DNA of 64,000 nucleotides from Clostridia bacterium (GTDB taxonomy: Bacteria; Bacillota; Clostridia; Oscillospirales; Acutalibacteraceae), in assembly GCA_017466365.1 (NCBI GenBank), contig JAFTUG010000008.1:1-64000 (forward strand), read 5' to 3'. The number at the start of each line of letters is the position of its first letter. The first letter of the stretch is position 1. This document shows, in pieces, positions 1 to 64,000 of the stretch. The position numbers were made by a program, and so were the translations under genes. The notes under the pieces are model-generated. The model made no database searches and was not told the DNA's origin. It saw only the letters and a program-made list of their open reading frames with translations.

Positions 1-2
1 AA

Positions 3-353
3 CCCGTAAAGGATAATGCGGTTGTAAAATCCCCCTCAACAACCACAATCAGCTATGGCGATGCAATTATTCTCCATGTTGATGAATCAAAGATTCCCGA
101 AGGCGGCAGAGTTGAGTGGACTGCATCAAACAACAATTTCAGCTACAAGGCAAACGGCACAACCTGCACCGTTTCTCCCGAAAAATCGGGTGATACAACC
201 TTCACCGCAACAATCTATGATGCAGAAGGCAATCCTGTATCAACCGATGAACAGTCCATGACCTCAAAAGCAGGCTTCTTCCAGAAAATTATCGCTTTCT
301 TTAAAGGCTTGTTCGGTCTTAACAAAACAATTCCTGATGTTTTTAAATTTTAA
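3..353 (+). CDS. Secreted or surface protein, C-terminal part (5' end outside window)
   Basis: The frame is open from the window edge and ends at TAA 351-353, giving 116 visible residues. The residues up to about 90 look like a beta-rich Ig-like domain: alternating polar and hydrophobic residues, a WTASNNNF stretch and a TTFTATIYDAEGNPV stretch, as in bacterial Ig-like repeats. The last 27 residues change character and form an amphipathic, Phe-rich helix (FFQKIIAFFKGLFGLNK). Similar Phe-rich tails end the 670-aa secreted protein at 42745. No LPxTG sorting motif is seen, so the tail may replace it as a membrane- or wall-contacting device; that is inference. The function of the full protein cannot be judged from this part. 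Confidence 0.7.
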   Translation, partial: PVKDNAVVKSPSTTTISYGDAIILHVDESKIPEGGRVEWTASNNNFSYKANGTTCTVSPEKSGDTTFTATIYDAEGNPVSTDEQSMTSKAGFFQKIIAFFKGLFGLNKTIPDVFKF

Positions 354-360
354 TTGTGTG

Positions 361-387
361 TCACGGGCGGATAATATCCGCCCCTAC
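361..387. repeat. REP-like GTAG hairpin
   Basis: Eight-base arms GGGCGGAT (365-372) and ATCCGCCC (376-383) form a perfect hairpin. On the minus strand it is immediately preceded by GTAGG. A GTAG tetranucleotide 5' of a GC-rich hairpin is the hallmark of REP elements recognised by Y1-type RAYT transposases. It lies between a stop codon and a terminator, a usual REP position. Confidence 0.5.
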
Positions 388-415
388 CTGTAAATGCGAT
401 AATTGAAAATTGGAA

Positions 416-445
416 ACGGGTGTACCAAGCGGTACACCCGTTTTT
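416..445. terminator. Bidirectional intrinsic terminator
   Basis: An 11-bp perfect stem (ACGGGTGTACC, 416-426, pairing with 431-441) with loop AAGC is followed by TTTTT on the plus strand and preceded by A-rich sequence. It can serve both the plus-strand partial gene and the converging hydrolase gene. Confidence 0.85.
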
Positions 446-449
446 GCTG

Positions 450-1538
450 CTATATTTCATCTGCCGTGTCGAAAAGTTCCTGCAGACCCTCAGAGAGTTC
501 CCCTTTGTGCATATATCTGCCGTAATTCAGGTCATGGTCATGCTCTTCAAAATAATGAACGGTGAGATTGTTTTTGCCCTTTTCTTTAAATGTTTTTTCG
601 ATATCCCACACCTGCGAAACAGGTATGTTTGCATCGAATTCGCCGTGGAAAATATGAATGGGGATATCAAGCTTCGGCAGGGTTTCGCTGTTCGGAGTCA
701 GTGAGAAATGCTCCTTGAACCAGCCCGATGTGAGAGGAAGGGGATAATTGTTTTCAAGCCATTCATCGTCGTTTCGCCCGATTGCATCAAAAATGCTGTT
801 GAGGTAATCTGCGGATATAAAATCTTCGGCAGTCAGCACGCCGTCACCGTTTTTATCAAGTGCAGAGAATTCGGTGTTGCCCAATACTTTTTCTCTTGCG
901 TTTTTACGGTCTTCTTCATAATCCTGCTTTGTGACATATCCCTTTTTATCGTAATCAAACATTTTTCTCATATTCAGCATAGCGGATTTGCCGCTTTTGA
1001 GCTGCCATGTAAGGATATCCTTCAGGTTTTCATTGCAGTATCCCGCAAGGAAAAGACCGTCGATTTTAACATTTTCACGGAGGGCAACAAGGGGAGAAAT
1101 GATAGTACCTTCGCTCCAGCCGAGAAGATAAACGGGGCAGTCGATGCCGATTTTTTCACGTAGATGTGTGATAAGGCATTCAACATCGCTTACAGAGTTT
1201 GAGGGGAGACATGTTTTGTATTTCTTCTTATCTATGTCACAGAAAAGAGGAGCTTTTTTGCCGTCGGTAACGCCTCTTGCCGAATAACTGCAGTATGCAA
1301 TGTCTCTCTTTGCAAATTCATCCGCAAACAATTTGTGGTAGGAAACAATTCTGCCGTCGGAAAACTTGCGGAGAGTCCTGTTTGTCATCGGTCCCGAACC
1401 GTTAACATAAATCACAAGTTTTCTTGTATTTTCCGGGCAGGTGATTATGGCGTTGAGCTTATAGCCGTCTGCGCATTTTACTCTAAATTCCTTCTCCGTA
1501 AAGCCTTTTTCGGTTGTTCTTCTTTTGATTCCCAACAT
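450..1538 (-). CDS. Alpha/beta hydrolase with inserted EF-hand-like calcium loops
   Basis: This 362-aa protein has an alpha/beta-hydrolase layout. The nucleophile elbow is GWSEG (Ser142), the probable acid lies in HGEFDANIP, and the probable His lies in EEHDHDLNYG near the C-terminus. Between the elbow and the acid, in the lid position, are two 12-residue calcium-loop-like stretches: DYDKKGYVTKQD (about 195-206, degenerate at loop position 5) and DKNGDGVLTAED (about 228-239, canonical). No signal peptide is visible, so a cytoplasmic esterase or peptidase is likely. The ATG at 1538 has an AGAGGTG ribosome site. The gene converges on the preceding gene. Substrate is unknown; the family covers prolyl peptidase-like and acyl esterases. 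Confidence 0.75.
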   Translation of the reverse strand: MLGIKRRTTEKGFTEKEFRVKCADGYKLNAIITCPENTRKLVIYVNGSGPMTNRTLRKFSDGRIVSYHKLFADEFAKRDIAYCSYSARGVTDGKKAPLFCDIDKKKYKTCLPSNSVSDVECLITHLREKIGIDCPVYLLGWSEGTIISPLVALRENVKIDGLFLAGYCNENLKDILTWQLKSGKSAMLNMRKMFDYDKKGYVTKQDYEEDRKNAREKVLGNTEFSALDKNGDGVLTAEDFISADYLNSIFDAIGRNDDEWLENNYPLPLTSGWFKEHFSLTPNSETLPKLDIPIHIFHGEFDANIPVSQVWDIEKTFKEKGKNNLTVHYFEEHDHDLNYGRYMHKGELSEGLQELFDTADEI

Positions 1539-1606
1539 TTAAGACACCTCTCTATGTTTCTTTTAACTAAAAGACGTATCAAATCGAATATCGGTCTATA
1601 CTTATT

Positions 1607-2563
1607 TTATATTTTCGCTTCTGCATATCCTATGCATTCTCTTCCTTTCAGCATATCCGAAGTATCTCTTGCATTGAAATAAAGGCGAAGGGTGTTGCCG
1701 TGCTTTACGAGATGGCTTGCATAAACGAATTGCTTCATCCAGTCCTTTCCGTCAACAACGGCAGGCTCAATAAGCAGTTTCCCGAATTCAAACGAAAGAC
1801 CGTCTTTTGATGTCAGCAGAATTATTGCGGAATGGCTTTTGCCCTCGTGTTCATATATGCCGTTCTGAATGCCTATGTAACCGTCAGCAAGTTTATAAAC
1901 CTTAATGCATCCGCTGCAAAGATTGAGATACGGGTCGTTTTTATCGGGAGAAACAATCGGCTTTTGGTTTGAAATATATCCGCTTGTGATATTTTTGCTT
2001 TCTGCATAATTTATGTGAGTCGGCTCACAAAAGCCGCAGTCCTCTATAAAGGTCATGCCGCAGGAATAATAAAGACGGTTAATGCCGTTTTCACGCAGCA
2101 GGAACGGATTTGAAATTGCCGTGCCTCTTTCGCTTTTTTCAAATTCACGGGTGTTGGTTATAACACTTTTGGGCTTTGACCAGCTGATAAGGTCGGTGCT
2201 TTCGGTAACATATATTTCCGATTTCCACTTAACCGCATTTATAACGTTCAGACCGTTCATTATCAGCGGACGTGTTCTTTCATAAAAAAGATAATACTTT
2301 CCGTCAATGCGGTTTATGTTGGGTCTCATGGCTCTGTTTGCAACTTTTTTAACCTTCTCAAACGAAATTCCGTTATTGCTTCTGAAATGCCATACACCAA
2401 AGGTGGTGTGAAAAAACATATGCCATTTTCCGTCATGGGAGTTATCGGGTGTGAGCAGCGAGGGGTCTGCCGCAACAAAAGAACCGCCCCACGGCTTTAT
2501 AACAGGATTGCCGTTTATTTTGAAATCTGCGTTGATTATTTGGTTTATCGTAAGATTGTTCAT
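1607..2563 (-). CDS. Five-bladed beta-propeller glycoside hydrolase-like protein
   Basis: The 318-aa product has repeated blade motifs typical of the GH43/GH32/GH130-type propeller clan: WHMFFHTTFGVWHFRS, GKYYLFYERTRP, NRLYYSCG, DGYIGIQNGIY and LRLYFNARD. An early Asp in AADPSLL and a Glu in YERTRP sit where catalytic or substrate residues usually fall, but family assignment within the clan is not secure. There is no signal peptide, so it probably acts on short oligosaccharides in the cytoplasm. The ATG at 2563 has a CGGAGAA ribosome site. It ends 68 nt from the hydrolase start and follows the coiled-coil gene by 18 nt, so the three minus-strand genes may be cotranscribed. Confidence 0.65.
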   Translation of the reverse strand: MNNLTINQIINADFKINGNPVIKPWGGSFVAADPSLLTPDNSHDGKWHMFFHTTFGVWHFRSNNGISFEKVKKVANRAMRPNINRIDGKYYLFYERTRPLIMNGLNVINAVKWKSEIYVTESTDLISWSKPKSVITNTREFEKSERGTAISNPFLLRENGINRLYYSCGMTFIEDCGFCEPTHINYAESKNITSGYISNQKPIVSPDKNDPYLNLCSGCIKVYKLADGYIGIQNGIYEHEGKSHSAIILLTSKDGLSFEFGKLLIEPAVVDGKDWMKQFVYASHLVKHGNTLRLYFNARDTSDMLKGRECIGYAEAKI

Positions 2564-2581
2564 AGCTTTTTCTCCGTTTGC

Positions 2582-3280
2582 TTACTTTGTGCTGTTTCTT
2601 AATTTGTGTTGGGATTTTTTTCTTTCGATATCAAGTTTTCGTTCTTCCGCAAGCCTCTTTGCATTGGCATCGATTTGAGCCTGCTCTGTTTCTTTTTTGT
2701 TCACGGCATCGTCATAGCCCGAGAGAATTTCGGAAAGATTTTTATAGCCCTCGGTAAGCTGAATTGTTCGCATTGCCGAAAGATACGGAGAGGCAATTCC
2801 GGCATAAGTATTCTGCTCTTTGTTTGCCTTTTTCATGGCTTTGCGCCTGATTTTCTGCTGTTCGGGTGTATCGTCGGGCAAATTGTAAGCATCCTCAATA
2901 ATCTGTGGATCAAAATAAACAATGCCGTCGGGATAATGCTTGTGAGCGAGCTTTGCGCTGCGTTTGAGTGCATTGGCGTTTCGTATTTCCTGCTTGCGCC
3001 ATATTTTTTCTTCTTTGATTTTTGATTCGGGCAGAGCGTTTGCAAGCTTTACGGCTTCCTCGTAAACTTCATAAAAGCGCTCGCTGCCTGCGGAAGCAAT
3101 AAGCTTTGCTGTTTCAAGCTGCTTTTTGCCGAATTCGGTTGAAAATCTGTTCAGCTCAAACATTACGGATTTTGCGATTTCCACCTCTTCATTGTGAGCC
3201 GAAGTATCATTTATCTGCTTTTTAAGCTCCTTGATTTTTTGGGAACGTTCTGCTTTTTCTTCGGGAGTGTTTTTGGGCAT
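2582..3280 (-). CDS. Charged helical protein of unknown function
   Basis: The 232-aa protein is not recognised. It is strongly charged and helical at both ends: residues 1-30 are EEKAERSQKIKELKK-like and the last 40 residues are KETEQAQIDANAKRLAEE-like, as in coiled coils. The middle has a less charged core (HKHYPDGIVYFDPQIIEDAY). It has no signal peptide or membrane segment. The ribosome site upstream of the ATG at 3280 is weak, so the start is uncertain. It lies 18 nt upstream of the propeller protein on the same strand. A structural or nucleic-acid-binding role is possible but unsupported. Confidence 0.5.
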   Translation of the reverse strand: MPKNTPEEKAERSQKIKELKKQINDTSAHNEEVEIAKSVMFELNRFSTEFGKKQLETAKLIASAGSERFYEVYEEAVKLANALPESKIKEEKIWRKQEIRNANALKRSAKLAHKHYPDGIVYFDPQIIEDAYNLPDDTPEQQKIRRKAMKKANKEQNTYAGIASPYLSAMRTIQLTEGYKNLSEILSGYDDAVNKKETEQAQIDANAKRLAEERKLDIERKKSQHKLRNSTK

Positions 3281-3330
3281 ATTCGCCGCGACGAGGATGA
3301 TTCCAGTAAAGGGTTATTTCTTCAAAAAGA

Positions 3331-3454
3331 GCCCGTGCTTTTGAAACTAATCCTGTTTTTATTTGCAAGCAAATCCTCTCCATAGTTTTATTATTTATAA
3401 TAAATATAACATGCAAAGGTAAAAGAGTCAAACAGAAAAGTAAAAAGCACGGGC
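3331..3454. repeat. Intergenic inverted repeat, 12-bp arms around 100 bp
   Basis: GCCCGTGCTTTT at 3331-3342 is exactly complementary to AAAAGCACGGGC at 3443-3454. The AT-rich interior holds no gene. It could be the ends of a degraded small mobile element or a chance pairing of two terminator-like sequences. The remainder of the 3281-3483 gap shows nothing else. Confidence 0.3.
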
Positions 3455-3483
3455 GGAGTTTATATTTAATTATCTGCTGAGAT

Positions 3484-4176
3484 TCAATCCGAAATTCTGC
3501 CGTCGGTGGAAATTGTAACAACTCTCCACGGAATAAATTTGCCGCTTGCCTGCAAGGCTCTTTTAACGGCATTTTCAATTCCGCCGCAGCAAGGCACTTC
3601 CATGCGGACAATCGTTACGCTTTTGATGCTGTTGTTTGCAATGATTGCAGTAAGCTTCTCGGCATAATCACCCTCGTCAAGCTTGGGGCAGCCGATTAAC
3701 GTGATGTGATTGCGGATAAATTCGTTGTGGAAATTTCCGTAGGCAAAGGCTGTGCAGTCCGCCGCAACAAGAAGGTTGGCGTTTTCAAAGTAAGGCGCAT
3801 TTACGGGAACAAGCTTAATCTGCACGGGCCATTGTGAAAGCTGACTTGAAGCGGGTGCGGATACGGGAAAAACGAAACTTTCGCGCTTGATAGCTCTTGA
3901 TGCGGTACCGGGACATCCGCAGGGAAGCGGGTCGGACTTTTTCATCTTGGAAGCGAGTACGGCAGCTTCGTTATAGGCAGGCGCTTCTCTTTCTTCAAAG
4001 GTTATGGCATCTACAGGGCAGGCGGGCAGGCAGTCGCCGAGTCCGTCGCAATAATCCTCACGGGTTAATTTTGCCTTTCCGTTTATCATTTCAATAGCGC
4101 CTTCGTGGCAGGCAGCAGCGCAAGCACCGCAGCCGTTGCATTTTTCTTCATCTATTTTTATTATTTTTCTTATCAT
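3484..4176 (-). CDS. 4Fe-4S dicluster protein partnered with a Crp/Fnr regulator
   Basis: The 230-aa protein has two ferredoxin-type cluster motifs in its first 60 residues, CNGCGACAAACHEGA and CDGLGDCLPACPVDA, enough for two [4Fe-4S] clusters. A linker carries another Cys-rich motif (CGCPGTAS), and a C-terminal domain contains VRMEVPCCGGIENAVK, which adds a Cys pair. This architecture is common in Clostridia beside Crp/Fnr-type regulators and hydroxylamine reductase (hcp), and is annotated simply as 4Fe-4S binding protein. Here the divergent neighbour is such a regulator but no hcp is present in the window. A role in redox or nitrosative-stress electron transfer is inferred. The ATG at 4176 has a GAGAGGAG ribosome site. 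Confidence 0.85.
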   Translation of the reverse strand: MIRKIIKIDEEKCNGCGACAAACHEGAIEMINGKAKLTREDYCDGLGDCLPACPVDAITFEEREAPAYNEAAVLASKMKKSDPLPCGCPGTASRAIKRESFVFPVSAPASSQLSQWPVQIKLVPVNAPYFENANLLVAADCTAFAYGNFHNEFIRNHITLIGCPKLDEGDYAEKLTAIIANNSIKSVTIVRMEVPCCGGIENAVKRALQASGKFIPWRVVTISTDGRISD

Positions 4177-4226
4177 AATTTTGCTCCTCTCTTGAATTTA
4201 CGGGTTTATTATATTACAATATTTAT

Positions 4227-4249
4227 AACAAGTCGGTTGTTTTTACAAC
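4227..4249. promoter_or_regulatory. Overlapping dyads, candidate Crp/Fnr operator
   Basis: In the 88-bp divergent gap, AACAA-N5-TTGTT (4227-4241) overlaps GTTGT-TTTT-ACAAC (4236-4249). Both are perfect dyads and lie 16-38 bp before the regulator start codon, which fits autoregulation. The binding factor is inferred from position only. Confidence 0.45.
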
Positions 4250-4264
4250 GGAAAGAGATGCTTT

Positions 4265-4924
4265 ATGAAGAAATATATTCCTGTTCTTAAAAGAACGCAA
4301 ATGTTTGCCGGTGTAGGCGAAAACGAAATAGGCTCCATGCTTTCATGCCTCGGTGCAAGACTCTGCACATATAAAAAAGGTGAGTATGTTTTCAGGCAGG
4401 GTGAGCATTTGAACGATATTACCGTTCTGGTTGAGGGAAATCTGCATATTCAAAGGGATGATTACTGGGGTAACCGCAGCATTCTCGGTCATATTTCCGC
4501 AGGGGAAATGTTCGGAGAAGCATATGTCGCACCCGAAAGCGGTGCCCTGATGAACGATGTGGTGGCAATGGAAGACAGTGCGGTTATATTTTTCAATGTA
4601 AACCGTGTAATAACCACGTGCCCTTCTGCTTGCCGATTTCATGCTTTGGTTGTGCGGAACATGTTTTTTGCAATTTCTGAAAAAAACAGAAAGCTTGTTC
4701 AGAAGCTCAACCATATGTCGGGACGTACAACACGGGAAAAGCTTATTTCTTATCTGTCGGAGGAGTCGAAGCGGCAAAACAGCGCAAAATTTGAAATTCC
4801 GTTTAACAGACAGCAGCTTGCCGATTTTCTGTCGGTTGATCGAAGCGCAATGTCAAACGAGCTTTGCAAAATGCGTGACGAAGGGCTTCTGGAATTTGAA
4901 AAAAACAGGTTCAGAATGTTTTAA
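4265..4924 (+). CDS. Crp/Fnr-family transcriptional regulator
   Basis: The 219-aa product has the usual family length. Residues about 10-120 form a cyclic-nucleotide-binding-type beta barrel (KKGEYVFRQGEHLNDITVLVEG, then GEMFGEAYV). A long dimerisation helix follows, and the C-terminal winged helix shows RQQLADFLSVDRSAMSNEL as the helix-turn-helix. The N-terminal Cys pattern of Fnr is absent, so ligand and cluster use are unknown. The ATG at 4265 follows GGAAAGAG at good spacing; the earlier ATG at 4258 is out of frame. The divergent 4Fe-4S gene is the obvious target. Confidence 0.9.
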   Translation: MKKYIPVLKRTQMFAGVGENEIGSMLSCLGARLCTYKKGEYVFRQGEHLNDITVLVEGNLHIQRDDYWGNRSILGHISAGEMFGEAYVAPESGALMNDVVAMEDSAVIFFNVNRVITTCPSACRFHALVVRNMFFAISEKNRKLVQKLNHMSGRTTREKLISYLSEESKRQNSAKFEIPFNRQQLADFLSVDRSAMSNELCKMRDEGLLEFEKNRFRMF

Positions 4925-4944
4925 CGGCAAACTTGTTCAATAAC

Positions 4945-4979
4945 AAAAGCCGCTACGGCTGATACCGTAACGGCTTTTT
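4945..4979 (+). terminator. Intrinsic terminator after Crp/Fnr gene
   Basis: AAAGCCGCTACGG (4946-4958) pairs with CCGTAACGGCTTT with one C-A mismatch and is followed by a T run. Confidence 0.85.
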
Positions 4980-4980
4980 C

Positions 4981-5036
4981 CGGCGGAGAGTCGGGGATTC
5001 AAACCCTAGGCGAGTTTCCCCACACGGCATTTCGAG
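4981..5036 (-). pseudogene. tRNA-Ser 3'-half remnant
   Basis: This 56-bp stretch matches 5376-5431 of the intact tRNA-Ser in the same orientation, with about seven substitutions. It runs from the 3' end through the T arm, variable arm and into the anticodon arm, and similarity stops abruptly after TTCGAG. The 3' CCA has become CCG. The 340 bp between the two copies hold no gene. It fits an old attachment-site duplication from an integrated element that has since been deleted, or a decayed second tRNA. Confidence 0.8.
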
Positions 5037-5336
5037 CTTTTGGGGTCAAATGGAATGTAGTGGAATTAAACGATACCAAATGGTACCGAGTGGAACTTGA
5101 AACTCCAAGAAAATCCACGATTTCTATTACTTAAGACAACAAAATCCTTGAAAAATAAAGGGCTCGAGTATTTTACAAAAATGTCATAAAAAAGTGAATT
5201 TTGGAGAGAAATCCGAGAGAACAAGTACGTCATAATCACTCTCAAAATAATATTAGAACAATTCATCGGATAGCACATTGTTATTGACATTATGCTTGCT
5301 AAAACGAGTGATTTTTCAAGGTTTTCTCAAAAAAAC

Positions 5337-5371
5337 AAATCCCTCAAAAACCTAATGTTTTCAAGGGATTT
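5337..5371 (-). terminator. Terminator of tRNA-Ser
   Basis: AAATCCCT (5337-5344) pairs with AGGGATTT (5364-5371). On the minus strand the hairpin is followed by a T run. It sits just beyond the tRNA 3' end. Confidence 0.75.
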
Positions 5372-5375
5372 GGTC

Positions 5376-5463
5376 TGGCGGAGAGTTAGGGATTCGAACC
5401 CTAGGTGAGTTTCCCCACACAGCATTTCGAGTGCTGCACCTTCGACCACTCGGACAACTCTCC
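5376..5463 (-). tRNA. tRNA-Ser (anticodon CGA)
   Basis: The minus strand begins GGAGAGTT and ends AACTCTCC-G-CCA, so the acceptor stem is perfect and CCA is encoded. The anticodon loop is CTCGAAA inside a CAGCA/TGCTG stem, giving CGA (codon UCG). The long variable arm with GGGG/CTCACC and the TTCGAAT T loop are class II features. Confidence 0.95.
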
Positions 5464-5519
5464 GTATATGTTAACTCCGTTGCCGGAGATTAACCTCTTA
5501 TTCAATTTACAGCTTAAAT

Positions 5520-5548
5520 ATTCTAACAGATAAAACGGCCTTTGTCAA
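5520..5548 (-). promoter_or_regulatory. Sigma-A promoter of tRNA-Ser
   Basis: On the minus strand TTGACA, a 17-bp spacer and TAGAAT lie about 50 bp upstream of the tRNA 5' end. The short leader contains CTCCG-TTGC-CGGAG, a small hairpin. Confidence 0.8.
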
Positions 5549-5562
5549 TCTGTTTTTTTGCT

Positions 5563-6669
5563 TTATCTGATAATAAGCCAAAGCAGGACGTTAAAAACAA
5601 GGAAAACAATATTAACAGCCGTGAAAACAAGGATGTATCTTCCCGAGGATATCTGCTCCTTTGCTATGAGCTTAAACGAAATCAGGCTTGCCATTGAGGC
5701 AATGAGAGTGCCGAGGCCGCCCAGATTTACGCCGATAAGCAGATTTTTAATGTTGTCCGTAAATCCCGAAAGAAGTATTGCGGCGGGAACATTTGAGAAA
5801 ACCTGACTTGCCGCAATTCCGACCGCCACTTCATTGCCGCTTACGGTTTTGCTCAAGAAGTCGCTTACGGGAGCGATGTTTTTGAGATTGCCTATAAATA
5901 TAAAAAGGAAAACGAAGGTCAGCAGAAGGGAATAATCGACCTTTGTGAGCACCTTTCTGTCAAAAATCAGTATTGCAATAACCGAAACGGCAAGAGTTAT
6001 TTCATAGGGGATAACTCTGAAAACCGTAAGAATTGCAACGGCAAAAAGCACACCGTATGCGGTGCAGCGTTTATAATCGATATCTGTATTTTGTCCATCG
6101 GAAACAAAGGATAATTTTTCGCTTTTAATAAAAAAAGAAGAGATAATCAACAAAATGAAGGAAAGGACTGCATAGGGGAGTACGGTTACGAAAAAATCAG
6201 CGACAGTCATGTTGAATGCCGAGAAAAGATAGAGGTTTTGCGGATTGCCCACGGGAGTGAGCATGCTGCCGAGGTTTGCGGCAACGGTTTCGAGAGTGAT
6301 GAGAGGTATAAGCAGTTTTTCGCGGTTTGAAAGCTTAAGTGCAACAACCGAAAAGGGGACAAAGGTAATGAGTGCAACATCGTTTGTTATGACCATTGAA
6401 GAAAAGAAGCAGAGGGCGCAAAGCCAAAGGCAAAGGCTGCGTGAAGTGGTTGCAAAGCCGAGCATTTTTGAAGCGAGAAGCCTGAAAACGCCGAGACCGT
6501 TAAGCCCTGCCATAACTGCCATAAGGCAAAGAAGAAGAGCGAGAGTTCGGAAATCTATGTAGTCGATATAACCGGAATTCGGCTTAACGATAAATGCCGA
6601 AGCTGCGGCGAGAATAAATGAAATAATGAGAACAGTCTCGTTTTTTACGAAGGCTTTGAGTTTGGTCAC
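5563..6669 (-). CDS. SLC13/ArsB-like anion permease
   Basis: The 368-aa protein is almost wholly hydrophobic, with about 10 membrane segments. It contains the two ion-transporter-superfamily signatures TNDVALITFVPFSV (about 95-108) and GNPQNLYL (about 160), seen in the citrate/divalent anion and ArsB/NhaD-type carriers. The length matches the short YbiR-like branch rather than full 450-aa citrate carriers. Substrate cannot be read from sequence. Translation starts at GTG (6667-6669) behind AGGTG. It stands alone between two tRNA genes. Confidence 0.8.
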   Translation of the reverse strand: MTKLKAFVKNETVLIISFILAAASAFIVKPNSGYIDYIDFRTLALLLCLMAVMAGLNGLGVFRLLASKMLGFATTSRSLCLWLCALCFFSSMVITNDVALITFVPFSVVALKLSNREKLLIPLITLETVAANLGSMLTPVGNPQNLYLFSAFNMTVADFFVTVLPYAVLSFILLIISSFFIKSEKLSFVSDGQNTDIDYKRCTAYGVLFAVAILTVFRVIPYEITLAVSVIAILIFDRKVLTKVDYSLLLTFVFLFIFIGNLKNIAPVSDFLSKTVSGNEVAVGIAASQVFSNVPAAILLSGFTDNIKNLLIGVNLGGLGTLIASMASLISFKLIAKEQISSGRYILVFTAVNIVFLVFNVLLWLIIR

Positions 6670-6714
6670 GCTGTCACACCTGCTTTATAATTCGGAATAA
6701 ATCACCGTTTCATT

Positions 6715-6746
6715 AAAAAAGCACTTAACAAAAGTTAAGTGCTTTT
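6715..6746. terminator. Terminator between tRNA-Thr and permease
   Basis: A perfect 9-bp stem, GCACTTAAC (6721-6729) with GTTAAGTGC (6734-6742), has an A run on one side and TTTT on the other, so it can end the minus-strand tRNA transcript. Confidence 0.85.
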
Positions 6747-6747
6747 C

Positions 6748-6823
6748 TGGAGCTACTGGTCGGACTCGAACCGACGGCCTGCGCATTACGAATGCGCTGC
6801 TCTACCAACTGAGCCACAGTAGC
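6748..6823 (-). tRNA. tRNA-Thr (anticodon CGT)
   Basis: Minus strand GCTACTG...CAGTAGC-T-CCA gives a perfect 7-bp acceptor stem with encoded CCA. The anticodon loop TTCGTAA in a GCGCA/TGCGC stem reads CGU (codon ACG). The T loop is TTCGAGT. Confidence 0.95.
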
Positions 6824-6845
6824 ATATTCAACGGGCTTGCAAAAC

Positions 6846-6874
6846 ATTATATGATAAAAAATCAAATTTTGCAA
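6846..6874 (-). promoter_or_regulatory. Sigma-A promoter of tRNA-Thr
   Basis: TTGCAA, 17 bp and a consensus TATAAT on the minus strand lie 23 bp upstream of the tRNA. Confidence 0.75.
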
Positions 6875-6978
6875 GAGCTTTTTGTTAAAAACTTCATTTT
6901 GCCGTTTAAAAATAACGGACGTCACAGTTTATCAATAAAAGCTTTACAAATTTGTTATCAAATATTACAAATCTGCAC

Positions 6979-7007
6979 TTGATTTAATAAGAAAAATAAG
7001 TTATTCT
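6979..7007 (+). promoter_or_regulatory. Promoter of lipoprotein-SDR operon
   Basis: TTGATT (6979-6984), 17 bp, TATTCT (7002-7007), followed by an 80-bp leader before the start codon. Confidence 0.55.
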
Positions 7008-7096
7008 ATATTAGAAGCTGCGGCTTCATAAAATAGGATATGTTGCGGTTAGTATGATATATCTTAATATTTATATCCGCAAACGGAGGAGAACAT

Positions 7097-8134
7097 ATGA
7101 AAAGAAATATAATTGCAATCGGCTTGGTTTTTGCAATGCTTGCGAGCTTTGCTTCTTGTAAGAAGCTTCCGCAGGATAACGAGTTTGTTGTTGAAAGCCA
7201 GGTTTATGTTGTTGATGATGCAGGTGTTACCCATAATGTTCAGACCGAATATAACGAAAAGGGCGAACAGATTTTTTACTATGAGGATTATCAGGGCAAC
7301 AAAGTAACGGTTGCAAACAAGGATGTTGTTGTTCAGACAACAAAGGTACGCAAGACTACTGCAGTCTATGAGGGCGTTGAGCTTACTCCCGAAGAGCAGT
7401 CGTTCCTTGATACTTACAATGATCCCGATGCGTTCAATAATCTTATTGACGAAAGCCTTACCCAGCCTGAAATGGAAATTCCCGAAGTTATTCCCGAGGA
7501 AAATTTTGAGGAAATCGAGGTTGAGATTGACAGCGACGGCAATCCCAAGCATGATGATATTGAAAAGAGATATACGGATATCGTTGAGAGCGGCAAATTT
7601 ACAATGGATTTTGTTGTTAAGAGCAAATCCAACGGTCAGGATATGACAGTTCCCGTTCATGTTATCCGTGACGGCGATAAGATGTATTTTGAAACAGCGA
7701 TGCCCGTTGAAGGCGAAGGCTCAATGAAAATGGCATTCCTCATGCGTGACGAGACCTGCTATTTCATCATTCCCGGCATGAGAGCTTACATGACTATGCC
7801 TGCAGAAGAAATCGGTGCAATTTTTGATACAGGTATGATTGAATCTGATGCAGAGTCAACCTATATTTCCAGTAACGAAGTTGAATTCAACGGTCAGAAA
7901 TACATTTGCGATGTATATGAGAGCCAGGGCTCAACAATTAAGTATTATTATAACGATAACGAAATCAAGAGAATTGAGTCTGAAGACGAAAACGGCGTCA
8001 TCAGCATTATGGAAATCAACGAGGTTTCGGGCAATGCGGATTCTTCAAAGCTCAAGGTTCCGTCAAATTATATCGATATGACAAGATTGATGGGCGAAAA
8101 CTTTAATGTGTCCGATTTTGCAAGTCAGCCATGA
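7097..8134 (+). CDS. Lipoprotein with LolA-like C-terminal region
   Basis: The 345-aa product begins with a lipoprotein signal (MKRN, hydrophobic core, lipobox LASFASC) that puts the mature Cys at about residue 21. Residues 25-130 are acidic and probably extended. From about 165 the sequence shows the alternating strands of a LolA/LppX-like curved sheet (FTMDFVVKSKSNG, VHVIRDGDKMYFE, MAFLMRDETCYFI), a fold that often binds acyl chains. It is surface-anchored on the cell membrane; its ligand is unknown. The ribosome site is GGAGGAG. Its stop overlaps the next start by 4 nt (ATGA), so the two genes are translationally coupled. Confidence 0.75.
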   Translation: MKRNIIAIGLVFAMLASFASCKKLPQDNEFVVESQVYVVDDAGVTHNVQTEYNEKGEQIFYYEDYQGNKVTVANKDVVVQTTKVRKTTAVYEGVELTPEEQSFLDTYNDPDAFNNLIDESLTQPEMEIPEVIPEENFEEIEVEIDSDGNPKHDDIEKRYTDIVESGKFTMDFVVKSKSNGQDMTVPVHVIRDGDKMYFETAMPVEGEGSMKMAFLMRDETCYFIIPGMRAYMTMPAEEIGAIFDTGMIESDAESTYISSNEVEFNGQKYICDVYESQGSTIKYYYNDNEIKRIESEDENGVISIMEINEVSGNADSSKLKVPSNYIDMTRLMGENFNVSDFASQP

Positions 8135-8862
8135 GAAAATGTGCATTGATAACCGGTGCATCCGGCGGAATAGGCAGCGAAATTGCGCTTCGCCTTGCAA
8201 ACGACGGTTTTAATATTGCCGCCTGCTATTATTCCGATGAAAACAGCATAAAGGAGCTTGAAAAAAAGCTTGCTCTTACCGGTGCGGTATACCGTATTTA
8301 CAGAGCCGATGCATCCGACATGAAATCAATTAAAGAAATTTTTGCAGACGCCACCGATTTTTTCGGCGGCGTTTCTGTGCTTGTCAATAATGCCGGAATG
8401 GCGCAGCAAAAGCTGTTTACGGATATAACCGAGCAGGAGTTTGACAGAATAACCGCAGTTAATTTCAAGAGTGTTTTTAACTGCTGCCATTGTGCCGTGC
8501 CGTATATGGTAAGCCGAAAAAGCGGAAAGATAATCAATATTTCCTCAATGTGGGGTGTGTGCGGCGCATCGTGCGAAACTGTTTACTCCGCAACAAAGGC
8601 GGCAGTTATCGGATTGACAAAGGCTCTTGCAAAGGAGCTTGCGCCGAGCAATATTCAGGTTAACTGCGTTGCTCCCGGTGCAATTGATACAAAAATGAAC
8701 TCGAATCTTTCCGAGAAAGATAAAAAAGCTTTTGCCGAGGAAATACCTATGGGCAGATTCGGCACTCCCAAGGAAATTGCAGGCGTTGTTTCATTTCTTG
8801 CCAGCGAAGATTCGGATTATGTTACTGCGCAGGTTATTACCGCAGACGGCGGGCTGATATAA
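8131..8862 (+). CDS. SDR-family oxidoreductase, FabG-like
   Basis: The 243-aa protein has every classical short-chain dehydrogenase mark: the nucleotide-binding TGASGGIG near residue 8, NNAG at about 88, catalytic Ser in NISSMWG, and YSATK for Tyr and Lys. The C-terminal VTAQVITADGG matches 3-oxoacyl-ACP reductases. It may be a FabG paralogue in fatty-acid synthesis or a generic NAD(P)H-dependent ketoreductase. No other fatty-acid genes are nearby, and the partner is a lipoprotein, so the substrate is open. Confidence 0.85.
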   Translation: MRKCALITGASGGIGSEIALRLANDGFNIAACYYSDENSIKELEKKLALTGAVYRIYRADASDMKSIKEIFADATDFFGGVSVLVNNAGMAQQKLFTDITEQEFDRITAVNFKSVFNCCHCAVPYMVSRKSGKIINISSMWGVCGASCETVYSATKAAVIGLTKALAKELAPSNIQVNCVAPGAIDTKMNSNLSEKDKKAFAEEIPMGRFGTPKEIAGVVSFLASEDSDYVTAQVITADGGLI

Positions 8863-8934
8863 GGCAGCGGCAAACTGAACGTTTAATGGTCATTATGCCG
8901 AAAAAATGCGTAGCTTTTTAGTTATAGTTTACAA

Positions 8935-8963
8935 TTGATTTAATAACCGTCTTATGTTAAAAT
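8935..8963 (+). promoter_or_regulatory. Promoter of zinc-ribbon membrane protein gene
   Basis: TTGATT (8935-8940), 17 bp and TAAAAT (8958-8963), about 40 bp before the start. Confidence 0.6.
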
Positions 8964-9002
8964 ATACTATACTCTGATATTATTTTGTTTGGAGGAAAGA
9001 TT

Positions 9003-9857
9003 ATGGCAAAGTGTCCCAAGTGCGGCAGAAAACTTACATTATTTGATTGGAAACCCAATTGCCCCGGCTGCGGCGTTAACCTTGTATATTACGGAATGGA
9101 AGAAAGACTTCTTGATGAAGCGGATGCTGCGGAAGCAGAGCATGCTAAACTTCAGAAGAGAATAGACAGACTCAAAGCTTCATTCGTAGGTTCAAAGCTT
9201 ACAATAGTCAGAATTATTCTTTCAATTCTTCCCATTGCCACTCTCTTGTTGCCTCTCTGTTCCGTTACATACAGCGGTCCGTTTATCGAGCAGACAACAA
9301 CCAACATAAATGCAATCGAGATTTATAATCTTGTTTCATCACTTGATTTTGATGCATTGCTCACCATGATTGGCTCGAATGTTCTCGGAACAAGCTTTAT
9401 CGGCTATGCAGGTGCTCTTGTATGCCTTCTTCTTTCGCTTGTTCTCGTAATTGTGAGCCTTCTCATGCTCATGCTTGCATGCTCACCCAAGGGCAACCCC
9501 AGAAACATTACTCTTAATGTTATCACAATTGCTCTTGCAGCTGCAGCTCCCGTTTTCTTCAATATTTTCTCAACCAACATTTCTGCAGTATTCCCTGATT
9601 TCATCAGCGGAAAAATCGGCTTCGGCATATTTATTTATATCGGTGCACTCGCACTTCTTCTTGCAATCAATATTATTATTGCTGTCAAGGGCGTTGAAGT
9701 TAAATATAAGCAGTGCTTCGTAGGCGGTATTCCTGCAGAGGAATATTTTGAGCTTGTTGAAAAAGGAACAGAAAAGGAAGTTATCCGTCAAATGATGGCA
9801 GAAGCTCTTTCAAATAAGGAAGAGAAAAAAGCTGAAAAAGAAGAAGCAAAAGCATAA
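9003..9857 (+). CDS. Zinc-ribbon membrane protein of unknown function
   Basis: A TTG lies in frame at 8985, but GGAGG sits between it and the ATG at 9003, so the ATG is the start (284 aa). Residues 3-28 hold two CxxC knuckles (CPKCG and CPGCG) of a zinc ribbon. A short charged helix follows, and then four hydrophobic segments (about 62-82, 130-160, 172-195 and 212-232). The tail is Lys/Glu-rich (KEEKKAEKEEAKA). Such zinc-ribbon membrane proteins are common in Clostridia and have no known role. It appears monocistronic, bracketed by its own promoter and terminator. Confidence 0.7.
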   Translation: MAKCPKCGRKLTLFDWKPNCPGCGVNLVYYGMEERLLDEADAAEAEHAKLQKRIDRLKASFVGSKLTIVRIILSILPIATLLLPLCSVTYSGPFIEQTTTNINAIEIYNLVSSLDFDALLTMIGSNVLGTSFIGYAGALVCLLLSLVLVIVSLLMLMLACSPKGNPRNITLNVITIALAAAAPVFFNIFSTNISAVFPDFISGKIGFGIFIYIGALALLLAINIIIAVKGVEVKYKQCFVGGIPAEEYFELVEKGTEKEVIRQMMAEALSNKEEKKAEKEEAKA

Positions 9858-9861
9858 AGTT

Positions 9862-9895
9862 AACGGGTGTGTTTCAAAACACACCCGTTTTTTGA
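9862..9895 (+). terminator. Intrinsic terminator
   Basis: AACGGGTGTGTT (9862-9873) pairs perfectly with AACACACCCGTT (9878-9889) and is followed by six T. The base of the stem is the same as in the hairpins at 416 and 24253. Confidence 0.9.
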
Positions 9896-9910
9896 TTTTG
9901 TTATTCAGAA

Positions 9911-9940
9911 AAAAGGACTGTGCAAAAGCACAGTCCTTTT
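9911..9940 (-). terminator. Intrinsic terminator of the 56-aa peptide gene
   Basis: A perfect 13-bp stem with an AAAA loop (9911-9923 with 9928-9940) lies 7 bp beyond the peptide stop codon. Confidence 0.85.
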
Positions 9941-9946
9941 GGCTTA

Positions 9947-10117
9947 TTACATGAATGTCTGAAGAATTTCAACAACATATGCCCAAATGGGATTCCATAT
10001 GGGAGCAACAAGATCGAGAAGCTCGCCGAGATAATCGAAATTAATTGTTTTAAGATCGAGATTGGCGATTCCGTTCATAATTGTCATCATAAGCTCTGCA
10101 AATCCGGTAATATCCAT
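9947..10117 (-). CDS. 56-aa hydrophobic peptide, unknown function
   Basis: The ATG at 10115-10117 is preceded by a strong AAGGGGGA ribosome site. A longer in-frame version beginning upstream would bury that site. The peptide MDITGFAELM...EILQTFM is acidic, Trp/Ile/Leu-rich and helical, with an NPIWAYVVEILQ end, and lacks both a signal peptide and a clean membrane span. It has its own strong terminator, which supports a real small gene. The helical tail resembles the amphipathic ends of the secreted proteins at 3-353 and 42745. A membrane-associated or bacteriocin-like role is possible, but no transporter or immunity gene is adjacent. Confidence 0.6.
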   Translation of the reverse strand: MDITGFAELMMTIMNGIANLDLKTINFDYLGELLDLVAPIWNPIWAYVVEILQTFM

Positions 10118-10259
10118 TTTAAAGTCCCCCTTAATATTATTTTTCTCCGTAATATGTAGAGTGAACAAAGTCAAACTTTATTCACCAATATTATATATTA
10201 TAGCAATATTCTTGTCAAGCATACAACTGTAAAAAAACAGTTAACAGTTTTTGTATATT

Positions 10260-11507
10260 TTAAATACAATATTTCTGGTATCTGTCAATCATCGCAACGT
10301 CTGCAATAAGCTCAAAATAAAGACCGTCCGCTCTGTATTCCTCAACATTTATAATGCTGTCCTTGCGAAGAATTGCAGCGGCAGAGCCGTCGGAATAGGG
10401 GATAAGCATTTTTGCTTTTGCTCTTGTGGGCGGCAGTGCCTTGGCAATCGCATCAAGCAGCTTATCAAGCCCTTTTTCTTCAAGAGCCGAAATCATAACC
10501 GAGTTCGGTTCAAAAAGAATGTTTTCTTTAGCTTCGGGTTTATCGCACTTATTGAAAACAGGAATAACGGGTTTGCCTGAACATCCGAGCTCTTCAAGCA
10601 GATCATTTGTAACCTGAATATGCTCGGAGCATTCGGGGTCGGAGGCGTCGCACACATTGAGAATTACCTTTGCACATGCCGCCTCTTCAAGCGTTGACTT
10701 GAAGGCTTCAACAAGGTGATGCGGCAAGCGGCGTATGAAGCCTACCGTATCAATAAGCATAACCTTTCTGCCGTCGGGCAGGGTCAATGCCCTTGAGGTT
10801 GGGTCAAGGGTGGCAAAGAGCTTATCCTGCGCAAGAACGCCTGCTTCCGTCAGAGCATTCATAAGAGTGGATTTGCCTGCGTTTGTATATCCTACTATAA
10901 CAACGGTTTCAACGCCGTCTTTTTCACGCCTTGCCCTTGCAAGAGTTCTTCTCTTTTCAAGGGCCTCAAATTCGTCCTCAAGTGCTTTTATTCTGCGCCT
11001 TATATGGCGCTTATCGCTTTCAAGCTTTGTTTCACCGGGACCTCTCGTGCCGATGCCGCCGCCGAGTCTTGAAAGCTTTGTTCCCTGACCCGTAAGCCTC
11101 GGAAGAGAATAACGGAGCTGGGCAAGCTCAACCTGAAGCTTACCTTCGTTGCTCCTTGCTCTTTCTGCAAAAATATCAAGAATGAGGGTTGTTCTGTCGA
11201 TAACCCTTATCTTTGTTTCTTTTTCAATGTTGCGAAGCTGTGCGGGAGAAAGCTCGCTGTCTGCAATAACAAGGTCAATCTCGTTGTTTTCACAGAAATC
11301 GGCTAATTCTTCGAGTCTGCCGCTTCCCAAAAATGTTGCGGAATCGGGCTTGTCTCTTTTCTGCCAAAGCTTTCCGATAACCTCTGCACCTGCGGTTTTT
11401 GCAAGCTCTTCAAGCTCGTCGAGCGACATTTCGCAATCATATTCACCCGTATCAACGGCAATAAGCACTGCTTTTTCGGGCTCTTGTTTGTTTTCGTAAA
11501 ATTCCAT
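10260..11507 (-). CDS. hflX: GTPase HflX
   Basis: The 415-aa protein has the HflX N-terminal domain (about 1-185) with the glycine-rich GGGIGTRGPGETKLESDKR signature, a coiled segment, and a G domain: G1 GYTNAGKST, G3 DTVGF, G4 NKCD and G5 SALEEK. HflX binds the 50S subunit and splits stalled or hibernating ribosomes under heat or antibiotic stress. It follows the GNAT gene by 9 nt on the same strand, so the two are probably cotranscribed. Confidence 0.95.
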   Translation of the reverse strand: MEFYENKQEPEKAVLIAVDTGEYDCEMSLDELEELAKTAGAEVIGKLWQKRDKPDSATFLGSGRLEELADFCENNEIDLVIADSELSPAQLRNIEKETKIRVIDRTTLILDIFAERARSNEGKLQVELAQLRYSLPRLTGQGTKLSRLGGGIGTRGPGETKLESDKRHIRRRIKALEDEFEALEKRRTLARARREKDGVETVVIVGYTNAGKSTLMNALTEAGVLAQDKLFATLDPTSRALTLPDGRKVMLIDTVGFIRRLPHHLVEAFKSTLEEAACAKVILNVCDASDPECSEHIQVTNDLLEELGCSGKPVIPVFNKCDKPEAKENILFEPNSVMISALEEKGLDKLLDAIAKALPPTRAKAKMLIPYSDGSAAAILRKDSIINVEEYRADGLYFELIADVAMIDRYQKYCI

Positions 11508-11516
11508 GGTCTCACC

Positions 11517-12008
11517 TTAAAGTGTTATATAGTGAGGAATGATATCCTCGTATTTGCCGTTTTTCATTCTGAAGCCGTCGGGAATAATACCGAGCGGAGT
11601 AAACCCGAGTTTTTCATAAAGATGCCTTGCTCCGTAGTTGGTTTTCACAACGGCATTGAACTGCAAAATTCCAAAGCCGTGTTTTTTAGCTTGCATCATG
11701 CAGTCCTTAACAAGCTTTTCTCCGATGTGCATTCCTCTCATATCCGAACGGACGGCGTAGCTTGCGTTGCAGATATGACCGCACCTGCCGATGTTGTTGG
11801 GGTGGAGAATATATAAGCCGAGAATCTCACCGCTTTTTTTATTTGCGGCAACACCCGTATAGGTCTGACTGCCGAAAAATTCCGATGCAGCAGCCTCGTT
11901 CAGGTAGTTCTCCTGTGGAAAAGCTGTGCCTTCCTCGACTATTTCATTCCATATCTGCGCCATTGAGGGGATATCTTTTTCGCTGTATCTTCTGATTATT
12001 ATATCCAT
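11517..12008 (-). CDS. GNAT-family N-acetyltransferase
   Basis: The 163-aa product has standard GNAT length and order: IRRYSEKDIPSMAQIWNEIV at the N-terminus, the acetyl-CoA pyrophosphate loop RGMHIGEKLV in motif A, and NYGARHLYEKLGF in motif B. The pattern resembles phosphinothricin-type acetyltransferases, although the true substrate is usually an amino acid or other small amine. It lies just upstream of hflX in the same direction. Confidence 0.85.
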   Translation of the reverse strand: MDIIIRRYSEKDIPSMAQIWNEIVEEGTAFPQENYLNEAAASEFFGSQTYTGVAANKKSGEILGLYILHPNNIGRCGHICNASYAVRSDMRGMHIGEKLVKDCMMQAKKHGFGILQFNAVVKTNYGARHLYEKLGFTPLGIIPDGFRMKNGKYEDIIPHYITL

Positions 12009-12032
12009 AATTCTCTTCTATAAATCAAATAC

Positions 12033-12052
12033 GGCGGGAGCAAGCCCCCGCC
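12033..12052. repeat. GC-rich hairpin, possible REP-type repeat or weak terminator
   Basis: GGCGGG (12033-12038) pairs with CCCGCC (12047-12052), with further AGC/GCC pairing possible in the loop. No T run follows on either strand, so a REP-like structural repeat is as likely as a terminator. Confidence 0.45.
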
Positions 12053-12061
12053 TGTTTGAAA

Positions 12062-13834
12062 TCAGTTAAGTTTGATTGAATCTGCATCAATGATTGCACC
12101 TTCACCCGAATAGGTTACGGTTACGCTGTCTCCCTTATTGAGAATAACAACGGTTTCGTTCTTTGATGCTGCGATTGAGAAGTAAGCTGCGTTTGAATCA
12201 AGCTTGATATAGTAGTAGCTGTCGCCGCCGATAACTGCGGTTCTGATATCTGCGATTGTGCCCGAAGCTGTGAGAACTTCCTTTGCGGGTTCATCGGAGG
12301 GCTTTGCCGTGGGGTCAACAACGGCGTCGGGGTCGATATCAACCTTGATACCGCTTTCTTCAAGTGCAGCAACATAGCTTGCAAGACACTTGGAGAGGTC
12401 TGTGCCTGTTGCACCCATCTTGTTGTTGTTGTACTGAGCAACATTGATAAGAGCGTACTGCTGAACAATATTGCTGTCATCCTTAAGAGAAAGGAAGTAA
12501 GTGGGTTCGCCGCCGATGTTGAGAAGAAGCGGGAAGGTTGCGTCATAGCCGAGGTCCTTTACACGGCCTTCTGCAGCTTGCTGAGCCGAATATTCGGTAC
12601 CGCCGGTAACTCTGTAGTAAATAGCTTCCTTGGTTCTCTGGTTAACAAGAACAAAGCCTGTGATTGACTGGTCGGAGGTTACGGAAGTAACACCCGTATA
12701 CATCCATACGTCGTCATCCTTGGCGATGTAGTTGTAGTTGGCGGTTGTTGTGATAACATCTCTCTGACCGAGGATTGAGTTCCAGAAGCCGTTCTGATAC
12801 TTACCGTAGAAGTTATACTGCTGAACGATAAGGTCTGAATCGTAAATTCTGTCAAGCCACTGAAGTTCGGGGCTGTTTTTGATTTCTTCAACTGAATAAT
12901 ATGCGCTTTCACCTGTGGGACTGTCCGCCTTTACAACAACCGCACCGATAACATCCGTTCCTCCGAAAAGACCGATTGTTTTGTCAAGGCGTGCACAAAT
13001 CCAGTAGGGATTTCCTTCGTCGTCGATTTCAAAGGTTGCGTCTGCAAACATGAATGTGGGATATTCAAAACGGAGATGACGCTTGAGAAGCTTGTTGAAA
13101 TGCTCTGCCGGTGAATATCTGATACTGTTTTCGGTTTCAACAAATTCGGTTGATTCGTTAGCCATGTCGATAATAACATAGCCGGGGAAACCGTTCTTTG
13201 TGTTAGTAAACCACTTGATGATATTTGCATACTGAAGGGGAGCAACTCTTACGGGAGTTTCCTTATAGTTTATCTGAGTGTATTCGGGATAAACGGTAAA
13301 CTGCGAAACATAGCCCTTTTCTTCGAGAACGCCGAGAGCTCTTGTTGCGAGCTGTGCGGCAGCTTCTTCGTCAAGCTTGGGAATCTGGCTGAAGCTTTCG
13401 GCATCCTGCTCCTCGATTTCTTCGGAGAAGTTGGAGTCTGTTCTTACATCGATGATATTGCTGTAGCTTTCGGCTCTGAAGAATTCGCTTGAAATAAGAT
13501 AGCCGATGCCGACAGTTACAATGAGAAGTCCGATGACGATTCCGGGAACAATGGCTCTTCTTTTAACATACGGAATATACTCGGGCTTATTCATAACATT
13601 TGTGAAAATGCCGTTGAAAACAATGTAAGATGCCGCAACGAGTCCGATGTAAATATAGAAATCATAGGACTTGAAGTTTATGGCAGGAAGCATTACATAA
13701 AATGCAGCCGCAGCAAAAACAAGCATGCAAAGAATACAGAGCACAATTTTAAGAGCAGCCTTTTCGGGAGGGATAACTATATCCTTTTTTCCGCCGCCGT
13801 CTTTCTTTGAAAAATCAACCTTGATGGGGTCCAT
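12062..13834 (-). CDS. Membrane-anchored protein with large extracellular domain, unknown function
   Basis: The 590-aa protein starts with a basic cytoplasmic stretch (about 1-25). Three hydrophobic segments follow (about 28-50, 60-80 and 94-112), then an extracellular region of about 450 residues rich in Tyr, Asn and beta strands. A Pro/Ser linker (DPTAKPSDEPAKE, about 500) leads into a C-terminal OB-like beta domain (ASGTIADIRTAVIGGDSYYYIKL). No enzyme motif is recognised. The shape suggests a membrane-tethered scaffold or sensor. The ribosome site is AAGGAGATG. Confidence 0.7.
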   Translation of the reverse strand: MDPIKVDFSKKDGGGKKDIVIPPEKAALKIVLCILCMLVFAAAAFYVMLPAINFKSYDFYIYIGLVAASYIVFNGIFTNVMNKPEYIPYVKRRAIVPGIVIGLLIVTVGIGYLISSEFFRAESYSNIIDVRTDSNFSEEIEEQDAESFSQIPKLDEEAAAQLATRALGVLEEKGYVSQFTVYPEYTQINYKETPVRVAPLQYANIIKWFTNTKNGFPGYVIIDMANESTEFVETENSIRYSPAEHFNKLLKRHLRFEYPTFMFADATFEIDDEGNPYWICARLDKTIGLFGGTDVIGAVVVKADSPTGESAYYSVEEIKNSPELQWLDRIYDSDLIVQQYNFYGKYQNGFWNSILGQRDVITTTANYNYIAKDDDVWMYTGVTSVTSDQSITGFVLVNQRTKEAIYYRVTGGTEYSAQQAAEGRVKDLGYDATFPLLLNIGGEPTYFLSLKDDSNIVQQYALINVAQYNNNKMGATGTDLSKCLASYVAALEESGIKVDIDPDAVVDPTAKPSDEPAKEVLTASGTIADIRTAVIGGDSYYYIKLDSNAAYFSIAASKNETVVILNKGDSVTVTYSGEGAIIDADSIKLN

Positions 13835-13864
13835 TGGTTCATCTCCTTTTTAGTGTTATCATAC

Positions 13865-13893
13865 AGTATAACCTATTTATTAAAATATTACAA
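13865..13893 (-). promoter_or_regulatory. Promoter of the 590-aa membrane protein gene
   Basis: Minus-strand TTGTAA, 17 bp and TATACT, about 30 bp upstream of the start. Confidence 0.6.
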
Positions 13894-13916
13894 GTCTTTT
13901 TTGTTAACAATGCAAT

Positions 13917-13946
13917 TTGACATATTTACTTATTTTGTGGTATCAT
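13917..13946 (+). promoter_or_regulatory. Promoter of glyA
   Basis: TTGACA (13917-13922), an 18-bp spacer and TATCAT (13941-13946) with an upstream TG. A TTGTTAACAA palindrome (about 13901-13910) lies just 5' of the -35 and could be an operator. Confidence 0.7.
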
Positions 13947-13987
13947 AACAAAGTAAGACTAAAAATAACAAAAGAGGTGTTTATCAT

Positions 13988-15238
13988 ATGTTTCCCGATT
14001 ATATTGATACAATAAGCCCCCTTATTAATTATGACGAAGAAGTCGGCAAGGCAATGGAAGCCGAGCTTAAAAGACAGAAAAGAAATCTTGAGCTTATCGC
14101 ATCCGAAAATATTGTTTCCCCTGCGGTTATGGCTGCAATGGGCAGTGTTCTGACTAATAAATATGCAGAAGGATATCCCGGAAAGAGATATTACGGCGGC
14201 TGCGAATGTGTTGACGTTGTTGAAACAATCGCAATTGAGAGAGCTAAAAAGCTTTTCGGTGCTGAAGCGGCAAATGTTCAGCCTCATTCGGGTGCACAGG
14301 CAAACATGGCTGCTTATGCCGCAATTCTCGAACCCGGCGATGTTGTTATGGGCATGAATCTTGCGCACGGCGGACATCTTACCCACGGTTCACCCGTTAA
14401 TGCGAGCGGCAAGCTTTATAAGTTTGTTCCCTATGGCGTAAACGACGATGGATTTATCGATTACGATGAATTTGAAAAGACCGCAAACGAAGTAAAACCC
14501 AAGCTCATTGTTGCAGGTGCTTCGGCATATCCCAGAACCATTGATTTTGAACGTATCGGTAAGATTGCAAAGGCAGTCGGCGCATATTTCATGGTTGATA
14601 TGGCACACATTGCAGGTCTTGTTGCTGCAGGACTTCATCCTTCACCCGTACCCTATGCCGATATCGTAACAACAACAACCCACAAGACACTCCGAGGACC
14701 AAGAGGCGGTCTTATTCTCTGCAAGGAAGAGCTTGCAGCCGCTATCAACAAGGCTATCTTCCCCGGAAATCAGGGTGGCCCTCTTATGCACATAATTGCC
14801 GCAAAGGCAATTTGCTTCGGCGAAGCACTTGACCCCTCGTTTAAGGTTTATCAGGAAAACATCATAAAAAATGCCTCCGCACTTGCAAACGGGCTTATGT
14901 CAAGAGGCATCAACCTTGTATCGGGCGGCACGGATAATCACCTCATGCTTGTTGACCTCCGTTCACTCGGAATCACAGGCAAAGAGCTCGAAAAGAGACT
15001 TGATGAGGTTTATATCACCGCGAATAAAAACGCAATCCCCAATGACCCCGAGAAGCCTTTCGTAACAAGCGGTATCAGACTCGGCACTGCTGCAGTTACC
15101 TCAAGAGGTCTTAATGAAGAGGATATGGATAAAATCGCAGAGTTCATTTATCTTTGTGCAACAGATTTTGAAAACAGCGCTGAAAAAATCAAGCAGGGTG
15201 TTGAAGAAATCTGCAAGAAGTATCCCATTTATGAATAA
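13988..15238 (+). CDS. glyA: Serine hydroxymethyltransferase
   Basis: The 416-aa protein has the family's usual length. It makes glycine and 5,10-methylene-THF from serine and THF using PLP. Visible marks are [45 protein letters not shown], and the PLP-lysine motif [14 protein letters not shown] at about 228-241. It is monocistronic, with its own promoter and a GAGGTG ribosome site, and converges with metY. Confidence 0.97.
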
Positions 15239-15260
15239 ATAATAAAATATTTAAAACAAA

Positions 15261-15346
15261 AAGTGGTTTGCAAAGGTTGATTCCCTCTGCAAGCCACTTG
15301 TTATTTATTTAGTTTCTTTTGGTTTTCGTTTAGTGGGGCAGTCCTA
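15261..15346 (+). repeat. Dispersed intergenic repeat, copy 1; also the probable glyA terminator
   Basis: AAGTGGTTTGCA pairs with TGCAAGCCACTT around a 15-nt loop. The stem is followed by a T-rich stretch and GGGGCAGTCCTATT. The whole 86 bp aligns with the reverse complement of 27398-27487, including loop flanks, T-rich arm and CAGTCCT end. The repeat ends exactly at the metY stop codon. Confidence 0.7.
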
Positions 15347-16627
15347 TTAGTTTTGAGATGCTTCAAGAGCCTGCTTGACGTCTGCGATAATATCGTCAAC
15401 GTGTTCAATACCGACGGAAAGACGGATAAGGTCATCCGAAATACCGCAGTTGATAAGCTCCTGTGCGGTAAGCTGACGGTGAGTTGTGCTTGCGGGGTGG
15501 AGGCAGCATGTTCTTGCGTCTGCAACGTGAGTTGCAATTTCAGCAATCTTGAGGCTGTCCATGAATTTTGTTGCGGCATCTCTTCCGCCCTTGATTCTGA
15601 ATGAAATAACACCGCTTGTGCCGTCGGGCATGTATTTTTGTGCAAGCTCATAGCCCTTGCTGCCCTTCATGCCGGGATAGGTAACTTCAATCGCACATCC
15701 GCTGTCACGGATAAACTCTGCAACCGCAAGAGCATTTGAGCAGTGTCTTTCAACACGGAGAGGAAGAGTCTCAAGTCCGAGATTGAGGAGGAATGCGTTG
15801 AAGGGTGAGGGGATTGAGCCGAGGTCACGCATGAGCTGTGCCATGCATTTTGTAATATAAGCGGCATTTCCGAAACGCTCTGTATATGTGATGCCGTGAT
15901 ATGAATCGTCGGGAGTTGTGAGACCGGGGAATTTATCGTTTTGTGTCCAGTCAAACTTGCCGCCGTCAACAATAACACCGCCAACGCTTGTTGCATGACC
16001 GTCCATATATTTTGTTGTTGAGTGGATAACTATATCAGCACCAAGCTCGAAGGGACGGCAGTTAACGGGGGTGGGGAAGGTGTTGTCGATGATGAGGGGA
16101 ATGCCGTGCGAATGAGCGGCATTTGCAAATTTTTCAAAATCAAGCACTTCAAGTGCGGGATTTGAAAGCGATTCTGCAAAAAGAGCCTTTGTGTTGGGTC
16201 TGATAGCGGCGTTAAGCTCTTCTTCCGTTGCCTGGGGACTTACAAAAGTGAAATCGATTCCAAGCTTTCTCATTGTAACGTTGAAAAGGTTGAAGGTGCC
16301 GCCGTAGATTGTTGATGCGCTTACAACGTGGTCGCCTGCACCTGCAATGTTGAAAATTGAATAGAATGATGCAGCCTGACCCGATGAGGTAAGCATTGCG
16401 CCAACACCGCCTTCAAGGTCTGCAATCTTTGCAGCAACAGCATCGTTGGTGGGATTTGCAAGACGGGTGTAGAAATAACCCGAAGCTTCAAGGTCGAAAA
16501 GCTTGCCCATTTCAACGCTTGAATCATATTTATAGGTTGTGCTCTGATAAACGGGAACCTGTCTGGGCTCGCCGTTCTTGGGTGAGTATCCGCTTAAAAT
16601 GCACTTTGTATTAATCTTATAGCTCAT
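15347..16627 (-). CDS. metY: O-acetylhomoserine sulfhydrylase
   Basis: The 426-aa protein belongs to the Cys/Met-metabolism PLP family. MetY-type features are the YKINTKCILSGYSPKNGEPRQ start, YQSTTYKYDSS, the SSGQAA phosphate-binding loop and the PLP lysine in HSTTKYMDGH (about 200-209). The length exceeds cystathionine synthases and lyases and matches O-acetylhomoserine aminocarboxypropyltransferase, which makes homocysteine directly from sulfide. It begins 2 nt after the stop of the homoserine kinase/PGM-like gene, so the pair is coupled around homoserine. Confidence 0.93.
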   Translation of the reverse strand: MSYKINTKCILSGYSPKNGEPRQVPVYQSTTYKYDSSVEMGKLFDLEASGYFYTRLANPTNDAVAAKIADLEGGVGAMLTSSGQAASFYSIFNIAGAGDHVVSASTIYGGTFNLFNVTMRKLGIDFTFVSPQATEEELNAAIRPNTKALFAESLSNPALEVLDFEKFANAAHSHGIPLIIDNTFPTPVNCRPFELGADIVIHSTTKYMDGHATSVGGVIVDGGKFDWTQNDKFPGLTTPDDSYHGITYTERFGNAAYITKCMAQLMRDLGSIPSPFNAFLLNLGLETLPLRVERHCSNALAVAEFIRDSGCAIEVTYPGMKGSKGYELAQKYMPDGTSGVISFRIKGGRDAATKFMDSLKIAEIATHVADARTCCLHPASTTHRQLTAQELINCGISDDLIRLSVGIEHVDDIIADVKQALEASQN

Positions 16628-16629
16628 TT

Positions 16630-17841
16630 TTATGCCTCCAAGAATTCTTTCATAAGTCCGCAGCCGACTTCAACGAAATCGCCTGTTGCCTTAGCTGTGT
16701 TTTCGTTTATTGTTTCAACGCCGTCAACCTCGCCGTTCTTATGGTAAATCATAAAGGGAACGGGGTCGGAAGCGTGAGTTTTTGTAACGATGGGTGTGGG
16801 GTGGTCGGGGAGAATCATAATCTTGTAATCCTCGCCGCAACCGTTGAGATAATCAAGAACGATGGGGAGAACTCTCTCGTCAATGAGTTCGATTGCTCTG
16901 ATTTTGTTTTCGGGCTCATTTCTGTGGCCGCATTCATCGGGAGCTTCGATATGAATATAAACAAGGTCCTTGCCGTTTTTCCATTCGTCAACAGCCGCTT
17001 GTGCCTTGCCCTCAAAGTTTGTGTCGATATAACCCGTTGCGCCTTCAACTTCGGGAACACCCATGCCTGCGCAGATTGCGATGCCCTTAAGAAGGTCAAC
17101 TGCGGAAACGATACTGCCTTTTACGCCGTAAGTTTCTTCAAAATCGGAAAGAGCAGGCTTGCTGCCTTCGCCCCAGAGCCAGATTGAGTTTGCGGGAGCC
17201 TTGCCCTCTGCAATTCTCTTTTTGTTTACGGGGTGGTCCTTGAGAAGCTCATAGCTTTCTTTCATCATTGCGATGAGCTTTTCTGCATTGGGTGCGGTTG
17301 AAAGATATTCACCGACAACTCTGCCCGAAATATCGTGGGGAGGGGTCATCTTTCCGAGATCGGTTGTGCCGTTGTTCCAGATAAGACAGTGACGGTAGCT
17401 TACGCCGTTGTAATATCTGAATTCGTCATTGCCGAAATGCTCCTGAACGGTTTTGATGATTTCCGCCGCATCTTCGCTTGAAATATCGCCTGCGGAATAG
17501 TCAATCATGGTTTTATCTTCATAGTTCTCTTCGTCGCTGAGTGTAACAACGTTGCAGCGAAGAGCAACATCGGTATCCTTCATTTTAACGCCGATGCTTA
17601 CAGCCTCAAGGGGTGAACGGCCCGTATAGCAAACCTTGGGGTCATAGCCGAGAACGCTTAAGTTTGCAACGTCGCTGCCGGGTTTAAGACCGTCTGCAAC
17701 AGTCTTAACAAGACCTACTCTGCCTTTCTTCGCAAGCGCATCAAAATTCGGCTTTTTGGCAAGCTCCATGGGAGTTTTGCCGCCGAGTGCGGGAACGGGA
17801 TAATCCGCCATTCCGTCATAAAGTATAACTGCGTATTTCAT
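16630..17841 (-). CDS. ApgM-superfamily protein, proposed homoserine kinase
   Basis: The 403-aa protein belongs to the alkaline-phosphatase-like, archaeal-type cofactor-independent phosphoglycerate mutase group. It shows the DGMAD metal motif at the N-terminus, GSDVANLSVLGYDP containing the nucleophilic Ser, and late metal ligands in ILPDHPTP and KTHASDPVPF. Members of one bacterial subfamily are proposed homoserine kinases in genomes lacking ThrB. Two facts here favour that reading: the gene is coupled to metY, and a standard gpmI is present at 63591. Without assay the mutase activity cannot be excluded. It follows dcd by 22 nt. Confidence 0.8.
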   Translation of the reverse strand: MKYAVILYDGMADYPVPALGGKTPMELAKKPNFDALAKKGRVGLVKTVADGLKPGSDVANLSVLGYDPKVCYTGRSPLEAVSIGVKMKDTDVALRCNVVTLSDEENYEDKTMIDYSAGDISSEDAAEIIKTVQEHFGNDEFRYYNGVSYRHCLIWNNGTTDLGKMTPPHDISGRVVGEYLSTAPNAEKLIAMMKESYELLKDHPVNKKRIAEGKAPANSIWLWGEGSKPALSDFEETYGVKGSIVSAVDLLKGIAICAGMGVPEVEGATGYIDTNFEGKAQAAVDEWKNGKDLVYIHIEAPDECGHRNEPENKIRAIELIDERVLPIVLDYLNGCGEDYKIMILPDHPTPIVTKTHASDPVPFMIYHKNGEVDGVETINENTAKATGDFVEVGCGLMKEFLEA

Positions 17842-17863
17842 TTATATCATCCTTCCGTAGGGT

Positions 17864-18400
17864 TTATTTTATTTCTTTATCCTGAAAAACTCTTGAACCT
17901 GTTGCGCCTCTTTGCCCCTGATATTTGCCGCAGTAGGGGTTGAGAGCTTTTTCATCCATCTTTGCAAAAACAAGCTGACCTACTCTGCGTCCTGCTTTAA
18001 GTTCGATTGCACAGCGGTTTGCATTGAAAAGTTCAAGAGTTATTTCACCCTTGAAGCCGGGGTCAACCCAGCCTGCATTCTGAATGAAAAGACCCATTCT
18101 GCCGAGCGAGCTTCTGCCTTCAACGAATGCGGTTAAATCATCGGGAAGCTCAAAATATTCCATGGTTGTTGCAAGTACAAACTGACCGGGAAGCAAAACA
18201 TAGGTGTCCGTTTCAATGGTTTCATATTCGATTTTGTCGGCAAGGTTTATTATTCCCGTTGAGGAATCCTTAACAATGCTGAAGGTGTTGCCGAGCCTTA
18301 TGTCAATGCTTGCAGGCTGAATCTGCGCAGGTTCGATAGGTTCTGCAACAAGTGTGCCTTCCTCAAGCATTTTTGTTAATGTTTTATCTGAAAGTATCAT
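17864..18400 (-). CDS. dcd: dCTP deaminase, possibly dUMP-forming
   Basis: The 178-aa product matches dCTP deaminase: IQPASIDIRLG, the phosphate-binding and catalytic stretch VEGRSSLGRMGLFIQ, and NAGWVDPGFKGEITLE with the catalytic Glu. The AGW(V/I)D pattern is the form seen in bifunctional deaminase/dUTPase enzymes, which convert dCTP straight to dUMP, rather than the E. coli TAHRIDPGW form; this is inference. It begins 10 nt after ttcA and has an AAGGAG ribosome site. Confidence 0.9.
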   Translation of the reverse strand: MILSDKTLTKMLEEGTLVAEPIEPAQIQPASIDIRLGNTFSIVKDSSTGIINLADKIEYETIETDTYVLLPGQFVLATTMEYFELPDDLTAFVEGRSSLGRMGLFIQNAGWVDPGFKGEITLELFNANRCAIELKAGRRVGQLVFAKMDEKALNPYCGKYQGQRGATGSRVFQDKEIK

Positions 18401-18410
18401 AATTTACTCC

Positions 18411-19121
18411 TTAATAACCGTTGATTTTTTTTCTCTGCATTGCACCGAGAATTTTTTCACGGACGTTGCCGTATTTCTTTTCAAGGGAATTGAGGAATAC
18501 CTTGACCTCCTGCCTTTCCGTTGTGCCGTCGGCAGGGCATTTGCTCTTGACGGTCGGCAGGTTTTCTTTACGGCATACCCTTGCGCAGTCGCTTTCCCTT
18601 GCGAAAATCATCGGTCTTATCATATAAATATCTTTTCGTGAAAGATAGGTTACGGGCATAAAGCAATCAAGTGTGCCGCCGTTAAAAAGATTCATTATGA
18701 ATGTTTCGGCAACGTCATCGAGATGATGCCCGAGCGCGATTTTGTTGCAGCCCGCCGCTTTTGCAGCATCGTGAAGCGCACCTCTGCGCATTCTTGCGCA
18801 CAGACTGCAGGGGTTGCTTTCCTTTCTTATATCGAAAATAACCTCGGCAAGCTGTGTTCTTTTTATAATGTATTCAATATCATACTTTTTGCAAAGCTCT
18901 TCAATTGCCGAATAATCGGCATCCTCACCGCCGAAACGGGGGTCGAGAGTTATTGCAACAAGCTCGAATTTTTCGGGGTAGAATATGCGCAGGTTTGCCA
19001 TTGCCGCAAGGAGCGCAACGGAATCCTTGCCACCCGATACTCCGACGGCTATTCTGTCACCCTCTTTTATCATGTCGTATTGCTGACAGGCTGAGCGCAT
19101 ATAGCTCAAAAGTTTCTGCAT
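18411..19121 (-). CDS. TtcA-like tRNA thiolation ATPase
   Basis: The 236-aa protein has the PP-loop GVSGGKDSV at about 28-36, which adenylates the target base, and a CSLCARMRRG Cys pair plus a later Cys (KSKCPAD) that can bind an iron-sulfur cluster, as in TtcA. It also has ALGHHLDDVAETF. TtcA makes 2-thiocytidine at position 32 of tRNA; short Firmicute members may have other thiolation targets. The ribosome site (AAAGTGAT) is weak and lies directly against the end of the MITE, so insertion may have altered its expression. Confidence 0.85.
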   Translation of the reverse strand: MQKLLSYMRSACQQYDMIKEGDRIAVGVSGGKDSVALLAAMANLRIFYPEKFELVAITLDPRFGGEDADYSAIEELCKKYDIEYIIKRTQLAEVIFDIRKESNPCSLCARMRRGALHDAAKAAGCNKIALGHHLDDVAETFIMNLFNGGTLDCFMPVTYLSRKDIYMIRPMIFARESDCARVCRKENLPTVKSKCPADGTTERQEVKVFLNSLEKKYGNVREKILGAMQRKKINGY

Positions 19122-19131
19122 AATATCACTT

Positions 19132-19410
19132 TAGAGTGGCGGGAGTAATCCGAACTGTGTTTTTTATCGGATGATTTCCGCCTTCCCTTCGTTAAAATAC
19201 TCACAAATCCGGCAAGGATTTGTTGCGTTTTGTGCCTTGGTAAGCCAAAAATCCTCACGATAAAAAATCTTCGACCTGAAAGCAAAGGATTTTAAAATGA
19301 TTTTTGGCGATTGAGTGAGCAGGAAGGCTGACGCCTTTCAATCACGAAACGCCGAAAAGCGTTGAAAAGACTCGCTTTCAGGCATAGTTCGGATTGCTCC
19401 CGTCACTCTA
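19132..19410. mobile_element. MITE with 28-bp terminal inverted repeats
   Basis: The left end 19132-19159 and right end 19383-19410 are inverted copies of TAGAGTGRCGGGAGYAATCC and 8 more bases, matching at 25 of 28 positions. Each end begins with TA, consistent with the TA target duplication of Tc1/mariner-IS630 transposases. The 279-bp element has no significant gene. Its interior is self-complementary, for example CCTGAAAGC (19275-19283) with GCTTTCAGG (19374-19382). The right end supplies the TGA stop of ymdB, and the left end touches the ttcA ribosome site. Confidence 0.85.
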
Positions 19411-20173
19411 TGGTAACAGGCTCGATGTTGATTACCTTGCCCGTTTTGTTTTCAATTTCAAAAATACAGCCGTTCATCATGCATTCGCCCTCGGCTGTAT
19501 CAAATCTTGCAGGCATTCCTGTACGAAGCCAGTCAATCGAAATTTCGGGTTTAACTCCCAAAACAGACTGCTTCGGACCCGTCATGCCGATATCGGTTAT
19601 ATATGCCGTGCCGTTCGGAAGTATCTGCGCATCGTTCGTCATAACATGTGTATGAGTGCCGAAAACGGCGGATACTCTGCCGTCAAGATAAAATCCCATG
19701 GCTCTTTTTTCGGCGGTTGCCTCTGCGTGAAAATCGACTAATTTTATTTTGCAGTCGGCAATCTTCGGAAGTATTTCATCGATTGCGGTGAACGGGTTAT
19801 CGCATTTATCCATATAAACCGTACCTGCGAGATTTACTATGCCGATTTTTGCAAATCCCATATCAACAGCGGAATATCCCTTGCCGGGGTTGGTTTTGTG
19901 GAAGTTTGCGGGTCTTATGATATCCTCTCTTTCATCGAGCATTTCATAAAACTCACGGCGGCGGTATACATGATTTCCCGTTGTTATAAAATCAACGCCG
20001 CTGTCAAAAAGAAACTGCGCCGAAAACGGAGTTATGCCGTTGCCCACAGCCGAATTTTCGCCGTTGGCAATGCAGAAATCTATTCCCTTTATTTTTTTGT
20101 ATGACGGCAAAATGCTGCGCAGAAATTCACAGCCCTTTGCGGAAACAACATCGCCGATAACGAGAATATTCAT
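19403..20173 (-). CDS. ymdB: YmdB-family metallophosphoesterase
   Basis: The 256-aa protein matches the TIGR00282 family. It has NILVIGDVVSAKGCE, ANGENSAVGNGIT, TTGNHVYRRRE and FGTHTHVMTNDAQ, which together supply the dinuclear metal site of a calcineurin-like fold. In Bacillus it is a 2',3'-cAMP phosphodiesterase needed for biofilm and nanotube programmes, and it is conserved beside rny. Here it follows rny by 68 nt, but a terminator-like hairpin lies in the gap. Its last codon and stop fall inside the right repeat of the MITE. GGAGGA precedes the ATG. Confidence 0.93.
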   Translation of the reverse strand: MNILVIGDVVSAKGCEFLRSILPSYKKIKGIDFCIANGENSAVGNGITPFSAQFLFDSGVDFITTGNHVYRRREFYEMLDEREDIIRPANFHKTNPGKGYSAVDMGFAKIGIVNLAGTVYMDKCDNPFTAIDEILPKIADCKIKLVDFHAEATAEKRAMGFYLDGRVSAVFGTHTHVMTNDAQILPNGTAYITDIGMTGPKQSVLGVKPEISIDWLRTGMPARFDTAEGECMMNGCIFEIENKTGKVINIEPVTIE

Positions 20174-20183
20174 TCATTCCTCC

Positions 20184-20215
20184 AAAAAACATGGGACTGC
20201 ATTGCTGCAGCCCCA
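20184..20215 (-). terminator. Intrinsic terminator or attenuator between rny and ymdB
   Basis: On the minus strand TGGGGCTGCA-GCAA-TGCAGTCCCA is followed by TGTTTTTT, which runs straight into the GGAGGA ribosome site of ymdB. Partial read-through would set the ymdB-metY level. Confidence 0.75.
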
Positions 20216-20241
20216 CTTTTTAATCAAAACAAGTACAGAGA

Positions 20242-21804
20242 TTATTTTGCGTAATCAATAGTTCTGCTTTCTCTGATAAGGTTAACTTTAATCTGACCGG
20301 GATATTCCATGCTTTCTTCGATTTTCTTTGCAACGTCTCTTGCAAGAAGAACCATCTTATCATCATTGATAACCTCGGGCTTAACCATAATTCTGACCTC
20401 ACGGCCTGCCTGAATAGCGAATGAACGGTCAACGCCTTCAAAGGAGCATGCAATTTCTTCGAGCTTTTCAAGTCGCTTGATATAGTTCTGAACATCTTCA
20501 CGTCTTGCGCCGGGTCTTGCAGCCGAAATAGCATCGGCAGCCTGAACGAGAACGGCGGTGATTGTTTTAGCCTCAATCTCACCGTGGTGAGCCTTGATTG
20601 CGTGAACGATGTTATCGTTTTCTTTGAATTTCTTTGCGAAATCTGCGCCGAGGTCAACGTGTGAACCTTCCATTTCGTGGTCAAGTGCCTTACCGATATC
20701 ATGCAGCAAGCCTGCTCTTTTTGCGGTCTTTACGTCGGTGCCAAGTTCCGAAGCCATAAGACCTGCAATATAAGAAACTTCAAGTGAATGCTTGAGAACA
20801 TTCTGACCGTAGCTTGTGCGGTATCTGAGCTTACCGATGAGCTTGACGATTTCGGGATGAACTCCGTTGACGCCTGCATCGATAAGTGCGTGTTCACCTG
20901 TCTGCTTAATGGTTGTTTCAACCTCACGCTTTGCTTTTTCGTACATTTCCTCGATTCTTGCAGGATGAATTCTGCCGTCTGCAATAAGCTTTTCGAGAGT
21001 AAGGCGTGCGATTTCTCTGCGAACGGGATCGAAGCTGGAAACGGTGATTGCTTCGGGAGTATCGTCGATAATAAGGTCAACCCCCGTAATCATTTCGAGA
21101 GTTCTTACGTTTCTGCCCTCTCTGCCGATGATCCTTCCCTTCATTTCATCGTTGGGAAGACCAACAACCGAAACAGCAGCCTCTGCTATATGGTCGGCAG
21201 CGCAGCGCTGAATTGCGGTTGTAATAATCTCTCTTGCAATCTGGTCAGCTTCGTCTTTTGCTTTCTGTTCAGTTTCCTGAATCTTAACTGCTTTTTCGTG
21301 GTCAAGCTCGTTTGTGAGAGCGTTGAGGATATACTCTTTAGCCTGTTCTTTTGTCAAGCCGGAAATTCTCTCGAGCATTTCAAATTCACTCTTTTTTATG
21401 CTCTCGATTTCTTCAAGCTTAAGTTCGGCAGCCTTGATTTTTTCGTTAAGAGTTTCATCCTTCTTTTCAAGGTTTTCGCTCTTCTTATCAAGGGCTTCTT
21501 CTTTTTGGTTGATTCGGCGCTCCATGCGCTGAACCTCGTTGCGTCTTTCACGCAGTTCTTTTTCTGTTTCTGTTCTCTGCTTGTGGATTTCATCCTTAGC
21601 TTCAAGGATAGCTTCTTTTTTCTTCGCTTCGGCAGCTGCTATTGCATCGCTGACAATTTTGTTTGCTTCCTGTTCAGCGGAACCGATAGCTGCTTCGGCA
21701 ATCTTTTTCCTATGTAAACCGCCGAGAATAAACATGAGAACCATGCCTATAACTCCGACAACGGCAACAAGAATTAAAATCCAAAGGGATACCTGTGTGT
21801 TAAT
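20242..21804 (-). CDS. rny: Ribonuclease Y
   Basis: RNase Y is the membrane-bound endonuclease that starts mRNA decay in many Firmicutes. The 520-aa reading has an N-terminal membrane helix, a long charged coiled coil (about 30-190), a KH domain ([15 protein letters not shown]) and an HD domain with [12 protein letters not shown]. The only canonical upstream codon in frame is TTG at 21846, but AAAGGAGG lies downstream of it. That ribosome site is 8 nt before ATT at 21802-21804 (Ile-Asn-Thr-Gln), which therefore appears to be the start. The next ATG lies inside the membrane helix. Confidence 0.95.
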
Positions 21805-21872
21805 GGCTGTTTCCTCCTTTTTTAAATTTTTGTGACTTTTCGTCAATATGATAAATTACTTGAAAAATCAAT

Positions 21873-21926
21873 CAATGGTGTTTCAGAATGCAAAAACATT
21901 CATCTTGGCACAAAATAACACCATTG
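21873..21926 (-). promoter_or_regulatory. 5'-terminal hairpin of rny mRNA
   Basis: CAATGGTGTT and AACACCATTG form a perfect 10-bp outer stem (21873-21882 with 21917-21926). A GAATG/CATTC inner stem (21886-21890 with 21897-21901) lies inside it. The predicted +1 lies at about 21925, so the mRNA would begin at the base of the stem. Confidence 0.55.
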
Positions 21927-21931
21927 TATTA

Positions 21932-21960
21932 ATAGTATACTTTTATAATGTTATTGTCAA
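21932..21960 (-). promoter_or_regulatory. Promoter of rny
   Basis: Minus-strand consensus TTGACA, exactly 17 bp and TACTAT. The leader to the ATT start is about 120 nt. Confidence 0.8.
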
Positions 21961-21991
21961 GTTTTTTATGAATTTTTCCTGATAAATTCTA

Positions 21992-22023
21992 TTGACTTTG
22001 GCGTTTCGTAGTGATAATATAAT
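21992..22023 (+). promoter_or_regulatory. Probable promoter of T-box-thrS
   Basis: TTGACT at 21992-21997 with GATAAT at 22013-22018 (15-bp spacer) or TATAAT at 22018-22023 (20-bp spacer). The spacing is not ideal, so the exact -10 is uncertain. Confidence 0.5.
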
Positions 22024-22039
22024 GATAATATCACAAAAT

Positions 22040-22267
22040 CAATGAAGCAGAAGGCTGTTTGCATCGGGTCTTTTTCAGAGAGCCGCCCCTCGGCTGTGAA
22101 GGCGGCAAGGATTCGCAATCAGTTACCGCCTGCCGAGTGCCGCCGTAATCAAGGTGAGCCGTATCAGCTGCGTTAAGGCTGCCGAGAGCCGATTTTTAAT
22201 CGGAATGACGGGTGGAACCGTGGAGTATATTATGCTTCATCCTGTTTTTTACGGGATGAAGCTTTTT
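22040..22267 (+). promoter_or_regulatory. T-box riboswitch for threonyl-tRNA synthetase
   Basis: The leader has a stem I region, the T-box core GGGTGGAACCGTG (22210-22222) and an intrinsic terminator GCTTCATCC...GGATGAAGC plus T6 (22234-22267). The T-box sequence can pair as antiterminator when uncharged tRNA binds. A threonine codon ACC at 22125-22127, within CAGTTACCGCC, is the likely specifier. Uncharged tRNA-Thr would turn thrS on. Confidence 0.9.
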
Positions 22268-22298
22268 TATTTGTAAATTATGAAAGGATATGATAAAT

Positions 22299-24245
22299 AT
22301 GGTAAATGTAACTCTCAAAGGCGGTGTTGTAAAGGAGTTTGAAAACGGCACAACCGCTATGGAAATTGCAAAAAGCCTCGGCATGGGTCTTTACAAGGCT
22401 GCATGTGTTTGCAAAATTAACGGTGAGGTTAAGGATTTGAGAACTCCCGTTGAAAATGACTGCGAGCTTGAAATTCTTACTTTTGACGATGCAGACGGCA
22501 AGTGGGCACTCCGCCATACGGCATCCCACGTTCTTGCACAGGCTGTTAAAAGACTTTTCCCCAATGCAAAGCTTGCAATAGGTCCCGCAATCGATAACGG
22601 CTTCTACTATGATTTTGATGTTGATGTTCCCTTCACTCCCGAGGTTCTTGAGAAAATCGAGGCAGAGATGAAGAAGATTGTTAAAGAAGGTCTTGTTCTT
22701 GAACAGCACGAGCTTGACGCTGACGAAGCAATAAAGCTCATGGAAGAAAAAGGCGAAACCTTCAAGGTTGAGCTTATTCAGGAGCATGCAGGCAAGGGCG
22801 AAAAGATTTCGTTCTATAAGCAGGGTGAATTTGATGAGCTTTGTGCAGGCCCTCACATCCCCGATACAAGCAGAATCAAGGCTTTTAAGCTCACATCCTG
22901 CACGGGCGCATATTGGAGAGGCGATTCAAAGAACAAGATGCTCCAGAGAGTTTACGGCACTGCTTTCACAAAGAAAGAGGATCTTGAAGCTCATCTTGAA
23001 GCAATCGAAGAAGCAAAGAAGCGCGACCACAACAAGATAGGCAGAGAGCTCGGATATTTCACAACAGTTGAATCGATAGGTCAGGGTTTGCCCATTCTTC
23101 TTCCCAAGGGCGCAAGAGTTGTTCAGCTTCTTCAGCGCTGGGTTGAAGATGTTGAGCAGGCACACGGCTATCTTCTCACAAAAACTCCTCTCATGGCAAA
23201 GAGAGATCTTTACAGAATTTCGGGTCACTGGGATCATTATCTTGACGGCATGTTCATTCTCGGCGATCCCTATGATGAAGAAAAAGAATGCCTTGCCATG
23301 AGACCCATGACCTGCCCGTTCCAGTATCAGGTATATCTCAACAGCGCAAGAAGCTACCGTGACCTTCCCATGCGTCTTGGCGAAACATCAACCCTTTTCC
23401 GTAATGAGGAATCGGGCGAAATGCACGGACTTATCCGTGTCCGTCAGTTTACAATTTCAGAAGGACACCTTGTTCTCCGTCCCGACCAGCTCGAAGAGGA
23501 ATTCAAGGGCTGCCTGAGCCTTTGCAAATATTTCCTCGGAACAGTAGGCATGCTTGATAAATGCACCTTCCGTTTCTCACAGTGGGATCCCAACAACACT
23601 GCTAAATACGAAGGAACAGCCGAGCAGTGGAACATAGCTCAGGAAACAATGGGCAAGATTCTCGATAACCTCGGCGTAGACTACGAAATCGGCATCGACG
23701 AAGCTGCATTTTACGGCCCGAAGCTTGATATTCAGTTTAAGAATGTTTTCGGCAAAGAGGATACAATCGTTACCATTCAGATCGATATGCTTCTTGCAGA
23801 GAAGTTCGGTATGTATTACGTTGATACAGACGGACAGAAGAAGCTTCCCTATATCATCCACAGAACAAGCCTCGGCTGCTACGAAAGAACTCTTGCATAT
23901 CTGCTCGAAACTTTTGCAGGTGCACTTCCTCTCTGGCTCTCACCCGAGCAGGTAAGACTTCTTCCCATCGCAGACCGTCATCATGCATATGCAAAGGAAG
24001 TTGCCGCAAAGCTTGAAAGCATGGGCATGAGAGTTTCTGTTGATGACAGAAGCGAAAAGATCGGCTATAAAATCCGTGAAGCACAGCTTGAAAAGCTTCC
24101 CTATATGCTTCTCGTAGGTGATAAGGAAATCGAAGACGGCGCAGTTTCTGTCCGTAAGAGAGGCGAAGGCGATATCGGCGCAAAGAGTGTTGATGAATTT
24201 ATCGCCGCCGCACTTGCAGACATTGCATCAAAGAAGATTTGGTAA
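22299..24245 (+). CDS. thrS: Threonine--tRNA ligase
   Basis: Two in-frame ATGs exist (22290 and 22299). GAAAGGA is only 1-2 nt from the first but about 9 nt from the second, so 22299 is preferred (648 aa). The domains in order are TGS (about 1-62), the HxxxH editing/second additional domain (HTASHVLAQAV), the class II catalytic core (YRISGHWDHYLDGMF, MRPMTCPFQ, LFRNEESGEMHGLIRVRQF, HRTSLGCYERTLA) and the anticodon-binding domain (LLPIADRHHAYAKEV onward). It attaches Thr to tRNA-Thr. Control is by the T-box. Confidence 0.97.
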   Translation: MVNVTLKGGVVKEFENGTTAMEIAKSLGMGLYKAACVCKINGEVKDLRTPVENDCELEILTFDDADGKWALRHTASHVLAQAVKRLFPNAKLAIGPAIDNGFYYDFDVDVPFTPEVLEKIEAEMKKIVKEGLVLEQHELDADEAIKLMEEKGETFKVELIQEHAGKGEKISFYKQGEFDELCAGPHIPDTSRIKAFKLTSCTGAYWRGDSKNKMLQRVYGTAFTKKEDLEAHLEAIEEAKKRDHNKIGRELGYFTTVESIGQGLPILLPKGARVVQLLQRWVEDVEQAHGYLLTKTPLMAKRDLYRISGHWDHYLDGMFILGDPYDEEKECLAMRPMTCPFQYQVYLNSARSYRDLPMRLGETSTLFRNEESGEMHGLIRVRQFTISEGHLVLRPDQLEEEFKGCLSLCKYFLGTVGMLDKCTFRFSQWDPNNTAKYEGTAEQWNIAQETMGKILDNLGVDYEIGIDEAAFYGPKLDIQFKNVFGKEDTIVTIQIDMLLAEKFGMYYVDTDGQKKLPYIIHRTSLGCYERTLAYLLETFAGALPLWLSPEQVRLLPIADRHHAYAKEVAAKLESMGMRVSVDDRSEKIGYKIREAQLEKLPYMLLVGDKEIEDGAVSVRKRGEGDIGAKSVDEFIAAALADIASKKIW

Positions 24246-24252
24246 TATAAAT

Positions 24253-24290
24253 AACGGGTGTACGATACTGTACACCCGTTAAATTTTTAT
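24253..24290 (+). terminator. Terminator after thrS
   Basis: AACGGGTGTAC (24253-24263) pairs perfectly with GTACACCCGTT (24270-24280). AAATTTTTATTTT follows. It overlaps the end of the converging rhamnosidase gene. Confidence 0.85.
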
Positions 24291-26470
24291 TTTATTATTT
24301 CAGTTACACCTGCACCGATTTCGGTTGACTCTCCTGCAAGAATTACAGTTGCTGTTGAGCCTTCGGGAACGGTGAAAATATAGGTGGTTTTGCCGTTTTC
24401 TGTTTTCCATTCGGATTTAACGGCGCCGTTTCTCGCTTCGATTGAAGCCTTTACATAGGTCAGACGGCTGTCGGTGAGAGGTGCGAAGATGATATGTTCA
24501 AATGCAGGCTTGCTTTCATCGATTTTGATGCCTGCCGCATCGCCGTACATCCAGTCCGCAACCGAGCCGTAAGCATAGTGGTTAAAGGAGTTCATCGAGG
24601 TGCTCCACATTGAGCCGTCCTCACGCATGCTGTCCCAATGCTCCCAAATGGTTGTTGCACCCATCTTGACAGAGAAGAGCCATGAGGGATATTCTTCACG
24701 GAGAAGAAGGCTGTATGCGGTTTCGGCATAGCCGTTGTCGCTCAAAGCATGGAGAAGATACGGTGTGCCGACAAATCCTGTTTTGAGGTGTCCGCATTCT
24801 GTAACAAGCTCATTGAGCTGCTTTGCGGTTTCGGGAATATTGTCGCTTATTCCGAAATGAACAGCAAGCACGCAAGCTGTCTGTGTTGCCTTTTCGGGAA
24901 TAATTCTGCCGTCTTTCATAAAAGCTTTTCTGAAAGCGAGAATAGATTTTTCACGCTTCGCAATATATTCGGATGCATCTTCGCCCCACATTTCCATGCT
25001 CTTTATGAGAATCTGTGTTGAATAGATATAGTAGGCAGTTGCGATAAGGGTTTTATCCGTGCCTTTTGAGCAGTCCTCGGGGCTGCTGCCGTCAAGGTTG
25101 AGCCAGTCGCCGAAATGCCAGCTTCTTGACCAGAGACCGTTATCGCTGAATTCTTCAATATGTTCAAGATAATTCTTCATACATTCAAGGGATTCCTTGA
25201 GAATATCCTTGTTTGCATAGGTAAGGTAAAGCTGCCACGGACAGATTGTTGCAGCATCTGCCCATGCTGCCGAGCAGTCATTATCAGGACTGAAAGCATT
25301 GGGTATAATATGAGGAATTGTACCCCAGTCTGTCTGGTCGGCGCGTAAATCACCGAGCCATTTGAGGAAGAATTTTTCAACGTCAAAGTTATATGAAGCC
25401 GTCTTTATGAACACCTGTGCATCCCCCGTCCAGCCAAGGCGCTCATCTCTCTGCGGGCAGTCTGTGGGAACATCAAGGAAGTTGCTCTTCTGACCCCAGA
25501 TTACATTTGAAAACAGCTTGTTTATTCTTTCATCGGAGCATTCAAAATAACCTGTGCGTTTCAATTCGGAATGAACAACGATTGCTGTGAAATTCTCTTT
25601 TTTCACCTCGTCGCTCCAGTTTTCAAGTCTTATGTATCTGAATCCGAAGAAATTGTGCTTTGACTTGTGAATATGCTCTTCACCGTCGCAGATAAATATT
25701 GCCTGCGCCTTTGCACTGCGGAGATTATCGGTGTAGAAATTGCCTTCGGCATCAAGCACCTCTGCATGGCTGATAACAGCTCTTTCGCCCTTGTTGCCCT
25801 TGATTTTAAACTCAACATAGCCCGTCATGTTCTGTCCGAAATCGAGCACGGTTTCGCCCTTGGGAGTTATAATGATTTCCTTGGGCTTAAGTCTTTCCTG
25901 CTCAACAACTTTTTCGCCCTCTCTGTCGATAAGGCATTTTTTATCGTGGTTGATAACAACAGCCTTTGAAGGGTTGATATCCTTATATGCATGGTTATAA
26001 ACATATCCGTTGTAGAAGCTTGAATAAACATCGTTGCCCTTTTCGGTTGTCCAGTCACCGCCCGTAGCGATTATTCGCTTTTCACCGTCGGCATATTCAA
26101 GAGTAAGAGCGGCGATTGCGGCTGTTTCTCTGCCGCCGAGCTCGGGGTCGCCCTTCTGCTGGTTTTTGTAGTTCTGAATTTTCCAGCCCGGTGCAACTGC
26201 AAGCACGATTTTGTTATCGTTCTTTATCATCGAGGTAACATCATGGGTATCAACCTGAAGGCGGTTGCGGTATGATGTCCAGCCGGGGGCAAGAATGTTG
26301 TTGCCGACTCTTTCGCCGTTGATATGAACGGTATAAACACCGAGTGCGGTTACTTCAAGGCTTGCCGAAACAAGCTCTTTGCCCGATGCAAATTCTTTGG
26401 TATAGTAAATTTCGCAGTCACCCGAGGGTTTTGCGCTTTTAATCCATAATGCGTTGAGAATGTTTTTCAT
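24287..26470 (-). CDS. Alpha-L-rhamnosidase, GH78
   Basis: The 727-aa protein has the GH78 plan: an N-terminal beta-sandwich with VYTVHINGERVGNNILAPGWTSYRNRLQ, then an (alpha/alpha)6 barrel with the diagnostic acidic catalytic stretch TDCPQRDERLGWTGDAQVF, then a C-terminal beta domain with SMNSFNHYAYGSVADWMY and a Glu/Lys-rich sandwich. There is no signal peptide, so it acts inside the cell on imported rhamnosides from pectin or plant glycosides. It has a perfect AAGGAGGT ribosome site and its own promoter. It converges with thrS. Confidence 0.93.
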   Translation of the reverse strand: MKNILNALWIKSAKPSGDCEIYYTKEFASGKELVSASLEVTALGVYTVHINGERVGNNILAPGWTSYRNRLQVDTHDVTSMIKNDNKIVLAVAPGWKIQNYKNQQKGDPELGGRETAAIAALTLEYADGEKRIIATGGDWTTEKGNDVYSSFYNGYVYNHAYKDINPSKAVVINHDKKCLIDREGEKVVEQERLKPKEIIITPKGETVLDFGQNMTGYVEFKIKGNKGERAVISHAEVLDAEGNFYTDNLRSAKAQAIFICDGEEHIHKSKHNFFGFRYIRLENWSDEVKKENFTAIVVHSELKRTGYFECSDERINKLFSNVIWGQKSNFLDVPTDCPQRDERLGWTGDAQVFIKTASYNFDVEKFFLKWLGDLRADQTDWGTIPHIIPNAFSPDNDCSAAWADAATICPWQLYLTYANKDILKESLECMKNYLEHIEEFSDNGLWSRSWHFGDWLNLDGSSPEDCSKGTDKTLIATAYYIYSTQILIKSMEMWGEDASEYIAKREKSILAFRKAFMKDGRIIPEKATQTACVLAVHFGISDNIPETAKQLNELVTECGHLKTGFVGTPYLLHALSDNGYAETAYSLLLREEYPSWLFSVKMGATTIWEHWDSMREDGSMWSTSMNSFNHYAYGSVADWMYGDAAGIKIDESKPAFEHIIFAPLTDSRLTYVKASIEARNGAVKSEWKTENGKTTYIFTVPEGSTATVILAGESTEIGAGVTEIIK

Positions 26471-26500
26471 TTTTTACCTCCTTGATTTTTATATGATAAT

Positions 26501-26530
26501 ATTATATCAATATCTTTTGATTTGCAACAA
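26501..26530 (-). promoter_or_regulatory. Promoter of GH78 gene
   Basis: Minus-strand TATAAT at 26501-26506 with TTGTTG 18 bp upstream (26525-26530). An overlapping TTGCAA gives a 15-bp spacer. Confidence 0.5.
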
Positions 26531-26548
26531 AAATTTATATTTATGCAC

Positions 26549-26577
26549 TTGAATTAATTATTGCTTGCTGATAGAAT
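26549..26577 (+). promoter_or_regulatory. Promoter of DUF3298 lipoprotein gene
   Basis: TTGAAT (26549-26554), 17 bp and TAGAAT (26572-26577), 20 bp before the start codon. Confidence 0.65.
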
Positions 26578-26597
26578 ATTCGGGAAAGGGTGATTAT

Positions 26598-27395
26598 ATG
26601 AAACGAGCAATAAGCATAGCTTTGATATTTGCTGTTTTATTTTCTTTTGCTTCATGCAGAAATATAGACGAGCTTAATAAGGAAACCGCAACTGAAATTC
26701 CGACAACTACCGCAGCGCCGCCCGTTGTTGAGGAAAACAGGCAGACAAAGGAATTCAAGGATGAAAACGGCAGAACGGTTTATGTTGTTGACGTTGTTTT
26801 GCCCGAGATATCTGAAAACCTTGAACAGAGCATAATCGATTATGTGAACGGCGTTACGGATAAATTTTTTGAGGACGCCTGCGTTCAGGCAGAAAAAAAC
26901 ATAGCCTCCGCCGCCGAATTCATGGACTCAAATAATTCCGATAAGCCTTGGAAAAAGACGGTAACATTTGAAACAACATACTTAAGCGGATATTTTGTAA
27001 GCTTTTTAATCAGGGAAAGCATGTCGTATTACGGCTCGAGCGATAATACACCCTCGGTCTATACAAGATGCTTCAATATCAGGGAGGGCAATCCGCTATC
27101 GGCAGTTTACTTTACGGATTATTCCGATTCTCCCGAGGTTGTAAAAGGGTATATTGCCGATTTGCTTAAGAGCAGAGCAAAGACGGATTTTTATGAGGAT
27201 GGCTTTGAAATCAACGATTTGAAGCTTGATGCCTTTAATGAAGCGGTGGATGTTGAAAGATTTTATCTTACCGATGACGGCATGGCTTTTTATGTGAGCA
27301 GAATGGCAATTGACCCGTATGAGACGGGTATTTACACGGCGGAGTTCACATGGGATGAGCTTGCGGGATTATTCAACCGTCCCGAATTATATTAA
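26598..27395 (+). CDS. Lipoprotein with DUF3298/RsiV-like domain
   Basis: An upstream in-frame TTG/ATG extension to 26565 would include the AAAGGGTGAT ribosome site, so the ATG at 26598 is used (265 aa). The signal ends in the lipobox FSFASC. After a Thr/Pro linker (TEIPTTTAAPPVVEEN), residues about 50-260 resemble the DUF4163/DUF3298 pair of RsiV and PdaC. The late FYLTDDGMAFYVSRMAIDPYETGIYTAEF segment is the DUF3298 hallmark. The known relative RsiV binds lysozyme; ligand binding on the cell surface is therefore possible here, but no sigma factor is adjacent. Confidence 0.75.
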   Translation: MKRAISIALIFAVLFSFASCRNIDELNKETATEIPTTTAAPPVVEENRQTKEFKDENGRTVYVVDVVLPEISENLEQSIIDYVNGVTDKFFEDACVQAEKNIASAAEFMDSNNSDKPWKKTVTFETTYLSGYFVSFLIRESMSYYGSSDNTPSVYTRCFNIREGNPLSAVYFTDYSDSPEVVKGYIADLLKSRAKTDFYEDGFEINDLKLDAFNEAVDVERFYLTDDGMAFYVSRMAIDPYETGIYTAEFTWDELAGLFNRPELY

Positions 27396-27397
27396 TA

Positions 27398-27487
27398 AAA
27401 CAGGACTGTCTCACAAGAGAAAAACAAAAGAAACGGAGAAAAACAAAATGGCTTGCAGAGGAAAACAAACCTTTGCAAGCCTTTTAA
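27398..27487 (-). repeat. Dispersed intergenic repeat, copy 2
   Basis: The reverse complement aligns along its length with 15261-15346. Shared parts are GGYTTGCAAAGGTT, CCTCTGCAAGCC, a T-rich stretch around GTTTCTTTTG and the CAGTCCT end. The hairpin GGCTTGCAGAGG/CCTTTGCAAGCC may also terminate the plus-strand lipoprotein transcript. It starts within 3 bp of that gene's stop codon. The remaining gap to 27596 holds only an AGCCGTTT/AAACGGCT hairpin (27531-27565). Confidence 0.7.
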
Positions 27488-27596
27488 ATTGCGATATAGA
27501 ATTAAAATGATTTATATTGTGTTTCTTTTTAGCCGTTTTTATACGCCTCGCATCGGGAAACGGCTTCTTTATCTCCTTGATACAGCCCCGTTCATT

Positions 27597-28616
27597 TTAT
27601 TTGATTAAATCTTCAAAAAGCTTGATGTTTGAGCTTTCGAGCTTAAGCTCGCCCGACTGTTCTTTTTTAATAACCTCAACGATTCTGTCGTTAACGGGAG
27701 TGGGTACGCCGCATTTTCTGCCCCATTCACAAACAACTCCGTTGATTGCATCGATTTCGCAGGGCTTGCCGTTGCGCAAATCCTGAAGCATTGAGGGGAT
27801 GATATCCTTGTGCTTTTTCATTGCAACGGGAATAAGGAATTCGCCGATTGCTCTCTTAAAGCCGTTTTTATAGTAGAAAAGCTTTGTTATATCCTTGCCC
27901 TGAACGGGTGCGAAAACCGCACCTGCCGCATGACCTACATCGATGCATTCCTTCATGCAGCGGATTGCAACCTTTCTTGCAAAAGCATCGCCTGTTACTG
28001 TGCCGAAGGTGCCGCCCATAACCGTGCCGAGACCCGAGAAGGTTGCGTTGATAAGAAGCTTTGACCATCTTGTGCCGATAAGATTATCCTCAAAATGAAC
28101 GGGACACATCTTTTCGAGAAGCTCGGTAACTCTTTTTACCTGTGCATCGGTAATGCCATCCATTTTGCCCATGTGGTAGGAAAGGCTGTCGGGTTCGCTT
28201 GTAAGAACGCATTCGCCCGGTGCGGCAAGGTTTGCACCCCATTCAACCGCACAACCCATTGTATGTTCTTTGCCTACGATTTCAGCGATTCCGGGCTCGG
28301 GGATACCGTTCTGAAGGGTAACGATAACGCCGTCCTCTGCAAGGAAGGGCTTAAGGAAGGTGCATACCTCTGCGTTAAAAAGCTGTTTTGTCATAAGAAA
28401 AATAACGCTGTAAACTCCGCTCATTTCATCGGGAGTTATAGCCTTTACAGGGACTGTCATCTCAACCGTTCCCGTGATATGTGCGCCCTTTTCGTTAAGA
28501 GCGGCAACATGTGCCTTGTTTCTGTTGACAAGCTCAACATCAACGCCGTTTTTGGTCATATATGCACCGAGAACGGTTCCGAGTGAGCCTGCGCCGTAAA
28601 TTGCAACCTTGTTCAT
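27597..28616 (-). CDS. panE: 2-dehydropantoate 2-reductase (ketopantoate reductase)
   Basis: The 339-aa protein starts with the NADPH Rossmann loop VAIYGAGSLGTVLGAYM. It has LQNG and a C-terminal helical domain with the catalytic-region Lys in GTRWSKLLINATFSGLGT. PanE makes pantoate for coenzyme A. Many genomes carry PanE/ApbA paralogues acting on other 2-keto acids, and no panB or panC lies nearby, so the pantothenate role is probable rather than proven. It follows the GH43-like gene by 23 nt. Confidence 0.85.
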   Translation of the reverse strand: MNKVAIYGAGSLGTVLGAYMTKNGVDVELVNRNKAHVAALNEKGAHITGTVEMTVPVKAITPDEMSGVYSVIFLMTKQLFNAEVCTFLKPFLAEDGVIVTLQNGIPEPGIAEIVGKEHTMGCAVEWGANLAAPGECVLTSEPDSLSYHMGKMDGITDAQVKRVTELLEKMCPVHFEDNLIGTRWSKLLINATFSGLGTVMGGTFGTVTGDAFARKVAIRCMKECIDVGHAAGAVFAPVQGKDITKLFYYKNGFKRAIGEFLIPVAMKKHKDIIPSMLQDLRNGKPCEIDAINGVVCEWGRKCGVPTPVNDRIVEVIKKEQSGELKLESSNIKLFEDLIK

Positions 28617-28639
28617 ATTTATCCTCCTTAAAATTCACC

Positions 28640-29554
28640 TTATATTCCGAATGCCGCAACAAGTCGGTCATATTCTTCGTCGGTTATCGCCATAACAGAG
28701 CCGTGGCGGGGTCTTACGTTATCAAAGCTGTAATCCTCGGGAGAAACAGCCTTGAAATTCTCCATATCGGTTGTCATCTGCATGAAGAATTTTCCGGTGC
28801 CGTATTCATCCATTATCATTATCCATGAATCCGTGCCGGTTACAGGGTACATTGAGCTGCCCTCAACACCTTCTTTTGAAAGTGAAACAACAACAGGCTT
28901 ATCCTCATACGGACCTGTCGGCAATTTTGATTTAACATAGGCGATAGTCTGGTCCTCGTCATGCTTGAAATACATGTAGTAATAACCGTTATCTTTGTTA
29001 TATATTATATCGCCGTCAATTGTCTGAATACCCTTGCGCTCATAGAGAAGCTTCGGCTTTGTTATGCTTTTGAAATCGGCAGTGTATGCATAATACATGG
29101 CGGCAACGTCGTTTTCAAGTGTGGAGTTTGCCCAGTAGACCATGTATGCGCCTTCTTTTTCGTCCCATATTGCCTGCGGTGCCCATGCACGGGTGGTGTT
29201 CGCAAATTCGCCGCCGAAAGCACGCATATCAAGAATGGTTTCATCCGTCCATTCAACAAGGTCTGCGGATTTCCATGTTACAAGAGCATGGTTTGATGTC
29301 CAGCCCTCGGTGCATTTCATATCCGTGCCGATTATGTAGAAAAAGCCGTCCTGACCTCTCATTATATAAGGGTCACGCACGCATTTTTTGCCTTTTGTCT
29401 GAATTATAACAGGCTGATTATTGTTGAGCGGTTTGAAATTATAGCCGTCAGTGCTTACGGCAAAATGAATTCTTTCCTGCTCGGGTTCATTCCCTACAAA
29501 CTGGCAGAACATATATTTTCCCGAAAGACTTTTAACGGGCTTTGCATACTGCAT
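28640..29554 (-). CDS. GH43-like arabinosidase/xylosidase
   Basis: The 304-aa five-bladed propeller shows GH43 marks in order: CVRDPYIMRGQDGFFYIIGT, WAPQAIWDEKEGAYMVYWA, a central Asp in TIDGDIIYNKDNGYYYMYF, the probable acid Glu in KEGVEGSSMYPV, and a late RPRHGSV. The N-terminal general-base Asp is likely the RDPYI Asp. With no signal peptide it probably trims imported arabino- or xylo-oligosaccharides. It is cotranscribed with panE without an obvious link in function. Confidence 0.82.
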   Translation of the reverse strand: MQYAKPVKSLSGKYMFCQFVGNEPEQERIHFAVSTDGYNFKPLNNNQPVIIQTKGKKCVRDPYIMRGQDGFFYIIGTDMKCTEGWTSNHALVTWKSADLVEWTDETILDMRAFGGEFANTTRAWAPQAIWDEKEGAYMVYWANSTLENDVAAMYYAYTADFKSITKPKLLYERKGIQTIDGDIIYNKDNGYYYMYFKHDEDQTIAYVKSKLPTGPYEDKPVVVSLSKEGVEGSSMYPVTGTDSWIMIMDEYGTGKFFMQMTTDMENFKAVSPEDYSFDNVRPRHGSVMAITDEEYDRLVAAFGI

Positions 29555-29607
29555 AATTCCACCTCCGATTTTATAAATTGTAACATATAAAAATCTGTTT
29601 GTAAATA

Positions 29608-29636
29608 ATAAAAAGCAGCCCCGAAGAGCTGCTTTG
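29608..29636 (-). terminator. Terminator of lipoprotein gene
   Basis: AAAGCAGC (29612-29619) pairs with GCTGCTTT (29628-29635). The minus strand then reads TTATTATTT. Confidence 0.75.
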
Positions 29637-29643
29637 AGAATTA

Positions 29644-30525
29644 TCAGAATCCGCCGCCGACCGTGATAACATAATCAACGGAGCCGTAAGCACTTTCAAC
29701 CATTGCGCTGATAGGGAAGTTTACAGCTTCAACAAAAAGATTTGAAACGGTAATTTTAATCACATAACTCCATGTGCCTTTTTCGATGATGCCGTCTTTG
29801 TTGATTTTAACCTTAACGGTAGGCTCGGTATAGCGGAGCTTTATGTCGGCATTTTCAAAATCAATGGCAAACCATTCGGCAAGGGCTTCTTCAACAGATG
29901 AAATATCGCCTACAACGGAGATTGCATGACCTACGGTGCCGCTGTATCTGTCGCCGTGAATACCGTCTGTCTGCTCCTTCATTTTCATTTCAACAACGAT
30001 GTAGTCACCGCTTTTGTATGCCTTTGCGGTTTGTGCATCTTCGGGAACGATGTCCTCATAGCCGCCTGTAATGCCGTCAAACTCAACCTGACTGTCCTCG
30101 AGTGCTTTGATAAGGAACGGGGTTGACCATTCGACGAGTGTTCCGAGTAATCCGTCACCGTCATTAACAACCATTTCGGAAAGAACCTTCTTTTCAACCG
30201 ATTTCTGTGACTTTGAGTTGATTGCGGCGGTTTTGTAAAACTCAACAATCTGCTCTTTTGTCCAGGCTGAAGGGTCTGTTGAAGGAATGCTTACGGGAGC
30301 AAGCGTTGTTTCGGGAGCGGTTGAGCTTACAGCTGTTGAAAGGCTTGTTTCCTGCGTTTCTTCAACAAGCTTTGTTACCTTTTCACCCGCATCGTTTGTA
30401 ACGGCTTCGCCTGCGTTATCAGTAACGATTTCCGTCTTTTTTTCTGCCTGAACGCCGTCGTCTTTGCATGAAGCAAAAGCGAAAAGTATCAGGAATGCCG
30501 TAAGAACGGCTGTGAATTTTTTCAT
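29644..30525 (-). CDS. Lipoprotein of unknown function
   Basis: The 293-aa product has a lipoprotein signal ending FAFASC (Cys20). A short imperfect repeat follows (VTDNAGEAVTNDAGEKVT, about 35-52), then a Thr/Ser linker, then a mixed alpha/beta domain starting SAWTKEQIVEFYKTAAINSK at about 85. The opening motif recalls other clostridial extracytoplasmic domains, but no family is named with confidence. It stands alone with promoter and terminator. Confidence 0.65.
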   Translation of the reverse strand: MKKFTAVLTAFLILFAFASCKDDGVQAEKKTEIVTDNAGEAVTNDAGEKVTKLVEETQETSLSTAVSSTAPETTLAPVSIPSTDPSAWTKEQIVEFYKTAAINSKSQKSVEKKVLSEMVVNDGDGLLGTLVEWSTPFLIKALEDSQVEFDGITGGYEDIVPEDAQTAKAYKSGDYIVVEMKMKEQTDGIHGDRYSGTVGHAISVVGDISSVEEALAEWFAIDFENADIKLRYTEPTVKVKINKDGIIEKGTWSYVIKITVSNLFVEAVNFPISAMVESAYGSVDYVITVGGGF

Positions 30526-30551
30526 AATATGTCCCCCTTTTTGGTATCTGT

Positions 30552-30580
30552 ATTTTAACTTAATTTTATGTCCGTGTCAA
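30552..30580 (-). promoter_or_regulatory. Promoter of lipoprotein gene
   Basis: Consensus TTGACA, 17 bp and TAAAAT on the minus strand. Confidence 0.75.
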
Positions 30581-30659
30581 TAATACAGTTTTTAAATTCG
30601 GACATTTTGAAAAATTTGTATTAATTTGACGAAGATTTTTACAACGGTTCAGAATAAAA

Positions 30660-30692
30660 AATATCGGCTTACGGAGAAAAATCCGCAAGCCG
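30660..30692 (-). terminator. Terminator of murD
   Basis: CGGCTTACGGA (30665-30675) pairs with TCCGCAAGCCG (30682-30692), allowing one G-T pair. The minus strand continues into ATATTTTTT. Confidence 0.8.
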
Positions 30693-30696
30693 TATT

Positions 30697-32001
30697 TTAT
30701 TCCTTCCATGCCTTGATGCATTCTTTATAATGGTTGCCCTTGTGTTCAAAATCTTTATATACGTTATAGCTTGAAGCGGCGGGTGACATTATGCAGCTTT
30801 TGCCCTTCCTTGTGAATCTGAAAGCGGCATCAACGGCCTCCTCCATGGTGTTTGCGATGATGAGATTTTTGGGGCAGCCTCTTTCAAGAAGTGCGTTGCA
30901 GATGTTCACTCCCGTATCGGGCATTCCGATAAGGTTTCTGACCTTGCATTTTTCAAGATACTTTTCAAAGCCCGAATAATCAATTCCTCTGTCCATGCCG
31001 CCGAAGATGAGAGTATCAACATCCTCGAGCGCTTCAACGGCACATTCAACCGCATGAGGGATTGTTGCGATTGCATCGTTATAGAACTTTATTCCGTAAT
31101 ATTCGCCGATGGGCTCCATCCTGTTTTCAATGCCTGCAAATTTTTCAACAGCCTTGAGAATATCATCCTCGCTGATGCCTATACAGCGGGCAACGGTTGC
31201 GGCAACGCAGACGTTCTGCCTGTTATGTATTCCTTTAAGGCGTTCGTTTGCGTCAGCGGCGGCGATAATAAGCTCATCGCCCTTTCCTCCGTTTTTGCTA
31301 ACCTTGATAACAGAAGGCTGTGCCTTGGCAAAATTATAGTATTTATCAAAATCCTGCTCGGAGTTGCAGATGAAATAATCGCATCCTACCTGGTGGCGGA
31401 TTATGTTAAGCTTTGCAGTAACATATCCCGAAAAGCCGTTGTAATGGTCAAGATGCTCGGGATAAATATTGGTCATAACCGCAATGTGGGGCGAAGCGGT
31501 TGTGTATTCAAGCTGGTGTGATGACATTTCGATAACAGCTATTTCGGCATCTCCGTTTTCAAGAGTATCAAGCACGGGAATACCCATGTTGCCGATAAGG
31601 CACACTTTTCTTCCCGATTGCTTTATCATCTCGTAAATCAGCGTTGATGTGGTGGTTTTACCTTTTGTTCCCGTTATTCCGATGCAGATGCATTTTGAAA
31701 AGCGCAGGAACAAATCCGTCTGGCATGTAACCTCTGTTTCTTGAGGAACCATAACATCTCGGAATGAAATGCCGGGAGTTTTGATAACCGTATCATATTT
31801 TTCGATTGCCTCAAGATAATTCTCGCCGCAATGGAGAGTAACGTTCGGGTCATCAAGCTCCACTTGACGCATATCTGCAATGCCGATTTGCTTATCGGGC
31901 AGGTTGCGTCTTATAACATTATATGTTGAGCGTCCTTCTCTGCCGAAGCCGAGAATAAGAACACTGCGTTCCCTGAAATATTCAATCAATTGCTGAAACA
32001 T
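30697..32001 (-). CDS. murD: UDP-N-acetylmuramoylalanine--D-glutamate ligase (MurD)
   Basis: A TTG start at 32019 would swallow the GAAGGG ribosome site, so the ATG at 32001 is used (434 aa). The Rossmann-like N-terminal domain has LILGFGREGRSTY. The ATP loop is GITGTKGKTTTSTL (about 108-121), followed by EMSSHQLEY and NIYPEHLDHYNGF, and the C-terminal domain shows FGGMDRGIDYSGF. MurD adds D-Glu to UDP-MurNAc-L-Ala. It is outside the usual mur/dcw cluster, so it may be a diverged copy; the motifs look intact. Confidence 0.88.
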   Translation of the reverse strand: MFQQLIEYFRERSVLILGFGREGRSTYNVIRRNLPDKQIGIADMRQVELDDPNVTLHCGENYLEAIEKYDTVIKTPGISFRDVMVPQETEVTCQTDLFLRFSKCICIGITGTKGKTTTSTLIYEMIKQSGRKVCLIGNMGIPVLDTLENGDAEIAVIEMSSHQLEYTTASPHIAVMTNIYPEHLDHYNGFSGYVTAKLNIIRHQVGCDYFICNSEQDFDKYYNFAKAQPSVIKVSKNGGKGDELIIAAADANERLKGIHNRQNVCVAATVARCIGISEDDILKAVEKFAGIENRMEPIGEYYGIKFYNDAIATIPHAVECAVEALEDVDTLIFGGMDRGIDYSGFEKYLEKCKVRNLIGMPDTGVNICNALLERGCPKNLIIANTMEEAVDAAFRFTRKGKSCIMSPAASSYNVYKDFEHKGNHYKECIKAWKE

Positions 32002-32053
32002 ATTTGTGCATCCCTTCAACCGCAGGAATGACTCTGCGGGTCATATCTGAACT

Positions 32054-32082
32054 ATTATATCAAATTAAAACAGCATATTCAA
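32054..32082 (-). promoter_or_regulatory. Promoter of murD
   Basis: Minus-strand TTGAAT, 17 bp and consensus TATAAT, about 53 bp upstream of the start. A CCGCAGA...TCCTGCGG hairpin lies in the leader. Confidence 0.75.
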
Positions 32083-32113
32083 GCAAAACAAATCGGATTT
32101 TGTAGCAGAGAGG

Positions 32114-33004
32114 TTATCCCATATAAACTCTTTTGATTTCAAGGCAATCCTTCTGCCCGATTTCGCCAACGCCGATAAAATTTCCTTCAGGGTCATAAAC
32201 CCTGAAAAAGCCGAGCATTCTCGGATAACAAAGCCTTTCAAGCGAAAGCTCACCGCCGTTGCGGAAACGTTTTGCCTGCGCCTCGGAAACTCTGATTACG
32301 GGGTATTCCTCCAGAGCATGGTCAACGGGAATAAGCAATTCGGAAATGCTTCCGCTTTTAACGGCTTCTTCAAGCTGCTCGAGAGTTACGGCGTTTTCTA
32401 TTTCAAAGCCGTTTGCCTTTGTTCGGCGAAGTTCAGTCATTACGGCACCGCAGCCGAGTGCTTCGCCCAAATCAGAGATAAGCGTTCTTACGTATGTTCC
32501 CGAAGAACATTCAACCTGAATTTCATATTCGCCCGATTCCTCGTTTTCGGAAAGAACATCAATCGAAAAAACAGTTACCTGTCTTGCTTCTCTTTCAACC
32601 TCTATGCCTTTTCTTGCAAGGTCATAGAGTCTCTGACCGTTAACCGAAACCGCCGAATACATCGGAGGAAGCTGACTGATATCGCCTATAAAACCGTTGA
32701 TTTTTTCCTTAACCTGTGCCGCATTAACGTTAACCTCTTTTGTTTCAAGAACCTTGCCAGTTATGTCAAGAGTATCCGTGACTGTTCCAAGACGGAAGGC
32801 TGCACGGTAAGCCTTGTTGTGGCTCGGAAGAAGCTCAATAAAACGTGTTGCGCCGCCGAGCATAACGGTTAAAACTCCCGTCGCCATAGGGTCAAGAGTG
32901 CCTGTGTGTCCGCATTTTTTCTCTCCGCATATTCTGCGGACTCTCGCAACTGCGCCGAAAGAGGTTATGTCCTTCGGCTTATCGAGAAGAATTATTCCTG
33001 TCAT
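32114..33004 (-). CDS. truB: tRNA pseudouridine(55) synthase
   Basis: The 296-aa protein opens with TGIILLDKPKDITSF and has the catalytic Asp in GHTGTLDPMATGVL, then RLGTVTDTLDITG, VRTLISDLGEALG and a PUA-like C-terminal end. It makes pseudouridine 55 in the T loop of tRNA. truB usually lies beside rbfA in Firmicutes; here it sits 4 kb away behind the sortase fusion gene, with an 11-nt gap, and so may be cotranscribed with it. Confidence 0.95.
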   Translation of the reverse strand: MTGIILLDKPKDITSFGAVARVRRICGEKKCGHTGTLDPMATGVLTVMLGGATRFIELLPSHNKAYRAAFRLGTVTDTLDITGKVLETKEVNVNAAQVKEKINGFIGDISQLPPMYSAVSVNGQRLYDLARKGIEVEREARQVTVFSIDVLSENEESGEYEIQVECSSGTYVRTLISDLGEALGCGAVMTELRRTKANGFEIENAVTLEQLEEAVKSGSISELLIPVDHALEEYPVIRVSEAQAKRFRNGGELSLERLCYPRMLGFFRVYDPEGNFIGVGEIGQKDCLEIKRVYMG

Positions 33005-33015
33005 AGATTACCTTT

Positions 33016-34872
33016 CTAATCGTTAAATAAGTTAATATCATTCTTGTGGGGATTTTCTCCGCCGTTTGCAGCATAATATGCCTGCGGTAATTTCGGACTC
33101 GGATTTTCAGCGGCAATAGAAGTATCAACGACAGCGCTTTCTCCGTCACGAAGAAGCCTGCCTACTATAACAAGCCTTGCATCCGAAAAATCGTAGCAGC
33201 ATGTGGAAAGAGTCAGAATTTTATCGGACGGATTAATGTCAACGCCGGTTGAATAGAATTTTCGCTTGTCAACCTCTGCAATGTAGTTTGCAAAGTTTTC
33301 ATCCGTGGTGTTTGTAAAAACATAGTTGAAGAAATTGCCGTTATCATCGTTTCTTTCGCTGTTGGTGATGAAGGCGGCATATATCTTAAATGTGTAGTCG
33401 CCGTAAATCGTACTCATGCCTATAATCGGAGCTTTTTTGAAGCCGTCAACGGTGCGGTACTGCTCAAGAGTGCCGAAAATCTTATCGTCACGGCGCATGT
33501 TGTGGCCGTAAATAATCGTGTTTCGGTCAAGCGAATGAAGAGAATTTCTGAAATCAAAAAACGGAACACCGTATGAAGTGCTGTTTCCGTAGAAATCCCT
33601 GCGCTCGTATTTCTTGTTATCATCGCCCTGTACAACAGCATAGTCGATATTCATTTCAGGTATGGAAATCCAGCCTGCAAAGTCACGGTTAGCTGCATAG
33701 AGGTCGGCAAAAGACGGATTCATGCCTGCGGGGAAATCAACATCGGGGTGCTTGTTGGTTATTTCCTGCCACGGGTCAACAGGGCTGTCGGGCAGAGTGG
33801 TTTGCAGCATGGATACCATTTCAGAGGATTGCTTTGATTCTTTGTAAGGTTCAATAACGTAGTTGTTCAGCAGTATTACGCCGCCTGTAAGGAAGCAGAT
33901 AACCGCAAATGAAAGAGTGATTCTTCTCGTTATTTCGGAGCGAGACAATTTGTTTTCTGCGGACTTTTCTCCCTTGAGTGCGGAGTAAAATTCCGAAATG
34001 CTTTTGTATCTCTCATTTTTGTCAAGGGAAAGACCTTTACAAATCACCGCTTTATCATGCTCGGAGAATTTCGGCGGAAATTTAAGCTCTCTGCCCTGCG
34101 CTCTCTGTGAGGCATTGGGCGGCAAAAATCCCGTTACGGCTTCGTAGATAATTGCAGCCAATGCATAAACATCTGTAAATGAGCCGCACTCCCTTGTACC
34201 GAGCTGTTTTTCCGGCGCATCAAAAGGTGAATAAACATTTTTCGGGGGATAGGTATAGCCCGAAACCGACACGGTTTTTCCGTTATCGGTTATTATCGAA
34301 TAAGGTGAAAGCGAGCCGTGCCATTTGCCTTGCTTTTCAAGAGCTGCGGCGCTGTCAATAACGGGCTTTATAAGTTGTATCGCCTTTGAAAAAGGCATCG
34401 TTTTTCCGTTGCCGATAAGAGATGAAAGCGGAGTGCCGTTATCAATTGAATTCACAAAATAAAATGTTGAATTTTCGGCAAAGCAGTCGGTAAAATTCAG
34501 AGCGGATTTTTCGGAAGCGGCGCAAAGCTTTTTGTAGTGAGCATAGTAAGCCGCAATTTCTCTGTCACCCTTTGCAAGGCATTTCTCGTTGTAATATTTT
34601 ATTATAAGCTCTCCCGTATGGCGGTAGATAAGCCTTTCATGGAGATATTCCGAAATTTTTACTCTTTGAGATGTTTTTGTGTCGAAGGCATAATACGAAA
34701 CAAAAACCTTTTCTTTGGAGAACACACCGCCGAGAATGTAGCGGTTGTTCAGCCTTGTGCCTGTAGGGAGACAGTTTTCAAACTGTTTTTCCATAACACC
34801 GCCGAAGCCGCATACCGTGCAAGAGGTTGCGGAATCGGGACATTCGCTCAAGCAGTAAACGCAGCGTTTCAT
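33016..34872 (-). CDS. Zinc ribbon, pseudokinase, membrane segment and class B sortase fusion
   Basis: This 618-aa protein has four parts. Residues 4-21 hold a CxxC-x10-CxxC zinc ribbon. Residues about 37-300 follow the bacterial Ser/Thr kinase fold, but the glycine loop is degenerate (LGGVFSKEKVF), HRD is replaced by WHGS (184-187), and the DFG Asp is lost (VSVSGY, 202-206). Lys72 and FTDVYALA remain, so it is read as a pseudokinase. Residues 316-336 form one membrane helix. Residues about 375-575 are a class B sortase with His457 (YGHNM), Cys558 (TLSTC) and Arg566. A 45-residue Pro/Asn-rich tail ends the protein. The kinase-like part is predicted cytoplasmic and the sortase extracellular. 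AAAGGAGG precedes the ATG. Confidence 0.9.
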   Translation of the reverse strand: MKRCVYCLSECPDSATSCTVCGFGGVMEKQFENCLPTGTRLNNRYILGGVFSKEKVFVSYYAFDTKTSQRVKISEYLHERLIYRHTGELIIKYYNEKCLAKGDREIAAYYAHYKKLCAASEKSALNFTDCFAENSTFYFVNSIDNGTPLSSLIGNGKTMPFSKAIQLIKPVIDSAAALEKQGKWHGSLSPYSIITDNGKTVSVSGYTYPPKNVYSPFDAPEKQLGTRECGSFTDVYALAAIIYEAVTGFLPPNASQRAQGRELKFPPKFSEHDKAVICKGLSLDKNERYKSISEFYSALKGEKSAENKLSRSEITRRITLSFAVICFLTGGVILLNNYVIEPYKESKQSSEMVSMLQTTLPDSPVDPWQEITNKHPDVDFPAGMNPSFADLYAANRDFAGWISIPEMNIDYAVVQGDDNKKYERRDFYGNSTSYGVPFFDFRNSLHSLDRNTIIYGHNMRRDDKIFGTLEQYRTVDGFKKAPIIGMSTIYGDYTFKIYAAFITNSERNDDNGNFFNYVFTNTTDENFANYIAEVDKRKFYSTGVDINPSDKILTLSTCCYDFSDARLVIVGRLLRDGESAVVDTSIAAENPSPKLPQAYYAANGGENPHKNDINLFND

Positions 34873-34896
34873 ATTAAGCCTCCTTTCCGAAATATG

Positions 34897-34925
34897 TTGA
34901 AAAACACAAAAAGTTATGTTATTAT
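34897..34925 (+). promoter_or_regulatory. Promoter of the HD-domain gene
   Basis: TTGAAA, 17 bp and TATTAT, about 31 bp before the start codon. Confidence 0.65.
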
Positions 34926-34955
34926 TATCCCATCAAATTTTTATGGTGATTATAT

Positions 34956-35537
34956 ATGAAAAACGGATTTTTTGCAATGGTTTCAAGAATGAAATATATT
35001 AATCGCTGGGCGCTTATGAGAAATGAGCACAGCGAAAATTTGTGTGAGCACAGCTTTGAGGTGGCCTCGATTGCACATGCGCTTGCCATAATAGGAAACC
35101 GCCGATTCGGCAAGAATCTTAACGGAGAAAGAGCAGCTTTTCTCGGGCTTTATCACGATACTCCCGAAACCCTGACCGGTGATATGCCCACTCCTGTTAA
35201 GTATTACAGCGACGAGGTGCGTCTTGCATATAAAACGGTTGAAGAAAACGCCTGCAGAAGCCTCATTGAAATGCTTCCCGAGGATTTCAGGGATGACTAT
35301 AAGGCGGCGTTTATTCCCGAGGAGAATGATGCCGAGCTTTGGAAGCTTGTTAAGGCGGCGGATAAAATCAGTGCTCTTATCAAGTGCATCGAAGAAAAAA
35401 AGGCAGGTAACAGCGAGTTTGTAAAAGCAGGTGAGGGGCTTCGAGAAGCGGTTGAAAAGCTCGGATTGCCTGAAGTAAAGGTGTTTATCGAAGAATTCCT
35501 GCCTGCATATGAAATGACTCTTGATGAATTGAGATAA
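34956..35537 (+). CDS. HD-domain 5'-deoxynucleotidase, YfbR-like
   Basis: The 193-aa product matches the YfbR type. It has RWALMRNEHSENLCEHSFEVA, which supplies His ligands, the HD pair in YHDTPETLTGDMPTPVKYY, and KAADKISALIKCIEE late. YfbR removes phosphate from dNMPs. The gene has its own promoter and converges back to back with the amidohydrolase: its stop at 35535-35537 abuts the opposite stop at 35538. Confidence 0.88.
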   Translation: MKNGFFAMVSRMKYINRWALMRNEHSENLCEHSFEVASIAHALAIIGNRRFGKNLNGERAAFLGLYHDTPETLTGDMPTPVKYYSDEVRLAYKTVEENACRSLIEMLPEDFRDDYKAAFIPEENDAELWKLVKAADKISALIKCIEEKKAGNSEFVKAGEGLREAVEKLGLPEVKVFIEEFLPAYEMTLDELR

Positions 35538-36341
35538 TTATATACCCAGCAGTTTTCGTGCATTTTCGCCGAGAACTGCTTTTTCTTCATCCTCGGTAAG
35601 ACCGAAGCATTTTATAAGCTCGATATCCTGTGAGGGTGCATTCCACGGGGCATCGCTTCCGAAAAGAATTTTATCAACGCCGTGGATATCAATAATTTCC
35701 TTTGCGTATCTCGGCGTGATTGTGCCGTAGCAATAGGCGGTGTCAAGGTAAACGTTTTTACCCGCAAGGTGCTTTCTTGTTTCGGGAAGCGACCATATTC
35801 CGCCGAAATGAGCGGCAACAACGGGTGCACCGTCAAAAATATCCAGAACACTTGCCAAAGCCTCGGCGGTGCAGTGGACGGGCTCGGGATAACCGATGTC
35901 GAAACCGCAGTGGAAAAGAGTTATAAGACCGAGTGAAGCGATTTTTTCATATATAGGAAACATTTTTTTATCATTAACAAAGAAGCCTTGATAATCGGGA
36001 TGAAGCTTTATTCCTCTTATGCCGTTTGCGGCAAGACGTTCAAGTTCGGTGAGTGCATCGGGGCTGTCGGGATGAACACTTCCGAACGGGATTATGCCGT
36101 CGGAGTTTTTGAGCGAAATCGCAAAATTGTTAACGCTTTCCTGCTGGTGAGGGTTTGTTGCAATGTTCAGCACCACGGAATAATCAACGCCGTCACCTTT
36201 CTGGAGTGCGAGAAGTCCGTCGACGGTTCCGTTGTGAAAGGGTCTTGTTATTCCCGAACGTTTACGCAGAATCTCAATTGCCTTTTCTGCGATTTTATCG
36301 GGGAAACAGTGGGTATGGAAATCTATTATCATTGAAATCAT
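35538..36341 (-). CDS. TIM-barrel amidohydrolase, amidohydrolase-2/TatD-like
   Basis: The 267-aa protein has metal-site motifs in order: FHTHCFPDKIAE (HxH), GIKLHPDYQGF, LFHCGFDIGY, AAHFGG and FGSDAPW. This is the amidohydrolase-2 layout, whose members include decarboxylases and lactonases; no substrate can be assigned. Two in-frame ATGs (36341 and 36332) are both possible, and the second places HxH nearer the N-terminus, as is usual. Confidence 0.8.
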   Translation of the reverse strand: MISMIIDFHTHCFPDKIAEKAIEILRKRSGITRPFHNGTVDGLLALQKGDGVDYSVVLNIATNPHQQESVNNFAISLKNSDGIIPFGSVHPDSPDALTELERLAANGIRGIKLHPDYQGFFVNDKKMFPIYEKIASLGLITLFHCGFDIGYPEPVHCTAEALASVLDIFDGAPVVAAHFGGIWSLPETRKHLAGKNVYLDTAYCYGTITPRYAKEIIDIHGVDKILFGSDAPWNAPSQDIELIKCFGLTEDEEKAVLGENARKLLGI

Positions 36342-36434
36342 CAGCTTTCTTTGTGTGTTTTTACTATTTTACACCGAAAATGACATCATATCAATATGAA
36401 AAAAGGATAATTCACGATTTTTTAAAATTAATAC

Positions 36435-36463
36435 TTGATATTTATATAAATATGTGTTAAAAT
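36435..36463 (+). promoter_or_regulatory. Promoter of rimP-nusA-infB operon
   Basis: TTGATA, 17 bp and TAAAAT, about 100 bp upstream of rimP. Confidence 0.75.
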
Positions 36464-36489
36464 AACCACAGTAAGATTTAGTGTTCGGT

Positions 36490-36514
36490 AAAGAGTGGGG
36501 TGACCCGCTCTTTT
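36490..36514 (+). promoter_or_regulatory. rimP leader hairpin
   Basis: AAAGAGTGGG-GTGA-CCCGCTCTTT is a 10-bp stem with one T-G pair, followed by TGTTTGTTTTG. The same kind of hairpin stands before rimP in many Firmicutes. It may attenuate the operon, for example through NusA. Confidence 0.7.
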
Positions 36515-36563
36515 GTTTGTTTTGAAATTATTTTGCAAATTAAGAAAAAAGGAGAATAAACTC

Positions 36564-37040
36564 ATGGCAAAAGGTAAGGGCGGAAATACCGTAGCCGCTG
36601 TTTGGGAAATCGCAGAGCCCATTGCCGAGGAGCTCGGTCTTGTAATCTGGGATATCCGTTTTGTTAAAGAAGGTGCCGACTGGTTTTTGCGTATTTTCAT
36701 TGATAAAGACGGCGGAGTGGGTATTACTGACTGTGAAAACATGAGCAGAGCAATCGATAAGCCTCTCGATGAGGCAGACCCCATTGAGCAGAGCTACTGT
36801 CTCGAGGTTTCGTCACCCGGCCTTGAAAGAGAGCTTACCCGTGAGGCTCATTTTGAGGTGTGCAGGGGCGAAAAAATCAAGGTTAAGATGATCAGAGCAA
36901 TTGAAGGCAAGCGTGAGTTTTCGGGAATTCTCGAAAGCAGCGAGGGCATGAGCATCGTTCTTCGCCTTGAGGACGGAAGCGCAATGAATATCGAAAAGAA
37001 AGAAACAAGTTATATCAAATTGGATGATTTTAATTTCTAA
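36564..37040 (+). CDS. rimP: Ribosome maturation factor RimP
   Basis: The ATG at 36564 has a perfect AAAAAGGAG site; an ORF extension to 36513 runs through that site and is rejected. The 158-aa protein shows the RimP signatures VAEPI-like EIAEPIAEELGL, FLRIFIDKDGGVGITDCE, YCLEVSSPGLERELTREAHF and a C-terminal SH3-like domain. It helps assemble the 30S subunit. It is the first gene of the operon, 30 nt before nusA. Confidence 0.95.
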   Translation: MAKGKGGNTVAAVWEIAEPIAEELGLVIWDIRFVKEGADWFLRIFIDKDGGVGITDCENMSRAIDKPLDEADPIEQSYCLEVSSPGLERELTREAHFEVCRGEKIKVKMIRAIEGKREFSGILESSEGMSIVLRLEDGSAMNIEKKETSYIKLDDFNF

Positions 37041-37070
37041 TTTATTGAATTGAAAGGAATGGTCAGAAAA

Positions 37071-38135
37071 ATGGGCAACAATGAATTTTTCGAGGCAGTC
37101 AGACTCCTCGGCAAGGAAAAGAAAATATCGGAAGAGCTTCTTCTTGAAAGCATTCAGAAGGCTCTCGTAGCATCAATAAAGAGAGATTTCAACAATAAGG
37201 ACATCGTTTTCTGCGAAATAGATGCAGATAAAAAGGATTTGAGAGTGTTTGTCCGCAAGAATGTTGTTACAGAAATCGTTGACCCTGATGAGGATTTAAC
37301 CGTTGAGCAGGCACAGCGTTTCAAGAAAAACGCCATGGCAGGCGATATCATTGAAATTGACCTTGAAACAAAGGAAGTAAGCCGTATCGCAGCTGAAAAG
37401 GGCAAACATATTCTCCGTCAGGCTATCCGTGAGGCTGAACACGGTCAGATAAGAGAAGAATTCCAGAGCAAGACTCAGGAGATCGTTACCGCTAAAATTT
37501 CAAAGATTGATCCCGTATCACTCGATGCAATCGTTGAAATCGGCAAGGTTACGGAAAGACTGCCCAGAAGCGAGCAGCTTCCCAATGACAGCTTTGCAGA
37601 GGGCGATATCATCAAGGTTTATATTGCCGAAATCAGAGAAGCTACAAAGGGACCCAAAATTCTTATTTCAAGAACTCATCCCGGTCTTGTAAGACGCCTT
37701 CTTGAAAGCGAAGTTCCCGAAATCTTCGACGGTACGGTTGAAATCAAGTCGGTATCCCGTGAAGCAGGCTCAAGAAGCAAGATTGCGGTTTACAGCGCAG
37801 ACGAAAATGTTGACCCCATCGGTGCATGCATCGGTCAGAGAGGTGCAAGAATCGGCAAGGTTATTGATTTCCTCGGCGGCGAGAAGCTTGACCTTATCCG
37901 TTACAGTGATGACCCTGCAGAGTATGTTGCACAGGCACTTGCCCCCTCGGATGTTATTTCCGTTACAATCATAAGCGAGGAAGAACGCTCCTGCAGAGTT
38001 GTTGTTCCCAATGACCAGCTTTCGCTTGCAATCGGCAACAAGGGTCAGAATGCACGCCTTGCCGCAAAGCTTACGGGCTGGAAAATCGATATTAATCCCG
38101 AAACAGAGGAAGAAGTTATCAACTTCGACGAATAA
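37071..38135 (+). CDS. nusA: Transcription termination/antitermination factor NusA
   Basis: The ATG at 37071 (354 aa) is preferred because AAAGGA overlaps the earlier TTG/ATG candidates. The domains are an N-terminal RNA-polymerase-binding part (FFEAVRLLGKEKKISEELLLESI), S1 (about 130-200), KH1 (GACIGQRGARIGKVIDFLGGEK) and KH2 (LAIGNKGQNARLAAKLTGWKIDI). NusA modulates pausing and termination. It ends after KH2 with a short acidic tail and lacks the C-terminal repeats of Proteobacteria, as expected for Firmicutes. Confidence 0.96.
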   Translation: MGNNEFFEAVRLLGKEKKISEELLLESIQKALVASIKRDFNNKDIVFCEIDADKKDLRVFVRKNVVTEIVDPDEDLTVEQAQRFKKNAMAGDIIEIDLETKEVSRIAAEKGKHILRQAIREAEHGQIREEFQSKTQEIVTAKISKIDPVSLDAIVEIGKVTERLPRSEQLPNDSFAEGDIIKVYIAEIREATKGPKILISRTHPGLVRRLLESEVPEIFDGTVEIKSVSREAGSRSKIAVYSADENVDPIGACIGQRGARIGKVIDFLGGEKLDLIRYSDDPAEYVAQALAPSDVISVTIISEEERSCRVVVPNDQLSLAIGNKGQNARLAAKLTGWKIDINPETEEEVINFDE

Positions 38136-38220
38136 TATAACGTAGAAGTGACGAAAATTATCCGACAAAAAACAAGTTCGGATTATGTTCGCCATGCTAT
38201 ACAAGTAAGGAGCTGAACCG

Positions 38221-38490
38221 ATGCAAACCCGCCGGATACCAATGAGAAAATGCACAGGCTGCAATGAAATGAAACCAAAAAAAGAGCTTGTAAGGGTAGT
38301 GAAAAGCCCTGAAGGCGAAATATCGCTTGACTTAACGGGCAAGAAGCCCGGCAGAGGCGCTTATGTCTGCCATGATGCAGAATGCCTTGCCAAGGCAAGA
38401 AAAGCAAAGAGGCTTGAAAAGGCTTTCTCCTGTGCGATTCCGGACGGAGTTTATGAGAGAATGGAGGAAGAGCTGAAAAATGACGGATAA
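38221..38490 (+). CDS. rnpM: RNase P modulator RnpM (YlxR)
   Basis: The 89-aa protein has the YlxR hallmark RKCTGCNEMKPKKELVRVV at the N-terminus and GRGAYVCHDAECLAKARK. In Bacillus it binds RNase P RNA and modulates its activity. It sits between nusA and ylxQ as usual, and overlaps ylxQ by 11 nt. Confidence 0.92.
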   Translation: MQTRRIPMRKCTGCNEMKPKKELVRVVKSPEGEISLDLTGKKPGRGAYVCHDAECLAKARKAKRLEKAFSCAIPDGVYERMEEELKNDG

Positions 38491-38812
38491 TCCGAAGCTT
38501 CTTTCTCTTCTCGGCATGTGCCGCAGAGCCGGCAAGCTCAGCTGCGGGCATGACGCCGCAGTGGGTTCGGTCAGAAGCAAAAGCGCAAAGCTTTGTCTGC
38601 TGAGCAGCGACGCTTCTCAAAGACTGAGAAAAGAAATAGAGCGTGAATCGGTTTTCGAGGGCAGGGAAATTCCCGTTCGTGAGCTGTATTCAACAATGGA
38701 AGAAATAGGCAGAGCCACGGGTCTTAAATCCGCCGTGGTAACAGTCAATGACGAAGGCTTTGCAAAATCTATGCTTGGGCTTCTGAACACAACAGGGGAG
38801 GTTAACCTATGA
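38480..38812 (+). CDS. ylxQ: L7Ae/L30e-like RNA-binding protein YlxQ
   Basis: The 110-aa protein has the L7Ae/L30e fold pattern: [20 protein letters not shown] at the start and [17 protein letters not shown]. It is expected to bind kinked RNA. It overlaps both neighbours (11 nt with rnpM, 4 nt with infB), which shows tight translational coupling. Confidence 0.9.
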
Positions 38813-41316
38813 TTAATAAATACAGAGTACATGAGGTTGCTAAAGATTTTAATATCAAGAGCAACATAGTTGTCGATTTGCTTGCAAAGTATTTCGACGG
38901 TCAGAAAAAGCATATGACAGCTCTTGAGGAAGATGAGCTTGATATGATATTTGAAACCTTTACAAAGGAGTATGAGGTTTCAGATTTAAACGAATATTTT
39001 GAATTCACTCCTGCGCCCAAAAAGGCAAAGGAAGCTCCCGCCGAAGAAGAAAAGGCAGAGGAAAAAGAAGAAACAAAGGAAGAGTCTGCTCCTGCAAAGA
39101 AAGAGGAAGTAAAGGCTGCTGCTGCACCCGAAAAGAAGGAGCAGAAGAAAGAGACCAAAAAGGAAGATAAGAAGGAAGCAAAGGAAAAGAAGGATGAGAA
39201 GCCCAAGGATAAGAAGCCCGTTCAGGCTTCCCGTGACCAGAAGCCCGGCAAGCTTCCTCCCATGCCGCAAAAGCAAAAGCCCGTTGAGAAGAACGAAAAA
39301 GACGATAAGCCCATGCAGTCAAGAACAAAGGGCGAAATGAGAACAATCGACACAAGAGCGGGCAACGTTGACCTTGAAAAATATAACGAGAGATATGAAA
39401 ATATCGCTCCCGAAAATAAGACAAAGCAGCATGCAAACTCCGTAAGCAAGCAGAAGATTAAGCAGAAGAGCCAGCAATACAGAAAGCAGGGCGGCATGCG
39501 TTCTTCACGCCGTGAAACAGAGGCGGAAAGACTCAAGAGAATCGCTGCAGAAAGAGCAAAGAAGCCTCAAATGCAGCTTAAGCTTCCCGAAGAAATCACA
39601 GTCGGCGAGCTTGCAGCAATGCTCAAAATGACTGCTGCGGAGGTTATCAAGAAGCTCTTTACTCTCGGTCAGATGGCAACCGTTAACGAAGTGCTCGACT
39701 ATGAAACAGCCGCAATCGTTGCCGAAGAACTCGGTGCAAAGGTTGAAAAGGAAGTTGTTATCACAATTGAGGACAGAATCATCGATGACCATGTTGACGA
39801 TGAGAGTGAGCTTATCACAAGAGACCCCGTTGTAGTTGTTATGGGTCACGTTGACCATGGTAAAACTTCACTTCTTGATGCTATCAGAAACACTTCCGTT
39901 ACTTCAACCGAAGCAGGCGGTATCACACAGCATATCGGTGCTTACAGAGTTGACCTCAACGGTCAGAAAATCACCTTCCTTGATACTCCCGGTCACGCAG
40001 CTTTCACATCGATGCGTCTGAGAGGTGCAATGGCAACGGATATTGCTATCCTTGTTGTTGCTGCAGATGACGGTATCATGCCGCAGACAATTGAAGCTAT
40101 CAACCACGCAAAGGCTGCAGGTGTTCAAATAATTGTTGCCGTCAATAAGATGGATAAACCCGCCGCAAACCCCGACAGAGTTCTTCAGCAGCTCACGGAA
40201 CACGAGCTTGTTCCCGAAGAATGGGGCGGCGAAACAATCTGCGTTCCCGTTTCAGCGCTCAAGAGAACAGGTATTGATAATCTTCTTGAATCTGTTCTTC
40301 TTGTTGCGGAAATGCAGGAGCTTAAGGCTAACCCCAACCGCTCCGCAAAGGGCGTTGTTATTGAAGCAAGGCTTGATAAGGGAAGAGGTCCCATTTCAAC
40401 TCTTCTTGTTCAGAACGGTACTCTTAAGTCAGGCGATATCATCGTTGCAGGTACGGCAGTAGGCCGTGTAAGAGTTATGACCGATGATAAGGGCAGAAAG
40501 GTTAACGAAGCAGGTCCCTCCGTTCCCGTTGAAATCATGGGCCTTGCAGAAGTTCCCCAGGCAGGCGACGGATTTGACGCAGTTAATGACGAACGCCTTG
40601 CAAGAGAGCTTGTTGAGCAGAGAAAGGCAAAGGCTAAAGAGGAGCAGTTCAAGGAATTCCAGAAGGTTACTCTTGATAACCTCTTTGCTTCTATTCAGGA
40701 GGGTCAGCTCAAAGACCTCAATATCATAATTAAGGCTGACGTTCAGGGTTCGGCAGAAGCAGTTAAGCAGAGCCTCGTGAAGCTTTCAAATGATGAAGTA
40801 AGAGTTAAGGTTATCCACAACGCAGTAGGCGGTATCACCGAAAGCGATGTTATGCTTGCAAACGCATCAAACGCAATTATCGTAGGCTTCAACGTAAGAC
40901 CCGATAACGTTGCAAGCGAAATCGCAGAGCGTGACGGCGTTGAAATCAGATGCTACAGAGTTATTTACGACTGCATCGAAGAAGTTGAGGCAGCTATCAA
41001 GGGTATGCTTGCTCCCAAATACAGAGACGTTGATATCGGTAAGGCAGAGGTACGCCAGGTTGTTAAGATTTCATCAGTCGGTAATATTGCAGGCTGCCAC
41101 GTTACAAGCGGTAAAATCACAAGAGGCGCAAAAATCCGCGTAGTAAGAGACGGCATCGTTGTTTTCGAGGACGAAATGGCTTCACTCCGCCGCTTCAAGG
41201 ATGATGTTAAGGAAGTTGCTTCGGGCTTCGACTGCGGTATCGGTCTTAACAAGTTCAACGATATCAAGGAAGGCGATATCTTTGAAGCTTATATAACAGA
41301 AGAATACAGAGATTAA
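38809..41316 (+). CDS. infB: Translation initiation factor IF-2
   Basis: The 835-aa protein begins with an IF2-N-like domain ([21 protein letters not shown]), then a Lys/Glu/Ala-rich disordered linker (about 70-250), a second IF2-N domain (about 262-315), the G domain (GHVDHGKTS at about 346, [20 protein letters not shown]), and domains II to IV ending [13 protein letters not shown]. It places fMet-tRNA on the 30S subunit. It begins with a 4-nt ATGA overlap with ylxQ. The linker is strongly biased to K and E codons, which produces long false ORFs on the other strand. Confidence 0.97.
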
Positions 41317-41328
41317 TAGAGGTTAATA

Positions 41329-41691
41329 ATGGCAGGATACAGAATAGACAGAGTATCAGAAGATATAAAGCGTGAAATTGCCGCTATCATGCGTGAGCTT
41401 AAGGACCCGAGAATTCAGGGCTTGCTGACCGTTGTCAACGTTGAGGTAAGCTCCGATGCGTCCTTTGCAAAGGTGTATATCAGCGCAATGGAGGGCATTG
41501 AAACTGCCGCACTTGCCGTTAAAGGTCTTACAGCGGCAACGGGTTATATACGCAGAGAGGTCGGCAAAAGACTTCGTCTGCGCAAAACCCCCGAGCTTAA
41601 ATTCGTAGCAGATGATTCCATCGAAAGAGGAATGAAAATTGCAGGAATGCTCGGAAATATTAATGATGAAACAAAAGAAAACAATGATTGA
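41329..41691 (+). CDS. rbfA: Ribosome-binding factor A
   Basis: The 120-aa protein shows RIDRVSEDIKREIAAIMRELKDPRI, VTVVNVEVSSD-like sequence and GYIRREVGKRLRLRKTPELKFVADDSIERG. This is a KH-type fold that binds 30S precursors near 16S helix 1. It follows infB by 12 nt. Confidence 0.95.
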   Translation: MAGYRIDRVSEDIKREIAAIMRELKDPRIQGLLTVVNVEVSSDASFAKVYISAMEGIETAALAVKGLTAATGYIRREVGKRLRLRKTPELKFVADDSIERGMKIAGMLGNINDETKENND

Positions 41692-41709
41692 TTGAAGGAG
41701 TGTCAGTCA

Positions 41710-42675
41710 ATGAGAATTGACCTGCATGAAACCGCAAAGCTCCTTGAAAATTCAGATAATATTTTGCTTCTTTGCCACAGCCATCCGGACGGCGATACCC
41801 TCGGAAGCGCAACGGCTCTTGCCCGTGCACTCATGCAGAAGGGTAAAAAAGTAAAGGTTGACTGTGCCGACCCGATACCGAAGGATTTTTCGTTTATGTT
41901 TGAGGGTCTTGAATTTGAAGAATTTGAGCCGGAGCTTATCACCGCCATTGACGTTGCGGATATCAAGCTGCTCGGCAAGGAGTACGAGGGAAAATATAAG
42001 GATAAGGTGGAGTTATGCATAGACCACCATGCTTCAAACATGCTCTATGCGGATAAGGTCTGCCTTGAACCCGATTCGGCATCGGCGGCAGAGATGATTT
42101 ACCATCTGCTCGAAATAATGAATGCCGAAATAACCCCTGTGATTGCATCATGTCTTTTTACCGGCGTTTCAACCGATACGGGCTGCTTCCGTTTTTCAAA
42201 CACAACGGTAAGAACATTTGAAATTGCGGCAAAGCTTGCAAAGCTTGGCGCAGATACCTATAATATTATTCAGGTTTTCTTTGAAACAAAAACCAAAACC
42301 TATGCGGCGCTTGAACGCCTTGCACTGGACAGCATGCGTTTTTATTTCTCGGACAGATGTGCGCTTATCTGCGTTACGCAGGATATGTTCAAGCGTGCAG
42401 GCTCTGATGAGAGCGAGGTTGACCGCCTTGCAAACCTTCCCCGTCAGGTTGAAGGCGTGCTTGTAGGTTTAACTATGAGAGAGCTTAGGGACGGCAACTT
42501 CAAGGCTTCGGTCAGAACTCACGGCGATATCGATGCTTCCGCAATTTGCAAAAGACTGGGCGGCGGCGGACATATGGGTGCGGCAGGCTGTACCCTTTAC
42601 GGCTCAAAGCAGACCGCTATTAACAGCCTCCTTAAAGAAGTTCAGGCAGAAATCGACGCATACACCATTGATTAA
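41710..42675 (+). CDS. nrnA: DHH-family oligoribonuclease/pAp phosphatase NrnA
   Basis: The ATG at 41710 follows GAAGGAG; a TTG at 41692 would overlap that site. The 321-aa product has LLCHSHPDGDTLGSA, the DHH motif in CIDHHASN, STDTGCFRFSNT and the DHHA1 loop GGGGHMGAAGC. NrnA degrades nanoRNAs and dephosphorylates pAp. It is the last gene of the rimP operon, in the place where truB often follows. Confidence 0.93.
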   Translation: MRIDLHETAKLLENSDNILLLCHSHPDGDTLGSATALARALMQKGKKVKVDCADPIPKDFSFMFEGLEFEEFEPELITAIDVADIKLLGKEYEGKYKDKVELCIDHHASNMLYADKVCLEPDSASAAEMIYHLLEIMNAEITPVIASCLFTGVSTDTGCFRFSNTTVRTFEIAAKLAKLGADTYNIIQVFFETKTKTYAALERLALDSMRFYFSDRCALICVTQDMFKRAGSDESEVDRLANLPRQVEGVLVGLTMRELRDGNFKASVRTHGDIDASAICKRLGGGGHMGAAGCTLYGSKQTAINSLLKEVQAEIDAYTID

Positions 42676-42698
42676 TTTTATAATGTATATAATAAATG

Positions 42699-42728
42699 AA
42701 CCCCCGATGATTAATATCATCGGGGGTT
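42699..42728. terminator. Bidirectional terminator between nrnA and a secreted-protein gene
   Basis: AACCCCCGATGAT (42699-42711) pairs perfectly with ATCATCGGGGGTT (42716-42728). T runs are short on both sides, but it is the only candidate for the operon end. Confidence 0.7.
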
Positions 42729-42744
42729 ACCTTATGGTTTTTAA

Positions 42745-44757
42745 TTAGAATATCATTTCAAAAATATCCTTGAAGAAGGTTTTGAAATAATCGAAAATGC
42801 CGCCAAAAACGGTTTCCATAACATCAAGGAAGCCTATGGGCTTTTCCTCAACAGCCGCATCATCTTCAAGCATCCAAACCTGGCATGCATAGAAGGGGTT
42901 TGCAGTGCCTATCATAAGACCATCTTCAAATGAAGAGAAGGTTCTCAAGCCGTGGTTGTAGGGGTCGCCGAAGCCGTTGATTGTAATGGTTTCAAAGTTA
43001 ACGCCGTCCTCGGAAACATAAAGGTCAAAGCCTCTTTCGGCATCCTTCATGTAGCCTGCACATTCCATGAAGCCTGAAAGTGTATCAAAGAGAGCTGACA
43101 TAGCAAGCTCAAGCTGAGGCTCAGTTGCTGCAAATGTTGTTACTTCCGAATTCGCTTTTGTCATTGCCATGTTTGCAATCTCTTCAACGCTGTAGTTTTC
43201 AAAGAGATAGTGGAGATTATCTGTTTCTTCGTCCGAAACAGCCATAGCTTGTACTTCGGGCTGATTCTGAAGGTCGATAAATGTTTTAATGTAGCCGATA
43301 AGTGATGCCCATTCGGAGGGGCTCATTGTAAGAAGGTCGCCGTTAGCAAACTGACCGATGGGCTCAAGAAGGCTGCTGGTATCAAATGTACCTACATAAA
43401 GCTTGCCGTTGTGGTCTGCCATACGCCAGATATACTGGTTTTCGTTTCTGCCGAAGCCTGAACCGAGGCCTGAAATACCGCCGTTGGGGAACATTGTTGT
43501 TGCGTCGCCTACGATAAGCTCAATGTTTTCGTTCTTATCCATGCGGTAAAGGCTTACCGACTGCTCAAGGTTAGCATTCATAAAATCAAAGTTTGCCTTG
43601 AAGAGAATGTTTTCGAGAGGAATTTCCTCATCATTGTATTCGCCGATGTAGAGATAACCGTTATAAATCTGAAGAACGCCTGCACCCGCTCTTGTTCTTT
43701 CGGGGTCAATACCGAATGTGTACTTTGCGCCGTCCTCCTTGTCGCCGATAACGGGTGTCCATGTCCACTCGTCAAAGCTTTCGCCCATGTCTCCTCTTAC
43801 GATAGCAAAGGACTGCATGGTGTTTTCATCAGGCTTGTTATCAGGTGTGCCTGTGCAGATTGAAACATAAAGTGCATCGTTAAATTCAACGATTTCCCAA
43901 ATTGAACCGCCGTAAATGCTGTCGGGGAAATGATATGCGGGATAATCAAAAAGGTCATCCTGGTCAGCAATAACAGTGAATGCTTCCTGACCTGCAGAGG
44001 GGTCTGATGCGATAAGAATTTGAGGGCCTTCAAGAGTAACCATGCTTACAACGAGGTAATCATCATAAGCGCAGAGACCTCTGATGCCTGTGCAGATGCC
44101 CTGAAGATAAGCTGCATAATAATCCTTGGGATTGATGCCTTCATAGATGATAGTGCACTTATCCGTTGCGGGGTCAACCTCAACAATCTTGGGAAGACCG
44201 TTAACAGAACCGCAGAAATAAAGCTTATCATTAAAAACGCAGGCGTTGCGAAGTTGAACGGAATTGCCGTCAACCGATTTACCCATAAGAACGGTTACTT
44301 CATTTGTCTTGGTGTTGATTTTTGTGAGAAGACCGCCTGTGGTTGCGCCGTCGGGTTCACCGGTGTAGAAATGACCGTTGAACATAACATTGAGAGTTGC
44401 GTTCATTTCTGTGGGGTCGAAATCATGGCCGAGAACGGAATCCATAAATCCGAGGGTAAGACCGAGTGAGTTGAAGTTGGTGGAAACATAAACATAGTCG
44501 CCGTAGGGAACGGAAGCCCATGCATAGTTCTGACCTCTGTCGCCTTGACCCTTGTCCGAAGCGGAAACAGCACCGTCGCCTATGTAGTCAACAATACCGT
44601 CGGTTTCGCTCAAGCCCTTATCGGGGTGAGAAATCTTGGTGACTTCGTAGTTGCCCGACTTGTATATCACCTTGCCGTTGTAAGCACCTGCCGAGAGACC
44701 GAATACCATCGCAGCAATAAGCATGAGCGACAGAATTCTCAAAATCTTTTTCTTCAT
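42745..44757 (-). CDS. Secreted beta-propeller-like protein with amphipathic C-terminal tail
   Basis: The 670-aa protein has a classical signal peptide (MKKKILRI...FGLSAGA). The body repeats units such as TKTNEVTVLMG, VFNDKLYFCGSV, VEVDPATDKC, EFNDALYVSI, IYNGYLYIGEYN and HNGKLYVGTF, a rhythm of N-D/G-K-L-Y-(V/F)-G strands typical of beta-propellers. No catalytic motif is recognised. The last 28 residues are a Phe-rich amphipathic helix (GGIFDYFKTFFKDIFEMIF) after an acidic linker. No sortase motif is present. It may stay on the surface through this helix. An extracellular binding role is inferred. Confidence 0.75.
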   Translation of the reverse strand: MKKKILRILSLMLIAAMVFGLSAGAYNGKVIYKSGNYEVTKISHPDKGLSETDGIVDYIGDGAVSASDKGQGDRGQNYAWASVPYGDYVYVSTNFNSLGLTLGFMDSVLGHDFDPTEMNATLNVMFNGHFYTGEPDGATTGGLLTKINTKTNEVTVLMGKSVDGNSVQLRNACVFNDKLYFCGSVNGLPKIVEVDPATDKCTIIYEGINPKDYYAAYLQGICTGIRGLCAYDDYLVVSMVTLEGPQILIASDPSAGQEAFTVIADQDDLFDYPAYHFPDSIYGGSIWEIVEFNDALYVSICTGTPDNKPDENTMQSFAIVRGDMGESFDEWTWTPVIGDKEDGAKYTFGIDPERTRAGAGVLQIYNGYLYIGEYNDEEIPLENILFKANFDFMNANLEQSVSLYRMDKNENIELIVGDATTMFPNGGISGLGSGFGRNENQYIWRMADHNGKLYVGTFDTSSLLEPIGQFANGDLLTMSPSEWASLIGYIKTFIDLQNQPEVQAMAVSDEETDNLHYLFENYSVEEIANMAMTKANSEVTTFAATEPQLELAMSALFDTLSGFMECAGYMKDAERGFDLYVSEDGVNFETITINGFGDPYNHGLRTFSSFEDGLMIGTANPFYACQVWMLEDDAAVEEKPIGFLDVMETVFGGIFDYFKTFFKDIFEMIF

Positions 44758-44848
44758 GTGTGTTCTCCTTTGAAATGTGTTTATAATCGAATACTGAACC
44801 GCATTCCTCGGAATTATATAAAAACATTATTGTATTGAGGTTGGAGAA

Positions 44849-44867
44849 TTGTTAACACATTGTTAAC
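44849..44867. promoter_or_regulatory. Tandem TTGTTAAC boxes, candidate operator
   Basis: TTGTTAAC occurs at 44849-44856 and 44860-44867, 11 bp apart, which is one helical turn. It lies between the divergent secreted-protein and DUF554 genes. A TTGTTAACAA box also precedes glyA. Confidence 0.3.
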
Positions 44868-44951
44868 AAAACAACTTGTGTTTGACTAAATTCAGACAAA
44901 ATAAGTAAAATGTTGTATATTTTGTGATATTTAGAAATTATAAGCAAATTA

Positions 44952-44980
44952 TTGACTTTTACTTGCTAACGTGCTAAACT
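44952..44980 (+). promoter_or_regulatory. Promoter of DUF554 gene
   Basis: TTGACT, 17 bp and TAAACT, 26 bp before the start. Confidence 0.65.
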
Positions 44981-45005
44981 GTTATATTAAAACGGAGGCG
45001 AAACT

Positions 45006-45728
45006 ATGACAGGTACTCTTGTAAACTGCGTTGCGGTTATAATCGGCGGACTTATAGGTCTGCTTTTGAAAAAAGGCATAAAAGAGAGCTATGCACAGGG
45101 AATAAATAAATCGCTCGGTATCGCTGTTCTTATAATAGGACTTAACGGCGTTATTTCAAATATGTTTACCGTTGAGAACGGTGCGCTCAAAAGCAGCGGT
45201 GAGCTGCTTCTGATTGTTTTTCTTGTTGTAGGAACACTCATCGGTGAGCTTTTAAAGCTTGATGACCGTTTTAATTCCTTCTGCAAAAAAATTGATTCAA
45301 AATTCAAAGATGGCGGCTTTGCTTCCGGTTTTATTAACGGCACCATTCTTTTCTGTGTGGGTGCGATGTCAATTATCGGTTCTCTAAATGACGGCTTGAC
45401 GGGTGACAGCTCCGTGCTTTTTGTCAAAAGTGCTCTTGACTTTGTGAATGCCGTTATTTTTGGAGCAACCCTCGGCTTTGGTGTTATTTTTGTTTGCATA
45501 CCCATGCTTATTTATCAGGGCGGCATCAGTCTGCTTGCAGGTTCGTTAAGCGGTATACTTCAGGGTGAGCTTTTAACGCAGATTTGCATGGTAGGTTATG
45601 CAATAATCGTTGCCATCGGCTTCAATTTCTTCCTCGAAAAGAAGTTCAAAACTCTCAATATGGTTCCCGCATTAATTCTTCCTGTTGCTTACCACTATAT
45701 TCTATTGCTGGTTGAATATCTCAAATGA
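45006..45728 (+). CDS. DUF554 family membrane protein
   Basis: The 240-aa protein has about seven membrane segments and the DUF554 signature start GTLVNCVAVIIGGLIGLLLKKGI, then LGIAVLIIGLNGVI and CVGAMSIIGSLNDGL. The family (YdfK-like) is widespread in Firmicutes, is sometimes called a putative small-solute transporter, and has no proven role. It has a consensus CGGAGGCG ribosome site and appears monocistronic. Confidence 0.88.
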   Translation: MTGTLVNCVAVIIGGLIGLLLKKGIKESYAQGINKSLGIAVLIIGLNGVISNMFTVENGALKSSGELLLIVFLVVGTLIGELLKLDDRFNSFCKKIDSKFKDGGFASGFINGTILFCVGAMSIIGSLNDGLTGDSSVLFVKSALDFVNAVIFGATLGFGVIFVCIPMLIYQGGISLLAGSLSGILQGELLTQICMVGYAIIVAIGFNFFLEKKFKTLNMVPALILPVAYHYILLLVEYLK

Positions 45729-45788
45729 TACAATTTCTGTGATTTGTCCGAAAAACGCAAAAATTCTCTGTAAGCCGCAAAAAAAGTA

Positions 45789-45817
45789 TTGCTTTTTTCG
45801 GAAAAGTGTGTTAAAAT
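45789..45817 (+). promoter_or_regulatory. Promoter of small XRE regulator
   Basis: TTGCTT, 17 bp and TAAAAT with upstream TGTG; about 100 nt of leader follow. Confidence 0.65.
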
Positions 45818-45866
45818 CACGAATATAGACGTGGATTGTGTAAATTTTCGCAACAGCACGCCTCGA

Positions 45867-45885
45867 ATTATACAAAATGTATAAT
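45867..45885. promoter_or_regulatory. 19-bp perfect dyad, candidate XRE operator
   Basis: ATTATACA-AAA-TGTATAAT has perfect 8-bp arms. It lies 39 bp before the XRE start and downstream of its promoter, a position suited to repression. Confidence 0.5.
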
Positions 45886-45924
45886 ATCAAATGCGAATTA
45901 TTAAACTATCCGGAGGATAAAAAC

Positions 45925-46173
45925 ATGAGAATAAGAAAGCAGTCACTTGGTGACAGAAATATTGTTGGAGCAAAAATTGAAGCAAGACGCAAGGCAATCA
46001 ACATGAAGCAGAAGGATCTTCTTACCCAGCTTCAGATTAAGGGTATTGACCTTAACGCATCGGGTCTTTCAAAGCTTGAAGGTCAGCTTCGATATGTTAC
46101 CGATTTTGAGCTTAAGGCACTTTCCGAAGTTCTCGGAATGACCGTTAATGAGCTTCTCGGAATAGACGAATAA
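45925..46173 (+). CDS. Small XRE-family transcriptional regulator
   Basis: The ATG at 45925 follows CGGAGGATAAAAAC; an ORF extension to 45877 lacks such a site. The 82-aa protein is nearly all helix-turn-helix: RNIVGAKIEARRKAINMKQKDLLTQLQIKGIDLNASGLSKLEG, then LKALSEVLGMTVNELLG. It is a stand-alone DNA-binding domain as in phage-type repressors, but no phage gene is near. Similar lone XRE proteins are conserved in Clostridia. Confidence 0.85.
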   Translation: MRIRKQSLGDRNIVGAKIEARRKAINMKQKDLLTQLQIKGIDLNASGLSKLEGQLRYVTDFELKALSEVLGMTVNELLGIDE

Positions 46174-46214
46174 TTTTAACCACTACTTACCCTCTTATAT
46201 ACAACTCCTCAAAA

Positions 46215-46250
46215 GAAGCCGTATCCTGAAAAGGATGCGGCTTCGACCCT
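46215..46250 (+). terminator. Terminator after XRE gene
   Basis: GAAGCCGTATCC (46215-46226) pairs with GGATGCGGCTTC (46233-46244) with one T-G pair; CGACCCTTTT follows. Confidence 0.65.
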
Positions 46251-46268
46251 TTTCTGCTTTAAAAACCG

Positions 46269-46297
46269 TTGACAAAAGGCGGAATATAATGTAAAAT
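46269..46297 (+). promoter_or_regulatory. Promoter of the P-loop kinase-like gene
   Basis: Consensus TTGACA, 17 bp and TAAAAT, 30 bp before the start codon. Confidence 0.85.
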
Positions 46298-46327
46298 TTT
46301 ATTATTAAATAATTGGAGGTAATTACA

Positions 46328-46891
46328 ATGGTTTTAGCTGCTGTCGGCAAAAACGGCACAGGCAAGGATTTCTTCCTTGAATATGTTGCAAAAACTTATG
46401 ACTTCCCCATGATTTCAATTGGTGACGTTGTAAGAGAACTCGCTGCAAAGGACGGTCTTGAACTTACCCGTGATAATCTTCACGCAACATCAAAGAAGTA
46501 TATGGCTGCTAACGGTCAGACCTTCTTCCCTGAAATGATTGTTAAGAAGATTAAGGAATCAGATGCTCCAAACTTCCTTGTTTCGGGCATTCGTCCTCCT
46601 TCAGATATCGAAGTTTTCAAGAAGGCATTCGGTGACAAGTTTGTTCTTGTTGACGTTGTTATCAGCGATGACGAGGTTCGTTATCAGAGAATGCTTGCAA
46701 GAGGCTCGGAAAGAGATGGCAAGAGCATTGAAAAGCTACGTGAAAATGATATTCACGAAGAAGAAATCTTCCACACCAGCGAAAGCGAAAAGATGGCTGA
46801 CTACATTATGAAGAATGACGGCACCGTTGACGATTTCTACGCAGGCGTTAAGGATTTCTACGACAACTACCTTAAAGCAAAGCTTGACTAA
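46328..46891 (+). CDS. P-loop nucleotide kinase-like protein (UPF0200/dephospho-CoA kinase-like)
   Basis: The ATG at 46328 lies 6 nt after TTGGAGG; the TTG at 46313 is part of that site. The 187-aa protein has a Walker A loop GKNGTGKD at 7-14, SIGDVVRELAAKDGL resembling the archaeal UPF0200 family, a LID-like region with Arg-rich RYQRMLARGSERDGKS, and DYIMKNDGTVDDFYAGV near the end. UPF0200 and dephospho-CoA kinases share this plan. The true substrate is unknown. It has one of the best promoters in the window. Confidence 0.75.
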   Translation: MVLAAVGKNGTGKDFFLEYVAKTYDFPMISIGDVVRELAAKDGLELTRDNLHATSKKYMAANGQTFFPEMIVKKIKESDAPNFLVSGIRPPSDIEVFKKAFGDKFVLVDVVISDDEVRYQRMLARGSERDGKSIEKLRENDIHEEEIFHTSESEKMADYIMKNDGTVDDFYAGVKDFYDNYLKAKLD

Positions 46892-46897
46892 AAAATT

Positions 46898-46930
46898 CAG
46901 CTTGTACGTTTCGGCGTACAAGCTGTTTTT
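46898..46930 (+). terminator. Terminator after P-loop kinase gene
   Basis: CAGCTTGTACG (46898-46908) pairs perfectly with CGTACAAGCTG (46915-46925) and TTTTTG follows. Confidence 0.9.
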
Positions 46931-46931
46931 G

Positions 46932-47855
46932 TTATCCTATTATTTTCCTTCGGCATTCTTCTGCACGTTTTCGCGGTTCATCCGCTTCAATCTCATAGCC
47001 TCTCTTTTCGTACCATTCAAGGGTATCGCACCAGGTTTTGTATGCGTTTTCATAGTCTCCGAGTTCTTCGTAGCAGCTTGCTTTTGAGTGAAGAGCAGCG
47101 GTGAAGCTCAAATCAAGTTCAATCGCTTTGTTCCAGCAGGAAAAAGCATCGTCATATCTCTTGAGCCTTCTGTAAATATCTCCTCCAAAAGCAAAGAGAA
47201 GAGGAGTGTCGGGAAATTTTTCTTTTGCGTTCTCAAAGCATTCAAGTGCCTTTTCGTTTTGCCCCGCAATAAAATATGCAAACAAAAGGTTTATGCTGCT
47301 GAACACATCATCGGGGTTATGGTTATATATTTCAATCTGTTCTGAAATGCTTTTATCGCTTTCGCCTATTCCCGCATAAAGGCACATGCGCTGGCGTTCA
47401 ATCCAATGATAGGTGTCGGGGTCGGTTTCAATGCCCATATCAAGACCTTTTTTGAACAGTTCAAGGGCTTTTTCTTTGCAGTATTGCATGTGATACTGAT
47501 AGAGAATGGCATAAATGCAAACATCATTCATGGTATGGTTTCCGCTTTTTAAAAGCTCTGCAAATTCTCTGTCGGCTTCAATAAAATCATTCTGATTATG
47601 GGTGGATTCATAAACGGACATAAGCTTTTGTGCATAGTTTTCATAAGCAATTGATTTTTCTCTATAAAGCTCGTCAACGGTTACACAATAGAGTTTTGCA
47701 ATTTCGGGCAGAAGCATAACATCAGGCATTGCATTGCCGCATTCCCAACGAGAAATTGATTTTGAAGAAACGCAGAGCTTTTCCGCAGCCTGCTCCTGTG
47801 TAAGTTTTTTTGAAAGTCTCAATCTTTTCAAGTTGTTTCCGAAATTGAATGTCAT
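46932..47855 (-). CDS. XRE regulator with TPR sensor domain
   Basis: The GTG at 47864 is part of the GAGGTGAT ribosome site, so the ATG at 47855 is the start (307 aa). Residues 1-65 are an XRE helix-turn-helix (LKRLRLSKKLTQEQAAEKLCVSSKSISRWECG). The rest is helical TPR-like repeats, for example NLLFAYFIAGQNEKALECFENAKEKFPDTP and IYRRLKRYDDAFSCWNKAIELDLSF. This resembles clostridial TPR-XRE regulators, which in some cases (Rap/PlcR-like) sense peptides; no partner peptide gene is seen. Confidence 0.85.
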   Translation of the reverse strand: MTFNFGNNLKRLRLSKKLTQEQAAEKLCVSSKSISRWECGNAMPDVMLLPEIAKLYCVTVDELYREKSIAYENYAQKLMSVYESTHNQNDFIEADREFAELLKSGNHTMNDVCIYAILYQYHMQYCKEKALELFKKGLDMGIETDPDTYHWIERQRMCLYAGIGESDKSISEQIEIYNHNPDDVFSSINLLFAYFIAGQNEKALECFENAKEKFPDTPLLFAFGGDIYRRLKRYDDAFSCWNKAIELDLSFTAALHSKASCYEELGDYENAYKTWCDTLEWYEKRGYEIEADEPRKRAEECRRKIIG

Positions 47856-48007
47856 TTTTATCACCTCGTTATTATTTCATCAGCTGACATCTGCATTATA
47901 TCTCACTTTCATAGAGAATTCCACCGCACCGACAGAGATACGGCTCTCGGAAAACGGGAGAATTAAATATGCTTTTACAGTTATATACCCCTAAGCATAT
48001 TTTAAAT

Positions 48008-48038
48008 AAAAAGAACAGCCGTCGGATTCCGACGGCTG
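48008..48038 (-). terminator. Terminator of the secreted hydrolase gene
   Basis: CAGCCGTCGG-ATT-CCGACGGCTG has perfect 10-bp arms (48016-48025 and 48029-48038). The minus strand continues TTCTTTTTATTT. Confidence 0.9.
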
Positions 48039-48049
48039 ATTTGTTTTAA

Positions 48050-49828
48050 TCAGATTATCTCATAAAGACGGTTAACCTTTTGGTTTGCCGTTTTCATAAT
48101 AACATTGACTATTTCTTCAAATTTTGAAGGAGCATCGTTTTCCATTACTCCCGCATCGATAAGTGCATTTTTGAGTGCCTTTTCTGCGGCAAGCCATTTT
48201 TCGGAATCAACGATTGTTTCATCAAGCTGTGAATAAATCTCTGCGATTGCAGCCTCAACGGCAGCTTTTTTGTCTGCGGAGATTGAAGATTTATCAGCTT
48301 CTTCCCATGCTGCAATATAAAGCTTGGCGTTCTTTATATTTCTGCCTTCGTTAAACTGGGGATATTCTGCGGAATTTGAATAAACATCATGCATGTTGTT
48401 ATCGGTCATTGCACGGATTGCAAGCTTAAGAACAACATCGTTATTAGGAAGCTGTTCGTGTGCCTGACCCTTGAAGAACCATGTTGTGCAGGGGAGAAGT
48501 CCCGTTGTTGCATCAACTACGCCGTCGGGTGAAAGGTGGTTATGCTCGGGGTTGCTGCAATATGTGCCTTTAGCCTTATAGCCTTCACCGAGAGTTGTGC
48601 CTAAATCTGCAAATGTTGTTCCCATTGCAGGAGAAGCAGCGTGAATAATCTTGTCTGCATTTGTTTTTTTGTAATCCTTGCAAAGAGCAACAAGGGGGAC
48701 GTCATAGCAGCAAACATTCATAACCTCTGCACCCTTTGACTGAAGTGTTCTGAGGTTCTTTTCAAAGTTTGCTCTTGCCTTCATAAAATGCTCAACCTTT
48801 TCAAGAATAACCGAATATTCAGGGTCGGAGAGCCATTTTGCTTTTGCTTCGGGATAGTAAGCGGTGGGGCAGAGTGCCCACATGATGGTTGTTCTGCGAA
48901 CGCCTACATCCGCAACGCCTTCGGCAAGTCCGCCGAGTGCTGATTTGAGAACAGCGTCGGGAAGTATGCGGAGTACCATATTGAGAAGATATGTAACCGG
49001 TGTATCGCCCATAAGGCTTACAAGAAGCTCTTCGTAAAGAACGTTATCGTCATAGAAAACGCTCAAATTATTTGTGAGAAGGTCACCAATAATATTTGAG
49101 CCGTCGATTGCGGGTGCAATGAAAACAACCTTATCGATGATATCGAGGTCCTCGGGATAAGTGTCGAAGTGATTGACTGCAATTGTTCCGCCGAGGCTGA
49201 TATAGCAAATTTTAACCTTTTCGGCGCCTGTCTGGGGTAAAACAACGTTGTGGATATAGTTATGCAGTTTATCTGTTTCGCCTATAACATCGCCGAATGA
49301 GTCGTAGCCGAAATAATAAAGATTATCTTCTCCTATGATTTCGCCAAGCTCCTGAACGGGAAGAAAGCCGTAATAAGCCTCCTTAACCTTGGGGTCAAGC
49401 TCGCTCATGGGGCATTCGTAGCAGGGGACCTCAACCTCTGTAAGATAATTGCCTTTATTATCTTTATGGAGAACATAAAGAGCATTATATGCACCCTGTC
49501 TCATGGCATCGGTAAGACCCATGTCTCTTCTTGTTATGATTGATAAAAGCAGCTCGGGAAGAGCTTCCTTAACGAGAGCCATAATGTCGATTTCCAGAGG
49601 CCAGCCGGTAACATAGCCGTTATCGTCGGGAATTCTTTCACCGTTTTCGTCGAGCATATATGTGTCATTCTGACTCATGCCGTGAACAAGAATAACGGGA
49701 GTTTCGGTATCGTAGTCTGCAATATGTTCCGAAGCTTTAACGGGGGAATCGGCGTATGCCGCAACGGAAAATACCGAAAGTACCATTACGAGAACAAGCA
49801 TTGCACTGATTAATCTTTTAATTTTCAT
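48050..49828 (-). CDS. Secreted alpha/beta-hydrolase-like protein
   Basis: The 592-aa protein has a signal peptide (MKIKRLISAML...VAAYADS). It opens with a lipase-like strand, TPVILVHGMSQND, and later has CYISLGGTIAVNHF where lipases carry GxSxG; the first Gly is replaced by Tyr, so catalysis is uncertain. VVFIAPAIDGSN follows. A late region (about 420-450) is Cys/His-containing (YCSNPEHNHLSPDG). The C-terminal 90 residues are helical, resembling cell-wall-associated FIVAR-like bundles (AAVEAAIAEIYSQLDE). It probably acts outside the cell on lipids or esters, but could be a non-catalytic member. Confidence 0.7.
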   Translation of the reverse strand: MKIKRLISAMLVLVMVLSVFSVAAYADSPVKASEHIADYDTETPVILVHGMSQNDTYMLDENGERIPDDNGYVTGWPLEIDIMALVKEALPELLLSIITRRDMGLTDAMRQGAYNALYVLHKDNKGNYLTEVEVPCYECPMSELDPKVKEAYYGFLPVQELGEIIGEDNLYYFGYDSFGDVIGETDKLHNYIHNVVLPQTGAEKVKICYISLGGTIAVNHFDTYPEDLDIIDKVVFIAPAIDGSNIIGDLLTNNLSVFYDDNVLYEELLVSLMGDTPVTYLLNMVLRILPDAVLKSALGGLAEGVADVGVRRTTIMWALCPTAYYPEAKAKWLSDPEYSVILEKVEHFMKARANFEKNLRTLQSKGAEVMNVCCYDVPLVALCKDYKKTNADKIIHAASPAMGTTFADLGTTLGEGYKAKGTYCSNPEHNHLSPDGVVDATTGLLPCTTWFFKGQAHEQLPNNDVVLKLAIRAMTDNNMHDVYSNSAEYPQFNEGRNIKNAKLYIAAWEEADKSSISADKKAAVEAAIAEIYSQLDETIVDSEKWLAAEKALKNALIDAGVMENDAPSKFEEIVNVIMKTANQKVNRLYEII

Positions 49829-49950
49829 TTTAGCACCTCTTGCAAATATTAGTGTTTTGCACTTAACAAAATTTTAACATAAATCCCATGTTAATTACAA
49901 TTAGATTATCATACAAGGATTTGGTGTTCTTTTTGTATAAAAATACCAAC

Positions 49951-49970
49951 AATGTTACATGTGTAACATT
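49951..49970. promoter_or_regulatory. 20-bp palindrome in divergent promoter region, candidate operator
   Basis: AATGTTACA-TG-TGTAACATT has perfect 9-bp arms. It ends 16 bp before the -35 box of the PHP/beta-helix operon and about 120 bp from the divergent secreted hydrolase. Confidence 0.6.
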
Positions 49971-49986
49971 TTGTGGTAAAGATTAT

Positions 49987-50015
49987 TTGACATAAATACT
50001 GCTGTATGATATATT
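49987..50015 (+). promoter_or_regulatory. Promoter of PHP phosphatase/beta-helix operon
   Basis: TTGACA, 17 bp and TATATT with an upstream TG. It lies 28 bp before the start. Confidence 0.8.
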
Positions 50016-50042
50016 ATTTAAAGTTAAAAAAGGGGTGTTATA

Positions 50043-50870
50043 ATGGCTTTATACAAAAACAGAATTGATTTGCATATGCATACCAAAAGCTCATTTGACG
50101 GCAATTATCCTGCTGCTGAAATGTGCAGGGCTGCTGTTGAAAACGGTCTTTCAACAATTGCGTTCACCGACCATTTTGACGTAGATTTTTTTGAAAGACA
50201 CAATCTTGATACCCGTCAGAGAACGAGCTATGAGGATATTATTTCCGCCCGAGAAGAGTTTGCGGATAAAATTACGGTTATGCGAGGCATTGAAATGGGT
50301 CAGCCGACCTATGATATCGCTCTTACGGAAAAATCCCTTGCAAGATATGAGTATGATTTTGTTATCGGTTCAATTCATAATCTGCGTGAAATGCCCGATT
50401 TCGGCGATCTTGATTATAAAAGCATGACCGAAGATGAAATTTATTCTCTTCTTGATAAATATTTTGAAGAGGAGCTTATCCTTGCAAAATGGAACGGCTT
50501 TGATACTTTTGCCCATCTTACATATCCCATGAGATATATTGTTCAGGCAGGCAGAAATGAGATTGAGCTGAGCCGTTACGATGAGATTACGGATGAGATT
50601 TTCAGAACTCTTATTGCAAACGGAAAAGCACTTGAAATCAATACAAGCGGACTTCGTCAGCCTATAGGCAAAACAATGCCTACGGAGAATTATGTACGCC
50701 GTTTCAAGGAACTCGGCGGTGAATTTCTCACCCTTGGCTCGGATGCTCATTTTACCGAGCATGTGGGTGCAGGCATAGACAACGGCTACGAAATTGCAGA
50801 AAACTGCGGATTTGAATATGTTACATATTTTAAAGACCGCAAGCCCGTGCAGGTAAAAATCGAAAAATAA
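50043..50870 (+). CDS. PHP-domain histidinol-phosphatase-like protein
   Basis: The 275-aa protein has the PHP metal-binding pattern: DLHMHTKSSFDG, AFTDHFDVDF, RGIEMGQP, IGSIHN, THLTYPM-like FAHLTYPM, and LGSDAHF near the end. It resembles HisK-type histidinol phosphatases, although many such proteins are phosphoesterases of other substrates. No histidine gene is nearby. It is the first gene of a two-gene unit, 13 nt before the beta-helix gene. Confidence 0.85.
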   Translation: MALYKNRIDLHMHTKSSFDGNYPAAEMCRAAVENGLSTIAFTDHFDVDFFERHNLDTRQRTSYEDIISAREEFADKITVMRGIEMGQPTYDIALTEKSLARYEYDFVIGSIHNLREMPDFGDLDYKSMTEDEIYSLLDKYFEEELILAKWNGFDTFAHLTYPMRYIVQAGRNEIELSRYDEITDEIFRTLIANGKALEINTSGLRQPIGKTMPTENYVRRFKELGGEFLTLGSDAHFTEHVGAGIDNGYEIAENCGFEYVTYFKDRKPVQVKIEK

Positions 50871-50883
50871 TAGGTGAAATAAC

Positions 50884-53025
50884 ATGGCAAAAATAACAGC
50901 AATTTTTATGGCAATCATAACATGGTTCAGTGTTGTTTTCTTTCCTGCTGAACCCGTTGAAGGAAAATTCGGTGAATCTGCCCCAAAAGTTCAGACTATA
51001 TTTGATGAAGGAGAATTTGTTATGGGTGATTATGACCTTGTTGTTGCCACCGACGGCGACGATAATAACCCCGGCACCCTTGAAGCTCCTCTGAAAACAA
51101 TCGAAAAAGCCAAAGAAGTCCTTAAAGAAACTGCAGGTGATGATTCGGTCACCGTATGGTTCAGAGAAGGTACATATGTAATAGAAGATACTTTGAAATT
51201 CACTTCTGAAGACAGAAGCAATGTTATTTACCGTTCGTATCCCGATGAAAAGGTTGTTTTTTCGGGAGCAAAGGAAATCAGCGGAGGTTGGAGCGAAACA
51301 ACAATCAACGGTGTAAAGGCTTTTGTTACCGATATGCCTGTTGAGAGTGAGGATGATTATTTCCGTTCGCTTTTCAAAGGCAACAAAAGACTTTCACGCT
51401 CCAATTATCCCAAGGAGGGACAGTTCAAAGTGGCTGATCCCAAAACGGATGAAGCTGTTGTCCCCGAAAATGAAGCACAGTTTTTTACTCATTCGGCAGT
51501 TTTCTATGCAAATACATCTGATGTCATGGATTTTGCAAATGCAAAGGATGTTGATGTCAGAATCATGCATTTCTGGTGTGATGAGCTTTTACCCGTTCAT
51601 TCCGTTGATGCAAAAACGGGCAGAGTGGAAACACGCAAGCCCACCTCAATGACGGTAAGAGTTGAAGATAATTATGTTTTTGAAAACGTAAAAGAGGCTC
51701 TTTCTCTTCCGGGTGAATGGTATCTTGACCGTGCAGAGGGCAAGCTTTGCTATATTCCCGAAGAAGGAGATACTGTTGATAATACCGTGCTTTATGCAGG
51801 CGTAACCGAACAGCTTATGAGCTTCAGAGGTGCAAAAAACATCTCTTTCCAGGGTATAGATTTTGTCAGAACCGATTGGGACCATGTCGGTAAAGAGGGT
51901 ACTCATTCGGGAAAAGCTTTCGATGAATCGCATCCTCTCTATAAAAATTTAGAATACGGCGCAGTTCATCCTCAGGCTGCTTTTGAAACTCCTGCCGCAA
52001 TCAATATTGCCGCATCAGACGGAATTGATTTCACGGACTGCCGCTTTGAAAATATTTCATATACGGCTGTCAAGTTTGAACAGGCAACCCAAAACTGCGA
52101 TATCGCAAGCAGTATGTTCAATGAAATCGGTGCAAATGCCGTCTTTATCCACGGTGATTTTGTAGTTCCCGCAACAACAAAAAATATCAATGTCACAGAC
52201 TGCCATATCAGCAGCTACGGAAGAATATTCAATAACGCAATCGGCATTCTTCTTACTCATGCCATCGACTGCGACCTTACGAATAACGAAATCCACGACG
52301 GTTGGTATACAGGCATTTCTGTCGGCTGGAACTGGGGATACAGCCCCAATTCAACCAATAACATAAATATCAGCAACAACCTTATTTATGATATCGGCAA
52401 CGGCTGGCTTTCAGATATGGGTGCGATTTATACTCTCGGCATTCAGCCGGATACCGTTATCAGAGGAAATGTTATCTATAACGTAGGCTGTGATGAAGGC
52501 AGATACGGTTACGGCGGCTGGGGCGTTTATCTTGACGAAGGTTCAAGCGGAATCCTTGTTGAAAACAACCTTGTTTACGATTGCTCATCGGAAACCTTCC
52601 ATCAGCATTACGGTAAGGATAATATCGTTAGAAATAATATCTTCGCTTTCGGCGGTGAGGGTGCATTCCTGATAACGAGACATGAGGAACATAATTCGCT
52701 CACTCTTTCAAACAATATCCTTGTTGCCGATAATGCCGCAATGTATGCTTTCAAAACCGAAAAAGACTGGTTTGTTGATGACAGCAATCTTTACTGGGAC
52801 TACACAAGCGGAGGAAATGTTCATTCGGGCTACTCGATGGATTTCTTTGATAAGAGCACACTTGTGATTGAGGTTGCAAGAGGTTATTATAACAACGGCG
52901 TGTTTGCAGACCCGTTATTTAAGGATGCCGCAAACCGTGATTTTACCCTTGCGGAAAACAGCCCCGCACTTGAAGCAGGCTTTAAGCCTTTCGCATATGA
53001 TGCAGGAACACTTACAAAGTTTTAA
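50884..53025 (+). CDS. Right-handed beta-helix carbohydrate-active protein
   Basis: The 713-aa product has a short hydrophobic N-terminus (ITAIFMAIITWFSVVFF) that could be a signal or anchor. VVATDGDDNNPGTLEAPLKTIEKA is the usual start of pectate-lyase-like superfamily helices, and YRSYPDEKVVFSGAKEISGGW resembles GH141/GH120-type enzymes. From about 370 there are many beta-helix rungs: ISFQGIDF, IDFTDCRFENISYTAV, INVTDCHIS, LTNNEIHDGWYTGISVGW, INISNNLIYDIG, ILVENNLVYDCS and NIVRNNIFAFGG. Catalytic residues cannot be fixed. It probably cleaves a plant-cell-wall or host glycan. It is coupled to the PHP gene, an unusual pairing. Confidence 0.8.
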   Translation: MAKITAIFMAIITWFSVVFFPAEPVEGKFGESAPKVQTIFDEGEFVMGDYDLVVATDGDDNNPGTLEAPLKTIEKAKEVLKETAGDDSVTVWFREGTYVIEDTLKFTSEDRSNVIYRSYPDEKVVFSGAKEISGGWSETTINGVKAFVTDMPVESEDDYFRSLFKGNKRLSRSNYPKEGQFKVADPKTDEAVVPENEAQFFTHSAVFYANTSDVMDFANAKDVDVRIMHFWCDELLPVHSVDAKTGRVETRKPTSMTVRVEDNYVFENVKEALSLPGEWYLDRAEGKLCYIPEEGDTVDNTVLYAGVTEQLMSFRGAKNISFQGIDFVRTDWDHVGKEGTHSGKAFDESHPLYKNLEYGAVHPQAAFETPAAINIAASDGIDFTDCRFENISYTAVKFEQATQNCDIASSMFNEIGANAVFIHGDFVVPATTKNINVTDCHISSYGRIFNNAIGILLTHAIDCDLTNNEIHDGWYTGISVGWNWGYSPNSTNNINISNNLIYDIGNGWLSDMGAIYTLGIQPDTVIRGNVIYNVGCDEGRYGYGGWGVYLDEGSSGILVENNLVYDCSSETFHQHYGKDNIVRNNIFAFGGEGAFLITRHEEHNSLTLSNNILVADNAAMYAFKTEKDWFVDDSNLYWDYTSGGNVHSGYSMDFFDKSTLVIEVARGYYNNGVFADPLFKDAANRDFTLAENSPALEAGFKPFAYDAGTLTKF

Positions 53026-53034
53026 ATAATCAGA

Positions 53035-53072
53035 AAAGGGATTCATCTTGCGGATGAGTCCCTTTGTTTTTG
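53035..53072 (+). terminator. Terminator after beta-helix gene
   Basis: AAAGGGATTCATC pairs with GATGAGTCCCTTT, with one T-G pair; GTTTTTG follows. Confidence 0.85.
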
Positions 53073-53125
53073 TAACAAATCTCCGTTACCGATTATATAC
53101 TGAAATAATGAACGGAGGTTTTTAT

Positions 53126-53929
53126 ATGGACAGAAGAGATTTGGAAAGGCTTATGGATAAATACAAAGCCGAAATGCTTGAATTCAGCAGAAGAAATAAC
53201 GCCTCGGGCAATTCCGCATCACAAAACGATGAACGAGTGCGCGAAATGAACGATGCGATTGAGAACAGAGGAACATTTGAAAGGGACAGAAGCGACCCTC
53301 TGCCTATTGATGAACAACCGATGACTCCGGAAGAAATGCAGGAAAATGAACCGATGGCTCTGCCTGCACAGACACAGCCTGCCAATGAGGAGCCGCAGAC
53401 CGATATATCTGCAATTGACGTTGCCGAAAATCTTCGCAGAGCATGCGCCACGGTGAATGAAAATTCAAGTGCGGAGCAAAGGCAGAGATGCAGGGATATC
53501 AACGATTTTTTGGTTGAAAACAGCGAAAGAGGCTCACTCAAGGTTCAGGCGTTTGCCTCCGACCAAAGCTTCGGAATAGGCAGCGCAAGAGTTATGATTT
53601 TTATAGAGCTGCCAAGCGGAAACGTTGCTGTATTTGACGGGCTTACCGATGTTGACGGCATAACACAGACAGTTCGCCTGCCTGCACCGCCGAGGTCACT
53701 CTCGCAGTCGCCTGCACCGAGCGGAGCAAGGCTGCCCTATGCAGTATATTCGATTTATGTTGAGCATCCCGCATTTGTGCGTGAGGTTTTCACCAATGTA
53801 CCCGTTTTTTCCGGCGTTGAGTCAATTCAGCCCGTAAGAATGCTTGCAAAATCCGAGGGGCTTGAAGAGCCTGCACCCATAGCTGTTGATGAAAGCGGCT
53901 TTACTGCTTTGCAAAGGGCGGGTGAGTGA
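53126..53929 (+). CDS. Protein with carboxypeptidase-regulatory-like domain, spore-linked context
   Basis: The ATG at 53126 follows AACGGAGG. The 267-aa protein has a charged helical N-terminus (RRDLERLMDKYKAEMLEF), a disordered Pro/Glu/Gln region to about 125, and a C-terminal beta sandwich: LKVQAFASDQSFGIGSARVMIFIE, VFDGLTDVDGITQTVRLPAPP and PYAVYSIYVEHPAFV. The last pattern is that of prealbumin-like/carboxypeptidase-regulatory domains. It has no signal peptide. It is followed after 1 nt by the SpoIID-like/peptidoglycan-binding protein, and both precede a GerA-family gene, so a forespore or coat role is inferred. Confidence 0.7.
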   Translation: MDRRDLERLMDKYKAEMLEFSRRNNASGNSASQNDERVREMNDAIENRGTFERDRSDPLPIDEQPMTPEEMQENEPMALPAQTQPANEEPQTDISAIDVAENLRRACATVNENSSAEQRQRCRDINDFLVENSERGSLKVQAFASDQSFGIGSARVMIFIELPSGNVAVFDGLTDVDGITQTVRLPAPPRSLSQSPAPSGARLPYAVYSIYVEHPAFVREVFTNVPVFSGVESIQPVRMLAKSEGLEEPAPIAVDESGFTALQRAGE

Positions 53930-53930
53930 T

Positions 53931-55280
53931 ATGCCCGTAACTCCGGTAATTCCCGATTATATAACCGTACATCTCGGAACGCCAAATTCAAATGCAAGAA
54001 ACGTTACCGTGCCGTTTGCCGATTACATCAAAAATGTTGCTTCGAGTGAAATTTATCCGTCATGGCCCGAAAACGCAATAAGGGCAAACGTGTATGCACA
54101 GGTTTCGTTTGCGCTTAACAGAATTTTCACGGAATATTACCGAAGCCGCGGTTATAATTTTGACATAACGAATTCCACGGCTTATGACCAGGCATATGTT
54201 GACGGCAGAGACATTTTTTCAAATGTTTCAAGAATTGTTGATGAGCTTTTCAATGACTATGTTACAAAAGGAAATCAGATTCAGCCGTATTTTACTGAAT
54301 ACTGCGACGGAAGAAGCGTAACCTGCCGCGGACTCTCGCAGTGGGGAACGGTAACTCTTGCAAATCAGGGCAGGACACCGTATCAGATTTTGCAGAATTA
54401 CTACGGAAACGATGTGAATATCGTAAGAAATGCACCCGTGCGAAATGTTCCTGAATCATATCCGGGCAGGCTTTTGCGTCTCGGGTCATACGGCGGCGAG
54501 GAGATAAGAACAATTCAGCGTCAGCTTAACAGAATAAGGAGAAACTATCCCTCGATTCCCGCAATCCCCGATGCAAACGGCTTTTTTGATGCGGCTACCC
54601 GTGCAGCGGTTATTCAGTTTCAGAGAATATTCAATCTTGCTCCCGACGGAATAGTGGGCAAGGCGACGTGGTATAAAATCAAGCAGATTTACAATGCCGT
54701 TAAAAAATTATCCGAGCTTTATTCCGAGGGCATAACCATCAGCGAGGTTGAACGTATTTTCAGCGAAACTCTCCGAAGAGGCAACAGGGGCAGCGATGTA
54801 AGGGCAATTCAGTATTTCCTCAATTTTCTCGGATTTTTCAATGACCGTCTGCCGCAGATTCAGGTTGACGGAATTTTCGGGCCTGCAACGGAGAATGCCG
54901 TTCGTCAGTTCCAGAGTCAGTATGGCTTAACGGTTGACGGAATAGTGGGCAGAGCTACATGGAACGCCATTCTTGATGCTTATTACAGCACTCTTAATTC
55001 CCTGCCCGATGAATACCGTTCCTATTCCTCTCTGCTTTATCCGGGATATACTCTTACAACGGGCACAAGCGGGAATGCCGTAACGCAGATACAAACCTTT
55101 TTGCGTGTTATTGCACAGAATAACAGTGCCGTTCCGCTGATAACCGTTGACGGTATTTACGGAGACAGAACGAAAGCGGCGGTAATTGCGGTGCAGAAGC
55201 TTGCGGGTCTGCCGCAAAACGGAGTTGTAGGCCCTCTCACATGGAATGCAATTGTCAATCTTTATAATGAATACAGATAA
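53931..55280 (+). CDS. SpoIID/LytB-like protein with three peptidoglycan-binding domains
   Basis: The ATG at 53931 follows GGGCGGGTGA (449 aa). Residues about 20-165 resemble SpoIID/LytB lytic transglycosylase sequence: VTVPFADYIKNVASSEIYPSWPENAIRAN, which has the Glu in the position of the SpoIID catalytic acid, and RGLSQWGTVTLANQGRTPYQILQNYY, like the GMSQYGA box. Three PG_binding_1 repeats follow (about 180-250, 275-345 and 365-440), each ending DG(I/V)VG-x-x-TWNA. There is no signal peptide, as in some forespore proteins. It probably remodels cortex or septal peptidoglycan. Confidence 0.82.
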   Translation: MPVTPVIPDYITVHLGTPNSNARNVTVPFADYIKNVASSEIYPSWPENAIRANVYAQVSFALNRIFTEYYRSRGYNFDITNSTAYDQAYVDGRDIFSNVSRIVDELFNDYVTKGNQIQPYFTEYCDGRSVTCRGLSQWGTVTLANQGRTPYQILQNYYGNDVNIVRNAPVRNVPESYPGRLLRLGSYGGEEIRTIQRQLNRIRRNYPSIPAIPDANGFFDAATRAAVIQFQRIFNLAPDGIVGKATWYKIKQIYNAVKKLSELYSEGITISEVERIFSETLRRGNRGSDVRAIQYFLNFLGFFNDRLPQIQVDGIFGPATENAVRQFQSQYGLTVDGIVGRATWNAILDAYYSTLNSLPDEYRSYSSLLYPGYTLTTGTSGNAVTQIQTFLRVIAQNNSAVPLITVDGIYGDRTKAAVIAVQKLAGLPQNGVVGPLTWNAIVNLYNEYR

Positions 55281-55318
55281 TTAATCCGAGAATAATAATC
55301 CCGTAAATATAATCGGGA

Positions 55319-56749
55319 GTGGTTAAAATAGAAAAGAAGTTTACCGGGGATTATGTAAGCAATATCTCTATGCTTGATAACGAGCTTCGTCTTAAGGACA
55401 GCTTTGACCTTGTGGGCAGAGATTTGAAAATCGATAAACGCAATGCAAAGCTTTATTTTGTTGACGGCTTCTGCAAGGATGAGATAATGGTCAAAATTAT
55501 GACCTATTTTATGAATGCAGAATAAAAAGAGATAAAGAGCTTTAAATCTGCAAGGGAGTTTGCAAATAAATATGTTCCGTATGTTGAAACGGATGTAACC
55601 TCAAAGGTCAGCGATTTTATCAAATCCGTTCTTTCGGGCGGCATAGGCATGGTAGTGGAGGGCTATCCCGAGGCAATAATCATTGATGCAAGAACCTATC
55701 CCGTGCGCTCCGTAGGCGAACCCGATAACGATAAGGTTCTGCGAGGACCTCACGACGGTTTTGTGGAAACCCTTGTTTTTAACACGGCTCTCCTTCGCCG
55801 AAGAATCAGGGATACCGCCCTGACAATGGAGATACATTCCGTCGGCAGGGTGTCGCAGACTGATGTTGTTATCTGTTACATGAAGGATAAGGTTAACTGC
55901 AAAATGCTCGATGCGCTTCGCAAAAAGCTTGATTCTATAAATATTAATTCGCTCACGATGGGTCAGCAGAGTCTTATTGACTGCCTTGTTCCGAAGCAAT
56001 GGTTCAATCCCTTTCCGAAGGTGCGCTATACCGAAAGACCCGATGCCGCCGCAGCGAGCATTCTTGAAGGCAGCATGGTGCTTATGATTGATAATTCCCC
56101 TGCCGCAATGATAATCCCCACGGGAATTTTTGATTTCCTTCAGGATACAAATGATTATTATATGTCGCCCGTTATCGGTTCATATATGCGCATTATCCGT
56201 ATGGCAATTTTTGCAATGACAATGCTGCTCATTCCCGTATGGCTGCTGCTTGTTCAGAACCCCGAATTTATTCCGCCGTGGCTTGAGTTTATAAAAATAG
56301 AAGAGCCGAACACCGTTCCGATAGTTGCCCAGCTCTTTATCGTTGAGGTTGTTATTGATGCAATGCGTCTTGCATCAATCAACACTCCGCAGTCTTTAAG
56401 CAGTTCATTTGGCGTTATCGGTGCGCTTGTTTTGGGAGAATTTGCGGTTTCGGCAGGCTGGTTTGTTTCCGAGGTTGTGCTTTATATGGCATTTGTTGCC
56501 CTTACCAATTTTACTCAACCCAGCTATGAGCTCGGATATGCCTTTAAGCTTTTCAGAATGCTGCTGATAGCCCTTATCGCTCTTTTTGATATATGGGGCT
56601 TTATTGCAGGTATAATCCTGATTATCGCTGAAATTGCAACAACCAAAACTGTCACGGGTCAATGCTATCTTTATCCGCTTATTCCTTTCAAAGGCTCTGC
56701 GCTTGCGAGCTTGCTTTTAAGAAAGCCCTTGAATAATAAGAATAATTGA
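55319..56749 (+). pseudogene. GerA/SpoVAF-family spore germination protein, broken by an in-frame stop
   Basis: One reading frame runs from 55319 to 56749 with a single TAA at 55523-55525. Translation on both sides is GerA-like: NISMLDNELRLKDSFDLVGRDL and KLYFVDGFCKDEIMVKI before it; REFANKYVPYVETD, GGIGMVVEGYPEAIIIDART, PVRSVGEPDNDKVLRGPHDGF and VTERP-like VRYTERPDAAAASI after it. About five membrane segments with LASINTPQS and a TGQCYLYPLIPF end complete the protein. GAA to TAA in NAE-x-KEIK explains the break. The start is also poor: GTG at 55319 overlaps GGGAGTGG, and an ATA stands where ATG would be expected. A separate start at 55649 would give a 366-aa C-terminal product. Confidence 0.85.
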
Positions 56750-56760
56750 TGCATATGAAA

Positions 56761-56799
56761 ATCCCCTTAATTTTGAGCTTAACTCGAAATTAAGGGGAT
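56761..56799. terminator. Bidirectional terminator
   Basis: ATCCCCTTAATTT (56761-56773) pairs perfectly with AAATTAAGGGGAT (56787-56799), with an inner GAG/CTC pair, between two converging genes. Confidence 0.75.
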
Positions 56800-56804
56800 A
56801 AATG

Positions 56805-58694
56805 TTATCTGTTCATCAGCATTCTCATAAACAGTCCGCCCTGAACGGTTCTGTTGCGGAAGGAAACCCATCTGCCGCTTACAGTATCATACCAGTCTGA
56901 CATCGGCACTCTTGACGGGCTTTCGTTATATGCTTTCCAAAGCGGAGCAATGAAGTCCGCAAAAACCTTATCGGAGGATGCCATTGAGGCTGTCCAAACA
57001 AGCCAGTCGGATTTTGTGTAGTCCGCTCTGCTGTCAAGCGGCATGCCGTATTCGTTGAAATGCTTCATATTGTCGGCAATTTCCGCATCCATGAATTCCT
57101 GCGTGAAAAGTTCGCTTTTCCAAACCTTGTCCCATACCATGTTGTATTTCATTGAATATGTTGATGGCTGGTCAAAGGCGAGCTTTGTTGTGCCGTCGGG
57201 ATTAACGGCGGTATTCTTCCAGATATCCGCCATTTTTTCTGCTTCGGAGCGGTAGAAAGCGGATTTTTCTCCTTCTCCGAGCATCTTCATAATCATCGAC
57301 ATGCCCTGCAAGCCCATGATTGCTTTAAGTGAAAGGTTGCAGTTGTGGGCAAGGTGTCCCGCAAAGTCATCGGTGCAAAGCTGATGTCCGGGGTCTGCAC
57401 CGTGTTTTATGAGATATCCGCACCAGTTTTCAAGCAGGTCGATATGCTCTTTTGCAAAATCTGCATTGCCCGTTGCAAGAGCAACATTTGTTTCCATAAT
57501 CAGCATATTGCCGCATTCCTCAACGGGCATCTGCCATTTGAGAATATCTTTTTGATTATTGGCATAAACCTGACCGTTTAAAAGCGGATACTGCCCAACA
57601 TCGTGCGGAGCAAAGTCAAATTCCCATGCATCGCTGCGTGCAAATTTGTAAACGGGGCGCATCATGCCTTTTATAAGCTCGGGGTTATAGATAAGGAACA
57701 TCGGAATTGACGGATAAGAAACATCAACCGTTGCCGCACAGCCGTTTGAGAAGCATTCCTTTGAGATAAAAAGTATTTCGCCGTTTTCATCAAGAACGAG
57801 CTTGTGAGCCGCAATAACCTGACGGTAAGCGAGCGACAGAAGCTCGGCGTATTTTTCGCCGCCTGCCTTGAAGGCATCGTTATAAAGCTTATCCGAAAAT
57901 TCCTTGCAGCGGATTTTAAGCTCATCATATTCTTTTGCAGCTTCGGCTATCGCTTCGGTTATGCTCTTTCCGTCTTTGTTCCAGTATGAGCGCAGGTGCT
58001 TGCCGAAATATTCGATGCTTTCGATATCGTCATAAGCAAAGTAATACATAAGAGGCTGATTTTCTTTGAGAGGTGCGGTGATGTTGATATGCGTGCTTCG
58101 TGAAATTTCTTTGTCAGAACTTACGGCATCTGCACTGTTGCAGGCAAGGTAAAAATATCCCCAGTCTATTCTGACATCATCGCCGCTTCTGTTAAGAGGC
58201 TTCTGAACGGAGTTGCCCATTTTCATGCATGCTAATCCGTTTAAATTCAGTTTTTCAGTAACAACAGGGCTGTCAATATCCTCATCAAGGCAAAGCTGCT
58301 CGCTTACGGTGATGCTGATTGATACATCATGCTCCTTGCCGTCCTTGGCTTCATAACCGATTTCGAGATAAGAAACGGGTCTTGTAAGAAGGTTTAAATC
58401 ATCGGGAAGGAGAGGAGTGAGGAACTTCGTTTTAAACGTAATTTTATCATTTTCAAAAACCGCCGTGGTTGAAAGTGCGTCAATGTCAAGCGATACCTGA
58501 CGGATTTTGTGTATGTCTTTGTGATAGCCGAGGAAAAGAAATTTCTCGCCGTCTATGTTAACCGTGCCGATTATTGAATTTTCCTTGCCCGTCCAATGCT
58601 CGGTGGCTGAAACGTTCAATGCACAATCCGATGACCATACCGAAAAATAAGGGTCAACGGTTATGAGAGGAACGGCAGGTGCTCTTAATTTCAT
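56805..58694 (-). CDS. DUF4965-type (glutaminase-like) six-hairpin protein
   Basis: The first ATG (58703) is directly after AAAGG, too close, so the ATG at 58694 is used (629 aa). The N-terminus RAPAVPLITVDPYFSVWSSDCAL and TEHWTGKENSIIGTV are typical of the DUF5127/DUF4964 beta domain. The C-terminal half has AYRQVIAAHKLVLDENGEILFISKECFSNGC, VDVSYPSIPMFL, PHDVGQYP, CGNMLIMETN and CTDDFAGHLAHNCNLSLKAI of DUF4965. Fungal members are called glutaminase A, but bacterial ones sit in glycan loci and are probably glycosidases. There is no signal peptide. It is 32 nt after the secreted GH98-like gene. Confidence 0.85.
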   Translation of the reverse strand: MKLRAPAVPLITVDPYFSVWSSDCALNVSATEHWTGKENSIIGTVNIDGEKFLFLGYHKDIHKIRQVSLDIDALSTTAVFENDKITFKTKFLTPLLPDDLNLLTRPVSYLEIGYEAKDGKEHDVSISITVSEQLCLDEDIDSPVVTEKLNLNGLACMKMGNSVQKPLNRSGDDVRIDWGYFYLACNSADAVSSDKEISRSTHINITAPLKENQPLMYYFAYDDIESIEYFGKHLRSYWNKDGKSITEAIAEAAKEYDELKIRCKEFSDKLYNDAFKAGGEKYAELLSLAYRQVIAAHKLVLDENGEILFISKECFSNGCAATVDVSYPSIPMFLIYNPELIKGMMRPVYKFARSDAWEFDFAPHDVGQYPLLNGQVYANNQKDILKWQMPVEECGNMLIMETNVALATGNADFAKEHIDLLENWCGYLIKHGADPGHQLCTDDFAGHLAHNCNLSLKAIMGLQGMSMIMKMLGEGEKSAFYRSEAEKMADIWKNTAVNPDGTTKLAFDQPSTYSMKYNMVWDKVWKSELFTQEFMDAEIADNMKHFNEYGMPLDSRADYTKSDWLVWTASMASSDKVFADFIAPLWKAYNESPSRVPMSDWYDTVSGRWVSFRNRTVQGGLFMRMLMNR

Positions 58695-58726
58695 TGTTAT
58701 CATCCTTTCGTTTGATGCTTTTAAAT

Positions 58727-60676
58727 TTATTCAACAGTTATCCTTACTTCACCGTTTGATATAACGGTCAGCTTGAGTGTTTGCGTTTTCGCATCCCATT
58801 CGGCTTTGCCTTTTGCGCCGTTTGAGCCTGTACCTATAAGAGTTGACGGCTGTGATTCGAATCCCGAAATCTCAATAACCGAAGTTCTGAAATCTCTCGG
58901 ATTATTCATTTTTCCGCCGTTGGCATAATCAATCATAAAGGTGTTTTCATCCTCAAGCCCTGCGCATACCGCATCTGCATCAAGGCGGAGATTGCATAAA
59001 TCAATCTCGAGCTTTTCTTCGGATTCTTTTATGACTGCATATGTGTGTGCGGCAAAAGAAGTGTTGATTTCAAGATTGCTTTCAGGCAGGGTGTAGTTTA
59101 CAGTTTGTTCGCTGTTGATTGTTTTGTTTTCGTTGCTGTTGAAGATATAAATATAATCGTTTATATCAAACAGCACGCCGTCGCCCGAATATGTTTCTTC
59201 ATAATATTTATTAAAGAAACGCTCTTTTATCGGATTTATGAAAAGCAGATTTGTGAAATATGTGAAGTCGTTGAGAATAAAACTCTCGGGCAAAACCTCC
59301 TCGGGATTTGAATAAATCGGAAGAATGGGAATGATGTAATATCTTCCCGTTGAAGGCACCCAATCCTTTGTGCAGTCAAAATAGGGAGTAATATCTATCT
59401 TTTCTTCAATAAAGGAAAAAGAATCGCAATAAAGACCCTGAAGCAGGTGCGCATCGTTGCCGCTTAACGGATATGAATAAGGAATGGTCATTTTATACGC
59501 AACTTTGATTTTGTCTTTAACCTGTTCTTTATCGGGTACCGCACCGTTAAGAATCATCTGATAAAACGGATAAAGCACATCATAGAACGTCGGAGTAAAA
59601 ACAACTTCGCCGTTAATGAAATGATAAAGTCCGCCTCGGCTGAAGGTGCCTTCAATCGCATAAACAGTTGCGCCTCCCACCAGATCGGCAATCATATCGA
59701 TGCCGTAAAGTGCAGGAGGATATTTGGCTGTTGTGATGGGATTGGGTTCATTCGGTGCAACACCGATATTATCATATTCAATAAATCCTTCTTCGTACCA
59801 GAGGAAGTTTTCAAGATTAACGCCCCAGTTTCCGCAAACATCATCAAGCCAGCAGCCGAGTATGTTTGCCTGACTTGCGAAATGCCTGCCGTGACCGTTG
59901 TGTTTATCCATTATAACAATGTTTTCTGTGTTGCTTTTAAGAAGGTCATAAAGCTCTCTGTCTTTGAGAATATGGTTAACATAATTAAGCTTTTTCCAGT
60001 AGATATATTCCATATCCTGCCAGATGAAAAGTCCTCCGTTTTCAGTGCAGGCTTTTATGCAGGATTTCATTCTTGCAAGAATATTGTTGTTAACGCCGTT
60101 ATCCTCGGTGACCTCGTCATAAGCAAGCTTTTCGTTGGTAACACCGTTTGTTGAAAGCTCAACCTGAACAAAGCCTATGAGCGACTTGTGCTCTTTAAAT
60201 ACGGCGGAAAGCTCTTCCTGCGTGAAAGGATCACGGGTTTTGTTGGTGCAGAAGCACTCTGACTGGCAAACGATAGGTACGTTTGCAGCATCGGTAAAGG
60301 TTAAAAGCTCATCCCAGAATTCAAGCTGTCTTGCAGGGGTCATATCCGTTGTGCCTTCATCGATATAAATAACCGCAAAATTTCTGACATCCTCGGGCAG
60401 TGCATAGTAGGTTTTTATTGCATAGCTCGCAAAAGCTTCGCCAGTCTGCGGGCCGCCCCAAACAGGGCAGTTCCTTATCATAAAAAGAGGGTTTTTTTCG
60501 TCAACATACATACGCAGACCGTCAACCTGCTTACGGGTTCTGATTTCGGTTGTCTGCATTGTTTTTTCGGGCAAAGTCACAAAATCCCCGTCAGATGAAG
60601 TGTCCTGTGCGGAAACCTCGAACGGAATCATAATGAGCATTGATAAAATCAATAAAATACTTACAATCTTTTTCAT
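58727..60676 (-). CDS. Secreted glycoside hydrolase, possibly GH98-like
   Basis: The frame is open to 60886, but that part translates the repeated tRNA region. The ATG at 60676 has GGAGTTTAAA and starts a signal peptide (MKKIVSILLIL...FEVSAQ), giving 649 aa. The catalytic part resembles the GH98 barrel: NPLFMIRNCPVWGGPQTGEA, YALPEDVRNFAVIYIDEGTT, PIVCQSECF with an exposed Glu, GGLFIWQDMEY, DKHNGHGRHFASQANILGCWLDDVCGNWGVN and WYEEGF. A beta-rich C-terminal region follows. GH98 enzymes release blood-group trisaccharides from mucin; the assignment is tentative. It heads a two-gene unit. Confidence 0.65.
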   Translation of the reverse strand: MKKIVSILLILSMLIMIPFEVSAQDTSSDGDFVTLPEKTMQTTEIRTRKQVDGLRMYVDEKNPLFMIRNCPVWGGPQTGEAFASYAIKTYYALPEDVRNFAVIYIDEGTTDMTPARQLEFWDELLTFTDAANVPIVCQSECFCTNKTRDPFTQEELSAVFKEHKSLIGFVQVELSTNGVTNEKLAYDEVTEDNGVNNNILARMKSCIKACTENGGLFIWQDMEYIYWKKLNYVNHILKDRELYDLLKSNTENIVIMDKHNGHGRHFASQANILGCWLDDVCGNWGVNLENFLWYEEGFIEYDNIGVAPNEPNPITTAKYPPALYGIDMIADLVGGATVYAIEGTFSRGGLYHFINGEVVFTPTFYDVLYPFYQMILNGAVPDKEQVKDKIKVAYKMTIPYSYPLSGNDAHLLQGLYCDSFSFIEEKIDITPYFDCTKDWVPSTGRYYIIPILPIYSNPEEVLPESFILNDFTYFTNLLFINPIKERFFNKYYEETYSGDGVLFDINDYIYIFNSNENKTINSEQTVNYTLPESNLEINTSFAAHTYAVIKESEEKLEIDLCNLRLDADAVCAGLEDENTFMIDYANGGKMNNPRDFRTSVIEISGFESQPSTLIGTGSNGAKGKAEWDAKTQTLKLTVISNGEVRITVE

Positions 60677-60734
60677 TTTAAACTCCTTGCCGTTTTTTTC
60701 GATTATAACACATGCATGAAGAAAAATCCACAAA

Positions 60735-61010
60735 TTCTGATGCGTCAGCATCAGGTTCTTATATCCATTCATAAAAGAAAAAAGCTCCGATAAAAATCGA
60801 AGCTTGTGGCACCCCCTGCGGGAATCGAACCCACAACTGACCCTTAGGAGGGGCCAATGTATATTGTGAGCGATAGCGAACAACAAGGTTCTGATGCGTC
60901 AGCATCAGGTTCTTATATCCATTCATAAAAGAAAAAAGCTCCGATAAAAAACCGAAGCTTGTGGCACCCCCTGCGGGAATCGAACCCACAACTGACCCTT
61001 AGGAGGGGCC
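60735..61010. repeat. 122-bp direct repeat pair including tRNA-Arg 3' half
   Basis: Copy A (60735-60855) and copy B (60889-61010) are identical except for one substitution and one indel in the terminator loop (TAAAAATCG versus TAAAAAACCG). Each includes a CTGATGC-GTCA-GCATCAG hairpin, the tRNA terminator and the last 49 nt of tRNA-Arg. A 33-bp unique spacer (60856-60888) separates them. The duplication is recent. Confidence 0.95.
60807..60855 (-). pseudogene. tRNA-Arg 3'-half duplicate
   Basis: These 49 bases are identical to the 3' part of the intact tRNA-Arg, from CCA to the anticodon arm. Beyond 60855 the sequence is unrelated, so no functional tRNA can form. Confidence 0.92.
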
Positions 61011-61036
61011 TGTTATATCCATTTAACTAAGGAGGC
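60962..61036 (-). tRNA. tRNA-Arg (anticodon CCT)
   Basis: The minus strand starts GCCTCCT and ends AGGGGGT-G-CCA, so the acceptor stem pairs with two wobble pairs and CCA is encoded. The anticodon loop CTCCTAA in a GGCCC/GGGTC stem reads CCU (codon AGG). The T arm is GTGGG-TTCGATT-CCCGC. Confidence 0.94.
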
Positions 61037-61074
61037 GAATATTAAATTAAGCATCTGCGTAGTTCAACTTAATT

Positions 61075-61103
61075 ATTCTATCAAAAACCTATTGTAAAGT
61101 CAA
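61075..61103 (-). promoter_or_regulatory. Promoter of tRNA-Arg
   Basis: Minus-strand TTGACT, 17 bp and TAGAAT, 39 bp upstream of the tRNA 5' end. Confidence 0.8.
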
Positions 61104-61159
61104 GCTGAAAAATAATCGCCAATCCTTTGCATATTCGGCATTTTGCCGATAAATAACAC

Positions 61160-61195
61160 TTGAAATATTTGACATAATAATATAAAATATATAAT
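61160..61195 (+). promoter_or_regulatory. Promoter of pgk-tpiA-gpmI, upstream of the MITE
   Basis: Two overlapping choices exist: TTGAAA (61160-61165), 17 bp, TAAAAT (61183-61188); and TTGACA (61169-61174), 15 bp, TATAAT (61190-61195). Either starts the transcript at about 61195-61203, before the MITE. Confidence 0.65.
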
Positions 61196-61217
61196 TGGTA
61201 AAGTATGCGACTGCAAA

Positions 61218-61379
61218 AGTAACCACTGATTAAATCGAGTCGCAATTCTCAACGGCTATTTTTCCGTCATAAACGCCAAAAATACTCGTTAATACACAAA
61301 GTATTGCCTGCGTTTTTTGACGTTTCTGACAATAAACTATCTCGCCGATAATCACAACCCGATTTAATCAGTGGTTACT
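61218..61379. mobile_element. MITE-like element in the pgk leader
   Basis: The 162-bp element has perfect 20-bp terminal inverted repeats, AGTAACCACTGATTAAATCG at 61218-61237 and its complement at 61360-61379. The interior also folds on itself: CGTCATAAACGC near 61265 is matched by GCGTTTTTTGACG near 61310, and AATAC with GTATT closes the inner arm. It has no coding capacity, and no target duplication is evident. It lies between the promoter and the pgk ribosome site. Confidence 0.85.
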
Positions 61380-61412
61380 CAATATTAAAAATTCTGAAAG
61401 GATTGACAAAAA

Positions 61413-62624
61413 ATGAGCTTACTTAACAAAAAAACAGTTGACGACATTAATGCAAAGGGTAAGAAGGTGCTTGTTCGCTGTGACTTCAATGTGCCTCTCA
61501 AGGAAGGCGTTATCACAGACGAAAACAGAATCAATGCAGCTCTTCCCACAATTCAGAAGCTTATAAATGACGGCGCAAAGGTTATCCTTTGCTCCCACCT
61601 CGGCAAGCCCAAGAACGGTCCCGAAGCAAAGTTCTCACTTGCTCCCGTAGCAAAGAGACTCAGCGAAAAGCTCGGCAAGGAAGTTGTTTTTGCTGCTGAT
61701 GACACAGTTGTCGGCGAAAATGCAAAGGCAGCAGTTGCAGCTATGAACGACGGCGACGTAGTTCTTCTTGAAAACACACGTTTCCGTGCAGAAGAAACAA
61801 AGAACGGAGAAGCTTTCTCAAAGGACCTTGCAAGCCTCTGCGAAATGTACGTTAACGATGCATTCGGCGCAGCACACAGAGCACACTGCTCAACAGTCGG
61901 CGTAACAGCTTATGTTGAAGAAGCAGCAGTAGGTTACCTCATGGGTAAAGAACTCAAGTATCTCGGCAACGCTGTTGAAGATCCCGAAAGACCCTTCGTA
62001 ACAATCCTCGGCGGTGCAAAGGTTGCAGATAAGCTCAATGTTATCGAAAACCTCCTCAACAAGGCTGACACACTTATTATCGGCGGCGGTATGGCTTACA
62101 CTTTCCTTGCAGCACAGGGCTACGGCGTAGGCAACTCACTTCTCGATGAATCAAAGATTGATTACTGCAAGGATATGCTTGCAAAGGCAGAAGCAAAGGG
62201 CGTTAAGATTCTTCTTCCTGTTGACGTTGTAACTGCAGCAGGCTTCCCCAACCCCATTGATGCTCCCATCGAAACAGCAGTTTATGCAGCAGATGCAATT
62301 CCCGCTGATGTTGAAGGTCTTGATATCGGACCTAAGACTGCAGAACTCTATGCAGATGCAGTTAAGAGCGCAAAGACCGTTGTATGGAACGGACCCATGG
62401 GCGTTTTCGAGAACCCCACTCTCGCAGCAGGTACAATTTCCGTTGCAAAGGCACTTGCTGAAACAGACGCTGTTACAATTATCGGCGGCGGCGACTCTGC
62501 AGCAGCTGTTAACACACTCGGCTTCGGCGACAAGATGACTCACATCTCAACAGGCGGCGGCGCATCACTCGAATTCCTCGAGGGTAAGGCTCTTCCCGGC
62601 ATCGAAGCAGTAAATGATAAGTAA
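61413..62624 (+). CDS. pgk: Phosphoglycerate kinase
   Basis: The 403-aa protein has the PGK signature [16 protein letters not shown] near the N-terminus, [44 protein letters not shown] and a C-terminal [11 protein letters not shown] glycine loop. It makes ATP from 1,3-bisphosphoglycerate in glycolysis. GAAAGGA precedes the ATG. It is the first gene of pgk-tpiA-gpmI, and it shows strongly biased codon use, as expected for high expression. Confidence 0.97.
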
Positions 62625-62763
62625 TTTTGGCGAAATTTTCTTTTATCCCTCGGTCGCGTATCTATATACGCTTCCCTCAGTGCGAAAAACAAATTTCATC
62701 CCAAATTCCATTATTATTTGATAATAATAAAATGATTTATAATATCGAAAGGACGTAAAATCC

Positions 62764-63531
62764 ATGGATAAATCACTCCGCAGACCTGTTATCGCAGGCA
62801 ACTGGAAAATGAACAACAATCCCGAGCAGACAAAGGCTCTCATCGAAGCTATGAAGCCCCTCGTTGCAGACGCAGATTGCGACGTTGTTATCTGTGCTCC
62901 CTATATTGACCTTTATGCAGCTATGGAAGCAGCAGCAGGTTCAAACATCAAAATCGGTGCTGAAAACTGCCACTGGGCAGAAAAAGGTGCATTCACAGGC
63001 GAAGTTTCCGCTGAAATGCTCAAGGCAGCAGGTGTTCCCTATGTTATCATCGGTCACTCCGAAAGAAGACAGTATTTCGGTGAAACAGATGAAACCGTTC
63101 GTGACCGTGTAAGAGCTGCTCTCAACGCAGGTCTTAAGGTTATCCTTTGCGTTGGCGAAGTTCTCAAGGAAAGAGAACTCGGCATCACAGCAGAAGTTGT
63201 AAGAATGCAGACAAAGGTTGCACTTTCAGGTGTTTCCGAAGCTGAACTTGCTAATATCATCATCGCTTATGAACCCGTTTGGGCTATCGGTACAGGTCTC
63301 ACAGCTACTCCCGAGCAGGCAAACGAAGTTTGCGCTGTTATCCGTGCTCTTATCGCAGAGCTTTACACAAAGGATGCAGCTGATAAGTTTGTTATCCAGT
63401 ACGGCGGTTCAATGAATGACGCAAACGCAGCAGAGCTTCTTGCTCAGTATGATGTTGACGGCGGTCTTATCGGCGGTGCTTCACTCGTTGCAGAAAAGTT
63501 TGCAGCAATCGTTGCAGCAGCTTCAAAATAA
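62764..63531 (+). CDS. tpiA: Triose-phosphate isomerase
   Basis: The 255-aa protein has RPVIAGNWKMNN (catalytic Lys), IGHSERRQYFGE (catalytic His), AYEPVWAIGTG (catalytic Glu) and the phosphate loop YGGSMNDANA. It interconverts DHAP and glyceraldehyde-3-phosphate. GAAAGGA lies upstream of ATG 62764. The 139-bp gap after pgk contains a GCGTAT/ATACGC hairpin and an ATTATTAT/ATAATAAT dyad but no clear promoter. Confidence 0.97.
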   Translation: MDKSLRRPVIAGNWKMNNNPEQTKALIEAMKPLVADADCDVVICAPYIDLYAAMEAAAGSNIKIGAENCHWAEKGAFTGEVSAEMLKAAGVPYVIIGHSERRQYFGETDETVRDRVRAALNAGLKVILCVGEVLKERELGITAEVVRMQTKVALSGVSEAELANIIIAYEPVWAIGTGLTATPEQANEVCAVIRALIAELYTKDAADKFVIQYGGSMNDANAAELLAQYDVDGGLIGGASLVAEKFAAIVAAASK

Positions 63532-63544
63532 TTTAAGTTTTCAG

Positions 63545-63576
63545 GGGGTCGGAAACCACCGACCCCTGTATTTTTG
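63545..63576 (+). terminator. Hairpin between tpiA and gpmI, probable partial terminator
   Basis: GGGGTCGG (63545-63552) pairs with CCGACCCC (63559-63566) and TGTATTTTTG follows. No promoter is seen before gpmI, so read-through is expected. Confidence 0.6.
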
Positions 63577-63590
63577 AAAGGATGTTTGTT

Positions 63591-64000
63591 ATGAGCAAAA
63601 AACCCGTACTTCTTTGCATAATGGACGGTTTCGGAAGAAATGACAGCGATTACGGCAATGCAATTGCAGCTGCAAAGACACCTAACCTTGATAAGATAAT
63701 GGCTGAAAATCCCATGACATATATCGGCGCTTCGGGTATGGATGTCGGTCTCCCCGACGGTCAGATGGGTAACAGCGAGGTTGGTCACACCAATATCGGC
63801 GCAGGCAGAGTTGTTTATCAGGAGCTTACAAGAATAACAAAGTCAATCAACGACGGTGATTTCTTTGAAAACGAAGCTCTTCTCGGTGCAATCGAAAACT
63901 GCAAGAAGAATAACTCCGCTCTTCACCTTATGGGTCTTCTCTCCGACGGCGGCGTACACAGCCACAATACCCACCTTTACGGACTTCTTGAGCTTGCAAA
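63591..64000 (+). CDS. gpmI: 2,3-bisphosphoglycerate-independent phosphoglycerate mutase, N-terminal part
   Basis: The gene runs off the window; 136 residues are visible of an expected 510. [11 protein letters not shown] supplies the first metal Asp, [15 protein letters not shown] holds the nucleophilic Ser, and [23 protein letters not shown] holds the substrate-binding His. It converts 3- to 2-phosphoglycerate and depends on Mn. GAAAGGATG precedes the ATG. It completes the triose-phosphate glycolytic run with pgk and tpiA. Confidence 0.96.

Follow-up and report, generated by a model that had tools for sequence, protein, structure and literature searches.

The window, a stretch of 64,000 nucleotides from a Clostridia bacterium of the Acutalibacteraceae, carries on its minus strand a gene in which a zinc ribbon, a kinase-like domain, one membrane helix and a sortase follow each other in a single open frame (Table 1). 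A sequence-only reading had described this frame without stating its strand, and the description was borne out. The plus strand of 33016-34872 is interrupted by many stops. Since other species carry the same fusion at the corresponding place among their genes, it is neither a chance product nor a misassembly. The hydropathy scan gave one helix, and because basic residues lie ahead of it, the N terminus and the kinase half are predicted to be in the cytoplasm and the sortase outside, which is the topology that had been proposed.

Table 1. Positions of the fusion gene, its parts and its neighbours in the window
Feature	Position	Strand	Remark
truB-like gene, 11 bp downstream of the fusion gene	32114..33004	-	
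Complete fusion gene, from the zinc ribbon through pseudokinase and membrane helix to the class B-type sortase	33016..34872	-	618 aa, ATG start
Class B-type sortase fold, residues 389-573	33154..33708	-	Pfam, NCBIfam and PDB matches
Sortase Arg566 (in DARL)	33175..33177	-	Arg in 13/17 aligned rows
Sortase catalytic Cys558 (in STCC)	33199..33201	-	conserved in 17/17 aligned rows
Sortase catalytic His457 (in YGHNM)	33502..33504	-	conserved in 17/17 aligned rows
Outer linker from helix to sortase fold, residues 337-388	33709..33864	-	
Single membrane helix, residues 318-336, basic residues before the helix	33865..33921	-	hydropathy scan
Kinase C-lobe, residues 136-300; APE, TDVY and ERY motifs retained	33973..34467	-	alignment
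Kinase N-lobe, residues 35-135; degenerate Gly loop, Ser74 at the beta3 Lys	34468..34770	-	alignment
Zinc ribbon, residues 1-34; Cys 4, 7, 18, 21 as CxxC/CxxC	34771..34872	-	Cys kept in 11/11 full and 4/4 short forms, absent in G484
Promoter-like match TTGCAA-17-TATAAT upstream of the fusion gene	34949..34977	-	consensus match only; 12 in region vs 5.0 expected
Divergent YfbR-like 5'-deoxynucleotidase gene, conserved neighbour	34956..35537	+	

The sortase half matched the Pfam Sortase model (PF04203) above its cut-off (E 2.5e-12, 47 against 26.6 bits). With the NCBIfam model for class B sortases (TIGR03064), the score of 147.5 bits (E 3.7e-43) fell short of the curated equivalog cut-off of 153.75 bits, and the domain is therefore named class B-type here. 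The protein had 16 matches in the PDB, 12 of them named sortase B and three under other names (1rz2, 3psq and 5jcv), of which we take 5jcv to be a class B sortase. The other two, 1rz2 and 3psq, are class B sortases according to PMC4371152.

The catalytic residues His457, Cys558 and Arg566 were confirmed at the positions that had been claimed for them. Their conservation was followed in 17 aligned rows, comprising 16 forms with the kinase module or a remnant of it and the paralogue of G015. At the position of Arg566, three of the 11 full forms have another residue (N in G483, S in G482 and K in G488), and G015 also has K. An arginine six residues further on, Arg572, is present in 17/17 rows. 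Since Arg566 is replaced in G483, G482 and G488, their sortase may be weakened or may rely on another residue at this place.

To describe the kinase half, the catalytic motifs were tabulated in 62 rows, some of them partial or repeated. Fifteen rows are fusion kinases, and two of these (L142 and L143) were dropped because they repeat the genes of G000 and G490 in truncated form, leaving 13 distinct fusion kinases, 12 that align in full and the contig-cut copy of G496. The beta3 (VAIK) lysine, the HRD aspartate and the DFG aspartate are missing in 13/13, each scoring 0 of 3, and the GxGxxG loop is likewise absent in all 13. In the window protein W184-H185-G186-S187 stands at the HRD motif (HGS at 185-187) and S204-G205-Y206 at the DFG motif. 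At the alphaC glutamate, 11 of the 13 fusion kinases have His and the other two have Phe; in the window protein the site is His112 by MAFFT or Tyr113 by hhalign. The activation segment from DFG to APE measures 17 residues in 13/13 fusion kinases, whereas it has 27-29 residues in nine comparison rows in which the alphaC Glu and the HRD and DFG aspartates are all retained; two of these rows are truncated ahead of the Gly loop and the beta3 Lys. The structural motifs of the C-lobe, APE and the TDVY-like and ERY-like sequences, are retained. Judged by these residues, the kinase domain is catalytically dead. The loss of the glycine loop and of the HRD and DFG aspartates had been noted before, and the beta3 lysine and the alphaC glutamate have to be added to it. 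The suggestion that the inner domain senses a nucleotide was not supported: with the DFG Asp, the alphaC Glu and the beta3 Lys lost along with the Gly loop, nucleotide sensing is unlikely.

The descent of this domain was not evident from the single protein, since the Pfam Pkinase match stayed below its cut-off of 31.7 bits both for the whole protein (17.5 bits, E 0.003) and for the N-terminal half (20.3 bits). The remaining PDB match was the kinase PpkA, over residues 28-258. The match became secure once relatives were added. A profile of 12 aligned relatives (A1) found PpkA in the PDB with 2.8e-17, together with other Ser/Thr kinases, and 12/12 A1 members matched Pkinase at E <= 0.1. When A1 was compared by hhalign with a set (A2) of eight genus kinases with intact motifs, of which two are PASTA kinases and six have a zinc ribbon, the profiles matched over 300 columns, zinc ribbon included (100%, E 1e-46). 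By this profile comparison the inner domain is a kinase by descent, in support of the earlier reading. A likeness to the MADS6 defence kinase, at 42.9 bits against a cut-off of 460 (NCBIfam), was set aside as plain kinase likeness. Among the Pfam or NCBIfam hits of the window protein up to E 1, no match to the EssB/YukC family was found, models of which these libraries presumably include.

The occurrence of the fusion in the genus was determined in 45 genomes by a search with residues 1-301, followed by reading of the loci. The full form was present in 11 (G000, G490, G483, G482, G481, G498, G494, G145, G479, G474 and G488), and a form without the zinc ribbon in two (G484 and the contig-cut G496). 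In four genomes (G500, G492, G489 and G499) the sortase comes with the zinc ribbon and a remnant of the N-lobe, and the C-lobe is missing. No fusion was found in the other 28 of the 45, of which 18 are less than 90% complete and 10 are not. A locus from sheep rectum (L006, RGIG6189) did not differ in its matches from the copy of G490 and was not counted separately. Wider searches were made with genomes of the class, family and order, and these would overlook distant, independent kinase-sortase fusions. When A1 was run against 391 class genomes, the window gene scored 546.1 bits and the next match 158.1 bits; 29 further matching loci from these genomes (L201-L229) had no sortase match. Among the matches listed for 200 family genomes, full-length ones came from the source genome and G145 only, and among those listed for 295 order genomes there was none besides that of the source genome.

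The frame over about 300 residues is retained in 10/10 of the other full forms. In four full-form pairs dN/dS was 0.04-0.17 for the N-lobe, 0.07-0.20 for the C-lobe and 0.05-0.11 for the sortase, the C-lobe value being 1.3 to 2 times that of the sortase; since synonymous change is about 1 per site in the pairs except G145/G494, their ratios are rough. The N-lobe remnant gave 0.35 and 0.48 in two short-form pairs. By these ratios purifying selection acts on the dead kinase of the full forms, whereas constraint is relaxed in the short forms. Since sister species keep the arrangement, the dead half probably has a job. The four relatives with only the zinc ribbon and the N-lobe remnant, and G484 without the zinc ribbon, indicate that every single part of the module can be missing in one species or another.

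A quick tree built from 77 sortase domains united the four short forms and the 12 that bear the pseudokinase in one clade (SH-aLRT 99). This clade adjoins the acidic-tailed SrtB of the genus (the C5 locus of the source genome, and G015) with a support of 90. The 11 fusion rows included in the kinase tree also formed one clade (100), and long branches leave the nearest kinase group open. The simplest history from these trees would be that the tailed SrtB of the genus was duplicated and captured the N terminus of a zinc-ribbon kinase, followed by an early catalytic loss and later by partial losses. The C5 locus of the source genome (L107, 2363-9095) has in succession on one strand a gene that we take to be cinA-like, a 328-aa srtB, a 692-aa srtB with an acidic inner tail of about 390 residues, and a SpoIID-domain gene.

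Sortases are usually regarded as enzymes of the outer face with short inner tails. A paper by Kline from 2009 reportedly deals with localisation in Enterococcus faecalis. For the sortase SrtC1, the abstract of PMC4829219 reports that N-terminal residues affect function. Among the sortases nearest to the fusion, the helix starts past residue 150 in 25/30 loci (L002, L009-L037), and since long inner tails are thus usual in this group, the inner part probably matters. When ten long sortase proteins were scanned, six had a whole or partial CinA domain before the helix and the class B-type sortase (L040, L041, L044, L048, L058 and L039, the last with Big_2 domains after it). These CinA-TM-SrtB fusions, which presumably belong to the Oscillospirales, resemble the window protein in having a folded domain before the helix of a class B-type sortase, but the inner domain is CinA and not a kinase.

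Cotranscription of the fusion gene with the gene downstream, which we take to be truB, had been claimed. In the source genome this is plausible, as the gap is short and no terminator match lies in it; there is one weak promoter-like match (9 of 12) at 33018-32991. The adjacency, however, is not conserved. In the loci read, truB is adjacent only in the source genome and G490; it lies about 8-10 kb off in G145, G494, G498, G474 and G479, while in G481, G482, G483 and G488 truB and the fusion are on different contigs. An operon with truB was therefore dropped as a functional link. The loci of 12 genomes were read for their neighbourhoods, and 11 were counted, as that of G015 turned out to be the other sortase locus. 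The YfbR-like gene was beside the fusion or within about two genes of it in 11/11 loci, an amidohydrolase gene was near it in 9/11 and a gene that we assume to be rimP-like in 10/11. The fusion of G145 is directly preceded, on its own strand, by a TPR gene and a DUF4037 gene (L102 3092-4769; Pfam). A DUF4037 gene upstream of the fusion was also found in G484 (Pfam), and look-alikes were seen by eye in G488, G494 and G496; these loci are labelled L102, L100, L105, L106 and L101. Both genes are missing from the fusion slot of the source genome. The TPR and DUF4037 neighbours are candidate partners.

Substrates were sought by their C-terminal sorting signals. No convincing case was found among 607 frames, whether genuine genes or not, in 511 kb of the source genome that included the window, in agreement with the earlier remark that no sorting-motif substrate lies nearby; candidates sit elsewhere in the assembly. 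The class B signal model TIGR03063 gave nothing above its cut-off in the source genome. With the LPXTG model, four of eight matches in the whole assembly were above the cut-off, and these four proteins end in IPSTG, LPDTG, IPETG or IPNTG followed by a hydrophobic stretch and a basic tail. Since this model also exceeded its cut-off in 9/14 control genomes, the list of substrates is tentative and its members are candidates. The assembly has three sortases, and as the two others could serve the same list, no sorting signal can be assigned to the fusion sortase.

The source assembly has three Pkinase matches, none of which is an intact PASTA kinase. One contig of it (C12; L109 4080-5801) encodes a protein with a zinc ribbon, a pseudokinase, a membrane helix and two PASTA domains that has 0 of 3 catalytic residues. 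Five tabulated homologues likewise have 0 of 3, and frames resembling it, some 600 aa long, are found repeatedly in the genus. An intact PASTA kinase is present in four relatives that bear the fusion (G145, G494, G483 and G479), and a partner kinase for the inner domain is therefore possible. In G145 the kinase gene is flanked by genes that we take to be rlmN and rsgA (L232). The rsgA-like neighbour, used as a query in a search without a positive control, had no match in the source assembly. Since the PASTA kinase and this neighbour are both unmatched and the assembly is 79.6% complete, the locus is likely absent through a gap. Residues 301-317, from the kinase domain to the helix, have no conserved Ser/Thr column among the 11 full forms.

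MviN of Mycobacterium, which is not known to be a sortase, has its pseudokinase fused to MurJ. According to PMC12599244, the ActPs3 pseudokinase is joined in MviN to a membrane protein of the cell wall, and the phosphorylated tail recruits FhaA. By this description it resembles the window protein in that a dead cytoplasmic kinase domain, with all catalytic motifs lost, is tied to an envelope protein; the window protein carries a sortase instead. The same paper describes EssB/YukC of type VIIb secretion as a Firmicute membrane pseudokinase with a role as scaffold and in dimerisation; it resembles the fusion in that its Gly loop is degenerate and its activation loop reduced. EssB/YukC is part of a secretion machine, and the passage of PMC12599244 on it mentions neither a zinc ribbon nor a sortase. 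The paper presents both EssB/YukC and MviN as pseudokinases acting as scaffolds.

The best PDB matches of the window protein, class B sortases such as the SrtB enzymes from Clostridioides difficile and Staphylococcus aureus, share with it the sortase fold and the His, Cys and Arg residues. The fusion differs from them by about 317 residues before the helix, mostly derived from a kinase. The C. difficile SrtB, according to PMC4371152, is a class B enzyme that cleaves SPKTG, and the substrates discussed for it do not belong to iron uptake, whereas the candidate signals in the source genome are IPxTG or LPxTG. Class B sortases as such are known, and a pseudokinase would be a new kind of inner domain for a class B-type sortase. 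Among CC-licensed PMC papers, judged by their title and the start of the abstract, no description of a kinase-sortase or CinA-sortase fusion was found.

The reading that we favour, to which we give a little less than an even chance, is that the protein is a class B-type sortase placed by a non-catalytic inner domain for docking or self-assembly, while the outer domain joins IPxTG or LPxTG proteins to the wall. The zinc ribbon-pseudokinase module would have taken the place of the cytoplasmic tail of the sortase. It would perform no phosphotransfer and very probably bind no nucleotide, but may dock to other proteins or assemble with itself and so gather or place the sortase at a site of the membrane, where the outer domain would then link its substrates to the cell wall. 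Both the docking or assembly role and the substrates are what we infer. Counted against this reading were the excess of the C-lobe dN/dS over that of the sortase, the 28 other genomes of the genus in which no fusion was found, the replacement of Arg566 in three full forms, and the partial modules of the four remnant-only relatives and of G484.

The pseudokinase could instead work as a transmembrane switch, as had been suggested at the outset, taking up an inner signal from a ligand or a partner kinase and, for instance through dimerisation, activating or silencing the sortase outside. We consider this unlikely, although the predicted topology fits, the pseudokinase of the full forms is under purifying selection, intact PASTA kinases occur in four fusion-bearing relatives and receptor-like kinases with a zinc ribbon and interchangeable outer domains exist in the genus. 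A single helix and an outer linker of about 50 residues would make direct coupling hard, and the ATP-site residues are lost. Moreover, the C-lobe is dispensable in four relatives that keep the sortase residues, so that any switch would not need a whole kinase fold in every species. That the inner domain performs a different ATP-dependent catalysis, in the manner of SelO or SidJ, is most improbable. Some pseudokinases have such an activity according to PMC12599244, but here the beta3 Lys, the alphaC Glu and both catalytic aspartates are gone in 13/13 distinct fusion kinases.

Another possibility takes MviN as its model: an active kinase would phosphorylate the inner domain or the juxtamembrane segment, and a phospho-reader would be recruited. 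The mycobacterial precedent (PMC12599244) and the PASTA kinases of the four relatives speak for it. The segment ahead of the helix, however, lacks a conserved Ser/Thr column, the activation segment is cut to 17 residues, and the source assembly is without an intact PASTA kinase, where the unmatched rsgA-like neighbour suggests an assembly gap. We regard such phospho-docking as rather improbable, and hold the same view of the kinase half as a decaying vestige next to a sortase that works alone. The short forms without the C-lobe, their faster N-lobe remnant in two pairs and the loss of the zinc ribbon in G484 are what a vestige would lead one to expect. In the four full-form pairs, however, the N-lobe and the C-lobe together stay within a dN/dS of 0.04-0.20, and a frame of some 300 residues has been kept by all the other full forms.

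Taken more widely, the sortases of the order might be commanded from the cytoplasm, with large inner domains (acidic tails, CinA or a dead kinase) controlling where or when proteins are anchored to the wall, and the pseudokinase version would then be a signal-gated transpeptidase. This is a speculative proposal that we think unlikely to be correct. A conserved inner domain that is dead as a kinase yet kept by purifying selection offers a way to study how the anchoring of proteins to the wall could be positioned or controlled from the cytoplasm. Few bacterial pseudokinases have a job that can be guessed, and the fusion adds another kind of output to them.

The zinc-ribbon Ser/Thr kinases of the genus have the same N-terminal module and the same arrangement as the fusion. 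Their outer domains are LRR_5, DUF6273 and PASTA, and no sortase was found among the ten scanned. Unlike the fusion, the six members of the group labelled active in the tree keep all three catalytic residues. Among these genus kinases (L076-L092), one group (L078, L080-L082 and L085-L087) is partly or wholly degenerate.
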